The notes beneath the pieces were generated by a model. It saw only the letters and a program-made list of their open reading frames with translations, ran no database searches and was not told the DNA's origin. The translations under genes and the position numbers were made by a program. Below, piece by piece: positions 1-64,000 of a DNA stretch of 64,000 nt (its first letter is position 1; each line of letters starts with the position of its first letter). Source of the stretch: Alphaproteobacteria bacterium (lineage in GTDB: Bacteria > Pseudomonadota > Alphaproteobacteria > TMED109); assembly GCA_030828505.1 (NCBI GenBank), contig JAURCJ010000005.1:51803-115802 (forward strand), in the 5' to 3' direction.

Positions 1-1
1 G

Positions 2-1192
2 AAAAAATTAAATGGTAGTAATGTTCCAAAAAATATTGAAGATGATCTAAAAGCCCTCATCTCGGCTGGTTATTATGCAGTAGGAAAAGATAAAGTTTCC
101 ATGAAAATTGCAATTAATGCAGCAAGTCGTTCAGGCACTGATAACCCTAAGCTTTATTGGAGGGCAGGTTTAGCTTCATATAGATTAAACAAAAAAGATA
201 TAGCACTTAAACATTTTATAGAATTATCAAAAATAGAAAAAGATATATGGTTAAAATCTGCAGGATCTTATTGGGCTGCTAAAATTTATAAAGAAGCTAA
301 CGATATAATTGAAGCAAAAAAATACTTTAAAATAGCGGCTAAACAAACGAATTCATTTTATGGTCAATTAGCTATCGAATATTTAAATATTAATGAAAAT
401 ATTATGTGGACAATAAAAAAGCCAGGTGGTTTTTTTGAATTAAATATTTTAAATAATGAGCATGTTAAAAGAGCTATAGCTTTAGCGAGTACAGGCAGAT
501 ATGGCGAAGCAGATCAGGAAATTAGATTCGTTTACGGTATTTTAGGTAATGATAAAATCTATGAATTATTAGAATTGACAAATTACTTAAATTTACCAGC
601 TGTTCAACTTAGATTAGGTGATAAATTATTTCAAAAAGGTGAATTAAGTTATTTAGCTTTATATCCTTCACCACAATGGTTTAATAATCTAGAAAAAAAA
701 ATAGATGAAGTTATGCTGTGGTCTCTAATGAGAAAAGAGTCTAGTTTTTATTTAAAGGCAAAAAGTCCGAGAAGTGCTAGAGGGTTATTACAAATAATGC
801 CAAGTACAGCTAGGACAATTACCAAGAATCGTTCAATCAGAGGTGCAAATTTATGGAAATTATATGATTTAGAGTATAATATAACCATAGGACAAAATTT
901 ATTGTTAAGATTAATGGATGATGAAAATATTTCTAACTCTTTAATACCAATTTTGATGTCTTGGAATGCAGGTCCTACTAAATTTAAAAAGTGGAATGAA
1001 AAAATTAAAGTTTATTCTGATCCTTTACTATATATTGAAAGTATACCAAGCTACGAAACTAGATGGTTTGTTAAAAAGGTTTTAAAAAATATGTGGATAT
1101 ATAGAGATAAATTTCAACAAGCTAAGGTAAGTAGAAAAGCTTTAAATAATAATAAGTGGCCAAAATACGTGAACTTAAGCTCTAGTAGGTGA
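2..1192 (+). CDS. slt: Soluble lytic murein transglycosylase (5' end truncated by window)
   Basis: Frame is open upstream of the ATG at 101 to the window edge; C-terminal SLT motifs 'LMRKESSFYLKAKSPRSARGLLQIMPSTA' and 'SWNAGP'. Confidence 0.88.
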   Translation, partial: KKLNGSNVPKNIEDDLKALISAGYYAVGKDKVSMKIAINAASRSGTDNPKLYWRAGLASYRLNKKDIALKHFIELSKIEKDIWLKSAGSYWAAKIYKEANDIIEAKKYFKIAAKQTNSFYGQLAIEYLNINENIMWTIKKPGGFFELNILNNEHVKRAIALASTGRYGEADQEIRFVYGILGNDKIYELLELTNYLNLPAVQLRLGDKLFQKGELSYLALYPSPQWFNNLEKKIDEVMLWSLMRKESSFYLKAKSPRSARGLLQIMPSTARTITKNRSIRGANLWKLYDLEYNITIGQNLLLRLMDDENISNSLIPILMSWNAGPTKFKKWNEKIKVYSDPLLYIESIPSYETRWFVKKVLKNMWIYRDKFQQAKVSRKALNNNKWPKYVNLSSSR

Positions 1193-1196
1193 TGAT

Positions 1197-1739
1197 ATGT
1201 TAGGTATAGATAAAGAAAGAGTTTTTAAGCCTGTTAATATAGCGTTATTAACAGTTTCTGATACTAGGAGTCTAGCAAATGATAAATCTGGAGATACTCT
1301 TCAAGCCAGAATATTAAAAGCGGGTCATAAAGTTTATGATAGGTTTATAGTTAAAGATGATATAGCAGAAATTAAAAATATATTATTAAAACTTATTAAT
1401 AATAAAGATGTAGATACAGTAATTACTACTGGAGGAACTGGCATAACTGGTAAAGACTTAACTCCGGAAGTATTTAATGAAATTCTTGAAAAAGAAATAC
1501 CTGGTTTTGGAGAATTATTTAGATGGCTAAGTTTTAAAAAAATAGCCACTTCTACAATCCAATCAAGAGCTATGGCGGGTGTAACTAAAGGTACTTATTT
1601 GTTTTCGCTCCCAGGCTCAGTTGGTGCTTGTAAAGATGCGTGGGATGATATTTTAGTACACCAGCTAGATTATAGACATAGGCCATGTAATCTAGTGGAA
1701 CTAATGCCTAGATTAAGAGAACATGAGAAAGACGTTTAA
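1197..1739 (+). CDS. moaB: Molybdenum cofactor biosynthesis protein B
   Basis: 'TVSDTRSLANDKSGDTL', 'TTGGTGITGKDLTPE', 'SLPGSVGACKDAW' typical of MoaB/MogA. Confidence 0.9.
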   Translation: MLGIDKERVFKPVNIALLTVSDTRSLANDKSGDTLQARILKAGHKVYDRFIVKDDIAEIKNILLKLINNKDVDTVITTGGTGITGKDLTPEVFNEILEKEIPGFGELFRWLSFKKIATSTIQSRAMAGVTKGTYLFSLPGSVGACKDAWDDILVHQLDYRHRPCNLVELMPRLREHEKDV

Positions 1740-1878
1740 AGCCTTATGTACTGGTTATCTGCCAAAAATTGAGTGTTAAATAAGTTAACGTTGTCTAAAA
1801 GTGTTGTCTAAATATTTCACATGGTCTACCAATTATATAATATAATTTAATAAGTAATATTACTTTTAGGAGTAGACA

Positions 1879-2694
1879 ATGTCTGTAAGAATAGAAAAGG
1901 ATAATAATGTTTGGACTATAATTCATTCTAGGCCTGAGGTTAGAAACGCTATGGATCCCAAAAGTGCTGATGAATTGTATCAAGCATTTATTGAATTTGA
2001 AAATAATAATGACGCATCTGTGGCAGTTTTTTGGGGTGAAGGTGGTTCATTTTGTTCTGGCTGGGATTTAAAATATGCCTCATCTTTAAAAGGAGCAGAC
2101 CCTTTAAAAAATTTAAATATACCCAAAAATAGAAAAAATAATGGTAATGGAAGTGATATACCCAGAGGACCAATGGGACCAAGCAGATTAGAATTAAGCA
2201 AACCAGTAATAGCAGCTATAGCAGGCCCAGCAGTTGCAGGGGGAATGGAGTTAGCACTTTGGTGTGATTTTAGAGTTATGGAGAGATCTTCTTATTTAGG
2301 AGTTTATTGTAGAAGATGGGGAATTCCGCTAATAGATGGTGGTACTGTAAGACTTCCTAAGATAGTTGGTCAAGGTAGAGCTTTAGAAATTTCATTAACT
2401 GGAAGAAAAGTAACGGCAAATGAATGTGAAAAGATAGGGTTGTGTGAATATATAGTTGAAGATGGAAGATGTAGAATAAAAGCTGAAGAAATTGCCCATA
2501 GTATTGCTAAGTTTCCTCAAGTATGTGTAAAAGCTGATAGAAACTCCATAATAAAACAAAGTAATCTAAGCGTTAAAGAAGGTCTTGAGAATGAATGGTA
2601 TAATAGTATTGAAGTTCTTTCTAAAGAAGGTATTGAAGGAGCAGAGAGGTTTTCTAAAGGACATGGAAGACATGGGGATTTTGAAGATATTTGA
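1879..2694 (+). CDS. Enoyl-CoA hydratase/isomerase (crotonase) family protein
   Basis: 'RPEVRNAMDPKSADELYQAF', 'GGSFCSGWDLK', 'AGPAVAGGMELALWCDFRV'; SD-like 'aggag' upstream. Confidence 0.88.
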   Translation: MSVRIEKDNNVWTIIHSRPEVRNAMDPKSADELYQAFIEFENNNDASVAVFWGEGGSFCSGWDLKYASSLKGADPLKNLNIPKNRKNNGNGSDIPRGPMGPSRLELSKPVIAAIAGPAVAGGMELALWCDFRVMERSSYLGVYCRRWGIPLIDGGTVRLPKIVGQGRALEISLTGRKVTANECEKIGLCEYIVEDGRCRIKAEEIAHSIAKFPQVCVKADRNSIIKQSNLSVKEGLENEWYNSIEVLSKEGIEGAERFSKGHGRHGDFEDI

Positions 2695-2815
2695 AATACG
2701 CTTGATTCTTTTCTAATAGGCGTCTAAGAAAATCAGCCAAAATTTTCAAATTAGAGCCATCTCTACAAATCCTAGAGTAGGTGGAATTTTAAAAGAATTG
2801 TGTTAATATGTTTTT

Positions 2816-2917
2816 ATGAAAAACCTAAAAACATTAGCTCGTTTTCTATCTTATATAATTCTAGCATTAGGAGTATTTCTTATAGCTGAAGGATTAATGA
2901 AGTATTTTTTAGGCTAA
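2816..2917 (+). CDS. Putative small single-pass membrane protein (33 aa)
   Basis: ORF MKNLKTLARFLSYIILALGVFLIAEGLMKYFLG*, hydrophobic core; below the size limit of the supplied ORF track. Confidence 0.4.
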   Translation: MKNLKTLARFLSYIILALGVFLIAEGLMKYFLG

Positions 2918-2937
2918 TAATATATTAATGGAAAATT

Positions 2938-3456
2938 ATGAATAAATTAGAAGAAAATTACCTTAAAATACCTACCATTGAGACTGAAAGATTGATATTA
3001 AATTATCCTTTAATGAATGATTTTAAAAATCTTGAAGTATTTTTAAAAAGTGAAAGAAGTAAATTTTTAGGTGGACCATATAATAGTTTTAGTGCTTGGA
3101 ATGATTATATGGCAAATATTGGGCATTGGTCACTTTATGGGTATGGCTTATGGTCATTAAGAATAAAAGAGAATAATAAATATATTGGAAGAGTTGGAAT
3201 TATAAAACCGGCTATGTTTAATGAACCAGATTTGGCTTGGCACGTATTTGAAGCTCATGAAGGTCAGGGTTATGCCTATGAAGCAGCTATAGCTGTTAAA
3301 GAATATGCAATAAATAATTTTAAATTTTCTAGTCTAGCTAGTCATATAATAGAAGGTAATAAAAATTCTATATCTTTAGCAGAAAGAGTAGGGTTTAAAA
3401 TAAAAAAAGAAGAAGTTATCAATAATAAAAATTTCATTATTTACTTTCATATATAA
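2938..3456 (+). CDS. GNAT family N-acetyltransferase
   Basis: 'IETERLILNYPLMNDF', 'DLAWHVFEAHEGQGYAYEAAIAVKEYA', 'EGNKNSISLAERVGFK' typical of RimJ/RimL-like GNATs. Confidence 0.85.
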   Translation: MNKLEENYLKIPTIETERLILNYPLMNDFKNLEVFLKSERSKFLGGPYNSFSAWNDYMANIGHWSLYGYGLWSLRIKENNKYIGRVGIIKPAMFNEPDLAWHVFEAHEGQGYAYEAAIAVKEYAINNFKFSSLASHIIEGNKNSISLAERVGFKIKKEEVINNKNFIIYFHI

Positions 3457-3529
3457 AACTTTCTAAAAAAAGATAATTTATGTCATATATGATGTTTATT
3501 TAATTAGGGTAAAGATAAAATTATACCTT

Positions 3530-3688
3530 CTATTTAGAAGGATTTTTTTCTTTTTCTTTACTTAATAAATATTCTTTATGAGCTTTTTTAGAATCTTCCC
3601 CTCCATTTAATTGACTGACCATAGGTTGATCTAAAACTTTTAATAACTCAGGTTGTTTTTTTTTATTTTTTTTATCTGTAATTTTCAT
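3530..3688 (-). CDS. Putative small lysine-rich protein (52 aa)
   Basis: Reverse-strand ORF MKITDKKNKKKQPELLKVLDQPMVSQLNGGEDSKKAHKEYLLSKEKEKNPSK* with 'ggag' upstream of ATG; absent from the ORF track because of length. Confidence 0.5.
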   Translation of the reverse strand: MKITDKKNKKKQPELLKVLDQPMVSQLNGGEDSKKAHKEYLLSKEKEKNPSK

Positions 3689-3736
3689 TTTTTTCTCCGT
3701 ATTCTCTATTTTATAATATAATATATTATATTATTT

Positions 3737-4072
3737 ATGAGTAAAATATTTTTTATCGTATTTGTTTTTATATGTCTATCAAGTAATTCTTTTGCTAAAA
3801 TTGAAAAATGGGAATGTTATGCCCCTAAGAATTCAAGTAAGTTTGCAGATAAGACAGTAGTAGGTAATTATAAATTAGATACTGATAAGGTGACTGTTGA
3901 ATATTTCAGCAATGGGAATTGGAAATATTATGATTGGTGCTGTAATATCAAATTTAATAAAGAAAGAAACATATTATATTTTTCATTTCTAGGTTTTAAT
4001 CATATATTTGATTTAAATTCAAAAGATCGTTTTGTATCTAATTTTAAATACCCATGTAAAGTTATTAATTAG
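3737..4072 (+). CDS. Small secreted hypothetical protein (WxC ... C family)
   Basis: Signal peptide MSKIFFIVFVFICLSSNSFA; mature start 'KIEKWECYA', C-terminal 'YPCKVIN'. Confidence 0.65.
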   Translation: MSKIFFIVFVFICLSSNSFAKIEKWECYAPKNSSKFADKTVVGNYKLDTDKVTVEYFSNGNWKYYDWCCNIKFNKERNILYFSFLGFNHIFDLNSKDRFVSNFKYPCKVIN

Positions 4073-4091
4073 CAAAGCTTCTTATAAAATT

Positions 4092-4571
4092 TTAGTTTGT
4101 GATTGGAACAAAACCACAGGCATAAAATTTATTATTATTTTCTTTAAAAATTAATAATGGCTTACCTCTCATACTTCCAATGCTTATAAGCCCTCTATTA
4201 TTCGCAGTAGTTATTTTAGGTTTTAAACCTATAGTTGAATTAAATATTCCATTTTTATCAATAGAAAAATTTACTAAGTTTTCTATATTCCAATCAGATA
4301 ATTCAGGTTTACTCTCTATTATTGGAATGCCAAAATTTTCACAAGAGTCCCCGTCATATAAAGCAATTCTATATTTTCCCATTTCTAGATTTTTTAATTT
4401 AAACTTAAATGCTGGCAATTGAAGAAACCAACTATCAACACCTTCAGCATTACCAATATTTAACTTATCCTTTGTAAAAAATTCTACTGTAGTCCAATCA
4501 GCTATAAGTTGTATTGGATAAATATAAATAAAACATAGAAATGTTATAAAAGTCCAAATATTTGATTGCAT
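4092..4571 (-). CDS. Secreted Cu,Zn superoxide dismutase-fold-like protein lacking metal-ligand histidines
   Basis: N-terminal hydrophobic signal; 'GKYRIALYDGDSCE', 'NLVNFSIDKNGIFNSTIGLKP', 'GKPLLIFKENNNKFYACGFV' resemble SodC segments HGFHIHE.GDC, DLPNI.vd.dG, rslVvH...ACGvI; no His in the translation. Confidence 0.55.
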   Translation of the reverse strand: MQSNIWTFITFLCFIYIYPIQLIADWTTVEFFTKDKLNIGNAEGVDSWFLQLPAFKFKLKNLEMGKYRIALYDGDSCENFGIPIIESKPELSDWNIENLVNFSIDKNGIFNSTIGLKPKITTANNRGLISIGSMRGKPLLIFKENNNKFYACGFVPITN

Positions 4572-4593
4572 AATATTTTCTCCATAAAAATAC

Positions 4594-4609
4594 TACCATA
4601 ACTATGGTA
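4594..4609. promoter_or_regulatory. 16-bp inverted repeat TACCATA-ac-TATGGTA, possible operator
   Basis: Perfect 7-bp arms in the divergent intergenic region between 4571(-) and 4667(+). Confidence 0.35.
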
Positions 4610-4666
4610 AAATTTTAAAATATTTATATCACAGCGATGGATTAAATAATTATGTTATGATGAATA

Positions 4667-5023
4667 ATGAAATATTTTTTATTAGTCATAATATTATTTT
4701 TAATTGCATTCAATGCTATAGCAAAAGTGGAGGTATGGTTATGTAATAGTAAGCATGGTATTGATGTTTTTAAAATAGACATTATAGAACCACATAATAT
4801 TTCTCAAAGAATTAATAGGAGTTGGAAGAAATTTTTGACATCTGAGCAAAAAACCGAAGTAGCAGATGTTATATACGAACCTCAAAATCAATTAATAAAA
4901 ATTATTTATAATTTTGAAATAGATAAAAAAGAAATAATATTTAATTTAGAATCCAGAGAGTTAATTATAAAATATAAAGATAAAAATAAATTGAACAGTA
5001 AATGGTCGTGTGAATTAAAATAA
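4667..5023 (+). CDS. Small secreted hypothetical protein (WxC ... C family)
   Basis: Signal peptide MKYFLLVIILFLIAFNAIA; mature start 'KVEVWLCNS', C-terminal 'WSCELK'. Confidence 0.65.
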   Translation: MKYFLLVIILFLIAFNAIAKVEVWLCNSKHGIDVFKIDIIEPHNISQRINRSWKKFLTSEQKTEVADVIYEPQNQLIKIIYNFEIDKKEIIFNLESRELIIKYKDKNKLNSKWSCELK

Positions 5024-5160
5024 ATATAGTAAAATATTCTTTTTATAAAAATGAAGATTATAATTATAATAATTAATTTTTAATTGATACAATTGATTTT
5101 CAAAGAGTATGCTCTATCTTTAAAGTAAGTTTTTTTGTGCTTCTTAGGATTGGAAAATAT

Positions 5161-5607
5161 ATGTTAACTTTCAGAAGTACTCAAACTTTATTAGTTATAT
5201 TTTTTTTAATTTTTCCTAATATATTATATGCGAATACCCAGATGAAATTTGCATGTATGTCCTCTTGGTATGAACATTGTAATATGGGAATATGTGAAGA
5301 TTACGCAAATAAAAAGCCTTTTTTAAAGCAAGTAAAGATTCTAATTGATTTAAGCTCAAAGACATTAATCAGAAGAACGGATAATAATTATATTATGAAT
5401 ATTACAGAGACTCGCTTTAGGCCAAAAAAACATATTTATATTGGTTATGGAGATAATTGGTCTAATGGATATTTAGTCATCAATTTATTAAATGAAGAAG
5501 AAGGAACCACAGGCTATATGGATACACTTTTTACAAATGCAGGAGGATTTGTTAGTACAGGTTTTTGCAAGCTACAAGTAATAGATGATAGTATTATTGA
5601 AGGTTAG
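5161..5607 (+). CDS. Small secreted hypothetical protein
   Basis: ATG at 5161 (track start 5137 is an alternative); signal peptide '...LLVIFFLIFPNILYA', then 'NTQMKFACMSSW', C-terminal 'GFCKLQV'. Confidence 0.55.
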   Translation: MLTFRSTQTLLVIFFLIFPNILYANTQMKFACMSSWYEHCNMGICEDYANKKPFLKQVKILIDLSSKTLIRRTDNNYIMNITETRFRPKKHIYIGYGDNWSNGYLVINLLNEEEGTTGYMDTLFTNAGGFVSTGFCKLQVIDDSIIEG

Positions 5608-5647
5608 ATAAATTTATCTTAGTTTAACGTAAAATAATTAAAAAATA

Positions 5648-6067
5648 TTATATTTGTACGTAAAAAATTATACCTATTAAAGCCATTATAATTTGAGTAA
5701 GATAAATAAATACAGAAGAGAAATGCCAATTTCTGAATAATTTCTTTTTCTTTTTTTCTTCTATATTATCACTATCAGAAATAGAATTTATTTTAGGCAT
5801 AATTATTAACAAGTTTATTATGAAACCCAAAGCAATAATAAATGATATAATAATAGACCAGTGATCTTTAAGTATAAATGAAAATATAAATGTTATAGAC
5901 GCCAGAATACCACCAAAAATAAAATTTCTTGGAAAAATTTTTCTTAAAAAGATAGATTTATTTTTATCATCTAATATTTTATTTGATACTGGCATGACAC
6001 AAAATATAAAGAACAACATATAACTCAATAAAGAACTGTATAATATTATTAACATAGCTACTTTCAT
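5648..6067 (-). CDS. DUF4149-like membrane protein
   Basis: Four hydrophobic segments; 'FLRKIFPRNFIFGGI', 'LIIMPKINSISD', 'FRNWHFSSVFIYLTQIIMALIGI' resemble DUF4149. Confidence 0.6.
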   Translation of the reverse strand: MKVAMLIILYSSLLSYMLFFIFCVMPVSNKILDDKNKSIFLRKIFPRNFIFGGILASITFIFSFILKDHWSIIISFIIALGFIINLLIIMPKINSISDSDNIEEKKKKKLFRNWHFSSVFIYLTQIIMALIGIIFYVQI

Positions 6068-6181
6068 ATAATTATTAATTGATTAGTAAACCATATCATA
6101 ACAAGCAGATTTTTGTATCAGAATAGTTTATTATGTTAAATTATCATTACATATATATTAAATTTAATTTTAGGAGGATTT

Positions 6182-6721
6182 ATGGTTAAGCATTATGAAG
6201 TTGCGGAAGGATTGTGTGATAATATAGATGAAGAAACTCAATCTTATGTCTTTAATCAAACTATGTTAAGAATAAAAGATCCAAAAATATCATTAGATTT
6301 TTATACTCGAATTATAGGCATGAAATTATATAGAAAAATAGATTTTTCGGATATGAAATTTACATTGTACTTCTTAGCTATGTCTGGAGATGTAGATGAT
6401 AATAATGTACCTAAAGAAGACAATCAGAGAACTACATGGACATTTTCACAAAGGGCTATGTTGGAATTAACTCATAATTGGGGTTCAGAGAATGATAAAA
6501 ATTTTACATACCATAATGGTAATACAGATCCCCAAGGTTTTGGGCATATTGGGTTTTCTGTACCTGATGTTTATGCAGCATCTAATCGTTTTGAAAAACT
6601 AGGAGTAAAATTTATTAAAAAACCTGATGATGGTAAAATGAAAGGCTTAGCCTTTATAGCAGATCCAGATGGTTATTGGATTGAAATATTACAAGCGAAT
6701 ATGATAGAAAAAAATTCTTAA
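6182..6721 (+). CDS. gloA: Lactoylglutathione lyase (glyoxalase I)
   Basis: '[26 protein letters not shown]', 'LELTHNWG', '[15 protein letters not shown]', '[13 protein letters not shown]'; long SD 'aggagg'. Confidence 0.93.
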
Positions 6722-7869
6722 ATTAAGGTACTAATTTTTTTTGCAGTAAAAGCACTTAATGTCCAGCCGAGATGTCCATGGCCTGTATTATAGAAAACAT
6801 TATTATTTTTTTTACTTTGTTTTATTATAGGCATCATATTAGGTGTCATAGGCCTTAGGCCAGCCCATGGTTTTACATCTTCAGTGTTAATATTTGGAAA
6901 ATTGCTCTCTGCCCACTTTATCAAAGGCCTTACCCTATCCCACTTTATATCTGTATTGTATCCACTAAATTCTGCAGTTCCGGCTATTCTCAATCTTTCA
7001 TTACCGAGCCTTGCTGTAACTATTTTTTTTTCATCATCTAATAGACTAACCCATGGAGAATTTTCTCCAGGGTTATTAATAGTAATACTATAACCTTTTA
7101 CTGGATATATAGGTATATTATCGCCAATACTATTAGCTATTTTTTTTGAGCCTATCCCAGCACAAACTATTACTATATCTGTATTATTTAGTTCATCATT
7201 CAGATTTTTAGCATGCTTTTGAATAAAAGTTACGTTGTATTTATTCTTTAAAATAGCACTTAATTCTATACAAAACTTATGAATATCTCCTGTAAAATCG
7301 GTGGTATTATAAAAACCACCTATAATATTATTATTAGATAGAGAAGGTTCAATATCCATTATCTCATTTTTATTGACTTCCCATCTTTCTAGCCCAGCTA
7401 ATTTATATATTTTGTTGGTTTCGCGTGCAAATTTTAATTCTCTTTCATTCTGATATATATGTAATATACCTTTTTGAACCATATCGAATTTTATATTTTC
7501 TTCATCAGATATTTCTTTATATAATTTACCAGAATTCAAAGCCATTTTGCATGTTTCCAATGTATTTTCTTTATGTTCGGATATTGAATTAATAAATTTT
7601 ATAAACCATGCATATTTATTTAGGTCTGGTTTTAATGAAATAAGTAAAGGGGCATCTCTTTCAAATATCCATTTACTCGCTTGTATAATATTTTTCCAGC
7701 TATTCCATGTTTCTGCATTAGAGGCACTAATTTGGCAGCCATTGGCATAAGATGTTGCCATTGCTGGATACCTTCTTTCCTCCAATATAGTAACTTTATG
7801 ATTATTTTTTGCTAAGTAGTAGGCGGTAGTTATACCTGTTATACCACTTCCAATAATTTTTATATTCAT
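6718..7869 (-). CDS. dadA: FAD-dependent D-amino acid dehydrogenase
   Basis: '[26 protein letters not shown]', '[13 protein letters not shown]', '[12 protein letters not shown]'. Confidence 0.85.
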
Positions 7870-7936
7870 AAGTTAATTTTATCATAAAAATTATGAAGTT
7901 CAAAATTTTGACTATAAGGTATATTAATTATCTATG

Positions 7937-8311
7937 TTATAATTTATTATCATTTTCTTTAGCTAATAAACAATGATCAAGTTTATTGAAACGCCAATTA
8001 GCAAATACTATATATGCTAGACTGCTCAATTGCTTTATAATGGGAAGAGAAATAAATTTACTTAATATTTTCCAGTAACCTATATGATTCCATATAATAA
8101 TAAAAGCATCCAATCCAATATAGAGTTTATTATTATAAAACACGTGTAACAATTTTAAAGCGGAAGAAGTTTTAATACCTTTTTTCTTTAGCTCATTATT
8201 ACTTGAATTTATATCTTGCCAATTAAATATACCTCTGGGTGCAATTCTTTTATAGTAATTAATTTCTTTACTACATAAATTACATTTACCATCAAAAAAT
8301 ACTATGATCAT
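7937..8311 (-). CDS. DCC family (DUF393) thiol-disulfide oxidoreductase
   Basis: 'FFDGKCNLCSKEINYYKR' DGxCxxC motif. Confidence 0.8.
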   Translation of the reverse strand: MIIVFFDGKCNLCSKEINYYKRIAPRGIFNWQDINSSNNELKKKGIKTSSALKLLHVFYNNKLYIGLDAFIIIWNHIGYWKILSKFISLPIIKQLSSLAYIVFANWRFNKLDHCLLAKENDNKL

Positions 8312-8413
8312 GATATTGAGATAAGTGTTTTTACTCCTAATTCAAGTGAATTATTTAAATATATTTATAACATATTTATGGAGATCATTAATTAATTTAT
8401 ATATTATATTTTT

Positions 8414-8764
8414 ATGATCAAAGTAGTATTGATATTATTTTTTTTTATTCAGGTTAATAATGTTTTAGCTATGGCTAAAACAATAATTTGGCAATGCCAA
8501 GTAGTACAAATTAACGGAAAAATGCAAACCAACGGTAAAGTAAATAAGTATAAAATAGATGTGACAACGCCAATGGTTTGGGTAGGAGATGAAACAAGGT
8601 GGTCTAGTTTTGAAAATACTACTTTTTTATACGATAAAAATAATCATCGCTTATCTTCTTCAAATATACCTTGGATAGGCACATATTATTTAACTGAACG
8701 TAAAGTTATTTTTAATAATAGTGATGCGAATTTAGAAGTTATTTATGAATGCAAAGAACTATAG
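8414..8764 (+). CDS. Small secreted hypothetical protein (WxC ... C family)
   Basis: Signal peptide MIKVVLILFFFIQVNNVLA; 'KTIIWQCQV', C-terminal 'IYECKEL'. Confidence 0.65.
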   Translation: MIKVVLILFFFIQVNNVLAMAKTIIWQCQVVQINGKMQTNGKVNKYKIDVTTPMVWVGDETRWSSFENTTFLYDKNNHRLSSSNIPWIGTYYLTERKVIFNNSDANLEVIYECKEL

Positions 8765-8802
8765 TGTTTCTTATAATGCATAGTATGATTGAATAGGTAG
8801 CA

Positions 8803-10002
8803 ATGAACTTAAACTTTAAAAAAGAAGATTTAATATTTCAAAAAGAAGTAAGAGATTTTATAAAAAAGAATTTAAGTCATATTACTCAAAAAAAAACTGA
8901 ACAAGGATACCACTTAACTAAAGAAGATATGGTGAACTGGTATAATAAGCTATCTAAGAAAGGCTGGATAGCACCTAATTGGCCAAAAAAATATGGTGGC
9001 ACTGATTGGACTGTAACTCAAAGATATATATTTAATAAAGAATGTGCTGAAGCATATGCGCCAGATGGAGAATATACATTTGGAGTAACTATGGTAGGCC
9101 CTGTTTTAATAAAATATGGAACTTTAGAACAAAAACAATATTATCTTCCAAAAATTTTATCTAATTCTCATTGGTGGTGCCAAGGATATTCTGAACCGGG
9201 TTCAGGATCAGATCTAGCCTCGCTATCTACAAAAGCTGAAAAAGTTCAGGGGGGCTATAAAATTAATGGTACAAAAACATGGACAACTATGGCTCATTTT
9301 GCTGATATGATGTTTATTTTGGTTAGGACTAAATCAAATTGTAAACCTCAGGAAGGTATTTCATTTATGTTATTAGATATGAAAACTAATGGTGTATCGG
9401 TAAAGCCAATTATTACGCTTGATGGAAGTCATTATATTAATATGGTTTATTTAGAGGACGTTTTTATCCCAAATAAGAATCTTATTCATGTAGAAAATAA
9501 GGGTTGGACAGTAGCTAAATATTTATTAGAATATGAACGCACAAATAATGCTCAAGTGGCTAGTTCTAAAAAAGCTTTATCTAAAATTAAAAAAATAGCT
9601 AAACTTCATATGAATGGAACATATTCTCTAAGTTCTGATAGATATTTTATGGATAAATTGGCTAATTGTGATAGAAGAATTCAAGCTTTAGAGTATGATT
9701 TACTTAATGTTATTTCTAATGAAATTAAGGGAGTATCTCCAGCAACAGAGGCAAATAAGTTAAAAATTAGGGGATCTGAAATACAACAAGAATTAACAGA
9801 ATTAATATTGGAAGCTAGTGGATATTTCGCTTTTACACATCAATCAAATTCTATAAACATGGGAATGAATGAACCAATTGTGGGCCCTTCCTGGACTAAC
9901 ACATCAGCTCAGAAGTATTTTGATACAAGAAAAACTACTATATATGCGGGATCTACTGAAATTCAAAAAAATATTTTGGCAAAAATATTATTAGAGCTTT
10001 AA
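8803..10002 (+). CDS. Acyl-CoA dehydrogenase family protein
   Basis: 'QGYSEPGSGSDLASL', 'NGTKTWTTMAHFADMMFILVRT', 'TTIYAGSTEIQKNILAK'. Confidence 0.92.
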   Translation: MNLNFKKEDLIFQKEVRDFIKKNLSHITQKKTEQGYHLTKEDMVNWYNKLSKKGWIAPNWPKKYGGTDWTVTQRYIFNKECAEAYAPDGEYTFGVTMVGPVLIKYGTLEQKQYYLPKILSNSHWWCQGYSEPGSGSDLASLSTKAEKVQGGYKINGTKTWTTMAHFADMMFILVRTKSNCKPQEGISFMLLDMKTNGVSVKPIITLDGSHYINMVYLEDVFIPNKNLIHVENKGWTVAKYLLEYERTNNAQVASSKKALSKIKKIAKLHMNGTYSLSSDRYFMDKLANCDRRIQALEYDLLNVISNEIKGVSPATEANKLKIRGSEIQQELTELILEASGYFAFTHQSNSINMGMNEPIVGPSWTNTSAQKYFDTRKTTIYAGSTEIQKNILAKILLEL

Positions 10003-10004
10003 AA

Positions 10005-10166
10005 CTAAAATCTTCTTAGAATTAATTTAATTAAATTTTTTATAATTATAAATATAAATGGACTATTAAGTATCTTTTTTATTATTAGTTTAAATTTTGG
10101 ATATAATTTAAGTATAATATAAAATAGTAAAAAAAATATAAATATTATAATTATGACTTTTAACAT
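10005..10166 (-). CDS. Putative small hydrophobic protein (53 aa)
   Basis: ORF MLKVIIIIFIFFLLFYIILKLYPKFKLIIKKILNSPFIFIIIKNLIKLILRRF*; strongly hydrophobic N-terminus; weak RBS; extreme AT bias makes it uncertain. Confidence 0.3.
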   Translation of the reverse strand: MLKVIIIIFIFFLLFYIILKLYPKFKLIIKKILNSPFIFIIIKNLIKLILRRF

Positions 10167-10296
10167 TATAAGAAATTCTCACATATATTTTTATTAAATT
10201 ATATTCAAAATTTATTTAGTTTTAAATGTTTTAGTTAATCAAAACAAATATATCTATTATGCTTAATTATATTTTAATAATTATAGGGAGATAAGT

Positions 10297-10803
10297 ATGA
10301 ATTTTTTAAAATTTATTTTTTTAATGTTTTTTTCATTATTTTATTCAGTTAATAGTTCCTTTTCATTAGAATTAAAACCGGTAATTAGCTTAGAAATAGC
10401 TAAGAAAATGGCAGATAGTTGTGAAGATAAGAGAGCAGAAAGAAATTGGAATCCAATTAATATAGCAATAGTTGATTCTGGAGCAGATTTAATTTTATTT
10501 AGAAGGCAAGATGGAGCTTTTTTAGGTAGTATAGATATTGCCATCAGAAAAGCCACCTCATCCGCTATGATTCCGCGTTCCACTAGAAAAGTAGGAGAGT
10601 TGGCCTATGGAGAGAATGGACTATTAGGTCCTAGGCCTGGTGTAGCGACAGTAGATTTTTTAGTACCTTTTGCTGGTGGATTGCCGATAAGAACAGAATC
10701 AGGTCACCTAATTGGAGCCATAGGAATAAGTGGTGCAAGTTCAGATCAGGACGAAGAATGCGCGCAATATGCTATAGATTCTGTAAAGCATTTATTAAAA
10801 TAG
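10297..10803 (+). CDS. GlcG/HbpS family heme-binding-like secreted protein
   Basis: Signal peptide; 'NIAIVDSGADLILFRRQDGAFLGSIDIAIRKATSSA', 'GGLPIRTESGHLIGAIGISGASSDQDEECA'. Confidence 0.87.
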   Translation: MNFLKFIFLMFFSLFYSVNSSFSLELKPVISLEIAKKMADSCEDKRAERNWNPINIAIVDSGADLILFRRQDGAFLGSIDIAIRKATSSAMIPRSTRKVGELAYGENGLLGPRPGVATVDFLVPFAGGLPIRTESGHLIGAIGISGASSDQDEECAQYAIDSVKHLLK

Positions 10804-10820
10804 TATAATAACAATATTGT

Positions 10821-10853
10821 AAGGCTCTTTGCTTTTTAAAAGAGCCTTTTATT
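10821..10853. terminator. Rho-independent (bidirectional) terminator
   Basis: AAGGCTCTTT ... AAAGAGCCTT perfect 10-bp stem (10821-10830/10839-10848), 8-nt loop, T-rich tail; lies between convergent genes. Confidence 0.88.
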
Positions 10854-10871
10854 ATTTAATTCAAATAATCA

Positions 10872-11432
10872 TCAGTCTATATCTTCTAAAGTATCAACAT
10901 ATAAAATACTTTCTGATGGTGGAATATTTTTTACTACTTCAGATAAAGTATTTTGTTGCGACCAAAATACATTGTTAAATATACCTTTAAATTTCTTACT
11001 ATTAGCTAATCCTATTAACCAAAAACCTCCATCTTTAGCAGGCCCTAATACTATATTAGATAAATAAAGCTTTTTCCATGCACTTAGAATAATCTTACTT
11101 GTAATATCAGGAATATCACTTCCAATTATAATTGTTTTATTAGTGTTATTTGAAAATATTCTCCACATTTTTTCTCCAATATCCCCGGGGCCTTGATTAA
11201 TTCTCTTTACTTTGGGAAAAATTGATTTAGGCCAATTTTTTAATGCCGAGTCAGGAGTTACACATAATTTTAATTGTATTCTGCTATCATTATGTATTTT
11301 TAATATTGTTCTTAATAAATTACGATGATAAAAATTAGCACCTAATGCTTTTCCTATTCTATTTTTCAAACGTCTTTTACCTATTGATATTTCTGGACGT
11401 CTTGCAAAAATAATTAAATTAACTTTTTCCAT
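10872..11432 (-). CDS. TIGR04282/DUF2064-like glycosyltransferase (arsenosugar-biosynthesis-type)
   Basis: 'IFARRPEISIGKRRLKNRIGKALGANFYHRNL', 'IIGSDIPDITSKII', 'LGPAKDGGFWLIGL'. Confidence 0.8.
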   Translation of the reverse strand: MEKVNLIIFARRPEISIGKRRLKNRIGKALGANFYHRNLLRTILKIHNDSRIQLKLCVTPDSALKNWPKSIFPKVKRINQGPGDIGEKMWRIFSNNTNKTIIIGSDIPDITSKIILSAWKKLYLSNIVLGPAKDGGFWLIGLANSKKFKGIFNNVFWSQQNTLSEVVKNIPPSESILYVDTLEDID

Positions 11433-12126
11433 TTTTATTTCTTAAATAAATTTTATTAATTTTATGAATATCAAAACCAAAAAAATATAAACATAAACAG
11501 TATAAATTTATAAATGGCCTAATTATCCAACCTTGATTTTCATATCGAATTGCGTCAGTTATAATATGACTATTAAGTATTTGAATATTCTTAAAGCCAA
11601 TCTTATTAATAATATCTACATCTTCCATGATAGGAATATTCTCATAGCCTCCAATTTTTTTATAAAAATTTCTTGAAATTAATAAGCCTTGATCTCCATA
11701 GGGTAGTTTTAAATATTTTGATCTTATATTTGTAATTAACATAAGTAAATATGAGTAAATATTATTTTTATTAAATTTAATCTTAAAAGCAGCAGCTTTA
11801 TAATAATTTGATTCATTAGATATAAATTCTTTAATATCTCTAATATTATTTTTATTTAAAATAGTATCTGAATGAAGAAAAAATATCCAATTAGTAGAAA
11901 CTTTATTAGCACCTAAAAGTAATTGTGTTCCTCTTCCTTTAATAGATCTCAGAACTTTTACTTTATATTTATGGGATATATTTGCTGATATATTATTTGG
12001 GCTTGCATCTACTATTATTATTTTATCAAAATACTTATATGCAGAATTTAATGTAGTATTAATTGTATTTTTTGAATAATAAGTAGGAATAACTATGGTG
12101 ACATTTTTTAAAATTAAATTTTTCAT
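11419..12126 (-). CDS. TIGR04283-like glycosyltransferase family 2 (arsenosugar-biosynthesis-type)
   Basis: 'VTIVIPTYYSKNTINTTLNSA', 'GRGTQLLLGANKVSTNWIFFLHSDT', 'PYGDQGLLISRNFYKKIGGYENIPIMEDVDI'. Confidence 0.8.
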   Translation of the reverse strand: MKNLILKNVTIVIPTYYSKNTINTTLNSAYKYFDKIIIVDASPNNISANISHKYKVKVLRSIKGRGTQLLLGANKVSTNWIFFLHSDTILNKNNIRDIKEFISNESNYYKAAAFKIKFNKNNIYSYLLMLITNIRSKYLKLPYGDQGLLISRNFYKKIGGYENIPIMEDVDIINKIGFKNIQILNSHIITDAIRYENQGWIIRPFINLYCLCLYFFGFDIHKINKIYLRNKNGKS

Positions 12127-12127
12127 A

Positions 12128-12994
12128 TTAATTTAGTAGATAAATATTTAAAATCATTCCTAGCCAAATTAAAAAACCACATACGTTAGAGTTATTAAAA
12201 CCTTTACTAAATTTATATATTTCCGTAATTTTGGTATTAAACGCATAATATGTTTGCCATAAGCCGAGGGTAAAAACTAATATTATAATTAGTAGATTGA
12301 AACCATTTAATAATAATGCGGTAACAAAAAATATGCTGCTTAACAAGTAAGAACAGCTCGCAAATAAACCTGAGTTATTTTTCATTTTTACAACTGTTGA
12401 TTTTACGCCAGTGAGTTTATCATCTTTATAATCTTGCATTGCATAGAGAGTGTCATAGCCGATTGTCCAAAAAATAGCTCCTAAATACATTATATATACT
12501 GTAAAATTAGGATAAATATTTGTTATACAACTATAGCCAATTAATATTCCAATATTAAATGTAATTCCCAGCCAAATTTGTGGAAAAAAGGTGACTCTTT
12601 TGGTTAAAGGGTAAATAATAATTAATGGTATACTCATTAGAGAAATTATAATTGCTGGAACTGGTAGGTGATATAAAATAAATAATCCTATTAAAGAAGT
12701 GACTAATATAAAAAATATTCCGTCAAGAACTGATAGTTTACCTGAAGCTATAGGTCTATTTTTTGTCCTAATAGTTTGTTTATCAATTTTTCTATCTAGG
12801 ATATCATTCCATGCACAACCAGCAGCTCTTAATATAAATGCGCCAAAAAATAAAATAATTGTATACTTTAATAACAGTAAAAATTCAGGTTTTGCAATAT
12901 TTATCCCCCACAAACATGGCCAAGCTAATAATAATGCACCTGTAGGACTATGAAACCTTCCTAAAATGATAAAGTTTTTAATTTTTTGTGCCAT
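12128..12994 (-). CDS. ubiA: 4-hydroxybenzoate polyprenyltransferase
   Basis: 'RFHSPTGALLLAWPCLWG', 'RAAGCAWNDILDRKIDKQTIRTKNRPIASG', 'YAMQDYKDDKLTGVKST'. Confidence 0.93.
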   Translation of the reverse strand: MAQKIKNFIILGRFHSPTGALLLAWPCLWGINIAKPEFLLLLKYTIILFFGAFILRAAGCAWNDILDRKIDKQTIRTKNRPIASGKLSVLDGIFFILVTSLIGLFILYHLPVPAIIISLMSIPLIIIYPLTKRVTFFPQIWLGITFNIGILIGYSCITNIYPNFTVYIMYLGAIFWTIGYDTLYAMQDYKDDKLTGVKSTVVKMKNNSGLFASCSYLLSSIFFVTALLLNGFNLLIIILVFTLGLWQTYYAFNTKITEIYKFSKGFNNSNVCGFLIWLGMILNIYLLN

Positions 12995-13107
12995 TATATC
13001 TAATATTATTTGGAATAAAGAATAAATTTTACTAAACTATATTTTTAATCTACTAAATGTTTATCATATAAATTAAATTTATAGAAGATTTAGAATAGGA
13101 TATAAAA

Positions 13108-13824
13108 TTGGAATATCAATTTAAAACTCGGGTTTACTCTGAATCTTCTTTAGATAAGAATTTAATTGTTCCACTTTCTAAAAAGCAATCCCACAAATTA
13201 TTAAATGTATTAAGAATGAAGACTAATGAGGATATAATTATTTTTAATAATGTATCAGGAGAATGGTCTGCAAAAGTTCATATAAAAAAATCTATAGTTA
13301 GTGTTGAATGTATAAAAAAAATACGAAATGCAAAAAAAGAAGTTGGTCCATCATTAGTTTTTTCTCCATTAAAGCAAGCTAGATCTGATTGGTTAATAGA
13401 AAAGGCTACAGAGTGCGGGGTGGAAAGTTTTTATCCTAGTTTAATGAAAAGAACTTCTGTGCGGAATATTAATATTGATAGATACAGAAATAATGCTATA
13501 GGTGCAGCAGAGCAGACAGGAAGATTATGTATACCCGAAATACAACCTTTAAGAATGTATGAGGAACAAATAAAAATATGTGAACAATTAGACAAAACTT
13601 TTATTTTTTGTGATGAATTACGAATATCTCCATTAATAAAAGAATTTAATAATAATTTAAATGCTTCTGATATAGTTATAGTTGTCGGTCCAGAAGGAGG
13701 TTTTGATGATACGGAAAGAGATTATATGCAAACTAATATTGAAAATTTAATAGAATGTAGCTTAGGGCCAAGAGTATATAGAGCAGAGACCGCTGCTTTA
13801 ATCGCCTTAGCTTTATTTCAATAA
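13108..13824 (+). CDS. rsmE: 16S rRNA (uracil(1498)-N(3))-methyltransferase
   Basis: 'LLNVLRMKTNEDIIIFN', 'WLIEKATECGVESFYP', 'VGPEGGFDDTE', 'LGPRVYRAETAALIALA'; TTG start. Confidence 0.93.
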   Translation: MEYQFKTRVYSESSLDKNLIVPLSKKQSHKLLNVLRMKTNEDIIIFNNVSGEWSAKVHIKKSIVSVECIKKIRNAKKEVGPSLVFSPLKQARSDWLIEKATECGVESFYPSLMKRTSVRNINIDRYRNNAIGAAEQTGRLCIPEIQPLRMYEEQIKICEQLDKTFIFCDELRISPLIKEFNNNLNASDIVIVVGPEGGFDDTERDYMQTNIENLIECSLGPRVYRAETAALIALALFQ

Positions 13825-13844
13825 AATTATTTAGGATAATTAAT

Positions 13845-15179
13845 ATGGATCTTATAAAAAATGATTTAATCAATTGGTTTTCTGAAGGGTGTAAGCCGAA
13901 AGAATTATTCAGAATAGGTACAGAACACGAAAAATTTGTTTATAAAACGGAAAACCTTCAACCAGTATCTTATGAAGAACCATCAGGTATAAAAAATATA
14001 TTAAAGTCTTTAGTTGTTTTTGGATGGGAAGAGGTGGAAGAAGAAGGACATTTAATAGCATTAAAAAAAAATAAGCAATCTATTACATTGGAACCAGGAG
14101 GGCAATTAGAATTATCAGGTGCGCCACTTGAAAACATTCATCAAACCTGTAGCGAAGTTAATGAACATTTAAGACAAGTTAAATTAGTAGGAAAAGATTT
14201 AAATATTGGTTTTTTAGGAGTAGGAGCTAGGCTAGAAGGTAAGCTTCCATATGAATTATGGATGCCTAAGCCAAGATATAAAATTATGAGAGAATACATG
14301 CCTACTGTTGGTAGTAAAGGCCTAGAAATGATGGCTGATACTTGTACTGTTCAAGTTAATTTAGATTATTCTTCTGAAGAGGATATGAGGAGAAAGTTGA
14401 AGACTTCATTTATATTACAACCTATAGTTACAGCATTATTTTCCAGCTCTCCAATAGAAAAAATGAAAGTTTCTGAATTTATTTCAAGAAGAGCCGCAAT
14501 ATGGTTTAATGTGGATCAAGATAGATGCGGTACTCCGCAATTTATATTTGAAAATAGCTTAGGTTTTGAGGATTGGGTTGATTATGCTTTAAAAGTTCCG
14601 ATGTATTTTGTTAGAAGAAATGGAAAGTATATAAATTGTGCTGGAGATTCCTTTGAGAAATTTATGGAGGGTAAACTTGAAAAATTACCTGATGAAAGAC
14701 CAACTTTATTAGATTGGGAAGATCATTTAAGTACTATATTCACTGAAATAAGGCTTAAAAAGTTTATTGAATTTAGGGGTGCAGATACAGGGCCATGGGG
14801 AAGTTTATGCGCATTACCAGCACTTTGGGTAGGTTTATTATATGATAGTGAAGCATTAAATGAAGCTGAAAGTTTTGCAAATAGCTGGAGCTTAGAAATG
14901 TATCAGAAAGCTTATTCTGAAGTTCCAATAAAGGGTATGGATTTAATAATTAATAATAATTCTATTAAAGATTATGCCGAAGAATTAATAAAAATTTCAA
15001 AAAAAGGACTTAAAAACAGAAAAATGTTTGATTCATCTGGAAATGATGAAACAGGCTATTTGAATCAATTAGAAGAAATAGTTTATTATGGAAAAAATCA
15101 AGCAACAGAGATGTTATCCATATGGAAAAATAGCGAAGAAGACGCTATTAAAGAAATATATAAACGATATTCATATTAA
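13845..15179 (+). CDS. gshA: Glutamate-cysteine ligase (plant/alphaproteobacterial type)
   Basis: 'RIGTEHEKFVYK', 'ITLEPGGQLELSGAPLENIHQT', 'MADTCTVQVNLDYSSE', 'EFRGADTGPWGSLCALPALWVGLLYD'. Confidence 0.92.
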   Translation: MDLIKNDLINWFSEGCKPKELFRIGTEHEKFVYKTENLQPVSYEEPSGIKNILKSLVVFGWEEVEEEGHLIALKKNKQSITLEPGGQLELSGAPLENIHQTCSEVNEHLRQVKLVGKDLNIGFLGVGARLEGKLPYELWMPKPRYKIMREYMPTVGSKGLEMMADTCTVQVNLDYSSEEDMRRKLKTSFILQPIVTALFSSSPIEKMKVSEFISRRAAIWFNVDQDRCGTPQFIFENSLGFEDWVDYALKVPMYFVRRNGKYINCAGDSFEKFMEGKLEKLPDERPTLLDWEDHLSTIFTEIRLKKFIEFRGADTGPWGSLCALPALWVGLLYDSEALNEAESFANSWSLEMYQKAYSEVPIKGMDLIINNNSIKDYAEELIKISKKGLKNRKMFDSSGNDETGYLNQLEEIVYYGKNQATEMLSIWKNSEEDAIKEIYKRYSY

Positions 15180-15189
15180 TTATTTATAA

Positions 15190-16626
15190 TTAAGTAGTTT
15201 CGGTGCCGCCTACTGTTAAACCCTCTATCTTTAGTGTAGGTTGTCCTACACCAACAGGTACACCTTGACCATTTTTCCCACATGTTCCTATACCGGGATC
15301 TAATTCCATATTGTTGCCTATCATTGTAACTTTTTTAAGGACTTCAAAGCCAGAACCTATAAGAGTTGCTCCTTTAACTGGTGTAGTAATTTTCCCATTT
15401 TCTATTTTATAAGCCTCACTTGCAGAAAAAACAAATTTTCCATTAGTAATATCAACCTGACCTCCAGCAAAAGATTTAGCATATATTCCATTTTTAGTGC
15501 TTTCTAAAATTTCTGTTGGGTCTTTATCTCCTGAGACCATAATAGTATTTCTCATTCTAGGCATTGGCTGGTGAGCATAAGATTGTCTTCTTCCATTTCC
15601 TGTAGATTTTGTACCCATTAACCTAGCATTAAGTCTATCGTGCATGTACCCAACTAATTTTCCATTATCAATTAAAACTGTTTTTTCTGTTGGAGTGCCT
15701 TCATCATCTATAGAAAGTGAACCTCTTTTTGAATGTAGTGTTCCATCATCCACTACGGTAACGCCTTCTGTTGCTACTTTTTCTCCCATTAAATGAGAAA
15801 AAACACTTGTTTTTTTTCTATTAAAGTCTCCTTCTAATCCATGTCCTATTGCTTCATGAAGTAAAATACCAGGCCATCCAGGTCCTAATACTACTGTCAT
15901 TTCCCCAGCGGGAGCTGGTTTTGCTTCTAACATGATTAAGGCTTGTTTTAAAGCTTCATCAACATGAAATTTCCAATTTTCTTCACTTAGAAGAACATCG
16001 TAGTTATGTCTACCACCTGATCCATAAGAACCGGTCTCCATTTTTTCGTTGTTTTTAACAGCTATATTCACTCCTAATCTAACTAATGGTCTAACATCAT
16101 CAAGCATTTCTCCATCCGATCTTAAAATTCTGATCGCTTCCCATGACCCAGCTAGATTAATACTAACTTGTTCAACTTTACTATTTAATGATCTAGCATA
16201 CTCATTAATATCTTGTAACACTTTAATTTTTTTATCAAAGTCTAAACTAGGGATTGGATTGTTTGTCTCATAAAAACTTCTATTTGTTTTTTGAGGAGAA
16301 ACATCAATTTCTTTATTGTCTTTAGATATTATTTCCTTAACAGTTTTTCCTGCCCTCTCTAAAGCTTTCTTTGAAATTTCAGATGCATGAGCATAACCAA
16401 CAACTTCTCCAGATAAAGATCTTAAACCAAAACCAATATCTTTATTTGAGTTTGCTAGTTTTAATTTTCCGTCATCAAAAGCAAAACTTTCATTTTCTGA
16501 TGATTGCATGTAGAGCTCACCGTCTTCTGCACCAGACAGAGAAGAAGCAACAATTTTTTCTATTTCTGATTTACTGAGTTCATTGTTTTCAAAAAATATG
16601 GTGTCTAAATTTTCTTTATCTTTCAT
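15190..16626 (-). CDS. tldD: Metalloprotease TldD
   Basis: 'GWPGILLHEAIGHGLEGDFNRKKTSVFS', 'RRQSYAHQPMPRMRNT', 'GTCGKNGQGVPVGVGQPTLKI'. Confidence 0.94.
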   Translation of the reverse strand: MKDKENLDTIFFENNELSKSEIEKIVASSLSGAEDGELYMQSSENESFAFDDGKLKLANSNKDIGFGLRSLSGEVVGYAHASEISKKALERAGKTVKEIISKDNKEIDVSPQKTNRSFYETNNPIPSLDFDKKIKVLQDINEYARSLNSKVEQVSINLAGSWEAIRILRSDGEMLDDVRPLVRLGVNIAVKNNEKMETGSYGSGGRHNYDVLLSEENWKFHVDEALKQALIMLEAKPAPAGEMTVVLGPGWPGILLHEAIGHGLEGDFNRKKTSVFSHLMGEKVATEGVTVVDDGTLHSKRGSLSIDDEGTPTEKTVLIDNGKLVGYMHDRLNARLMGTKSTGNGRRQSYAHQPMPRMRNTIMVSGDKDPTEILESTKNGIYAKSFAGGQVDITNGKFVFSASEAYKIENGKITTPVKGATLIGSGFEVLKKVTMIGNNMELDPGIGTCGKNGQGVPVGVGQPTLKIEGLTVGGTETT

Positions 16627-16669
16627 ATAATACTCCTAAATTATATACTTATTATTGTATAAAAGTAGA

Positions 16670-17755
16670 TTAAATTTTTTCTATAAAGTTTTTTATAATT
16701 TTAATTAAATAAATATTTTCTTCCTCTAAGCCTACTGTTATTCTTAAACAATCTGCTAGCCCATACTCAGATACTTTTCTTACAAAAATATTATTTTCCT
16801 CAAGGTAACTATAGCATTTATTAGCTTGTTCAATATTATTATATTTAGCCAGGACAAAATTTCCTACTCCTGGAATTATTTTAATGCCTAAATTAACAAG
16901 CTCTTTTTCTATATAAGGCTTCCAAATAATATTATGTTTGATAGCTTTTTTTATAAATTCTTGGTCTTGAATAGCCGCAACGGCTGCTTCTTGAGCAATA
17001 GTATTAATATTAAAAGGTAATCTAATTCTGTTTAAGTAATCTATTACGACTAAAGGTGCATAAGCCCAACCTATTCTTAATGCAGCTAAACCATAAATTT
17101 TTGAAAAAGTTCTAGTACATATAACATTATCAAACTTATTTACCAGATCAAAACCATTCGTGTAATCATCGTTTTCAACATATTCTGCATATGCCGAGTC
17201 TATTACTAAAAGACAATTTTTGGGTAATTCTTTTCTAAGAGTGAAAAGTTCATTTTTATTTAGATAAGTTCCAGTAGGATTATTGGGATTAGCAATGAAA
17301 CAGACTTTTGTTTTATCATTACAAACTTTAATAATTTCTTCTACATTTGCCTTATAGTTTTTTTCTTTAGCTTTAATAGGAATTGCTCCTGCTGCTTTAG
17401 CTGCTATAGGGTAAACTAAGAAGCCATGTTCTGAATAAACAATTTCATCCTCTTGGCCAGCAAAACAATTAGCAATCATAGATAGTATTTCATCTGAACC
17501 GTTTCCGCATATGATATTGTTCATATTTATGTTATTATATTCAGCTAGTTTTTTTCGCAATTCTATGGCGCTACCGTCGGGATAACGCGATGAAATATCA
17601 TGCAATTCTTTTATCTTATCAAGGACTTTAGCAGATGTGCCTAAAGGTGTTTCATTAGATGAAAGTTTAATAATAGACTGTTTACTTCCCTTTCCAGATT
17701 TTCCTGGAACATATGGAGCAATATCTAAAATTGAATTTTTTGGATTAATTGTAAT
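16670..17755 (-). CDS. hisC: Histidinol-phosphate aminotransferase (likely non-canonical ATT or ATA start)
   Basis: Track ORF starts at an internal TTG (17605), but conserved N-terminus (M)TINPKNSILDIAPYVPGKSG...LSSNETPLGTS is encoded in frame upstream; no ATG/GTG/TTG there before the stop at 17768-17770; 'GGAG' at 17763-17766. Confidence 0.85.
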   Translation of the reverse strand: MTINPKNSILDIAPYVPGKSGKGSKQSIIKLSSNETPLGTSAKVLDKIKELHDISSRYPDGSAIELRKKLAEYNNINMNNIICGNGSDEILSMIANCFAGQEDEIVYSEHGFLVYPIAAKAAGAIPIKAKEKNYKANVEEIIKVCNDKTKVCFIANPNNPTGTYLNKNELFTLRKELPKNCLLVIDSAYAEYVENDDYTNGFDLVNKFDNVICTRTFSKIYGLAALRIGWAYAPLVVIDYLNRIRLPFNINTIAQEAAVAAIQDQEFIKKAIKHNIIWKPYIEKELVNLGIKIIPGVGNFVLAKYNNIEQANKCYSYLEENNIFVRKVSEYGLADCLRITVGLEEENIYLIKIIKNFIEKI

Positions 17756-17855
17756 TATTTTTCTCCATTAGTTATCTTAATTATATTATAATTAATAGAT
17801 TCATCATAATTATTTAAGCTAAATGAATATGATATTATATATATTATTTTACGGG

Positions 17856-18983
17856 TCATAATTTTTCCATATAAATAGAATTTGCTTCACCTAATTTAGG
17901 AGAACTTTGAAATAACTCTTTTGGTCTCCATATAGGAGCAAGTGGAGTTGGCATAGGGAAAATCTCTTCATTTCCAATTTTCATTTTTGCAGATAATAAC
18001 TCTCTTTCTTTAATTTGAGAATCTTTTATAGCCTCTTCTAATGAATAAACAATAGAACAGCATATATTTTCTTCATTAGCTAAAATTTCTTTCCATTGTT
18101 TAGTATTTTTGCTTTTAATTATTTTAATAATTGCTTTTTTAGTTGCATCAGGATCGGCACTATCATTTTTAAATTCGTTAGATAGCTCTATAACTTCACA
18201 AAACCTTAACCAGAATTTTTCTTCTAGTGCTCCTAATGCTATGTAACCTTTATCTAAAGTTTCATATATACCGTATCGAGGACTAGCGCCAGTTAATTGC
18301 AAATCTCCTCCTTGAGAATAAAAACCACTTGCTGTTAAACCTAATGCCATCCACATAAAAGGGAACAGGTTGTCTGTCATAGAGATGTCTAAAAATTTGC
18401 CCTTACCAGTATTTTCTACTTCTCTAAGTGCTAAAAGAATATTAATGACTGCAGGATAACTTCCGCCGGCGATATCAGCTATTTGTGTATTTGGCATAGC
18501 TGGTGAGCCATCTTTTTCTTTTGCTAATGAAAGTAAACCTGATTCAGCCATATAATTTATATCATGAGCAGCTACTAATTTTTTAGGTCCAGTTTGACCA
18601 TATCCAGTTATTGAACAATGAACAATATTAGGTTTAATTTTAATTAAACTATCAAAATCAAGGCCCAAGCGTTTCATTACACCTGGCCTGAATTGATCTA
18701 CTACAACATCAGCAGTTTTTATTAAATTTAAAATACTTGCATAACCATCTTTAGATTTAATATCTACTTCAACAGAACGTTTTCCTCTATTAAGTATGGA
18801 AAATAGAATGCTTTCACCATCAATAAATGGTGGAGATCTCCGCATATCTTCACCACCTATTCTTTCAACTTTAATAACTTCTGCACCTGCCTCCGCAAGA
18901 ATTAAAGTAGCTAAAGGTCCTGGCAGTAAGGTAGAAAAATCTATAACTTTTATTCCCTCAAGTGGCTTCATTTTATACTCCAT
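17856..18983 (-). CDS. CaiB/BaiF CoA-transferase family protein (alpha-methylacyl-CoA racemase-like)
   Basis: 'LEGIKVIDFSTLLPGPLATLILAEAGAEVIKVER', 'NRGKRSVEVDIKSKDG', 'GQTGPKKLVAAHDINYMAESG'. Confidence 0.92.
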   Translation of the reverse strand: MEYKMKPLEGIKVIDFSTLLPGPLATLILAEAGAEVIKVERIGGEDMRRSPPFIDGESILFSILNRGKRSVEVDIKSKDGYASILNLIKTADVVVDQFRPGVMKRLGLDFDSLIKIKPNIVHCSITGYGQTGPKKLVAAHDINYMAESGLLSLAKEKDGSPAMPNTQIADIAGGSYPAVINILLALREVENTGKGKFLDISMTDNLFPFMWMALGLTASGFYSQGGDLQLTGASPRYGIYETLDKGYIALGALEEKFWLRFCEVIELSNEFKNDSADPDATKKAIIKIIKSKNTKQWKEILANEENICCSIVYSLEEAIKDSQIKERELLSAKMKIGNEEIFPMPTPLAPIWRPKELFQSSPKLGEANSIYMEKL

Positions 18984-19132
18984 ATAATTATAAATATATA
19001 ATAATTTAAAATAGATTTATAACAATTTAATATTATATTTACTTTTATACTGATTAGTACTTAATAGTATTGGCTTATTAAAACTATATTCTATATAATA
19101 TTATTAATTAACTTATGTAATTAGAGAAATAT

Positions 19133-19585
19133 ATGTATATAAAAACATTGATTATAATAAATTTATTAATTTTTATAAATTTTGTTCATGCTAATGAAGA
19201 ATTAGTCTCTTATGATATTGTCGATTTATCAATACCGAGTTCATTAACTAATGAAGATGGTGATATAAAAAATGGACGTGATATAGTTCTTTCTAGAAGA
19301 GGTAATTGTTTAGCGTGTCATAAAATACCTTCAGGTAATGATATATTTCAAGGAAATATAGGACCTAGTTTGGCAGGTGTTGGAAATCGTTATACAATTT
19401 CTGAATTAAGACTTAGGTTAGTAAATCCGTATGTGTTAAACCCAGATTCGGTAATGCCAGCTTTCTATAACGTAAGGGGCTTAAAAAGAGTGGATAAAAA
19501 GTTTAGAGAAAAACCTATTTTAACAGCTCAAGAAATAGAAGATGTAATTAGTTGGTTATTCACTCTTAAAACGGAAGAAATGTAA
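19133..19585 (+). CDS. soxX: Sulfur oxidation c-type cytochrome SoxX
   Basis: Signal peptide; 'GRDIVLSRRGNCLACHKIPSG...GNIGPSLAGVGNRY', 'NPDSVMPAFY'; followed by soxYZA. Confidence 0.9.
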   Translation: MYIKTLIIINLLIFINFVHANEELVSYDIVDLSIPSSLTNEDGDIKNGRDIVLSRRGNCLACHKIPSGNDIFQGNIGPSLAGVGNRYTISELRLRLVNPYVLNPDSVMPAFYNVRGLKRVDKKFREKPILTAQEIEDVISWLFTLKTEEM

Positions 19586-19593
19586 GGTTATAT

Positions 19594-20118
19594 ATGAGTT
19601 TAAATAATAAAAATTTTACTAGAAGAAGTGTTTTTAAATATCTATCTGGTTTTATAGTTTTAACATGTTCTAAGCTTGCTAATGCTGAGTTTAAGGCAGG
19701 CCAACCTTTTAGAGATCGATTCCAGACATACCGTCAAACATTTAGGATAGAGCCTGACCCTGAAGAAGCAAAACGAATTGTAAAAAATATTATTAAAGGA
19801 AGAGAATTAAGAGATAATTTAATTGACCTCAAAGCTCCTGACATAGCAGAGAATGGCAATACTGTACCTATAAGTTTTTCTGTTAAATGTTCAATGAAAG
19901 ATAATGATTTCCCTAAAACTGTACATATATTAGTTTTAGATAATCCTTTTCCCGAAATAGCTAAATTTTATTTTACCCCCTCTTCCGGTGAAGCAAATGT
20001 TTCAATAAGAATTAGAATGCGTACAAGTTCAAATATTGTTGCTATAGCAGAAATGGCTGACGGCACTGTAGGAGAAACAAGATCTTATGTTGATGTGACA
20101 ATAGGAGCTTGTAGTTAA
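19594..20118 (+). CDS. soxY: Thiosulfate oxidation carrier protein SoxY (atypical C-terminus GACS)
   Basis: Signal sequence; SoxY-like body 'VPISFSVKCSMKDNDFPKTVHILVLDNPFPEIAKFYFTPSSGEANVSIRIRMRTSSNIVAIAEMADG'; ends 'VTIGACS'. Confidence 0.88.
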   Translation: MSLNNKNFTRRSVFKYLSGFIVLTCSKLANAEFKAGQPFRDRFQTYRQTFRIEPDPEEAKRIVKNIIKGRELRDNLIDLKAPDIAENGNTVPISFSVKCSMKDNDFPKTVHILVLDNPFPEIAKFYFTPSSGEANVSIRIRMRTSSNIVAIAEMADGTVGETRSYVDVTIGACS

Positions 20119-20528
20119 TGGCTAATGAAGAAAGAAAAAATTGGAGAAGACGTCTTAAGGTTCCTAAAACAGCTGTAGTAGGGGAAATTATCACTATCAA
20201 AACTATGGCTGAACATGTTATGGAACCTGGTGTTAGAAGAGATCCCGAAACTGGAGTTATATACCCAAAAAAAATTATAGATACTGTAATTTGTCGCTTT
20301 AACGGAGAGCTAATATATAGGAGTCAGTGGTTTTCAGGGGTATCTGCGAATCCATTCATGTCTTTTAAAATGAAAGCAGTTACTTCTGGTTTAGTAGAAG
20401 TAGAATGGACAGATGATTATGGGCAATCTAGCTATAAAAAAGCAGTTTTGATTGTATATGATAATGAAGGAAAAGAAATTCTGCCCATTAAAGTAGATAA
20501 TATAAATCCTAATAAAGATATTATTTAA
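20118..20528 (+). CDS. soxZ: Thiosulfate oxidation carrier complex protein SoxZ
   Basis: 'RLKVPKTAVVGEIITIKTMAEHVMEPGVRRDPETGVIYPKKIIDTVICRFNGELIYRSQWFSGVSANPFMSF'; TAATG overlap with soxY. Confidence 0.93.
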   Translation: MANEERKNWRRRLKVPKTAVVGEIITIKTMAEHVMEPGVRRDPETGVIYPKKIIDTVICRFNGELIYRSQWFSGVSANPFMSFKMKAVTSGLVEVEWTDDYGQSSYKKAVLIVYDNEGKEILPIKVDNINPNKDII

Positions 20529-21332
20529 ATGTTCTTAATAGTTAAAAGCTTGTTAGCTTTGATTTTAGTATTTTCTTATAATTTATTTGCGGAGGAAGTA
20601 TCTAATTTTGATTATTTTGAAAAACCTTATAAAAACAATGAATTAAAATCTGGTGCTTATTTTTCTAGAGAAGAAACGAGAGATATAGAAAAAGATGAAT
20701 TTGAGAATCCTGGTATGATTTGGGTTGAGAGAGGTAGTGAATTATTTAATAAAAAAATGGGGATAAAAAATAACTCATGTGCAAATTGCCATAGTCAAGA
20801 TAATAATTATTTAAAAGGGGTAGCTACTTCTTATCCTAAAATTCATCAAAATAAGTTAATTAATTTAGAGCAAAAAATAAATATGTGCTTAGAAAATAAA
20901 ATGAATTTAAAACCAGAACTATTAGAGAGTAATAATATTCTATCTTTATCAAGTTTTATTACATATCTATCTAAAGGCTTACCCATGAATGTAAGTATTA
21001 AAGGAGAAGCTGAAGAATTTTTCAAAAGGGGTCGGCAATTATATTTTGAAAGAATAGGGCAAATGAATTTGGCTTGTAATCAATGCCATGATAATCTTGC
21101 TGGTAATTATTTAAGAGCTGAAAAAATTAGTCAAGGGCATATAAATGGTTTTCCTTCTTACTTAATGAGGTGGGAAAATATTGCTTCTGTTCATAGAAGG
21201 TTTCAATTTTGCAATAATCAGGCAAGAGCAGAACCTCTTGAAATTGGGCATGCTGATTATAATGCATTACAACTATATATAGCTTGGAGAGGAAATGGAC
21301 TGCCTTTGGAGAGCCCTTCAGTTAGAAGATAA
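20529..21332 (+). CDS. soxA: Sulfur oxidation c-type cytochrome SoxA (diheme)
   Basis: Signal peptide; two CXXCH ('CANCHSQ', 'CNQCHDN'); 'INGFPSYLMRWENIASVHRRFQFCNNQARAEP'. Confidence 0.92.
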   Translation: MFLIVKSLLALILVFSYNLFAEEVSNFDYFEKPYKNNELKSGAYFSREETRDIEKDEFENPGMIWVERGSELFNKKMGIKNNSCANCHSQDNNYLKGVATSYPKIHQNKLINLEQKINMCLENKMNLKPELLESNNILSLSSFITYLSKGLPMNVSIKGEAEEFFKRGRQLYFERIGQMNLACNQCHDNLAGNYLRAEKISQGHINGFPSYLMRWENIASVHRRFQFCNNQARAEPLEIGHADYNALQLYIAWRGNGLPLESPSVRR

Positions 21333-21359
21333 TAAAGAATAAAATAGATAGGAATAAAT

Positions 21360-22337
21360 ATGGAAATGCAACGAACAGCTAATTCAGTTTTAGATTTAAT
21401 AGGTAATACTCCATTGCTTGAAGTAAAGAATATAGATACTGGATCATGTAAATTATTTTTAAAATTAGAATCACAGAATCCAGGAGGTTCAATAAAAGAT
21501 CGCCCTGCTAAATATATGATAGATAAAGCTGAAAGGAATGGTGATTTAAAAAAAGGTGGTTTAATTATAGAAGCTACTGCAGGTAATACAGGTATCGGGT
21601 TAGCTCTAATAGCGCAACTACGGGGGTATAAATGCTTAATAGTTGTTCCAGACAAAATGGCAAAAGAAAAAATTATTCATTTAGAAGCATTAGGTGCTGA
21701 AGTAGTTATTACTAGGTCAGATGTTGAAAAGGGACATCCTGAATATTATGCAGATTTAGCCCATACAATTGCTGATAAATATGAGGGTTCTTTTTATATA
21801 AATCAATTTGGAAATAATGCAAATTTACAGGCACATTATGAGTGGACTGGACCAGAAATATTAGAGCAATTATCTAATAAAGTTGATGCCTTCTGTGCAG
21901 GTGTAGGTACGGGTGGAACAATTACGGGTGTAGGAAAAGCATTAAAAGAAGTAAATAAGAATTGTGATATTATTTTAGCTGATCCATTAGGTTCTATTTT
22001 AGAACCAAAGTTTAAAACAGGAACTATACCTGATAATGTTGGTAGTTGGCTAGTTGAGGGAATAGGAGAAGATTATGTTCCTCCATTATTAGATTTTCCT
22101 ATTATTACTCATGCATATGCTATATCTGATAAAGAAGCATTAGATACATGTAATATGGTATTGAAAAAAGAGGGTGTATTATCAGGAAGTTCAAGTGGCA
22201 CATTAATTGCAGCTGCAATAAAATACTGTAAAGAACAAACTGAATCAAAAAATGTTGTTACATTAGTTTGTGATACAGGTAATAAATATTTAAAAATATA
22301 TGATAAAAAATGGTTAATTGAAAATAATTATAATTAA
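21360..22337 (+). CDS. Cystathionine beta-synthase / cysteine synthase family PLP enzyme (no CBS domains)
   Basis: 'LIGNTPLLEVKNI', 'NPGGSIKDRPAKYMI', 'EATAGNTGIGLALIA', 'GVGTGGTITGVGKALKE', 'ADPLGSILEP'. Confidence 0.9.
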   Translation: MEMQRTANSVLDLIGNTPLLEVKNIDTGSCKLFLKLESQNPGGSIKDRPAKYMIDKAERNGDLKKGGLIIEATAGNTGIGLALIAQLRGYKCLIVVPDKMAKEKIIHLEALGAEVVITRSDVEKGHPEYYADLAHTIADKYEGSFYINQFGNNANLQAHYEWTGPEILEQLSNKVDAFCAGVGTGGTITGVGKALKEVNKNCDIILADPLGSILEPKFKTGTIPDNVGSWLVEGIGEDYVPPLLDFPIITHAYAISDKEALDTCNMVLKKEGVLSGSSSGTLIAAAIKYCKEQTESKNVVTLVCDTGNKYLKIYDKKWLIENNYN

Positions 22338-22362
22338 TTAAAATTATTAAAGGGATAATTAA

Positions 22363-23538
22363 ATGGTTTCTAATCTTCCAAAATCAAAATTTGCTACAAG
22401 AACTATTCATGCCGGTCAATCTCCTGACCCAAGTACAGGAGCAATTATGACTCCAATTTATGCTTCTTCAACTTTTGTTCAGGATAGCCCAGGAGTTCAT
22501 AAAGGATATGAATATGCTAGAACTGGAAACCCTACACGTAAAGCGTATGAAATGTGTATGGCCGATTTGGAGGGAGGAGTCAGTGCTTTTGCTTTTGCTT
22601 CTGGGTTAGCTGCTGCTGATACTGTTTTGTCATTACTTGATTCAGGAGACGAAGTTTTGGCTATGGATGATTTATATGGAGGTTCTAGAAGATTATTTGA
22701 AAATGTTAGAAAAAGAACATCAAACTTAAAATTTAATTTTGGTGATTTATCGAATAATTTAAATATTGAAAAGTTAATAACTAAAAATACTAGAATGATA
22801 TGGATAGAAACTCCTACTAATCCAATGTTAAAAATTGTAGATTTACAATTCATAGCTAAGATAGCTAAAAAATATAATATTATCACAGTTGCTGATAATA
22901 CTTTCTGTAGTCCTTATATTCAACGCCCTATTGAGCATGGGTTTGATATAGTGGTTCATTCAGCAACTAAGTTTTTAAACGGCCATTCAGATATGGTAGG
23001 AGGAATTGTCGTTTGCTCCAATAAAGAGCATACAGAACAAATTGCTTATTTACAAAATTCTGTAGGAGCGGTTCAAGGACCTTTCGATGCTTTTTTTGCA
23101 TTAAGAGGATTGAAGACATTATCTTTAAGAATGGAAAGACATTGCAGTAATGCACTTCAAATTGCAGAGTATTTATGCGAGCAAAGTATTATTGATAAAG
23201 TTTATTATCCAGGTTTAGAAGGTCATGATGGCTATGATATAGCTAAAAAACAAATGAATGGATTTGGAGGAATAGTAACATGTGTTTTATCTGGAGGCTT
23301 AGATAAAGCGAAACGCTTTTTAGAAACATGTCAGATCTTTCAATTAGCAGAATCATTAGGAGGTGTTGAAAGCTTGATAGAGCATCCTGCAATAATGACT
23401 CATGCTGCCGTACCTAAAAGTGTTCGAAAAGAGTTAGGAATTGAAGATGGATTAATTAGACTGTCAGTTGGAGTTGAGGATATTGATGATCTATTAAAGG
23501 ATTTAGAAAGAGCTATAACAGCTGTTAAGGATATGTAA
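22363..23538 (+). CDS. Cystathionine gamma-lyase/gamma-synthase family PLP enzyme
   Basis: 'FATRTIHAGQSPDPSTGAIMTPIYASSTF', 'EYARTGNPTRKAYE', 'HSATKFLNGHSDMVGG', 'SLGGVESLIEHPAIMTHA'. Confidence 0.92.
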   Translation: MVSNLPKSKFATRTIHAGQSPDPSTGAIMTPIYASSTFVQDSPGVHKGYEYARTGNPTRKAYEMCMADLEGGVSAFAFASGLAAADTVLSLLDSGDEVLAMDDLYGGSRRLFENVRKRTSNLKFNFGDLSNNLNIEKLITKNTRMIWIETPTNPMLKIVDLQFIAKIAKKYNIITVADNTFCSPYIQRPIEHGFDIVVHSATKFLNGHSDMVGGIVVCSNKEHTEQIAYLQNSVGAVQGPFDAFFALRGLKTLSLRMERHCSNALQIAEYLCEQSIIDKVYYPGLEGHDGYDIAKKQMNGFGGIVTCVLSGGLDKAKRFLETCQIFQLAESLGGVESLIEHPAIMTHAAVPKSVRKELGIEDGLIRLSVGVEDIDDLLKDLERAITAVKDM

Positions 23539-23541
23539 TAT

Positions 23542-24054
23542 ATGAAATATTTGTATATTATTCGTCATGCCAAGGCAGAAATATCTTCAAAAGATGTTGA
23601 AGATCATAATAGAAAATTAATAAAAAAAGGTATAAATAGAGCCAATGACTTGAGCATTTGGTTGAAAAAAAAGTCGCCAAGTCTAGAGGCATTATTTTAT
23701 TCTTCTTCTATTAGAACGGTTCAAACGGCTGATATAATATCACACGGTTTTTCTGAGCCTGTCAGTAAAATTATTGATAAAAAATTATATGGTGCTTCTG
23801 AAGAAATATTAATGGATTATATTTCTTTTTTTGATGATAAGTTTTCAGTTGCAGGAATAGTAGGTCATCAACCTGGTTTACAAGAATTGGCATCCACATT
23901 AGTAAATAGTTATGCTGAAGGCTATGACAAGGCATTAAATAGAAGCTTCTCTACATCAAATGCTATACTTATTCTGTTAAATATAAAAAGGTGGGACCAG
24001 GTTTCCTCTAGGGTAGGAACTTTGGCAGATTATTTTGATTCAAAAGAAGGTTAA
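23542..24054 (+). CDS. sixA: SixA-like histidine phosphatase
   Basis: 'LYIIRHAKAEISSKDVEDHNRKLIKKGINRA' RHG motif, 'VGHQPGLQELAS'. Confidence 0.85.
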   Translation: MKYLYIIRHAKAEISSKDVEDHNRKLIKKGINRANDLSIWLKKKSPSLEALFYSSSIRTVQTADIISHGFSEPVSKIIDKKLYGASEEILMDYISFFDDKFSVAGIVGHQPGLQELASTLVNSYAEGYDKALNRSFSTSNAILILLNIKRWDQVSSRVGTLADYFDSKEG

Positions 24055-24067
24055 ATCTAATAAGTTA

Positions 24068-24937
24068 TTATTTTATTTCTAATAAATATTTTGCTATTTC
24101 TTCAAGGTCATTTTCTGTTAAAAATTTAGTGCCATGCTCAATAATTGAAGACATATCTTCTTCGACAAAATCTCCATTTGGCTTTATGCCCGTTTGAAGA
24201 AAAAATACAATATCTGATATTGTCCATGATCCAATTCCATCAGTTATATCATTAGATATATTAGGTACGCTATCATTTAAATATTTTGAAGTTTCTTGTC
24301 GTCCAGAAAGGTTATTATAGTCTTTTATTATAGAAAAAAAAGTTAGTGGTGAATGGCAAGCGCCACAATGTGCAACAGAATTTACAAGATATTGACCTCT
24401 CTTATAATCTGTTTTATTTTGTATTTTATTTTGATTACTAAGTATCTTGTTTGCAAATCTCCAAAACCATAAAGAATTCCTAATGTTATATGGAAATTTG
24501 AGATTATGATTAGCATCTTTTTTTTTTATGGCCGGTAAACTATATATATAATTATAAATTTTAATAATGTCACTATCCTTCATATCAGCATACCAATTAT
24601 ATGGAAAAGCAGGGTAATAAGGTTTATCATCTGGATTTAAACCTGTTTTTATGGCTTTAATAAATTGTTCTTTACTCCAATTTCCTATACCATTTTTCTC
24701 ATCTTTACTTATATTTGGAGAAATGAAGATTCCGTATTTTGTTTTTATTTCATATCCTCCACCAAAAGGTTCTTCAGGATTGCTAGTATGACAGCCATAA
24801 CACCCAGCAACATAAGCAAGTATTTTTCCATTTTCATTACATGAAGCTTCATTAATAGCAAATAACGAAAAAATAATAAAAAGTACTAAAAGGTTTTTAA
24901 TTTTTCTTTTTTCTAAATTTTTTATGACAGGAGCCAC
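24068..24937 (-). CDS. Diheme cytochrome c (start uncertain, overlaps upstream gene)
   Basis: Signal-like hydrophobic segment; two CXXCH ('GCYGCHTS', 'HCGACHSP'); resembles dehydrogenase-associated cytochrome c subunits. Confidence 0.85.
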   Translation of the reverse strand: MAPVIKNLEKRKIKNLLVLFIIFSLFAINEASCNENGKILAYVAGCYGCHTSNPEEPFGGGYEIKTKYGIFISPNISKDEKNGIGNWSKEQFIKAIKTGLNPDDKPYYPAFPYNWYADMKDSDIIKIYNYIYSLPAIKKKDANHNLKFPYNIRNSLWFWRFANKILSNQNKIQNKTDYKRGQYLVNSVAHCGACHSPLTFFSIIKDYNNLSGRQETSKYLNDSVPNISNDITDGIGSWTISDIVFFLQTGIKPNGDFVEEDMSSIIEHGTKFLTENDLEEIAKYLLEIK

Positions 24938-25361
24938 AAGTTTTTCCTAAAGCACCTAAATTTTTAGCAATATTTTCTTTGTTGTTAGATTCAATTGCTA
25001 AAACTAAATTTTTAGATTTTTCTAAAGAATCTTTCATCGCATTACGGAATACATCTTTTTCAGTCCAAATATTTTGAAGAGATTTTGTATTTGAAGAACT
25101 ATTGGGACCAGAATTTTCTGGAAATGTTTTATCAACATTTAAAGAAGATAATGTTAAAAAAATAGACTTAGAATGAGAAAGAATGTCTTCATTAATATCA
25201 ACCTTACCTTTTAAATTTGCTGCAATAATTGAAATATGGTTGCCTAATGATTTCATTATATCTTTACGATATTTAATTATGTCTTCAGTATTATTTGCAT
25301 AAGCAAGCTGATAACAAGAAGTAGAAAGTAATAGTACAAAACTAAAAATAATTTTTATCAA
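24897..25361 (-). CDS. Class II cytochrome c (c'/c556-like)
   Basis: Signal peptide; C-terminal 'LGKTCGSCHKKFRKKKN' heme motif typical of cytochrome c'. Confidence 0.87.
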   Translation of the reverse strand: MIKIIFSFVLLLSTSCYQLAYANNTEDIIKYRKDIMKSLGNHISIIAANLKGKVDINEDILSHSKSIFLTLSSLNVDKTFPENSGPNSSSNTKSLQNIWTEKDVFRNAMKDSLEKSKNLVLAIESNNKENIAKNLGALGKTCGSCHKKFRKKKN

Positions 25362-25456
25362 TTAATGCTCTCCCTAATTGTATAATATACTAGACTTAAT
25401 ATTTTATACTCATATTATATTTAAACTATTTTGATGTACAGTTTTTGGAGTAAATA

Positions 25457-27004
25457 ATGTTAAATCTTTCAGCTACTTTAGAATATAGTGCAAAAACTAA
25501 TCCTACGGATCCTGCTATTTATTTTGCTGATAAAATTTTTTCATATCAGGACGTAGATATTATGGCTAATAAAATAGCTAATGGTTTGATTAATTCAGGA
25601 ATCAAAAAAGGAGATAAAGTAGCGTTATGTTGCCCAAATATTCCTCAATTTATCTTTTCATATTTTGGTATTCTTAAGGCTGGCTGTATTGTTTTACCTT
25701 TTAATGTATTACTTAAAAATAGTGAAATAAAGTTTATTTTAAATAATTCCCAAGCAAAAGGAATTATTTGTTTTGAAGGGACGCCAGAATTAGAAATTGC
25801 TAAAGAGGTAATGGAAGCAGTTGAAAAATCAGAATCTTGTAAAAAAATGTGGGTAATTAAATCTTTAGATAAATTCAAAATCAACAATAATAATGTATGT
25901 GAATTTTCTTCCCTAATAAAAAATAGTAAAGAATATTTTGATACTATTCAATGCTCTTCAGAAGATACTGCCATTATTTTATATACTTCCGGTACCACAG
26001 GTAAACCGAAAGGTGCTGAACTTACTCATTCTAATGTGCTTTTAAATTCATTTATTGGTAAAGATTTAGCACAGTTAACTAAGTCAGATAAAGTTATAAT
26101 GTCATTACCTTTATTTCATGTTTATGGTCAAGTTATTATGATGCTTAGTTCAATTTTAAGTGGCGCAAGTTTAATAGTATTACCTCGCTTTGATCCAGTA
26201 GAAGTATTAAAAGCTATGGAATCATATAAGGCTACTGTTTTTGGGGGCGTCCCGACTATGTATTGGGCTCTACTAAATAGTTTAGATGATTCAAAAGTAG
26301 ATGTTAACGTTATTTCTAATAATTTAAGAGTATGTTCTGCAGGAGGATCCTCTTTACCTTTAGAAGTGTTAAAAAATTTTGAAGAACGTTTTAAAGTTCC
26401 AATCCTTGAGGGTTATGGTCTTTCTGAAACTTCTCCTGGTATTACTTTTAATCATTTAGGTAGAAAAAGAAAACCTGGTTCTGTAGGGCAGCCAGTATGG
26501 GGAATAGAAATCAAAGTATTTGATGAAAATGATAAAGAAGTTAAAACAACAGAAACAGGTGAGATAGTTGTTAGAGGGCATGCGGTAATGAAAGGCTATT
26601 ATAATAATATAGAAGGTACACAAAATGCTTTAAGAGGGGGATGGTTCCATACCGGTGACATTGGATATTATGATGAAGAGGGTTACCTATATATTGTAGA
26701 TAGAGTTAAAGATATGATTATAAGGGGAGGATATAATGTATACCCTAGAGAGTTAGAAGAAGTATTAATTAAACACGATGATGTATCTTTAGTTGCTGTA
26801 ATAGGTGTGCCTCATGATGAATGGGGAGAAGAAATAAAAGCATGCATAGTTCTAAAAGAAGGAGCGAATTGTTCTGAAGAGGATATAATAGCTTTTGCTA
26901 AATCTAATATTGCAGCTTATAAGTATCCGAGATTAATAGAGTTTTATGACAGTCTTCCGTTAAATGCTACTGGAAAGATTTTAAAAACTGAATTGAGAAA
27001 ATAA
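25457..27004 (+). CDS. Long-chain fatty acid-CoA ligase family protein
   Basis: AMP-binding 'ILYTSGTTGKPKGAELTHSN', 'GYGLSETSPGITFN', 'GWFHTGDIGYYDEEGYLYIVDRVKDMIIRGGYNVYPRELE'. Confidence 0.93.
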   Translation: MLNLSATLEYSAKTNPTDPAIYFADKIFSYQDVDIMANKIANGLINSGIKKGDKVALCCPNIPQFIFSYFGILKAGCIVLPFNVLLKNSEIKFILNNSQAKGIICFEGTPELEIAKEVMEAVEKSESCKKMWVIKSLDKFKINNNNVCEFSSLIKNSKEYFDTIQCSSEDTAIILYTSGTTGKPKGAELTHSNVLLNSFIGKDLAQLTKSDKVIMSLPLFHVYGQVIMMLSSILSGASLIVLPRFDPVEVLKAMESYKATVFGGVPTMYWALLNSLDDSKVDVNVISNNLRVCSAGGSSLPLEVLKNFEERFKVPILEGYGLSETSPGITFNHLGRKRKPGSVGQPVWGIEIKVFDENDKEVKTTETGEIVVRGHAVMKGYYNNIEGTQNALRGGWFHTGDIGYYDEEGYLYIVDRVKDMIIRGGYNVYPRELEEVLIKHDDVSLVAVIGVPHDEWGEEIKACIVLKEGANCSEEDIIAFAKSNIAAYKYPRLIEFYDSLPLNATGKILKTELRK

Positions 27005-27016
27005 AAGTAAAAAATA

Positions 27017-27946
27017 ATGAAACGTATAATTTTAGCTCAACCTAGAGGTTTCTGTGCGGGAGTAAGGCGCGCTGTAGATGTTGTTGAAAAGTCGATTAAT
27101 AAATTTGGTTCTCCAGTTTATGTTAGACATGAGATAGTCCATAACAAACATGTAGTAGATAGTTTAACAGAGAAAGGTGCTATTTTCGTCGATGAAATAT
27201 CAGATATTCCTTATAATGCAAATACAATATTCAGTGCTCATGGTGTTTCAGATAAGGTGGAATCTGATGCTAAATTGAAGTCTTTGTCTATTGTTGATGC
27301 TACGTGCCCACTTGTTAAAAAAGTTCATATAGAAGCTTTAAAATATTATGAACAGGGGTATAAAATTATTTTAGTAGGACATAAAGGCCATCCGGAAGTT
27401 GAGGGTACTGCTGGAAGGGTACCAGGAGGTGTAAAAGTGATAGAAACAGAAGAACAAGTTAGCAGATTAAAATTCTCTAGAAGTGAAGCTCTAGCTTATG
27501 TGACACAGACTACACTTTCAGTAGATGATACTAAAAAAATAATTGAAGCTCTTAAAAATAAGTATCCCGATATTAAAGGACCAGATACAAGAGATATTTG
27601 TTATGCTACTCAAAATAGACAAAAGGCAGTTAGAGATTTAGCTAAATTTAGCGATGTAGTTCTAGTTCTAGGTAATAAAAATAGTTCAAATAGCGTAAGA
27701 TTAGCAGAAATTTCTAATTTAACTGGAATTCCTACTTATAGAATAGCTGATAAGAATGAACTTAATATCGAATTAATTAAAGATTATAATACAATTGGAA
27801 TAACTGCTGGTGCCTCAACTCCTGAAATTTTAGTAAAAGATCTAATAGATTATCTTAAAAAAAATTTTGATGATAATATAAATGTTGAAGTGCTGGATGG
27901 TGAAAAGGAAAAGATAAGTTTCAAATTACCTGAAGTTATCAGATAA
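27017..27946 (+). CDS. ispH: 4-hydroxy-3-methylbut-2-enyl diphosphate reductase
   Basis: 'QPRGFCAGVRRAVDVVE', 'HEIVHNKHVV', 'SAHGVSD', 'DATCPLVKKVH', 'GHKGHPEVEGTAG'. Confidence 0.97.
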   Translation: MKRIILAQPRGFCAGVRRAVDVVEKSINKFGSPVYVRHEIVHNKHVVDSLTEKGAIFVDEISDIPYNANTIFSAHGVSDKVESDAKLKSLSIVDATCPLVKKVHIEALKYYEQGYKIILVGHKGHPEVEGTAGRVPGGVKVIETEEQVSRLKFSRSEALAYVTQTTLSVDDTKKIIEALKNKYPDIKGPDTRDICYATQNRQKAVRDLAKFSDVVLVLGNKNSSNSVRLAEISNLTGIPTYRIADKNELNIELIKDYNTIGITAGASTPEILVKDLIDYLKKNFDDNINVEVLDGEKEKISFKLPEVIR

Positions 27947-27948
27947 TA

Positions 27949-29841
27949 TTATATGAACTTCATCACGCGTTTTACAATAGATTCAGCATCCATATTAGCA
28001 TTCTTATACATAGTCTCTGGTTTAGCATGTTCTATAAATTTGTCAGGAAACACTATTGTTTGAATATTAGAGTTTATTTTTAGCAGATCATTCTCAGATA
28101 AATATAACATAACATGAGACCCAAAACCTCCTACTACCCCCTCTTCAATGGTTACTAACATGTCATGATTAGAGATTAGGTTTTTTATAAGTTTGGTATC
28201 AAGAGGTTTACAGAACCTGGCATCAGCAACAGAAGTACTGTAGCCTCTATTATCAAGTATTTCAGCAGCTTTTAAAGATTCATATAATCTTGCCCCAAAA
28301 GATAATATAGCTATTCTATTACCTTTTTTTACAATACGTCCTTTGCCAATAGTTAGTGGTTTCGTTATTTTTGAAGGGGTTACACCTATGCTTTCACCTC
28401 TAGGGTATCTAAAAGCAGAAGGTCTATCATCTATTTTAGCTGCCGTTAAAACCATTCTTTTTAATTCTTCCTCATCAGAAGCAGCCATCAATACTATTTT
28501 AGGGATATTAGCTAAATAAGCTATGTCAAATGATCCTGCATGAGTAGGTCCATCTGCTCCCACAAGACCGGCTCTATCTATTGCAAATCTAACAGGTAAT
28601 TTTTGAATTGCTACATCGTGTATTATTTGATCATAAGCACGTTGTAAAAAAGTAGAATATATAGTTGCAAATGGTTTCATTCCTTCAGCTGCTAAACCTG
28701 CAGCAAATGTTACTGCATGTTGTTCAGCAATACCTACATCAAAAAATCTGTCTGGAAATTTTTCTGCAAAAGTATCTAAACCAGTTCCAGAAGGCATTGC
28801 TGCTGTTATAGCTACAATTTTTTTATCTTTTTTTGCTATATTTATAAGTTCTTTAGAAAAAACAGAGGTGTAACTTGGAGCTCCATTTTTTGATTTATTC
28901 TGAGTTCCTGTTTTAATATTAAACTGAGATACACCATGGAATTTATCAGAACTTTCTTCTGCAGGCGAATAACCAAATCCTTTTTGTGTAACTACGTGAA
29001 CCAGGATAGGACCTTGTTCTCTTTTATCTCTTATATTTTTTAGAACAGGAATTAAATGTTGAATATTATGTCCATCTATTGGTCCAATATAATAAAAACC
29101 CAATTCTTCAAATAAAGTTCCGCCTGTTACTATACCCCTAGCATATTCTTCTGCTTTTCTAGCAGTATTTGCAATTGGTCTCGGAAGTCTTTTTGCTACT
29201 TGGCTCGCGACTTCTCTCAAACTTCTATATGAAGAGGATGAAATTAGTTTTGACAAATAAGCGCTCATAGCACCAACAGGTGGAGCTATCGACATATCAT
29301 TATCATTTAGAATAACAATTAATGGTAATTTCATAGAGCCCGCATTGTTCATAGCTTCATAAGCCATGCCTGCGGTCATAGCCCCGTCTCCAATAACTGC
29401 AATTGCTCTTCTATCTTCATTTTTTAAATCTGCAGAGACGGCCATTCCTAAAGCTGCTGATATTGAAGTAGAAGCATGCGCCGCACCAAATGGGTCATAT
29501 TCACTTTCTGCTCTTTTAGTAAAACCAGATAGTCCCTTTTCTTGTCTCAAAGTCTTCATTTTATTTCTTCTGCCTGTTAATATTTTATGAGGGTAGCTTT
29601 GATGCCCAACATCAAATATTAATCGATCGTAAGGAGTATTAAATACATAATGTAGAGCCACTGTAAGTTCTACCACTCCAAGGCCGGCTCCTAAGTGGCC
29701 ACCCGTTTTAGATACTGATTCTATCATTTCTTGTCTGACCTGAGCAGAAAGCAGGTCTAAATCTTCTTCGGCCAGTTGTCTAATATCAGATGTCACTTTA
29801 ATTTTATCAAGTATAGATTTTTCAGATATATTGTCTGTCAT
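27949..29841 (-). CDS. dxs: 1-deoxy-D-xylulose-5-phosphate synthase
   Basis: '[23 protein letters not shown]', '[18 protein letters not shown]', '[15 protein letters not shown]'-like motif, '[15 protein letters not shown]'. Confidence 0.97.
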
Positions 29842-29902
29842 AGCATTAAACCAGTTTTAAAAAAAATACGTAAAAAATATTTTAATAGGACAAATAAATA
29901 AA

Positions 29903-30502
29903 TTAATTATTTTGTATAGCTCTTTCTAGAAACTCTATACGATCTTGTCCCCAGAAAAGTTCATTATTATATACAAATGTTGGGCTACCCCAAACATTCT
30001 GACTAAGGGCATCTTTGGTATTATTTTTATATTCATTTTGAATTTCTTCTGAATTGGCATCAGTTATAATAGAGCTGGATTCAAATTTATTAGTTTTGCA
30101 AATTTCTAAAATTACATTTTCATTTGAAATATCTTTTTCATCTGTCCATACAGCTTTTTGAAATGAAAAAATTAAATTTTTAACATCTATATTATTTTTT
30201 TGAGCCAAAATTATTACTTTGTGAGATAGTGTAGGGTCTACAGGAAAATATTTTGGTTGAATAGTTAAAGGCATATTTAAAAATTTACTCCACCTACCTA
30301 GTTCTGTTAAACGATTTAATTGAACTGGTTGAGGACGGTCTTTTACATTTGCAACTCCGTGTATAGAAAAAATTTCCATTAAATCTGCAGGTTTCCAATT
30401 TATTTCTAAATTATATTTTTTTTCTAATTCAATTATCCTAGGAGTTGCTAAATAAGCCCAAGGAGAGGGCGTAGCAAAATAGTAGTCAAGCATGTTATTC
30501 AT
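29903..30502 (-). CDS. 2-hydroxychromene-2-carboxylate isomerase / DsbA-family
   Basis: 'DYYFATPSPWAYLATPRI', 'NWKPADLMEIFS', 'VWGSPTFVYNNELFWGQDRIEFLERAI'. Confidence 0.88.
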   Translation of the reverse strand: MNNMLDYYFATPSPWAYLATPRIIELEKKYNLEINWKPADLMEIFSIHGVANVKDRPQPVQLNRLTELGRWSKFLNMPLTIQPKYFPVDPTLSHKVIILAQKNNIDVKNLIFSFQKAVWTDEKDISNENVILEICKTNKFESSSIITDANSEEIQNEYKNNTKDALSQNVWGSPTFVYNNELFWGQDRIEFLERAIQNN

Positions 30503-30517
30503 AGTTTGTCCTTATAT

Positions 30518-31534
30518 TTACCTTCTATACTTTAAATATTTTTCATTAATACAATTTGATGTTTTAACTCCTTGTAAATGATCTAGACAAGTTTTTAAAG
30601 CTTTTTCTCTCAGAAATATTAGTCCAGTTGGACTGTAAAAAGCAGAATGTGGAGTTATAACTATTTTACCATCTGCCCATTTTTCATTTAGCCATGCATT
30701 AATTAAAGGGTGTTTTATATCTGCAGGTTCAGTTGGTAATACATCTAAACCTATTGCACGAATTTTATCTGCTTTCAGAGCATCATAAGCGGCATCGAGA
30801 TCAATAATAGCTCCTCTGGCTGTATTCACAATTACTAAATTAGGTTTGCAAATTTTAAGTATTGAGGCATTAATTAAATTATTTGTTTCATTATTAGCAA
30901 GGCAATGAATAGATAGGTAATCGACAGTTGACATAAGTTCATCTAACTTATTGCATCTATTTATATTTAGGGCCTTTTCTTGTCCATCTGGTACATAAGG
31001 ATCATAGAAACTTATATCAAAACCAAAAGCTTTAGCTCTAAGTGCAAATGCTGTTCCAATTCTTCCTAAACCAATAATACCTAATTTTTTTTTAACTACT
31101 CTATCAATTGTGTACACAGAAGAGTGATGCCAATTATTATTTATATTCTCCTTTAATAATCTATCGTATTCAGATATTCCTCTTGCAAAATTCATAATTA
31201 GAGAAATAGCGTGGTCAGCTACTTCATACGTTCCATAATCAGGAACATTACTAACTACTATCCCAGATTCTCCACATTTAACTTCGTTAATTAAGTCATA
31301 ACCTACTCCCATTCTTGTTATTATTTTACAAGTTTTTAGCTTATAAATTAGAGATTCATCTATTTTCATGTATAAACCAGTTACTAATGCATCAGCTTTA
31401 TTCCATATTGCATCAGGTATTTGACTTGATTTTTTTGCATCATATTTAATTAGTTCACATATTCCATTTGCAATAGGTTTTTCATATTTAAAATCATCTT
31501 TAGCTAAAAAATCTGGATATAGAACAGAATACAT
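30518..31534 (-). CDS. D-isomer specific 2-hydroxyacid dehydrogenase (C-terminal-binding-protein-like)
   Basis: 'LGIIGLGRIGTAFALRAKAFGFDISFYDPY', 'VIVNTARGAIIDLDAAYDAL', 'VITPHSAFYSP'. Confidence 0.92.
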   Translation of the reverse strand: MYSVLYPDFLAKDDFKYEKPIANGICELIKYDAKKSSQIPDAIWNKADALVTGLYMKIDESLIYKLKTCKIITRMGVGYDLINEVKCGESGIVVSNVPDYGTYEVADHAISLIMNFARGISEYDRLLKENINNNWHHSSVYTIDRVVKKKLGIIGLGRIGTAFALRAKAFGFDISFYDPYVPDGQEKALNINRCNKLDELMSTVDYLSIHCLANNETNNLINASILKICKPNLVIVNTARGAIIDLDAAYDALKADKIRAIGLDVLPTEPADIKHPLINAWLNEKWADGKIVITPHSAFYSPTGLIFLREKALKTCLDHLQGVKTSNCINEKYLKYRR

Positions 31535-31647
31535 AATAAATTTCCCTTTAATGTAATTTAAATTTTTGTAATACTTTCCTCAAAGCATTTTTTTAAGTAT
31601 TATTTATCTTTAATAGCTTTAAATTTATAGCATAAGGAAAAATAAAT

Positions 31648-33063
31648 ATGAAAACAGAAATTTATAAATTATCTGCTGCTGAATTATCAAGTTTATATGA
31701 GGAAAAATCATTATCTCCAATTGAAGCCACTAGTTCGATTATTAATAGAATTAAGGATGTGGATGAAAAAATAAATGCATATGTTTTTATAGATGAAGAG
31801 AGCGCTATTAAGCAGGCTAAAGAGTCAGAGATAAGATGGAAAAATGGTTCTCAAAAAAGTCCGATAGATGGAGTACCAACAGCCATTAAAGATCTATTGT
31901 ATACAAAGGGGTGGCCTACACTTAGAGGCTCTAAAACTATTAGTCCAAATAAAGAATGGAATGATGATGCTCCTGTTACTGCAAGGTTAAAAGAAGCAGG
32001 AAGTGTTATAATAGGTAAAACAACAACCCCGGAATTTGGCCATAGAGGAACTACTCAGAGCCCATTGACGGGCATAACAAGAAACCCATGGAATTTAGAA
32101 CGGACTTCAGGTGGATCGTCTGGAGGTTCATCATCATCTGTAGCTGCAGGAATGGGTCCTTTGGCTATAGGAACTGATGGAGGAGGAAGTGTAAGAATAC
32201 CTTGTGCGTATACTGGTCTATTTGGAATAAAACCAACTTTTGGAAAGATTCCAGCTTGGCCTTTATCTCCGTTTGGAACTATAGCTAATGTTGGGCCTAT
32301 GACAAGAACTGTTAAAGATGGTGCTATGTTATTTGCTCAAATAAGTAGGCCAGATTGGAGAGATTGGCATGCAGATTCATCAATGGATAGTAATTTTTTA
32401 AATAGGTTAGGCGAGGGTATTGAAGGTAAAAAAATAGCTTATAGTAAAGATTTTGGAATGAGTCCTTTTTGGAATGTTAGCCTCATGGATAAAGATGTAA
32501 TTTTTAATATAGAAAATACTGTTAAACTTTTAGAAAGTTTAGGAGCATATGTAGAAGAAATAGACATTAATTGGGCATATAATCCTAAAGAAGCTTTTAA
32601 TGTTTTATGGACTTCAGGTGCTGCATTTTTGTCTAAGGACTTTACTGAAGAAGAAAATAATCTTTTAGACCCAGTTTTTAAAAAGTTTTGTGATATAGGA
32701 AAAGAGCATCCTTTATTTACACGATTAGCTGCCGAAAATTCTAGAGGAGAAAACGCTTCAGTTATTAATGAAATTTTTCTAAATTATGATTTAATTGTAG
32801 GGCCAACAATGCCAACAGTAGCATTTAAAGCAGAAAATATAGTACCAGATGGTTGGGATCAAGATGAGTTCGATTATACTCCATTTACTTATCCTTTTAA
32901 TATGACTTGTCATCCTGCTGCTACTATAAATTGCGGTTTTTCTGATGGACTGCCAATTGGTTTTCAAATAATTGCAAAAAAAGATTGTGATGCTGATACA
33001 TTTATTTGTGCAGCAGCAATAGAAGAGGCCTTATCATTAAAAGATATGTGGCCTAATATATAG
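31648..33063 (+). CDS. Amidase
   Basis: Amidase signature 'RTSGGSSGGSSSSVAAGMGPLAIGTDGGGSVRIPCAYTGLFGIKPT'. Confidence 0.95.
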   Translation: MKTEIYKLSAAELSSLYEEKSLSPIEATSSIINRIKDVDEKINAYVFIDEESAIKQAKESEIRWKNGSQKSPIDGVPTAIKDLLYTKGWPTLRGSKTISPNKEWNDDAPVTARLKEAGSVIIGKTTTPEFGHRGTTQSPLTGITRNPWNLERTSGGSSGGSSSSVAAGMGPLAIGTDGGGSVRIPCAYTGLFGIKPTFGKIPAWPLSPFGTIANVGPMTRTVKDGAMLFAQISRPDWRDWHADSSMDSNFLNRLGEGIEGKKIAYSKDFGMSPFWNVSLMDKDVIFNIENTVKLLESLGAYVEEIDINWAYNPKEAFNVLWTSGAAFLSKDFTEEENNLLDPVFKKFCDIGKEHPLFTRLAAENSRGENASVINEIFLNYDLIVGPTMPTVAFKAENIVPDGWDQDEFDYTPFTYPFNMTCHPAATINCGFSDGLPIGFQIIAKKDCDADTFICAAAIEEALSLKDMWPNI

Positions 33064-33093
33064 ATAAATTAAATAATTATAGGGAGTAATTTT

Positions 33094-33417
33094 ATGATTG
33101 TAGAAATGAGAACTTATACTATTCAACCTGGCTCTACACCAGAATATTTTAAGGTATATGAAACTATGGGTATGGAGGCTCAGAAAGAAATATTAGGCCA
33201 TATGGTGGGTTATTACGCTACAGAGATAGGAGAATTAAACCAAGTAGTTCACATGTGGGCTTATGATAGTTTGAATAGCCGAGTAGAAAGAAGAGCTAAA
33301 TTAATGCAAGATGAAAGGTGGCAAAAGATGTTACCAGAGTTAAGAAAGTTTATAATTTCTCAGAAAACACAAATATTAATTCCTGCACCTTTTGCTAAGA
33401 TCCCAAAAATTGATTAG
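33094..33417 (+). CDS. NIPSNAP family protein
   Basis: 'MIVEMRTYTIQPGSTPEYFKVYE', 'VVHMWAYDSLNSRVERRAKLM'. Confidence 0.9.
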   Translation: MIVEMRTYTIQPGSTPEYFKVYETMGMEAQKEILGHMVGYYATEIGELNQVVHMWAYDSLNSRVERRAKLMQDERWQKMLPELRKFIISQKTQILIPAPFAKIPKID

Positions 33418-34415
33418 ATAGACGTAATAATTTTTCTATTTCTATTATTATCAAAAACTTCGAAGCCAACTCGTAGTTTTTTTGCGATTTTTTCTGAGGA
33501 CTGTTGGTCTAAAACTAAAAAAGCTGTAGCTAAAGCATCTGCTTCAGCTGCAGTTTTAGATAAAACACTTACTTGTAATTGCTGATTTGCATTATGTCCA
33601 TTTTCAGGATCAAATATATGATGATAATTTCCTGATAAATCAAAAGGTGTCCCCAATCCTGCTGAAGTAGCAACTGCAGCATTAGTAAACTCTATCTCAC
33701 CTATACTGTCTGTATGTTCAGGATTAGATAATAATAAACGCCATGGTCTTCCCTCTGGATGATCCCCTATACCTCTATACTCTCCTAACTGAACTAGAGT
33801 ATTATTTATTCCTAAATTAATTAAATTCTCTGAAATTTTATCAGTTATATAACCTTGAGCAATGCCATTCAAAGTAGATGACATCCCAGGTTTTTCATAA
33901 CTAATTAGATTTTTATCTATAGAAATGGATTCCCAACCCACTAAACTTAAAGCTTGTTCTATTTCAATTTTTGATGGCGGTTCATTATTATTTTTAAATG
34001 CTTTACTGTAAGTATTCCAAAGTGGTTGAACAGTGATGTCAAAAGCACCATCAGTAATTTTTGCATATTTCTTTGATAAATTAAATAGCTCTACCATATC
34101 TGGGTGAGGTTTTTCTATAAAACCATTTTTATTTAATAAAGATAATTGAGAATTTTCTTGATATAGCGAAAAAAGATTTTCTAACTTATATAGTTTTTTA
34201 TAACTATTCTGTAGAATATTTTCAGCTTCTTTTTTATTGGGATGGTATATAGTTATTTCAGCTTGTGAACCTAGTGCCATTCCTGTCCATGAGACTTTAT
34301 GCAAAGCTTTATCTTTAGTTAATTCAAAGAGTGCAGTTCCGGAAACTGCTCCTATGGCGGCTACCCCCATGATTTTTAGTAATCTTCTTCGAGTTTGTGT
34401 ATAACTATTTAACAT
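33414..34415 (-). CDS. apbE: FAD:protein FMN transferase
   Basis: Tat-like leader 'TRRRLLKIMGVAAIGAVSG'; 'ITDGAFDITVQPLWNTY', 'LNGIAQGYITDKI', 'HHIFDPENGH', 'AAEADALATAFLVL'. Confidence 0.93.
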   Translation of the reverse strand: MLNSYTQTRRRLLKIMGVAAIGAVSGTALFELTKDKALHKVSWTGMALGSQAEITIYHPNKKEAENILQNSYKKLYKLENLFSLYQENSQLSLLNKNGFIEKPHPDMVELFNLSKKYAKITDGAFDITVQPLWNTYSKAFKNNNEPPSKIEIEQALSLVGWESISIDKNLISYEKPGMSSTLNGIAQGYITDKISENLINLGINNTLVQLGEYRGIGDHPEGRPWRLLLSNPEHTDSIGEIEFTNAAVATSAGLGTPFDLSGNYHHIFDPENGHNANQQLQVSVLSKTAAEADALATAFLVLDQQSSEKIAKKLRVGFEVFDNNRNRKIITSI

Positions 34416-34472
34416 GACTATTTATTAACTCCCTAAATAAATAATAGTATTAATTTAAATTTAATCAAATAT

Positions 34473-37400
34473 TTATTCTGCGACAGCGTGTTTGATACTT
34501 TGAGGCTTTATTATTTTTTCACTAATAAATATCCTCAACATAGGAGGAACTATTGCTAGAGTTAATATAGCTGATAGACAAAGACCTCCTATTACAACAG
34601 AGCCTAATCCTCTATATAGCTCTGACCCTGCTCCTGGAAAGACAACTAGAGGTATCATTCCAAAGACACTAGTTAATGTAGACATAAAAATAGGTCTAAT
34701 TCTATTTCTCGTTGCTTCTAAAATGGCCTCGGAAGCGTTTAAATTTTCTTCTTTCATATGTTGCAGTGTTTGATGGACTAATAAAATTGCATTATTTACT
34801 ACAATTCCAATCAAAATGACGAACCCAAGCATTGTTAGCATATCTAAGGGTTGTAATATATTTAAATTTAGTACCCATAGGCCCATTACTCCTCCAGCAG
34901 CTGCAGGAGGCACTGATAACATTATAACTAGAGGATATATGAAGCTTTCGAATAATATAGCCATTAATAAATAAACCATACAAATTGCTACAATTAAATT
35001 TATAACCATTGCATTCCATGTACTTGTTAATTCATCTGCTGTACCAGACAAATTTAAATTTATGCCAGTAGGTAAACCCTGTTGTTCAAGTGGTAAAATA
35101 ACTTTTTCTTTAATTGTATCAATAGCAGCTTCTAAAGGAATTTTATCAATAGGTTTGATTTGTAAAGTTATAGTTCTATCTCTTTCAATATGTCTTATCT
35201 CTGTAGGTCCAGAAGTCATAACGACGTCTGCAATAGAAGAGATGGGTAATATTTTTCCGTTAGGAGTAACTACAGGAATATTTTCTATTCCTTGTGTTTG
35301 TGTTATAGCATTCACTTTACCTCTTAATGTTAAATCCATTCTTTTTGAGTCTACAGTTATTTCGGCAATTCTTAAGCCTGAATTAAATGCGTCAACACTT
35401 AAAGCCAGTGATTGTGCTGTAATATTATTATCAGCTAATTTTACCCTATTAGGCTGAACTTGAATTTCTGGAGCTCCTAAAACTAATCCAGGTATAGGTC
35501 TCATCTGATTGCCTTCACTTCTTGGAAAAGATTTTCCTACTAATCCTGCAGCCTGCTGAGCAACAATGACTACTTTTTCTAAGTCAGGGCCAGTAATATC
35601 TAAATCTATTGACCTTCCTCCACCAAAACCCCTTTGAAATAAACTTGGCTGAGTGAAAAACCCAAAAGTTCCTGGTTCTCCAAATAGTGAGCGTGTTAAT
35701 ACTGGTATTAGTTCTCTTACTCTGGTATCTTGAACTGCACTTGCTCCAAAAAGCGTTCTGCCTCCAGCCCCAGCCACAAAAAAGTAGTTTTTAATTTTAG
35801 GCGGTTGTCCTGCTTCTGCCACAGAACCTGTTTCCGATGCCCATAAATTTTTTACTCTTGTTTCTACTCGTTCAGCAATTTCCGTTAAAGTTTCTAAATT
35901 ATATCCTGGTGGTGGAAGCATAATACCAAAAATTAAATTTCTATTTCCTTCTGGAAGGTACTCTAACTTAGGAAGCATTGCATAGGATATTGACAAGGCT
36001 CCTAATGCAACTGTTGCTGCAACTAATAAGGAAGCTATTCTCGATTTTGTAATTAATTTTACATAACTAATAGTTAATTTTACAAATCCTCTAGCTATAT
36101 TATCTAGTATATAAATATTTTTTTTAGTAGTTTTTACCCCTGTCAAAAGCCATTTAGCTAATGCTGGTAAAACTGTTATTGACACTAATAGGCTCATTGT
36201 TACGGCAACTGAAATAGCAACAGCTATATCTCTAAATAATTGCCCAGCTTCTAATTGCATAATTAAAATAGGAACAAATACTAAAACAGTTGTTAGTGCA
36301 GATACCATAACAGCAGACCATACTTGTTTAGCTCCAAAATAGGCTGCTTCATTTGCTTCTTTTCCATTTTCTCTATGTCTATAAATATTTTCTAAAACAA
36401 CAATAGCCGCGTCAACAACCATTCCTACCGCAAATGCTATTCCAGCTAATGAAATAACATTTATAGATCTTCCAAGAGCTGCCATTGCCACAAAAGCTGC
36501 TACTACTGATATAGGAATAGATAATCCAATTATTACTGTTGCTCTCCAAGACCTTAAAAACATTATTAGAATAAATATAGCTAACGAGCCACCTATCCAT
36601 ATATTTTGCCGAACAAGTTCAATAGCCGAGTCAATATATATTGTTTCATCATAAACCTGCTCAAGCTTTAGCCCCAAACTAGGTAAGGAGTTTTCATTGA
36701 GTTCTTTTACAGCATTTCTAACTCCTTCCATAATTTCAATTACATTTGCTCCAGATTGTCTTACGGCATTAATAGCTAAAGATGAATCTCCTAAAAATCT
36801 AATATTTGAAATGGGTTCCTTATGCGTAAATTCTACTGTTGCTATATCTTTAACTGTTACTCTGCTAAAACGGCCATTTTCATTTAAATTACTAATTAAA
36901 ACTACATTTTTAACTTGATCTGGAGTTTGAAATTCCCCTTCTGCTCTAACAATATATCTTCTTTTACCTTCTTCTACATCTCCAGCTGAAATAGAGGCAT
37001 TAGCTCTTTGAAGTGCTAAGGCTACTTCAGGAACCGTCAGTCCATAATAGGCCATTTTTTCTGGGTCTATTGTCACTCGTAATTCTGTTTCACTTCCACC
37101 ATAAACAGTGGTTCTTGCAACTCCAGGTACCCTTTCAATTTTATCTTGGATTACATTTTCTACTATATCTCCGTACGCAGCTATATCTGTTTCATTACCT
37201 TCTGTTTTTGTAAGAATAAACCAAGCTATTGCATTATCATCTAATCCTGCAGTATCTAAACTCGGTTCACCAGCATCTTCAGGATAGCCTTCAATTTGAT
37301 TTAATCTGTTAGAAACTAACAATAAAGCTCTATCCATATTTACATTAGTATCAAATTCAATAGTAACTTCTGAACGTCCTTCTTGAGCTTTAGCGGATAA

Positions 37401-37637
37401 TCTTTTCGAACCTTCTATGCCTTTTAATACTTCTTCTTGTCTATTTACTATCTCTCTCTCTATTTCATAAGGAGAGGCTCCATACCAATAGGTGGATACC
37501 GTTATTACTGGCTTATTCACATCGGGAGCAAGTTGGATTGGTATACGTTCTAAGGCTATAAAACCTAATACTATTGTCATAAAAATAGCAGCAACAACTG
37601 CAATAGGCCTTTCTATAGATGCTTTAATTATATCCAT
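34473..37637 (-). CDS. RND (HAE1-type) efflux transporter permease
   Basis: 'ASIERPIAVVAAIFMTIVLGFIALERIPIQLAPD', 'AGIAFAVGMVVDAAIVVLENIYRH', 'TRNRIRPIFMSTLTSVFGMIPLV'. Confidence 0.95.
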   Translation of the reverse strand: MDIIKASIERPIAVVAAIFMTIVLGFIALERIPIQLAPDVNKPVITVSTYWYGASPYEIEREIVNRQEEVLKGIEGSKRLSAKAQEGRSEVTIEFDTNVNMDRALLLVSNRLNQIEGYPEDAGEPSLDTAGLDDNAIAWFILTKTEGNETDIAAYGDIVENVIQDKIERVPGVARTTVYGGSETELRVTIDPEKMAYYGLTVPEVALALQRANASISAGDVEEGKRRYIVRAEGEFQTPDQVKNVVLISNLNENGRFSRVTVKDIATVEFTHKEPISNIRFLGDSSLAINAVRQSGANVIEIMEGVRNAVKELNENSLPSLGLKLEQVYDETIYIDSAIELVRQNIWIGGSLAIFILIMFLRSWRATVIIGLSIPISVVAAFVAMAALGRSINVISLAGIAFAVGMVVDAAIVVLENIYRHRENGKEANEAAYFGAKQVWSAVMVSALTTVLVFVPILIMQLEAGQLFRDIAVAISVAVTMSLLVSITVLPALAKWLLTGVKTTKKNIYILDNIARGFVKLTISYVKLITKSRIASLLVAATVALGALSISYAMLPKLEYLPEGNRNLIFGIMLPPPGYNLETLTEIAERVETRVKNLWASETGSVAEAGQPPKIKNYFFVAGAGGRTLFGASAVQDTRVRELIPVLTRSLFGEPGTFGFFTQPSLFQRGFGGGRSIDLDITGPDLEKVVIVAQQAAGLVGKSFPRSEGNQMRPIPGLVLGAPEIQVQPNRVKLADNNITAQSLALSVDAFNSGLRIAEITVDSKRMDLTLRGKVNAITQTQGIENIPVVTPNGKILPISSIADVVMTSGPTEIRHIERDRTITLQIKPIDKIPLEAAIDTIKEKVILPLEQQGLPTGINLNLSGTADELTSTWNAMVINLIVAICMVYLLMAILFESFIYPLVIMLSVPPAAAGGVMGLWVLNLNILQPLDMLTMLGFVILIGIVVNNAILLVHQTLQHMKEENLNASEAILEATRNRIRPIFMSTLTSVFGMIPLVVFPGAGSELYRGLGSVVIGGLCLSAILTLAIVPPMLRIFISEKIIKPQSIKHAVAE

Positions 37638-38785
37638 TATTGTTTCTCACCTTCATTCGTATCTTTAGTTAAAATAGGCTTTACTTTTTGTCCCGGCCTC
37701 AATCTTTCGTTACCTTTAATAACTACTATATCTCCTTCTTTTATTCCTCCTAATACAACAAATCTATTACCTACTCCATCACCAAGTTTTAATGGCTTTA
37801 TTACTGCTTTTTCCTCTTCAACTACATAGACTAGAGACATACCTTCACGTTTTAAAATTGCATCTTTATGAACAGTAGGAGTTTTAAGTCCAGGGCCTAT
37901 TGGTATAAATATATTAACGTTCTCCCCAACAAATAACTTTCTAGAAAGTTCTTTACTACTAAATGTTAAATGGACTGGAATAGTTCTGGAATTTGAATTT
38001 TCTCTAACTCCTAGAGCTCTTAGTTTAGAGCTAAAAGAAATCATATCTGTTGTAGAAACGCTAATATTATTATTAATTTCTAATATTCTAGCTCTATTTG
38101 AAGGAACATCTGCTTCAATCTCTAATAATGAATCACTAACTAGTTTAAATAATGTGAAACCTAGCCCTACTGCCTCGCCTAATTCAACCATTTTTAATTC
38201 TATGATCCCATCAAATGGTGCTTTAACTGTAGCTCTTTTAAGATTTAATTTAGCAAGTTTTTCTTCTTGAAGAGCAGATTTTAATTTTGCTTCTACTATT
38301 TCTTCTTTAGCAATTAGTGAAGTATGTAAACTTTGAAGCCTCTCATATTTTGATACGTTAAAAGCAGAAGATTCTTTTAAATTTTCCATTCTATTGAGTT
38401 CAATTAAATTTATATTAGTTTCAGCTTTAGCACTTTTTATTTCTGCTTTGGTTGCATTAACATTTGCGTTAGCAATTTCAGACATCCATTTGTAACGCTC
38501 TATATCAATTAAAGCTAATACTTGTCCTTTTTTTACTTTATCTCCTACTTCAACTAATACATTTTCTATTTTTCCAATAACTGCAGCAGGAACATCAGCT
38601 TCTTTTAATGAAATAACTCTTCCTATAACTGGAATAGTTTGATTTAAAGATTCTAATATGACCTCATCAACTTCTACAGAGGCAGCCCCTTGAGCAGAAG
38701 CTTTATTGTTAAGAAAAGATATTACTGTGAGTAAAATAAACCCTATTTTATAAGACTTTTTAACAGTATTTTTAAATTTTATCAT
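37637..38785 (-). CDS. RND efflux periplasmic adaptor (membrane fusion protein)
   Basis: 'AAVIGKIENVLVEVGDKVKKGQVLALID', 'RATVKAPFDGIIELKMVELGEAVGLG'; abuts the permease start. Confidence 0.93.
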   Translation of the reverse strand: MIKFKNTVKKSYKIGFILLTVISFLNNKASAQGAASVEVDEVILESLNQTIPVIGRVISLKEADVPAAVIGKIENVLVEVGDKVKKGQVLALIDIERYKWMSEIANANVNATKAEIKSAKAETNINLIELNRMENLKESSAFNVSKYERLQSLHTSLIAKEEIVEAKLKSALQEEKLAKLNLKRATVKAPFDGIIELKMVELGEAVGLGFTLFKLVSDSLLEIEADVPSNRARILEINNNISVSTTDMISFSSKLRALGVRENSNSRTIPVHLTFSSKELSRKLFVGENVNIFIPIGPGLKTPTVHKDAILKREGMSLVYVVEEEKAVIKPLKLGDGVGNRFVVLGGIKEGDIVVIKGNERLRPGQKVKPILTKDTNEGEKQ

Positions 38786-38930
38786 AGCAACCCTTATTAT
38801 AATTTTTAAATGTTAAAGTTTCTAGCATGAATTAAATATTAATTATAGTTTCTTGTTAATTTAAAACATCTAGTCACTATATAGATCGAGGGGCTCGCTT
38901 AGCAAATCTTTACTATTTACGACCATACTC

Positions 38931-39110
38931 TCAATTCGTGCTGGAATTTTTTTTTGCTGCATTTATTTCTGCATCTCTAAGATTGATGATATTTTCTTCT
39001 ATTTCTTTTGGAAAAGAATTATGGTCTAAATTATTATTGACTTTAATTATTAATTTTAGGCATATCTCGTAGGAGTATGAATTTGATATTATGACGGATA
39101 AACTAAACAA
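38931..39110 (-). CDS. Possible small ORF or gene remnant (59 aa, TTG start)
   Basis: Reverse-strand frame (TTG)LFSLSVIISNSYSYEICLKLIIKVNNNLDHNSFPKEIEENIINLRDAEINAAKKNSSTN*; C-terminal half has protein-like composition; no clear RBS. Confidence 0.25.
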   Translation of the reverse strand: MFSLSVIISNSYSYEICLKLIIKVNNNLDHNSFPKEIEENIINLRDAEINAAKKNSSTN

Positions 39111-39124
39111 TATGGATTAAAAAA

Positions 39125-39751
39125 ATGAAAAATAAAAAACCCATTTGGTGGAATAAAGCTAAATCATTTTTAAAAAATAATGATCCTGTTATGAAGGCAA
39201 TTATCATAAATTATAATGACGGAAGCATAGAATCACGGGGAGAGCCTTTTAATGCACTTTGTAGAACTATTGTAGGTCAACAAATTTCTGTTAAAGCAGC
39301 TGCGAGTATTTGGGATAAATTTGAAAATGGTATTAAAGAAGTAGCTCCAAAAAACATTATTAAATATGGAAATACTAAATTACAAAAATTTGGGCTTTCT
39401 AATAGAAAAGTAGAATATATGGTTGGTTTATCAAATTTTCTTATTAATAACCCAAGCGCAATTAATTCCTGGAAAAAAATGAATGATGATAGTGTTATCA
39501 AGGAGCTATGCAAATTAAAGGGAATTGGTCCGTGGAGCGCTGAAATGTTTTTAATGTTTGTGTTTCTAAGGCCAGATATACTGCCCTTAGGAGACCTAGG
39601 TCTACGAAGGGCTGTAGGAAAAAATTATTTAAATAAATTTGATCCCAGTTATGAAGAAGTTGAAGAAGTTGCAGAGCAATGGAAACCATACAGGTCTGCA
39701 GCGACATGGTATTTATGGAGATCAATTGATCCTATTGCAGTAGAGTATTAG
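39125..39751 (+). CDS. DNA-3-methyladenine glycosylase II
   Basis: HhH-GPD: 'LCRTIVGQQISVKAAASIWDKF', 'LCKLKGIGPWSAEMFLMFVFLRPDILPLGDLGLRRAV', 'EQWKPYRSAATWYLW'. Confidence 0.95.
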   Translation: MKNKKPIWWNKAKSFLKNNDPVMKAIIINYNDGSIESRGEPFNALCRTIVGQQISVKAAASIWDKFENGIKEVAPKNIIKYGNTKLQKFGLSNRKVEYMVGLSNFLINNPSAINSWKKMNDDSVIKELCKLKGIGPWSAEMFLMFVFLRPDILPLGDLGLRRAVGKNYLNKFDPSYEEVEEVAEQWKPYRSAATWYLWRSIDPIAVEY

Positions 39752-40353
39752 CTCTTTTTCAAAGGCTCCATAATTAAACTAACCATTCCATTTAAAATTT
39801 CTTTAGGAACTTTATTATTTGATAATGTCGCTATTAATTTTAGTTGATGATGAATATAATTAGTGAAAACATTAACATCAATCTCATTAGAAATTTCGCC
39901 TGATTCTATGGCTGCAGTTAACATATTTTTTAACTTAAATAAAATTTCTTTATCTTTCTCATATATTATTTTTCTGCATTTAGATGACATGCTTTTAGAA
40001 GGAAACCAAGATTCTTTATTATATAAGCAAGGATATAAATTCTCATCATCAAAATGACTGTTAATTAGAAAATTTAAAGCCGACTCAATATTTTCTACGA
40101 ATGTATTTTCGGCAGATAGGTATTCTGCTAAAATATTAACTCGTTTATCTAAATATAGTTTTAAAGCAGAAGCCTTCAAACCATCTTCTCCTCCATACTC
40201 TCGATAAACACTTGGTTTAGATTCTCCAATTTTGCGACAAATTTCATTTAAAGATACATTGTCCATACCTTCTCTCCAATAAACATGCATAGCTACATTA
40301 TCTGCATTATGCTTATCGAAAGTTTTTGGCCTACCTTTTTTAATTATTTTCAT
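39748..40353 (-). CDS. TetR/AcrR family transcriptional regulator
   Basis: HTH 'GMDNVSLNEICRKIGESKPSVYREYGGEDGLKASALKLYL'; divergent from MMPL gene. Confidence 0.9.
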   Translation of the reverse strand: MKIIKKGRPKTFDKHNADNVAMHVYWREGMDNVSLNEICRKIGESKPSVYREYGGEDGLKASALKLYLDKRVNILAEYLSAENTFVENIESALNFLINSHFDDENLYPCLYNKESWFPSKSMSSKCRKIIYEKDKEILFKLKNMLTAAIESGEISNEIDVNVFTNYIHHQLKLIATLSNNKVPKEILNGMVSLIMEPLKKS

Positions 40354-40397
40354 TTTTTACCAACTGGTATTTAAATAAAACAAGAATGATTGATATT

Positions 40398-40413
40398 TAT
40401 ACTAATCAGTATA
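40398..40413. promoter_or_regulatory. Candidate TetR-family operator TATACT-AATC-AGTATA
   Basis: Perfect 6-bp-arm inverted repeat 45 bp upstream of the tetR-like start, in the divergent intergenic region. Confidence 0.5.
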
Positions 40414-40586
40414 TAAATAAATCTTCTAAATGCAAGTAGTTGGGATTTCCCCGTGTAAAAATATATCTCTATTTTTATTGCCCAACTATTTGCTGTAAAA
40501 CTTGGAAAATTACGTAGACAGTATTTTCTGTTTAATATATACGGTAAATAGTTTAAAAAAGCTGTAATCGTATATGAAGTACAAAT

Positions 40587-42911
40587 TTGCTGCTGGAGGG
40601 TAATAAAATGACTGCTCAAAATTATGGACAATTAATAGTAAAAAGAAAATGGTTAGCTTTATTAGTTGGCTTGTTATTTACGGTTTTTTGGATAGGCGGA
40701 TTATCTGGTTTAAGTATGAACCCAGACAATAGAATCTTTTTTTCTAAAGATAACCCTCAATTATTAGCTCTAGAAACGCTGGAGAAAACATATTCAAGAG
40801 ATGATAATGTTTATTTAGTTTTGGCACCTAAAGATAAAAATGTTTTTAGTCCCTCTACTTTAGCAGCAGTTCGCGAGATGACAGAAAGGCTATGGCAAAC
40901 GCCTTTTTCTAGTAGAGTGGATTCCATTACTAATTTTCAATGGACTCGGTCAGATTTAGATGACGTCGTTATTAGTGATTTAGTTGAAGAAGGAGAAATT
41001 AGTGAAGATATAGCAAATAATGCTAGAGAAGTAGCATTAGCTGAACCACTAATAAGAAATTTATTAGTTGATTCAGAAGGTTTAGTTACAGGTTTAAACG
41101 TAAACATAATAATGCCAGAAGACCCCATTGCAAGTGGTGGAGCTACTATTGAAATTATGAATTTTATTAGAGCTGAACAAGCAAGATTTGCAGAAAAATG
41201 GCCAGATATAGACCTTTATGTTTCTGGTGGCGTACCTCTTACTTTAGCTTTTACAGAAGTTTCTATGAGTGATATTAGCACTTTGTTACCCATTACTCTA
41301 TTAGTCATATTTATTATTGCAGGGATTGCTTTAAGAGCTGTTTCAGCAGCTTTTTTGACTGCATTAATTGCTATATTAGCTGTAATTGGAATGATGGGGG
41401 CAGCAGGCTATATGGGTGTGATAATTAATGCTGTTACTTCAAATGCTCCTTTAATGTTACTTATATTAAGTATAGCCCATTGTGTTCATATTATAAATAC
41501 ACAAAGGCTTCAAATGAGGGCAGGAGTAAATAAAAAAGAAGCTATAATTGAATCTATGCGAGTAAACTTAAAGCCAGTGTTTATTACTTCTGCTACAACA
41601 GCAGTAGGTTTTTTATCTATGCATTTTTCCGACTCTCCCCCATTTAGAGAGTTAGGTTATATGCTAGCTGCAGGTAATTTGATTGCTTTTGTTAATGCAT
41701 CTTTAGTCTTACCTGCATTATTAGCTATATTACCAGCTAAAGTGCAACCAAAGAAAACATTTTTCTCTCAAAGAATTATGGATAATTTGTCTAACTTTGT
41801 AATAGAAAAACAAAAATATTTATTATCTATTTCAAGTGTTATAATAGTTGGTTTATTGATAGGTATTAGTCAAATAAAATTGGATGATACTTGGACAACT
41901 TATTTTTCTGAACAGTTTGAAATTAGATCCCATTCTGACTTTTTAGAAGATAATTTGACCGGTCTGAATGCAATAGAATATTCAGTTCCAGCTGGTGAAG
42001 AAAATGGAATAAATAATCCAGAATATTTAGCAAATTTAGATAAATTTGCTAACTGGTATCGAGCTCAAGAAGGTGTAAATCATGTCAGCGTAGTATCAGA
42101 TACTATAAAAAGACTTAATAAAGCAATGAATGGTGACCAAGAATCTTTTTATAAAATTCCAGAATCACAAGAATTAGCTGCACAATATTTGTTATTGTAT
42201 GAACTTTCTGTCCCTTTTGGTTTAGATTTAAATAGTAGTATAAATGTTACAAAATCTGCAACAAGAATGACAGTTTCGGTTATGCATGCTTCATCTGCCC
42301 ACTTAAGAGAGCTTGATGAAAAAGCTCAAGTTTGGCTTGCAGATAATATTCCAGAATTTAAAACTGTAGGTTCAGGCTTATCTGTAATTTTTGCGCACTT
42401 ATCAGAACGAAATATTAATTCGATGTTATTTGGGTCATTTATGGCACTAGTTATCATTTCTTTTATACTAATTTTTGCTCTAAGAAGCTTGCCTATTGGT
42501 ATTTTAAGTTTAGTACCAAATATATTTCCAGCAGCTATGGCCTTTGGTTTATGGGGGTATTTAGTAGGTGAGGTAGGTATAGCTATTGCTGTAGTAGGAG
42601 CTATGACTTTAGGTATAGTTGTGGATGATACTGTCCATTTTTTAAGTAAGTATTTAAGAGGAAGAAAAGAGTTAAATAAATCTCCGGAAGATGCAACTAG
42701 ATATGCATTCTCCACTGTCGGCTTTGCTCTGGTTGTTACATCTTGTGCTTTGATTGGAGGTTTTTTAGTATTAGCAAGCTCTGGTTTTAGGGTTAACTCT
42801 GACTTAGCACAGTTATCAATGATTACTATTGCTTTTGCAATTATTGCATACTTTTTATTCTTGCCTCCATTATTAATGAAGCTAGAAAATTTAAAAAAAA
42901 AATCTAAGTAA
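40587..42911 (+). CDS. MMPL/RND-family lipid-type transporter
   Basis: Two SSD-like membrane blocks; 'NLKPVFITSATTAVGFLSMHFSDSPPFRELG', 'GAMTLGIVVDDTVHFLSKY'. ATG at 40608 is an alternative start. Confidence 0.93.
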   Translation: MLLEGNKMTAQNYGQLIVKRKWLALLVGLLFTVFWIGGLSGLSMNPDNRIFFSKDNPQLLALETLEKTYSRDDNVYLVLAPKDKNVFSPSTLAAVREMTERLWQTPFSSRVDSITNFQWTRSDLDDVVISDLVEEGEISEDIANNAREVALAEPLIRNLLVDSEGLVTGLNVNIIMPEDPIASGGATIEIMNFIRAEQARFAEKWPDIDLYVSGGVPLTLAFTEVSMSDISTLLPITLLVIFIIAGIALRAVSAAFLTALIAILAVIGMMGAAGYMGVIINAVTSNAPLMLLILSIAHCVHIINTQRLQMRAGVNKKEAIIESMRVNLKPVFITSATTAVGFLSMHFSDSPPFRELGYMLAAGNLIAFVNASLVLPALLAILPAKVQPKKTFFSQRIMDNLSNFVIEKQKYLLSISSVIIVGLLIGISQIKLDDTWTTYFSEQFEIRSHSDFLEDNLTGLNAIEYSVPAGEENGINNPEYLANLDKFANWYRAQEGVNHVSVVSDTIKRLNKAMNGDQESFYKIPESQELAAQYLLLYELSVPFGLDLNSSINVTKSATRMTVSVMHASSAHLRELDEKAQVWLADNIPEFKTVGSGLSVIFAHLSERNINSMLFGSFMALVIISFILIFALRSLPIGILSLVPNIFPAAMAFGLWGYLVGEVGIAIAVVGAMTLGIVVDDTVHFLSKYLRGRKELNKSPEDATRYAFSTVGFALVVTSCALIGGFLVLASSGFRVNSDLAQLSMITIAFAIIAYFLFLPPLLMKLENLKKKSK

Positions 42912-42928
42912 GAAAAGGAATATATCTT

Positions 42929-43732
42929 ATGAAAAATTTAATTAAAATTACATTATTCTTTATCACAACTTTTATATTTAGTCTTTCCGTGGCTTTTGGA
43001 GAAACACCGGAAGAAAAAGGGTTACGTTTAGCAATAGAGGCGGATTTAACTGGCGATGGTTTTATTGATACTGTCTCTAAAAGTCAAATGACTTTAAGAA
43101 ATGCTCAAGGAGAGGAAAGTATTCGAGAATTTTCTTCAAAAACATTAGAAGTAGAAAATGATGGAGATAAATCTATATTTATCTTTCATCATCCAAAAGA
43201 TGTAAAGGGAACAGCTACTTTGACTTTTACTCATAAAACAGGCCCTGATGATCAATGGCTTTATTTACCGGCCTTAAAAAGAGTCAAAAGAATTAGCTCT
43301 GATAACAGATCTGGAGCTTTTGTAGGTTCAGAATTTGCCTATGAAGATTTGGCCAGTCAAGAAATAGAAAAATATACTTATAAGTGGATAGAAGATGTTC
43401 CATGTCCAGGGGATGAACAAGCAAAATGCTACGTATCAGAGAGTTATCCAGTTGAAAAATCTTCAGGCTACAAAAGGAGAGTTTCTTGGGTAGATATAGA
43501 GGAACATAGGGTTAGAAAAATTGATTTCTATGATAGGAAAGATAAATTACTAAAAACATTAGTTTTTTCTGATTATAAACAATATCTAGACAAGTTTTGG
43601 ACTGCCCATACTTTAAAAATGGTAAATCATAATACTGGTAAAGAGACAGATATATCAATTACCGAAACTAAGTATCAAACTGGTTTAAAAGATTCTGACT
43701 TTAATCGTCAGTCACTTAAACGTGCTCGTTAA
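42929..43732 (+). CDS. Outer membrane lipoprotein-sorting (LolA-like) protein
   Basis: Signal peptide; 'FIFHHPKDVKGTATLTFTHKTGPDDQWLYLPALKRVKRISSDNRSGAFVGSEFAYEDLA' characteristic of the LolA-like family next to MMPL transporters. Confidence 0.92.
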   Translation: MKNLIKITLFFITTFIFSLSVAFGETPEEKGLRLAIEADLTGDGFIDTVSKSQMTLRNAQGEESIREFSSKTLEVENDGDKSIFIFHHPKDVKGTATLTFTHKTGPDDQWLYLPALKRVKRISSDNRSGAFVGSEFAYEDLASQEIEKYTYKWIEDVPCPGDEQAKCYVSESYPVEKSSGYKRRVSWVDIEEHRVRKIDFYDRKDKLLKTLVFSDYKQYLDKFWTAHTLKMVNHNTGKETDISITETKYQTGLKDSDFNRQSLKRAR

Positions 43733-44946
43733 TGAATATAGTTTTTAAGTCTGTTTTATTACTTTTATTAACTATTTTTTCACATTCTGCTTATTCTAGA
43801 CCAAGTATTTTAGAATTTGAAACTGAGGTAACTGTCGCTTCATGGTTATTTCCAGAGTCTCCTTTATATGCAGGCCAAAAGGATAATAATTATTCAATCG
43901 CCTTAGAATCTGAGTTATATGCTGAATGGGATAAAGGAGATAGTTTTGTATTTACTCCATTTATACTTTTGGATAGCTACGACGATAACAGATCTCATTT
44001 AGATATTAGAGAAGCGCTTTATTCTTGGTATGGTGATGACTGGGAATCATCCGTAGGTATAGGCCAAGTGTTTTGGGGTGTTACAGAATCAAAAAATTTA
44101 GTAGATATAATTAATCAATTTGACGCGGTATATGATCCGTTATTTAAAACAAAGCTTGGCCAACCATTAACAAATTTAACTTTAATTAGAGACAGTGGTT
44201 ATTATGAATTATTTATTCTTCCTTATTTTCGTGAAAGAACATCACCGGGTAAAAAAGGTCGTTTAAGAGGAGATCCAGAATTTTCTAAAGGGGGAACTAA
44301 GTTTGAAGGAGGAAGTCAATGGACTCCTGAATTAGCTGTTAGGTGGTCTAATAGTTTTAATGATTATGACTTGTCAATGCATAGTTTTTTTGGTTATTCA
44401 AGAGCTCCTTCTATAGATGTTATGATAGTAGATGGACAACTTAAGTATGAACCAAATTATCAAAGAGTAAGGCAAATTGGGGGGACTGTTCAAAAAACTT
44501 CCGAAGCCACCCTTTATAAGATGGAGTGGTTAGCTAAAGATGGGCAAAAAGACGCTAACTTTAGAAGGGGTGGATATTTTTCGACAGTATTTGGCTTTGA
44601 GCATACTTTATATAAGGCCATTGATGAAGGAGGAGATTTAGGGTTTTTAATGGAATATAATTTTGATAGTAGAAGGTCTCGATCTAATGACAGTTTACAA
44701 GACGATATTTTTATAGCAGCCCGAATAACATTAAATGATCCAGATGATACACAGATGTTATTTGGGTCTATTTTAGATTTAGATGGAGATGGGCAGATGT
44801 ATCAAGTTGATTTCGGAAAACGTTTAAATGATTCTCTAACTTTTGGAGTTAAGGGTGCAGTTTATCAGAATGGTAGATATAATTCTAATCTATATATTTT
44901 ACGGCAGGATAGCTGGGTAGAAATTAATTTAAAGCAATATTTTTAA
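43732..44946 (+). CDS. Predicted outer-membrane beta-barrel protein
   Basis: Signal peptide; alternating amphipathic pattern; C-terminal aromatic-rich end 'DSWVEINLKQYF'; overlaps stop of LolA-like gene. Confidence 0.75.
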   Translation: MNIVFKSVLLLLLTIFSHSAYSRPSILEFETEVTVASWLFPESPLYAGQKDNNYSIALESELYAEWDKGDSFVFTPFILLDSYDDNRSHLDIREALYSWYGDDWESSVGIGQVFWGVTESKNLVDIINQFDAVYDPLFKTKLGQPLTNLTLIRDSGYYELFILPYFRERTSPGKKGRLRGDPEFSKGGTKFEGGSQWTPELAVRWSNSFNDYDLSMHSFFGYSRAPSIDVMIVDGQLKYEPNYQRVRQIGGTVQKTSEATLYKMEWLAKDGQKDANFRRGGYFSTVFGFEHTLYKAIDEGGDLGFLMEYNFDSRRSRSNDSLQDDIFIAARITLNDPDDTQMLFGSILDLDGDGQMYQVDFGKRLNDSLTFGVKGAVYQNGRYNSNLYILRQDSWVEINLKQYF

Positions 44947-45027
44947 TATCAATTTTAAAGTATTGTTGATTATTTAGATTCTATAAATATAATCTGCTAC
45001 TAATAGTTTTTTAAATAAGGTTCTGTT

Positions 45028-45471
45028 ATGGCAGTCTCAAAAAAGAAGAATAATAAAATAGAAGTTAGCCTTGATAATTATAAATTAAGTGAAAAAGACC
45101 CTTTTATGTGCAAGGAGCAATTAGCATATTTTAAATTAAAATTAGAAAAATGGAGATCTGATGTTATGTCAGATTCTGAAAAAACGCGGAAAAGTTTGCA
45201 AAAAAATAATACTCCTGAAGCTGATGTTGCTGATCGCGCTTCTACTGAAACAGAAAGAGCTTTAGAATTAAGGACTAGAGATAGACAAAGAAAGTTATTA
45301 GCTAAGATTAATGCAGCATTAGCAAGGATTAAAGATGGTTCTTATGGATATTGCATAGAAACGGGTGAGCCTATTGGTTTAAAAAGGTTAGATGCAAGAC
45401 CTATAGCGTTATTATCAATTCAAGCACAAGAGCGTCATGAAAAATATGAGCGTTCACATCGAGACGATTAA
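45028..45471 (+). CDS. dksA: RNA polymerase-binding transcription factor DksA (single-Cys type)
   Basis: 'ADVADRASTETERALELRTRDRQRKLLAKINAALARIKDGSYGYCIETGEPIGLKRLDARPIA'. Confidence 0.95.
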   Translation: MAVSKKKNNKIEVSLDNYKLSEKDPFMCKEQLAYFKLKLEKWRSDVMSDSEKTRKSLQKNNTPEADVADRASTETERALELRTRDRQRKLLAKINAALARIKDGSYGYCIETGEPIGLKRLDARPIALLSIQAQERHEKYERSHRDD

Positions 45472-45476
45472 AAAAA

Positions 45477-45491
45477 GAACAAAATAAGAAC
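45477..45491. promoter_or_regulatory. LexA/SOS box (alphaproteobacterial type)
   Basis: GAACAAAATAAGAAC = GAAC-N7-GAAC (reverse complement GTTC-N7-GTTC) just upstream of the recA promoter. Confidence 0.8.
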
Positions 45492-45498
45492 AAATTGT

Positions 45499-45529
45499 TT
45501 GACATAAGTAATTAAATTATGTTTTATAT
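45499..45529 (+). promoter_or_regulatory. recA sigma70-type promoter
   Basis: TTGACA at 45499-45504, TTTATA/TTATAT -10-like element 18-19 nt downstream. Confidence 0.6.
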
Positions 45530-45531
45530 AA

Positions 45532-45546
45532 GAACAAAACATGATC
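45532..45546. promoter_or_regulatory. Second, imperfect LexA-like box
   Basis: GAACAAAACATGATC = GAAC-N7-GATC (one mismatch), near the -10/transcription start region of recA. Confidence 0.4.
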
Positions 45547-45627
45547 ATTTGTATTTAAAAAATAAATAAAAAAAATATTTATTTATAAAAATATATTAAT
45601 GGAATAAAAAGGTAAGGAAAATAATTT

Positions 45628-46728
45628 ATGTCTGATAAAGAAAAAAAACCAGAATTGAGGATAGTTGAAATGGAAGATAAAGAAAAAGGTAAAGCGTTAG
45701 AGGCAGCACTTTCACAAATTGAAAGAGCATATGGTAAAGGTTCCATAATGAAATTAGGGGAAAACTCCGTAGTTGAAATGGAATCAATTTCTACTGGGTC
45801 ATTAGGACTGGATATAGCTTTAGGCATAGGTGGTTTACCACGAGGAAGAATAATAGAAATTTATGGACCTGAAAGTTCTGGTAAAACAACATTAACTTTA
45901 CACGCTGTTGCACAGGCACAAAAAGAAGGTGGAGTATGTGCTTTTGTAGATGCTGAGCATGCATTAGATCCTGTATATGCAAAAAAATTGGGAGTAAATG
46001 TTGAAAATTTATTAATTAGTCAACCTGACGCGGGCGAGCAAGCTTTAGAAATTGCTGATACTTTAGTAAGATCTGGTGCTGTAGATTTAATAGTAGTTGA
46101 TTCTGTTGCTGCTTTAGTTCCAAGAGCCGAATTAGAAGGTGAAATGGGAGATCATCATGTAGGTTTACAGGCAAGATTAATGAGTCAGGCTTTAAGAAAA
46201 CTAACTTCAACTATAGCAAAATCGAATACTACGATAATTTTTATTAATCAAATTAGAATGAAAATAGGAGTAATGTTTGGTAGTCCTGAAACTACTACGG
46301 GTGGAAATGCCTTAAAATTTTATTCATCAGTAAGAATGGATATTAGAAGAATAGGACAAATAAAAGATAGAGATGAAGTTATTGGTAATCAAACCAGAGT
46401 TAAGGTGGTTAAAAATAAAGTGGCACCACCTTTTAAAGTAGTAGAGTTTGATATAATGTACGGAAAAGGCATAAGCTATAATGGAGAATTAGTAGATCTA
46501 GGTGTAAAAGCTGAAGTAATAGAAAAAGCTGGTTCATGGTATTCCTATAAAGATGAAAGAATTGGTCAAGGACGTGAAAATGTTAAGCAATACCTTGAAG
46601 ATCATCCAGATATAGCAGAAAATATAGGTTTAGAAATAAAAAGTAGTTTAGGTATTGTTAAGGATTTAGAAGAATCTGATATAATAGAAAATACTGAAAT
46701 GGATAAAACAGCAAAAAGCTCAGAATAA
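45628..46728 (+). CDS. recA: Recombinase RecA
   Basis: '[27 protein letters not shown]', '[19 protein letters not shown]', '[26 protein letters not shown]'. Confidence 0.99.
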
Positions 46729-46812
46729 ATATAGACTTATTATTCTATCCCTTTTAAAACAATCTATTAACATTAAATGATAAAATGTTAAGATGCTTTT
46801 AGGAGGGATAAA

Positions 46813-49455
46813 TTGACTAATTCAACGAAAGAAATAAGAAGAGCCTTTTTAGACTATTTTAAGTCTAATGATCATAAAGAATTATCTTCATCCCCTTTAA
46901 TTCCTCAAGATGATCCTACATTATTATTTACAAATGCAGGTATGGTTCAATTCAAAAATATTTTTACTGGTAAAGAAAATAGTAAATATGAAAGAGCTAC
47001 TACTTCACAAAAATGCTTAAGAGCTGGAGGAAAGCATAATGATTTAGAAAATGTTGGGTATACAGCTCGACATCACACATTTTTTGAAATGTTAGGAAAT
47101 TTTAGTTTTGGAAATTATTTTAAAGAGCTAGCAATAGAATATGCTTGGAATTTAGTAACTAAAATATATGGATTAGATCCTAAAAAATTATTGGTTACAG
47201 TTTATTCTGAAGATGAAGAGGCCAATAACTTATGGAGTAAAATTTCTGGATTACCAGAAAATAGGATAATAAAAATTGCTACATCAGATAATTTTTGGTC
47301 CATGGGTGATACTGGTCCTTGTGGCCCTTGTTCAGAAATATTCTATGATCATGGGCCTAAAATAGCTGGAGGCATACCTGGAAGTAAGAACGAAGATGGT
47401 GATCGTTTCATAGAAATATGGAATTTAGTTTTTATGCAATATGAAATGTTAGCTAATGGAAATAGAAATAATCTACCTAAACCTTCAATAGATACTGGCA
47501 TGGGGTTGGAGAGAATGGCAGCTGTTTTACAAGGAGTCCATAATAATTATGAAATAGATTTATTTCAAGAATTAATAAATGCTTCTATAGAGTATTCAGG
47601 AGAAGATGCAAATGATGAAAGTATTATTTCTCATAGGGTTATATCAGACCATTTAAGAGCCTCAGCTTTTCTAATTGCTGACGGAGTTCTTCCTTCTAAT
47701 GAAGGTAGAGGATATGTTTTGAGAAGAATTATGAGGAGAGCTATGAGGCATGTACATAAATTAGGTATAAAAGACCCGCATATGTTCCGCCTAGTTAATA
47801 TTTTAATTCAGCAAATGGGAGAATCTTTTATTGAATTAAACCGTGCAAAAATTTTAATAGAGAATACTCTTAAAGATGAGGAAATCAAATTTAGAGAAAC
47901 TTTAGATAGGGGCCTGGGATTATTAGATCAATCTATTAATAAGTTAAATAATACTGAAAAATTACCAGGAGAAGTTGCATTTAAGTTATATGATACATAT
48001 GGATTTCCAGTAGATCTTACAGCTGATATTTTAAGAGGTAAAGGCAGAGATTTAGATTATAAGGGCTTTGAAAAAAGTATGAATCTGCAAAAAGAAACTG
48101 CAAGGCAAGCTTGGAGTGGTTCAGGTGATAAAGAAACAGACTCAACTTGGATAGATATTAAGGAAAAAGAGGGAGAAGTAAAATTTGTAGGTTATGAAAA
48201 TAATAAAATTCAATCTATAGTGACTAATATTATTATTAATAATAATGAAAAAAATGAAGCTAATCTTGGCGAGGAAGCTAAAATTTTAACAGAGGAATCT
48301 CCATTTTATGGGGAGTCAGGTGGTCAAATCGGTGATACTGGAAAGATAAAATGGAAAAATGGAGAAGCCGTAGTTTTTGATACAAAAAAAATTGAAAATT
48401 TAATTGTTCACTTTGTAAAAATTGTTAAAGGTAATCTTAAAGTTAAAGCCAACGTTACTATGGAGATAGATGTTGATAGAAGAAACGCTTTAAAAGTGCA
48501 CCATAGTGCTACACATTTACTTCATGAAGCTTTAAGAAGGAATATTGGAGAACACATAAGTCAAAAAGGTAGCTTGGTAGCCCCAGATAAATTAAGGTTT
48601 GATATTAGTCATAATAAGCCAATAAGTAGTGAAGAAATTGAGGTGATAGAAAAAGAGATTAATAATAAAATAAGAGAAAATATTGAGGTATCTACTGATA
48701 TAATGAAAATTGATGAAGCTCAAAAAATGGGTGCGTTAGCTCTATTTGGAGAAAAATATAGTGATAGAGTTAGAGTAGTAAAAATGGCTAAAGATGAAAG
48801 TAGTCAATATTCTATTGAACTTTGTGGAGGTACTCATGTTAGTAGAACAGGAGACATTGGTTTATTTAAAATATTATCAGAATCTGCCTTAGGGTCTGGA
48901 ATAAGAAGAATAGAAGCAGTAGCAGGTAAGGCTGCACTAGAAGTATTCCAAAATTATAATAATCTTATTGGTGATATTTCTTCTGAAATGAGAGTATCGA
49001 ATGAAAATTTAAAAGATAGAATAATATCCTTAATATCAGATAAAAAAGCATTAGAAAAACAAATCAATGATTTAAATAAGAAAGTTAATACTTCTAAAAT
49101 ATCAGACGTAGAAACTAACAAGGTTATAATAAACAAAATAACAGTAATTAGTAAAATTTTAGACTCTATGCCTCCTAAGGAACTAAAGGGTTTAGTTGAT
49201 GAAATTAAAAAGGATATAGTGAGTGGTATAGTAATTATTATCAGTACTTTAGATAAAAAAGCCTCAATAGTTGTTGGAGTAACTGAAGATATTACAAATA
49301 AATATGATGCAGTAGAATTTACAAAAGCTGCTGTGGAGATTTTAGGAGGAAAAGGAGGTGGGGGAAGACCAGATATGGCACAAGGAGGAGGCCCTCAATA
49401 TGAAAAAACAGAAGAAGCCATAAATCAAATTAAACATTTAATAAAATCTAAGTAA
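46813..49455 (+). CDS. alaS: Alanine-tRNA ligase
   Basis: 'IRRAFLDYFKSNDHKELSSSPLIPQDDPTLLFTNAGMVQFKNIF', 'HHSATHLLHEALRR', 'SIELCGGTHVSRTGDIG', 'GGKGGGGRPDMAQGGG'; TTG start with 'aggaggg' RBS. Confidence 0.98.
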   Translation: MTNSTKEIRRAFLDYFKSNDHKELSSSPLIPQDDPTLLFTNAGMVQFKNIFTGKENSKYERATTSQKCLRAGGKHNDLENVGYTARHHTFFEMLGNFSFGNYFKELAIEYAWNLVTKIYGLDPKKLLVTVYSEDEEANNLWSKISGLPENRIIKIATSDNFWSMGDTGPCGPCSEIFYDHGPKIAGGIPGSKNEDGDRFIEIWNLVFMQYEMLANGNRNNLPKPSIDTGMGLERMAAVLQGVHNNYEIDLFQELINASIEYSGEDANDESIISHRVISDHLRASAFLIADGVLPSNEGRGYVLRRIMRRAMRHVHKLGIKDPHMFRLVNILIQQMGESFIELNRAKILIENTLKDEEIKFRETLDRGLGLLDQSINKLNNTEKLPGEVAFKLYDTYGFPVDLTADILRGKGRDLDYKGFEKSMNLQKETARQAWSGSGDKETDSTWIDIKEKEGEVKFVGYENNKIQSIVTNIIINNNEKNEANLGEEAKILTEESPFYGESGGQIGDTGKIKWKNGEAVVFDTKKIENLIVHFVKIVKGNLKVKANVTMEIDVDRRNALKVHHSATHLLHEALRRNIGEHISQKGSLVAPDKLRFDISHNKPISSEEIEVIEKEINNKIRENIEVSTDIMKIDEAQKMGALALFGEKYSDRVRVVKMAKDESSQYSIELCGGTHVSRTGDIGLFKILSESALGSGIRRIEAVAGKAALEVFQNYNNLIGDISSEMRVSNENLKDRIISLISDKKALEKQINDLNKKVNTSKISDVETNKVIINKITVISKILDSMPPKELKGLVDEIKKDIVSGIVIIISTLDKKASIVVGVTEDITNKYDAVEFTKAAVEILGGKGGGGRPDMAQGGGPQYEKTEEAINQIKHLIKSK

Positions 49456-49458
49456 TAC

Positions 49459-50673
49459 TTAATTAATTTCGGTTTTAAGGTTTTTATCTAATTCTTCTAA
49501 AAACTCTATGGTTTCCATCCAACCTTGATTATTTCCAACAAGAAGCGCTAAATCTTTAGTCATAGCACCATTTTCTATAGTATTAATGCATACTGTTTCT
49601 AATTTTTCTGAAAAATTTTGTAATTCTATATTTTTATCAAATTTTCCTCGATACCATAATCCTCTAGTCCAAGCAAATATAGATGCAATAGGGTTTGTTG
49701 ATGTGGCCTCTCCTCTTTCATAAGCTCTAAAATGCCTAGTTACTGTTCCATGGGCTGCTTCCGACTCTATAGTTTTTCCATCAGGAGTCATTAATACTGA
49801 TGTCATTAAACCAAGTGAGCCAAATCCCTGTGCAACCACATCAGATTGAACATCTCCATCATAGTTTTTACATGCCCATACAAAGCCTCCCTCCCATTTC
49901 ATTGCAGCGGCTACCATATCATCTATTAATCTATGTTCATATGTTATATTTTTATTATTAAATTTATCTTTAAACTCTGTATCAAAAATATCTTGGAATA
50001 TATCTTTAAACCTTCCATCATAGGCTTTCAATATAGTATTTTTTGTAGAGAGGTATACAGGCCAATTTAAATTTAAACCATAATTAAAACAAGCTCTTGC
50101 AAATCCCCTTATAGATTCATCTATATTATACATTCCCATAGCTACTCCAGGTCCATCATATTTATTAACCTCATATTCAATTTCCTCGCCACCACTTTCA
50201 GGTACAAATTTCATTATTAATTTACCCGGTTCTGGAATTAAAAAATCAGTAGCTCTGTATTGATCTCCATATGCATGACGGCCAATAACGATAGGTTTTG
50301 TCCATCCAGGAACATATTTTGGAATATTTTTACAAATTATTGGCTGCCTAAATACAGTACCGCCTAAAATATTTCTTATTGTACCGTTAGGAGAACGCCA
50401 CATTTTTTTTAAGTTGAATTCTTCAACGCGCTGTTCATCTGGAGTAATTGTCGCACATTTAACACCTACACCATATTTTTTTATTGCACTTGCAGAATCA
50501 ATTGTAACTTGGTCAGAGGTTTTATCTCTATTTTCAATGCTTAAATCATAATATAAAGTTTCAATATCTAAATAGGGTTTAATTAATCTTTCTCTAATTA
50601 ATTCCCATATTATTCTTGTCATTTCATCACCATCAATTTCAACAACTGGCGTTTTAACAATAATTTTCTTCAT
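49459..50673 (-). CDS. icd: NADP-dependent isocitrate dehydrogenase
   Basis: '[22 protein letters not shown]', '[21 protein letters not shown]', '[37 protein letters not shown]'. Confidence 0.97.
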
Positions 50674-50725
50674 TACCTCTCCTTAATAAATATCAATATT
50701 TAAAAATTTTTATTTAAATTAGAAT

Positions 50726-51286
50726 TTATTTTAATGTAATTAGTATTTTTTCTAGATTTTTAATATTATTCACCCAAATTATATTTGTAATATCTTGTTT
50801 ATATAAAAATTCTTCTTTATGCATTGTTTTTATCAAAAGTTTTAGATTTTTCCAATAATTACTAATATTAAATATAATTACTGGCTTATTATATATTTTT
50901 AATTGATTTAGTGTTAAAATTTCAAATAATTCATCAAGTGTTCCAAAACCTCCAGGTAGAATTAAAAATATGTCTGCATTTTTTACCATCAGAATTTTGC
51001 GATGGTGTAACGAATTAACTACTTGTAGTGTTTTGATGTTTTCTTGTCTTATTTCCGGTTTATTAAGAAATTTAGGAATAATGCCAATTATTTTACTATT
51101 AAGCTTTGTATATGTTTTATATACTATTCCCATTAAGCCAATTTTCCCACCTCCATATATTATGTTAAATTTATATTTAGATATTAGTTTTGTTATATTG
51201 GAAACTTCTTTTTTATATATATTATTTTTACCGAGTTTAGAGCCACAGAATATAGCAATAGTTTTATTATGGTTATTCTTTTTCAT
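50726..51286 (-). CDS. LOG family protein (TIGR00730-type)
   Basis: 'YGGGKIGLMGIVYKTY', 'ILPGGFGTLDELFEILTLNQLKIYNKPVI'. Confidence 0.93.
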   Translation of the reverse strand: MKKNNHNKTIAIFCGSKLGKNNIYKKEVSNITKLISKYKFNIIYGGGKIGLMGIVYKTYTKLNSKIIGIIPKFLNKPEIRQENIKTLQVVNSLHHRKILMVKNADIFLILPGGFGTLDELFEILTLNQLKIYNKPVIIFNISNYWKNLKLLIKTMHKEEFLYKQDITNIIWVNNIKNLEKILITLK

Positions 51287-51362
51287 AATGTTTAATTTTT
51301 TCTATATTTTATACATATATTTATTTAGTATAAACATAAATATATATATTGGGACAAAATAA

Positions 51363-52397
51363 ATGAAATTGATCTTTGGAGAAAATACGAAACAATATTT
51401 TATTGGTGGTGGGTTGATAATTGCTGCAATTATATTTTTATTGTTAATTATTAAATACGTTCCTTTAGACCCCACTAAAGTAGAAGTAGAGCCTTTTGAG
51501 GAAAAAATTCATTATGAAGTTGAGCCAAATATAAACAATGAAGAAGCAAATAAAACAGAACAAGCTCAAACAGAAGATAAACTTCTAGTTATTAAAGAAC
51601 CAACTTTTGATGTGATAAACGTAGATGAAGAAGGACAATTAATTATAGCTGGAAGGGCAGGAAAAAATCAGTTAGTGCGGATCTATAATGGTGACCAGTT
51701 ATTAGGTGAGGTTAATACTAATCAATTTGGAGAATTTGTATTTATGCCTGATGAGAAATTAGTACCTGGAGCTTATGATTTAAATTTAGTTTCTGATGGT
51801 CTAAAATCTCTAGACTCTGTATCTATTATAGTCCCAGAAAAACAAAATTTAGCAATCACAACAGATAAAGCTAATGATGTAATAGTTACTGTAAATAATG
51901 CTGATGGAACAATAAAAAAAGTTTTACAGGGAGCTTCAAATAGTAGTGAAGGAAATAATCTATCCTTTGATTCATTATCTTATTCAGATAAAGGAAGTCT
52001 AAATTTATCAGGAAAAGCTAAACCTGGATCTAAAGTAGATATTTATATAGGAAAAAATTTAGTGGGAACGGCATATGCTGACGATGAGGGGTATTGGAAT
52101 ATTATTTTAGATCAGCCTGTTAATCCTGGAGATTATATTTTAAGGTTTAATGAAATTCAAAATGGTAATATAACAGCTAGTCTTGAGACGCCAATAAGAC
52201 AAATTGACTTATCTAAAGTGGAAGTTTCGGATAGTATGATATTAGTTCAACCAGGAAATAGTTTGTGGAGAATATCACGAAGGTTTTATGGTGAAGGTAT
52301 TAAGTACACTTTAATTTTTAAAGCTAATCAAAATCAAATAGATAATCCTGATTTAATATTTCCAGGACAAATATTTGAAATTCCAAGTTCTAATTAA
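51363..52397 (+). CDS. Membrane-anchored LysM/Ig-like domain protein
   Basis: N-terminal TM; repeats 'GKAKPGSKVDIYIGKNLVGTAYADDEGYWNIILD'; C-terminal LysM 'ILVQPGNSLWRISRRFYGEGIKYTLIFKANQNQIDNPDLIFPGQIFEIP'. Confidence 0.9.
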   Translation: MKLIFGENTKQYFIGGGLIIAAIIFLLLIIKYVPLDPTKVEVEPFEEKIHYEVEPNINNEEANKTEQAQTEDKLLVIKEPTFDVINVDEEGQLIIAGRAGKNQLVRIYNGDQLLGEVNTNQFGEFVFMPDEKLVPGAYDLNLVSDGLKSLDSVSIIVPEKQNLAITTDKANDVIVTVNNADGTIKKVLQGASNSSEGNNLSFDSLSYSDKGSLNLSGKAKPGSKVDIYIGKNLVGTAYADDEGYWNIILDQPVNPGDYILRFNEIQNGNITASLETPIRQIDLSKVEVSDSMILVQPGNSLWRISRRFYGEGIKYTLIFKANQNQIDNPDLIFPGQIFEIPSSN

Positions 52398-52405
52398 AAA
52401 AATAG

Positions 52406-53587
52406 CTAGGACTTTAGGGATTTATTAGAATTATGGCCAACACCTATTATAGGTTTTCTTACATTGATTTTTCTATAAATAAATTCTGGTATTTCTTCTG
52501 TTCCTACTTTAGATAAAGGTTCATCTAAAACATTTCTATATGGTGAAAATTCACAAGTAGGATCAGTAGCATTTTCATTTCCCGTTAATGCAAATGCCTG
52601 ACACCTACAACCACCCCAGTCAATTTCTTTTCTATCACAGGATTGACAAGGCTCAGGCATCCATGAAGTTCCTCTAAATCTATTAAATGATTCTGAATGT
52701 TCCCATATCCAAGAAAGAGGTTTATCTTTAATATTATCAAATTCTAGAAAATTTAGTGACTCAGCTGCATGACATGGTAAAACTTTTCCTGCTGGTGTAA
52801 TATTTAAGAATTGTCTGCCCCATCCTCCCATACAGGACTTTGGCCTTTTTGCATAGTAATCGGGAACTACATAATCAATTGCTAATATACCTTTAAGCCT
52901 AATTCTAGCTTCTTCTACGATTTCAGTTGCATTGTCTAATTGCTCTTTAGTTGGTAAGAATGCAGTCTGGTTTTTTAAAGCCCAACCATAATATTGAACT
53001 TGTGCAACTTCTAGTCTCTCAGCATCAAGTTCAACAGCTAAATCAATCATTTCTTTTAAATTGTGAAGGTTTTGCCTGTGCATAACAGCATTAACCGTTA
53101 GAGGTAGTCCTACTTTTCTAATAAGACCACAGGTATGCAATTTTTTTGCATGCCCTTTATAACCAGCAATTTTTTCAGAATTATCTGGATCAGTATCTTG
53201 TATAGATACTTGTACATGATCTAATCCAGCGTCATAAAATTTTTTTAATCTTTCTTCGGTAACTAATACTCCAGAAGTTATTAAGTTAGTATAAAGCCCT
53301 ATAGAAGATGCATGTTGAATTAATTCTTCTAAATCTTTACGAGCAGTTGGTTCTCCACCAGAGAAATGAGCTTGTAAAATACCTATTTTAACAGATTCAC
53401 TTAGAGCTTTTTTCCAAGTTTCTGTATCGATTTCTTTTGATTTCATTTCTAGTTCTACAGGGTTAGAACAATATGGACATGATAGTGGACACCTATGAGT
53501 AAGTTCGCATAAAACAGCATAAGGAATTTGCAATTTTTGTTTTACTATGTTCTCAGTATTACTTTGCTCTAAATCTTTTTCATTCAT
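52406..53587 (-). CDS. pqqE: PQQ biosynthesis radical SAM protein PqqE
   Basis: 'LCELTHRCPLSCPYCSNPVEL', 'GILQAHFSGGEPTARKDLEEL', 'ADPTCEFSP'-like C-terminal Cys motifs. Confidence 0.97.
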   Translation of the reverse strand: MNEKDLEQSNTENIVKQKLQIPYAVLCELTHRCPLSCPYCSNPVELEMKSKEIDTETWKKALSESVKIGILQAHFSGGEPTARKDLEELIQHASSIGLYTNLITSGVLVTEERLKKFYDAGLDHVQVSIQDTDPDNSEKIAGYKGHAKKLHTCGLIRKVGLPLTVNAVMHRQNLHNLKEMIDLAVELDAERLEVAQVQYYGWALKNQTAFLPTKEQLDNATEIVEEARIRLKGILAIDYVVPDYYAKRPKSCMGGWGRQFLNITPAGKVLPCHAAESLNFLEFDNIKDKPLSWIWEHSESFNRFRGTSWMPEPCQSCDRKEIDWGGCRCQAFALTGNENATDPTCEFSPYRNVLDEPLSKVGTEEIPEFIYRKINVRKPIIGVGHNSNKSLKS

Positions 53588-53886
53588 ATTACTACAAACC
53601 CTTTTTCAGCTAATGATTGAAGCATAGATAATGTATCTTTAGAAATGACTTCTCTTGGCGCTCCCTCAAATTTTTTACATAAAGTATTAATTATAATTTC
53701 AATAGAAGATTCTCCATTTACAAGTTGTATAATTTCAGAAGCAATTTCATCCAATTCAAAAACTCTTTCAGGAGCATTTATAATCCATTTTTGTCTAGCT
53801 TCATCAAAACGTAATTTAGCATGTCTGGGTAATTTAGGAATATGTTCTTCATTTAATATTAGTAATTCAGTCATTATTCCGCCCAT
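53584..53886 (-). CDS. pqqD: PQQ biosynthesis peptide chaperone PqqD
   Basis: 'IPKLPRHAKLRFDEARQKWIINAPERVFELDEIASEIIQLVNGE'; overlaps pqqE and pqqC. Confidence 0.95.
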   Translation of the reverse strand: MGGIMTELLILNEEHIPKLPRHAKLRFDEARQKWIINAPERVFELDEIASEIIQLVNGESSIEIIINTLCKKFEGAPREVISKDTLSMLQSLAEKGFVVI

Positions 53887-54677
53887 TTCTTCCCATTAAA
53901 ACCTTTAGGTATAAATGCTCCAGGAGGAATAAATCCTGGGTCTACATATGCATAATAAAGTGCATCTAATTGAGCCCAAAGCACTTCTGTTTTAAATTTT
54001 ACTGCATTTAAAACCGCATTTTGATCATCTCTAGTAATAGCATTATTTATTACCCATTCTCTCCCAAATTCCACATCTTTTCTTGCTTGTCCTATTCTTT
54101 TTTTGAAATAAGCTAGTGCATAATCATCAGCCCATTCATAATGTTTAGATAATCCTGAAATTCTTTCGGCGTGAATTGCGGGGGCATAAATTTCTGTTAA
54201 GGAGGAAGCTACTGCTTCAAGTAATGATCTGCTTCCAACAAAATTAACATATGCATCAACAGCAAACCGTGAAGCTGGCAATAAACCTTCACAAGATTTA
54301 ACATAATCTATATCAAGGTTTAGTCTCTCACATAGTTGTAAATACCTTTTTATACCTCCTTGACCATCAATATCTCCTTCATGATCTATAACTCTAGATC
54401 TCCATTCTACTCTTATATCTACATCATTCATCCTTGCCATTAAAGTAAGGTCTTTTCTGGGAATGCTCCACTGATAATAAAACCTATTTAGAGCCCATGC
54501 TTGTACTTGTTCAAAAGATAATTTACCAGAGTGAAGAAGTTTATGAAATGGGTGAAGACTATGATATCTTTCTTTTCCAAGTTGAGTCAAAGCAGTAATA
54601 AATTCTTCTCTAGTTAATTTAACCTTATCACTAGGGGTTTTTGGTGATCCAGGATAAAAAGGAGCGGGCATAATCAT
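53874..54677 (-). CDS. pqqC: Pyrroloquinoline-quinone synthase PqqC
   Basis: 'YHSLHPFHKLLHSGKLSFEQVQAWALNRFYYQWSIPRKDL', 'RVIDHEGDIDGQGGIKRYLQLCERLNLD'. Confidence 0.97.
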   Translation of the reverse strand: MIMPAPFYPGSPKTPSDKVKLTREEFITALTQLGKERYHSLHPFHKLLHSGKLSFEQVQAWALNRFYYQWSIPRKDLTLMARMNDVDIRVEWRSRVIDHEGDIDGQGGIKRYLQLCERLNLDIDYVKSCEGLLPASRFAVDAYVNFVGSRSLLEAVASSLTEIYAPAIHAERISGLSKHYEWADDYALAYFKKRIGQARKDVEFGREWVINNAITRDDQNAVLNAVKFKTEVLWAQLDALYYAYVDPGFIPPGAFIPKGFNGKKWAE

Positions 54678-55609
54678 ATTTTTATTTCCATTGAATCAAA
54701 AGCTATTTCCCAACCAGAATCATTTGCTGTTTTTCTCTCTGAAGAGTTCTCTAATAATGCAGGGTTAGTGGTATTAATATGTATAAATATTTTTCTTTTT
54801 ATATTTAAATCTTTAAAAGCTTCTATTGAACCTTCAGGACCTGACATACTCATATGGCCCATACGTTGTCCCGTTTTTATTCCAACGTTTTCTTTTATCA
54901 TTTCATCATCAGTCCATAAAGTACCATCAAACAAAATTAAATTAGAATTATCTACTCTCTCTTTTAACCAGTCTGGCATGTTTGCGCATCCTGGGATGTA
55001 ATAAAATTCAGTATTACCCTCGGGACCCTTCACCTCAAGTGCTATAGTATCCTCCTCGACAGAACCAAAATCAGAACCTTTAGACTCATCTTCTAACCAT
55101 AGAGCTACTTTACCCGGAACAGCAAACGGCGTTACTGTAATTCCACTTTCTTGATCATCAGTATACTTTAGAGGTATAGGCTCATTTAATTTAACAGGAT
55201 TTCTTTTTACAAACTTTGGGTTTAATACATTAAATATTGTATTACTTTGTAAAACACCTAAAACCCTTTCAGTACCATATAAATTAAAACTTTGTGATTC
55301 TCTTAAGTTAATTAGCCCTGCAGTATGGTCTACATCTGCATTTGTAAGTAAAACCCCCATTATAGGACTATATCTTAAAGGATCCTCTGGAGATGGCATT
55401 AACTCTGGGTTATTCCATAATTGTTGTCTAAGATCAGGAGAAGCATTAAAAATAAACCATCTTTTTTTATCAAGACTTACAGCAATGGATGATTGTGTTC
55501 TAGCTATTGCATTAGGGTCTTTATTCCGAGCTAATCTACTATTAGGATGGTTACAATTCCATTGTGGGTAACCCCCACCAGCAGCCGCTCCGAGCACACG
55601 AATATACAT
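54674..55609 (-). CDS. pqqB: PQQ biosynthesis protein PqqB
   Basis: 'VLGAAAGGGYPQWNCNHPNSRLAR', 'LLTNADVDHTAGLINLRE', 'GTLWTDDEMI', 'GHMSMSGPEGSIEAFKDL'. Confidence 0.97.
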   Translation of the reverse strand: MYIRVLGAAAGGGYPQWNCNHPNSRLARNKDPNAIARTQSSIAVSLDKKRWFIFNASPDLRQQLWNNPELMPSPEDPLRYSPIMGVLLTNADVDHTAGLINLRESQSFNLYGTERVLGVLQSNTIFNVLNPKFVKRNPVKLNEPIPLKYTDDQESGITVTPFAVPGKVALWLEDESKGSDFGSVEEDTIALEVKGPEGNTEFYYIPGCANMPDWLKERVDNSNLILFDGTLWTDDEMIKENVGIKTGQRMGHMSMSGPEGSIEAFKDLNIKRKIFIHINTTNPALLENSSERKTANDSGWEIAFDSMEIKI

Positions 55610-55661
55610 ATTATATAATCCTATTTACGCTTCGGTTCAGAAGCTGGTGAGAATATCATAA

Positions 55662-55678
55662 CTAATCTTTCAGATTAG
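55662..55678. other. Small hairpin at the pqqA 3' end
   Basis: CTAATCT-ttc-AGATTAG, 7-bp stem overlapping the pqqA stop codon. Confidence 0.4.
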
Positions 55679-55749
55679 ATTTCTGCGCAAGCATAACAGT
55701 TGATTTCTAAACCAACAGCTACTTCACGTACTACAGGAGATTTCCACAT
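55675..55749 (-). CDS. pqqA: PQQ precursor peptide PqqA
   Basis: 24-aa ORF MWKSPVVREVAVGLEINCYACAEI* with ExxxY core (EINCY) directly upstream of pqqB; 'ggagg' RBS; not in the ORF track. Confidence 0.95.
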   Translation of the reverse strand: MWKSPVVREVAVGLEINCYACAEI

Positions 55750-55916
55750 AAGATATCCTCCCTTTCTTACTTTAAGTTAAAAATAGGCAACAACCGAAGT
55801 TATTACCGCTACCAATAATAAAACAGAAAAATAGTATTATGCAAATCTATACTTAATATTGTATTCACCTATAATATATTATATCGATAATATGAGTTTA
55901 TTTATAGGAATAATGG

Positions 55917-56879
55917 ATGAGTATTTTTAATAAATTTTTTTTAATGGCTTTAGTTTTTATCTTAAATTGCAATATTATATATGCAAACCCTCTTGTAGAT
56001 AAAGATTGGTTAAAAAATAAAATATGTAAAGATAATATAAAAATTTTAGAAGTTCATAGGTCCAAGAAACATTATGAAATTGCACACATACCTTGTTCTG
56101 TTTATACAAACTTTTATTCCGATGGTTGGAGACAGGTTAAGGATTCAATTCCACTATCAATGCCTTCTATTAATAGTTTGGAAAATTTAATAGGATCACT
56201 TGGTATATCCTATAATGATCATGTCGTTATAGTGGCTTCTGGACTAGGCAAATATGATGCGGCTGAAACTGCTGCAATATATTTTACTTTCAAATATTTA
56301 GGACATAAAAAAATATCCATACTTGATGGAGGTTTTAAAAGCTGGAAAGAAGATTGGGATAATGATACTGAAGCAGGGTTTATTTTGCCTGAAAAAAAGA
56401 CTTATAAATCGATTCCAAATAAAAATATATTAGCCAATAAAGATGATGTTTTAAAGGTGGTAAATAAAAGTGGTTATTTAATAGATGCAAGAACTTCAGC
56501 TATGTATATGGGGATTAACACATCTTTGCCTGCTGCTAGATCAGGAACTATTCCAAATGCAATAAATATTCCAAATGATTGGTTATTAATTAATGATTCT
56601 TTATATTTTCAAAATAAAGATGATTTGGAGAGAATATTTGAATATAACAGTATTACTAAACAGGGTGGACAAATTTCATTTTGTAATGCTGGTTTAGAGA
56701 GCGCACTTTCATGGTTTGTTATGTCAGAGATATTAAAATTTCCAAATAACAAACTTTATGAACCATCTTTAGCGGAATGGTCAAAAGACATTTCTTTACC
56801 AATGACTGATAAAATAAATTTTAGCAAAAAAGAAAATGGTGAAAAAGAAATAGATTCTTTTTCAATGAAACCTGAATAA
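55917..56879 (+). CDS. Secreted rhodanese-domain sulfurtransferase (tandem domains)
   Basis: Signal peptide; 'ILEVHRSKKHYEIAHIPCSVYTNFYSDGW', 'SILDGGFKSWKEDW', 'LIDARTSAMYMG', active-site-like loop 'SFCNAGLESAL'. Confidence 0.85.
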   Translation: MSIFNKFFLMALVFILNCNIIYANPLVDKDWLKNKICKDNIKILEVHRSKKHYEIAHIPCSVYTNFYSDGWRQVKDSIPLSMPSINSLENLIGSLGISYNDHVVIVASGLGKYDAAETAAIYFTFKYLGHKKISILDGGFKSWKEDWDNDTEAGFILPEKKTYKSIPNKNILANKDDVLKVVNKSGYLIDARTSAMYMGINTSLPAARSGTIPNAINIPNDWLLINDSLYFQNKDDLERIFEYNSITKQGGQISFCNAGLESALSWFVMSEILKFPNNKLYEPSLAEWSKDISLPMTDKINFSKKENGEKEIDSFSMKPE

Positions 56880-56883
56880 TAAA

Positions 56884-58446
56884 ATGAAAAAAGAAAATAT
56901 TTTAATATCAAATGCAGCTAATTTATGCGTAGCAGATTTATTTGAAATGCAGGCAAAAAATAATCCTAAAGCCTTCGCATTACAAGATATTGATGGAAAA
57001 AAATATAAATATAAAGAAACTCTGAATAGAATTCTTAAAATAGCAAATATTTTTATTAATAAAGGCATTAAACCAAAAGATAGAATAGCTATTATATCGG
57101 AAAATAGAAGAGAATATTTAGAAATAGAAATGGCGTGTGCAAAAATAGGAGCAATATTAGTAGCAATTAACTGGCGCTTATCTAATGATGAAGTAAATTA
57201 TTGTGTAAATTTAGTTAAACCAAAGCTAGTTATTTTGTCTAAAAAATTTAATAGGCACAATAGGTTAAATTCTATAAAAAATAAAAATTCTTTTTTATTA
57301 AATACAACCTTTGAAAGACAAATTATAAAATCAAAAATATATGATGGTAGAAGCTTAGCTGATGGCGAAGATATCTTGGTAATTTTATTTACTTCAGGTA
57401 CAACTGGTTATCCTAAAGGTGCAAAAATTTCTCATCGAGCTTTTATTTATAGAGCTTTATATTTTACTTTTGAATATAATATTGATAAATACGACACATT
57501 TCCAGCATGGGCTCCCATGTTTCATATGGCATCTACAGATTTAGCTATTGGATCACTTTTAATAGGAGGATCAGTAGCATTTATAGATGGCTTTAATTCA
57601 AAAAAAATCACAAGTTTAATAAAAAAATATAAGTTATCTTGGTTAGTATTAATGCCAGGTATGTTAGAAGAATATATAAAGTTTATTGAGGGTAAAAATA
57701 TAAAAATAAAAGGTATTAAAGCCATGGGAGCAATGGCTGATTTGATTCCAAAAAGTCAAATTACAAAAATCACTAAATTATTAGATACACCTTACCTTAA
57801 TTCTTTTGGTTCTACAGAAACCGGCATGCCACCAGCTTCAAAGGGTCTTATAGGTATTAATAAAAAGAATTTTTCTTTATCCAAAATACAAAGTAGTTTC
57901 TGTGAGGTAAAATTAGTAAAAAATGACAAAGAGGTGGATTATAATACCCCAGGAGAATGCTCTGTAAGAGGACCTACTTTATTTAGCGGATATTGGAATG
58001 CGGAAGCAACTAACCTTAAAGATTTTAGAGGTGGTTGGTTTCATATGGGAGATATGATGAAGAGAACAAAAGAAAATACTTTTGATTTTGTTGACCGAAA
58101 AAAATATCTCATAAAATCTGGTGGAGAAAATATTTATCCTGCTGAAATAGAAAGAGTAATATTAAGAAATAAATATATAACTGAAGTTGTTGTAGTGAGA
58201 ATTAGAAGTAAGAAATGGGGAGAGTCACCTATTGCCATTATTAGTATAAATAATGAAAACAAACAAAATATTATTATAGAAGAGTTAAAAAACTCATGTA
58301 GAAAATATTTAGCTAGTTACAAACAGCCAGCAAAAATATTAGTTATTAATGAAAAAGATATACCAAGAAGTACAACAGGAAAGGTGCAAAGACATCTAGT
58401 AGAAAAAATGTTAAAAACAGTATTTAATATAGAAATAGTTGATTAG
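56884..58446 (+). CDS. Acyl-CoA synthetase (AMP-binding) family protein
   Basis: 'ILFTSGTTGYPKGAKISHRA', 'NSFGSTETGMPPAS', 'GGWFHMGDMMKRTKENTFDFVDRKKYLIKSGGENIYPAEIE'. Confidence 0.92.
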   Translation: MKKENILISNAANLCVADLFEMQAKNNPKAFALQDIDGKKYKYKETLNRILKIANIFINKGIKPKDRIAIISENRREYLEIEMACAKIGAILVAINWRLSNDEVNYCVNLVKPKLVILSKKFNRHNRLNSIKNKNSFLLNTTFERQIIKSKIYDGRSLADGEDILVILFTSGTTGYPKGAKISHRAFIYRALYFTFEYNIDKYDTFPAWAPMFHMASTDLAIGSLLIGGSVAFIDGFNSKKITSLIKKYKLSWLVLMPGMLEEYIKFIEGKNIKIKGIKAMGAMADLIPKSQITKITKLLDTPYLNSFGSTETGMPPASKGLIGINKKNFSLSKIQSSFCEVKLVKNDKEVDYNTPGECSVRGPTLFSGYWNAEATNLKDFRGGWFHMGDMMKRTKENTFDFVDRKKYLIKSGGENIYPAEIERVILRNKYITEVVVVRIRSKKWGESPIAIISINNENKQNIIIEELKNSCRKYLASYKQPAKILVINEKDIPRSTTGKVQRHLVEKMLKTVFNIEIVD

Positions 58447-59146
58447 ATTAAGGTTATGTATGTCAAAAAATTTAATAAATAATACTAGAGTAAAAGTAAA
58501 AATAAAAAAAGGATCTAAAACGGTTTCTTCTAGACGATGGTTGGAGAGACAATTAAATGACCCTTATGTATCAGCAGCAAAGAAGGATGGCTATCGTTCT
58601 CGTTCCGCATATAAATTAATAGAACTTAACGAAAAATTTAATTTTTTTAAAAAAGGGCAATCAGTAGTTGATTTAGGTTCTGCTCCGGGGGGATGGAGTC
58701 AAGTAACAGCAGAACATGTAGACTCACCTAATAAAGGAAAAATAGTTTCGATAGATATAAAAGATGTTGAGCCAATAGATGGTGTTATATTTATAAATGG
58801 TAGTATAATGGATGATGAGATAATAGAGACTATTAGACAAAAATTACAAGGTGGAGCAGATGTAGTGATTTCAGATATGGCTCCATATGCTTCAGGTCAT
58901 AAAAGTACTGATCAGACTAGATCACTATTATTAGCTGAATTAGCTCTAGATGCAGCTTTAATATTATTAAAAGAAAAAGGAATATTTTGTTGTAAGTTAA
59001 TTAGAGGAAAAGGTGAAGAAGAATTAGTAAAAATAATGAGAGTTTACTTTAGTGAAATTAAACGTTTCAAACCAGATGCAAGTAGAAAAGATTCTGCAGA
59101 AATATTTTTAATAGGTTTAAATTTTAATAATCAAAACTTGGCGTAA
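58439..59146 (+). CDS. rlmE: 23S rRNA (uridine(2552)-2'-O)-methyltransferase
   Basis: 'RRWLERQLNDPYVSAAKKDGYRSRSAYKLIELNEKF', 'VVDLGSAPGGWSQVTAEHV', 'DMAPYASGHKSTDQTRS'. ATG at 58460 ('MSKNLINN') is an alternative start. Confidence 0.95.
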   Translation: MIRLRLCMSKNLINNTRVKVKIKKGSKTVSSRRWLERQLNDPYVSAAKKDGYRSRSAYKLIELNEKFNFFKKGQSVVDLGSAPGGWSQVTAEHVDSPNKGKIVSIDIKDVEPIDGVIFINGSIMDDEIIETIRQKLQGGADVVISDMAPYASGHKSTDQTRSLLLAELALDAALILLKEKGIFCCKLIRGKGEEELVKIMRVYFSEIKRFKPDASRKDSAEIFLIGLNFNNQNLA

Positions 59147-59219
59147 ATAAATAATTATGTATATTCTGTAAATAATTAGTGTATATATTTTATATATATT
59201 TAACTTAGAGAGATATTGA

Positions 59220-61963
<2,744 letters not shown>

Positions 61964-61972
61964 GAAAATTGA

Positions 61973-62437
61973 ATGAGATATCTTTTAGTTAATGTAATAG
62001 TTATTATATTATTTTCTAAATTTGTTTTAGCTAATATGCAAGATCCGCCAGGTGCCTCTAACGACAATAATCTTTTAATAAATAAACAAGATATTCAAAA
62101 TACTATTGAGGCAGGAGAGTATGAGCTAGCTAGAACTAACTTAAAGGCTTTTTTAGAAAAAAATGATTCTGATTATGAGGCTTATAATTTATTAGGTTAT
62201 GTAGAAAGACAATTACAAAATTATGAATTAGCAATTAATTTTTATAAAAAAGCATTATCTTTGGACAAAAATTTTATAGGTGCTCATCATTATATTGCTA
62301 TTACTTATCTTGAGATGGATGATTTAGAAAGTGCAAAATATCATCTAGATCAGTTAGATTTAATTTGTTTATTTGGTTGTGATGATTTTTACGACTTAAA
62401 AAATAAAATTGCATTTTATGAGGCAAATAATGAATAA
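61973..62437 (+). CDS. Secreted TPR-repeat protein
   Basis: Signal peptide; '[76 protein letters not shown]'. Confidence 0.87.
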
Positions 62438-64000
62438 TAGTATAGCAGCTAAATTCAATAGTGATAAAATTTTAATAATAGATTTTGGCAGCCAATTTAC
62501 ACAATTAATAGCAAGACGTGTTAGAGAAGAAGGTGTTTTTTGTCAAATAGTACCTTATAATAAAGTAAGTGAATATCTTAATATAAATACCCCTAAAGGA
62601 ATTATTTTGTCTGGTGGACCTTCTTCGGTTTTAGGTATAGAAACACCACGAATACAAAAAGAAATTATTGAGATGGGAAAGCCAATATTAGGAATATGTT
62701 ATGGACAACAAGTTTTAGTTCAACAGCTTGGTGGTTCAGTTGTATCGTCAGATGCAAGCGAATTTGGAAGAGCAAATATTAAAGTTATATCATCTTGTTC
62801 ATTGACTGATAAAGTATGGGAGATAGGAAAGAAGTATCAAGTATGGATGAGTCATGGAGACAGTGTAGTTAAAATGCCTGCGGGTTTTGATTTAGTTGCT
62901 GAAACGGAAGGAGCTGCATATGCTGTAATTGCAAATGAAAAATCTAAACAGTACGGTGTTCAATTTCATCCTGAGGTAGTTCATACACTAGAAGGAAAAA
63001 AAATAATTCATAATTTTGTAAAAAAAATATGTGCTTGTAAAAATACATGGAGTATGGAGTCTTTTCTAGATTATAAAGTTAATATTATAAAAGATCAGGT
63101 AGGAGGAGAAAAAGTATTATGTGGCTTATCAGGTGGGGTTGACTCATCCGTTACAGCTGCTCTTCTAGATAAAGCAATAGGAAATCAGTTAGTTTGCGTT
63201 TTTGTAGACCACGGACTGCTTAGAGGCGGTGAAGCAGAAGAAATTAATGCTATTTTTTCAAAAAGACTTGGCTCGAGGTTTATTAATGTTCAAGCTTCTA
63301 AAATATTTTTAGATGCACTACAGGGGGTAAGCGACCCTGAGAAAAAAAGAAAAATTATAGGTAATAAATTTATAGAAGTATTTGAAGCTGAAGCAAAAAA
63401 ACTAGGTAATATTGAATATTTAGCTCAGGGAACATTATATCCAGATGTAATTGAATCTGTATCTTTTTCAGGAGGACCTTCTGTAACTATTAAGTCACAT
63501 CATAATGTAGGCGGATTGCCTGAGAAAATGAATTTAAAATTGGTAGAACCACTAAGAGAACTATTTAAAGATGAAGTAAGAATATTAGGTGAAGAGTTAG
63601 GGCTTCCTAATAACCTAATTGGTAGACATCCTTTTCCAGGACCAGGTTTAGCAATTAGAATTCCTGGAATTATAACAAAGGGCTCTATAGAAACTTTACA
63701 AAAAGCAGACAATATTTTTATCGATGAAATTAAAAATTCAGATTTGTATGATAAAATTTGGCAAGCTTTTTGCGTACTATTACCTGTAAAAAGTGTAGGC
63801 GTGATGGGAGATTCTCGTTCTTATGATAATGCTTTGGTTTTAAGGGCAATTACCTCAGTTGATGGCATGACAGCTGAAGTTTATCCATTTGAACATTCAT
63901 TTTTAAATAGAGTTTCAACAAGAATAGTCAATGAAGTCAAAGGAATCAATAGAGTAACTTATGATATAACTTCAAAACCTCCTGGCACTATTGAGTGGGA
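62430..64000 (+). CDS. guaA: GMP synthase (glutamine-hydrolysing), 3' end truncated by window
   Basis: ATG at 62430; '[31 protein letters not shown]', 'GGPSSVLG', '[15 protein letters not shown]', '[21 protein letters not shown]', '[28 protein letters not shown]'; open to the window end and missing from the ORF track. Confidence 0.97.

Follow-up and report, generated by a model that had tools for sequence, protein, structure and literature searches.

The gene at positions 4092-4571 of the window, i.e., the whole 64,000-nucleotide stretch of alphaproteobacterial DNA that we analyzed, encodes a pseudoenzyme derived from the bacterial Cu,Zn superoxide dismutase SodC: by descent a member of the SOD-fold superfamily, but one that lacks the features that define a Cu,Zn-SOD. 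This SOD-like protein almost certainly does a different job from dismutation, and the best overall explanation, which we regard as reasonably likely, is that it is a secreted, SodC-derived non-dismutase whose barrel binds a partner through a conserved DSWFL motif.

The SOD-like gene and its relatives

The gene is encoded on the minus strand, the plus-strand frame across the same interval being full of stops, and has the following features.

4092..4571, minus strand: SOD-like pseudoenzyme gene, 159 amino acids, ATG start (4571-4569), stop included, assigned from the open reading frame and its orthologues
4580..4583, minus strand: GGAG, a Shine-Dalgarno-like box that precedes the ATG by 8 nt, read from the sequence
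4503..4571, minus strand: residues 1-23, a predicted signal peptide, with the cleavage placed by eye just before D25 or close to it

A scan of genome contigs with the single protein returned no relatives, and an alignment-based scan returned four orthologues, with 43-59% identity along almost the full length. All four belong to the window protein's own family of marine Alphaproteobacteria, and one of these is from MarineAlpha9_Bin1. Together with the window protein these form clade A (five members). Searching 385 alphaproteobacterial genomes with a clade A profile identified one distant relative (L045, E 4.5e-18), and a search of the order to which L045 belongs added three more, giving the four members of clade B; the nine relatives in our joint profile are the members of these two clades. 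A further set of weak matches (L006-L009) was rejected, unrelated ORFs being among them, and no relative was identified in the viral contigs searched. The distribution is narrow, the gene being carried by 5 of the 28 genomes of the window protein's taxonomic family, and by one genus elsewhere in the class; within the window's genus its presence is patchy (4 of 7 genomes).

The ORF is a genuine conserved gene, since the orthologues contain no internal stops and dN is lower than dS in those pairs where dS can be estimated (0.19 versus 0.77 in the closest clade A pair), several dS values, including those of many more-distant pairs, being saturated or undefined. The ORF is intact in every carrier. 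All nine relatives have a hydrophobic N-terminus followed by an invariant D25, which is the basis of the signal-peptide prediction, and the window protein is probably exported, most likely to the periplasm.

Relationship to SodC

With the window protein alone, we found nothing significant in Pfam, NCBIfam, PHROGs or the PDB sequences, and the five-member clade A profile gave a near-background hhalign probability of 4% against SodC. The nine-member profile that includes clade B, in contrast, aligned with the SodC profile at a probability of 94.7% (E 6.4e-8) over 127 columns, in a single register that includes both disulfide cysteines. The score of this alignment was 50.0, against 18.5 or less for 59 column-shuffled profiles and 9.6 for the reversed profile. 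When an HMM of the nine-member alignment was run over the 385 genomes, the one match beyond the SOD-like proteins (E 7.6e-4) overlapped a canonical SodC, at L051:1351-1899 (minus strand), in another alphaproteobacterial family. Clade B proteins also match Pfam Sod_Cu (PF00080) weakly (E 0.0055 in one search, and 0.0012-0.046 in another), at 17.5-19.6 bits against a gathering cut-off of 28.9 bits; clade A gives no match. No other family was significant in our profile searches.

The sequences of clade B are visibly intermediate, with RLHE..DC in place of the HxHE..C of SodC, GDLL in place of GDLP, RGHALLLHSGG in place of KGRSLIIHxGG, and ACGVV. Since neither the window protein nor clade A by itself has a significant match to SodC, and the profile that includes clade B does, the homology is transitive (through clade B) plus structural, and on this basis we consider it very probable that the window protein descends from SodC. 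The preliminary description had proposed the resemblance from three stretches matched by eye, i.e., GKYRIALYDGDSCE with GFHIHE..C, the IENLVNFSIDKNGIF stretch with GDLPN..VDADG, and KPLLIFKE..KFYACGFV with SLVIHA..RIACGVI, and these stretches do occur in the translation, and the alignment programs paired them in the same way.

Predicted fold

An AlphaFold2 model of the window protein, built from this protein and its four orthologues with clade B left out, had a pTM of 0.66 and a mean pLDDT of 65, with values of 70-84 in the first four strands and below 50 in the middle region. A Foldseek search of this model against the PDB demonstrated that the best 50 matches were all Cu,Zn-SOD or SOD-like proteins, 29 of the matches having an E value of 0.001 or less. 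The top match was the SodC of P. leiognathi (E 2e-5, probability 1.00), and TM scores against the top matches were about 0.6-0.67. By prediction, therefore, the Greek-key SOD barrel is kept. A second model, built from the orthologue in MarineAlpha9, was of low quality (pTM 0.44), and its best-ranked PDB matches were SODs at E values above 0.01; we regard it as consistent with an SOD fold and not as independent support.

The preliminary description had called the product a periplasmic SOD-fold protein and had named two outcomes that would count against this, a predicted structure without an SOD fold and a confident match to another family. Neither was found, and the fold is supported by both model and profile; the periplasmic part of that description stands as a prediction.

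Lost metal sites and conserved cysteines

We assigned the counterparts of the SodC active-site residues (bovine numbering) from a joint alignment of the nine relatives with SodC, and the corresponding positions in the window are as follows.

4356..4364, minus strand: residues 70-72, ALY; copper ligands His46 and His48 correspond to Ala70 and Tyr72
4341..4343, minus strand: Cys77, equivalent of SodC Cys57; invariant
4146..4148, minus strand: Phe142, at the position of copper ligand His120
4125..4127, minus strand: Phe149, in place of the active-site arginine, Arg143; the electrostatic loop that would separate residues 142 and 149 has been lost
4116..4118, minus strand: Cys152, equivalent of SodC Cys146, in ACG[VF]; invariant

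At the four copper-ligand positions His46, His48, His63 and His120, the window protein has A, Y, E and F. Across the relatives, the His46 position is A in clade A and R or L in clade B, the His48 position is Y or H (often H in clade B), and the His120 position is F except in two clade B members, one with H and one with R. Of the zinc-ligand positions (His63, His71, His80 and Asp83), that of His63 is occupied by E, K, I or V and that of His80 by N, H, K or R, these two counterparts being approximate as the alignment is uncertain in the region of the zinc-loop deletion; the His71 position falls within the deletion, and Asp83 is kept in clade B only. The Arg143 position is F, L, I, V, A or T. The zinc loop is shortened and electrostatic loop VII deleted, and none of the nine relatives retains the SodC Cu/Zn ligand set, as the preliminary description had anticipated for the window protein. 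Judging from this alignment, no family member is able to form a Cu,Zn site. This also sets the proteins apart from the pattern of Cu-only SODs and CSRPs, where the Cu site is kept and the Zn site and loop VII are lost, as here the Cu site is lost as well. The substitutions indicate that the window protein has, in all probability, no dismutase activity, and it presumably carries no metal.

The window protein contains three cysteines, at positions 13 (within the signal peptide), 77 and 152. All nine relatives have both the Cys57 and the Cys146 equivalent of SodC, bearing out the earlier claim that both disulfide cysteines are kept, and a Cys77-Cys152 disulfide probably forms. The same description had stressed that the protein contains no histidines (count 0). 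This is true of the window protein but is not significant: 2.3 histidines are expected in 159 amino acids at the 1.47% found in window ORFs, which gives P(0) = 0.09, and the clade A orthologues have one to three histidines at unconserved places, so that complete absence is an incidental, near-chance trait of one member. The significant form of the observation, as far as the aligned sequences tell, is the loss of the ligand set in all nine relatives together with the invariance of both disulfide cysteines.

A conserved motif absent from SodC

The nine relatives share a set of invariant residues that includes D46-S47-W48-F49-L50, K117-P118 and R135-G136. The KP and RG pairs have counterparts in SodC (LAPRL and KGRSL), whereas DSWFL has none.

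4422..4436, minus strand: residues 46-50, DSWFL, covering the last part of strand 2 and the beta2-beta3 turn; invariant in all nine relatives and absent from SodC

In the AlphaFold2 model, DSWFL closes strand 2 and turns to strand 3, forming a surface hairpin, and its strict conservation suggests that this hairpin may be a binding surface.

Genomic position and origin

In the four orthologues, the gene occupies a common locus: a polyprenyl synthetase gene lies on one side and, on the other, a gene in convergent orientation for a secreted protein of 179-194 amino acids, with an AP_endonuc_2-type isomerase gene adjoining. This site is empty, with both flanks present, in the window's own genome (G000) and in its genus-mates G003, G005 and G006; in G000 the empty site is on contig C8 (L054) and the SOD-like gene is on a different contig. 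Our tree pairs the window protein with the MarineAlpha9 protein, from another genus (support 96/89), and this position is at odds with the polyprenyl synthetase of the window's genome, which shares 85-90% identity with its counterparts in three genus-mates, 70-71% with those in the other two, and only 56% with the partial sequence from MarineAlpha9. The empty usual site, the presence of the gene elsewhere and this discordance fit either a horizontal acquisition of the SOD-like gene or the relocation of an old paralogue.

The neighborhood gave no functional clue, as the neighbors in clade A look unrelated in function; in clade B, they are an enoyl-CoA hydratase gene and the end of a valyl-tRNA-synthetase-like ORF. 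The window copy is surrounded by small secreted orphan ORFs, and genus-mates carry this region in part, without the SOD-like gene. Four of these ORFs, at 3737-4072, 4667-5023, 5137-5607 and 8414-8764 (all plus strand), encode 111-156 amino acids and have no Pfam or NCBIfam match; in three, a signal peptide is followed by a W.C motif, and these may be distant paralogues. In G005, a genus-mate, homologues of two of these ORFs lie next to the same DUF4149 gene. We also observed that the secreted protein encoded convergently with the SOD-like gene at the usual locus (178-199 amino acids; L003:1966-2550, minus strand, with counterparts in L002, L004, L005 and L053-L056) is conserved, contains several cysteines and has no Pfam match, and that its gene stays at the locus where the SOD-like gene is absent.

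Proposed function and alternative explanations

In the mechanism that we propose, an ancestral bacterial SodC would have lost its copper and zinc sites, its active-site arginine and most of two functional loops, while the Greek-key barrel and the disulfide would have been retained, leaving a stable, metal-free, disulfide-locked secreted barrel that may bind a partner, either a protein or an envelope component, via the surface of the DSWFL hairpin. A non-dismutase role, which the preliminary description had already put forward as a repurposing of the fold, is supported by the fact that the gene remains under purifying selection after losing Arg143 and the Cu ligands. To the more specific claim of a binding role through DSWFL we give a little less than an even chance. 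More tentative still is our proposal that these proteins constitute a previously unnamed, SodC-derived, metal-site-free secreted family of two distantly related alphaproteobacterial groups, with a dedicated function exerted via the invariant hairpin, e.g., docking to an envelope complex. The patchy presence within the genus counts against this explanation, as it implies that the gene is dispensable or replaceable.

The strongest alternative, which we nevertheless consider unlikely, is that the former active-site region has been rebuilt into a site that still holds a metal or a small ligand and serves a new enzymatic or transport role. Retention of the Asp83 and, often, the His48 equivalents in clade B would be compatible with this, as would conserved polar residues near the old site in clade A, e.g., D73 and S76. 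However, no potential ligand set is common to both clades, the invariant residues are mostly structural (G, P, C and L) in addition to DSWFL, K117 and R135, and the shortening of the zinc and electrostatic loops also argues against a rebuilt site.

It is improbable that the gene is a decaying SodC relic, functionless in the window's genome and heading for loss; the patchy presence and the four empty sites described above could be read in this way, but decay is disfavored by the intact ORFs in all carriers, by dN values below dS where these can be estimated, by the invariant new motif, and by the presence of the gene at a second site in the window's genome. We judge it equally improbable that the protein pairs with a genuine SodC as a chaperone- or regulator-like partner, much as domain II of eukaryotic CCS, an SOD fold now without a Cu site, docks on SOD1 (PMC13017621). 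None of the 28 genomes of the window's taxonomic family that we searched contains a Sod_Cu match (ten of these being at least 90% complete and less than 5% contaminated), which makes such a role unlikely in clade A; the nearest clade B genomes have no Sod_Cu match other than the SOD-like gene itself, and the proteins conserve no further Cys, His or Met of the copper-chaperone kind. Least probable of all is an origin outside SodC, as an unrelated small beta-sandwich (CHRD-like or Ig-like) whose ACG[VI] and glycine motifs arose by convergence, since the near-background score of clade A alone and the weak fold matches of the window model to viral CHRD proteins (E 0.028) are set against a full-length, in-register profile match far above shuffled controls, a PDB ranking that is purely SOD, the intermediate sequences of clade B, and the lack of any Pfam match to the CHRD domain (PF07452) up to E 10.

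Significance and comparison with known systems

A secreted SodC-derived non-dismutase of this kind could illustrate the conversion of an antioxidant enzyme into a binding protein; clade B, in which equivalents of His48, Asp83 and, once, His120 are left, would supply apparent intermediates. For annotation, it means that weak Sod_Cu matches in such genomes should not be taken as dismutases.

The SOD-like family shares with bacterial SodC (PF00080; P. leiognathi/E. coli type) the export signal, the predicted Greek-key barrel and its strand order, both disulfide cysteines, the PG turn, LxP, (K/R)G...L(L/I) and the ACG[VI] end. Unlike SodC, it has no Cu/Zn-ligand set or Arg143, has both loops shortened, carries DSWFL as a new motif, and falls below the Pfam cut-off.

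Loss of the Cu site on an SOD barrel has been described mostly for eukaryotes and viruses. Oyster dominin, Cu-less CSRP repeats and CCS domain II are SOD folds without a Cu site that have other jobs, i.e., pathogen recognition and proposed chaperoning (PMC13017621); these differ from the SOD-like family in being eukaryotic, extracellular or cytosolic, and mostly in having residual metal sites or fused domains. The best viral fold match of our model was a poxvirus virion protein annotated as an inactive SOD-like protein (TM 0.61/0.74, E 0.016), which differs in being viral and of eukaryotic-type origin, with no signal of a close relationship to the SOD-like family.

The bacterial case in the literature that we consulted is YojM of B. 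subtilis, a SodC paralogue described in PMC10432803 as having lost copper binding and activity, and as being without two Cu ligands according to a reference cited there. YojM (1s4i, 1xtm) is among the top fold matches of the window model, and is close enough to SodC for a Pfam Sod_Cu match in B. subtilis. The SOD-like family goes beyond YojM: it has lost the whole ligand set along with Arg143 and two loops, yet two alphaproteobacterial groups conserve the fold, the cysteine pair and a new motif.
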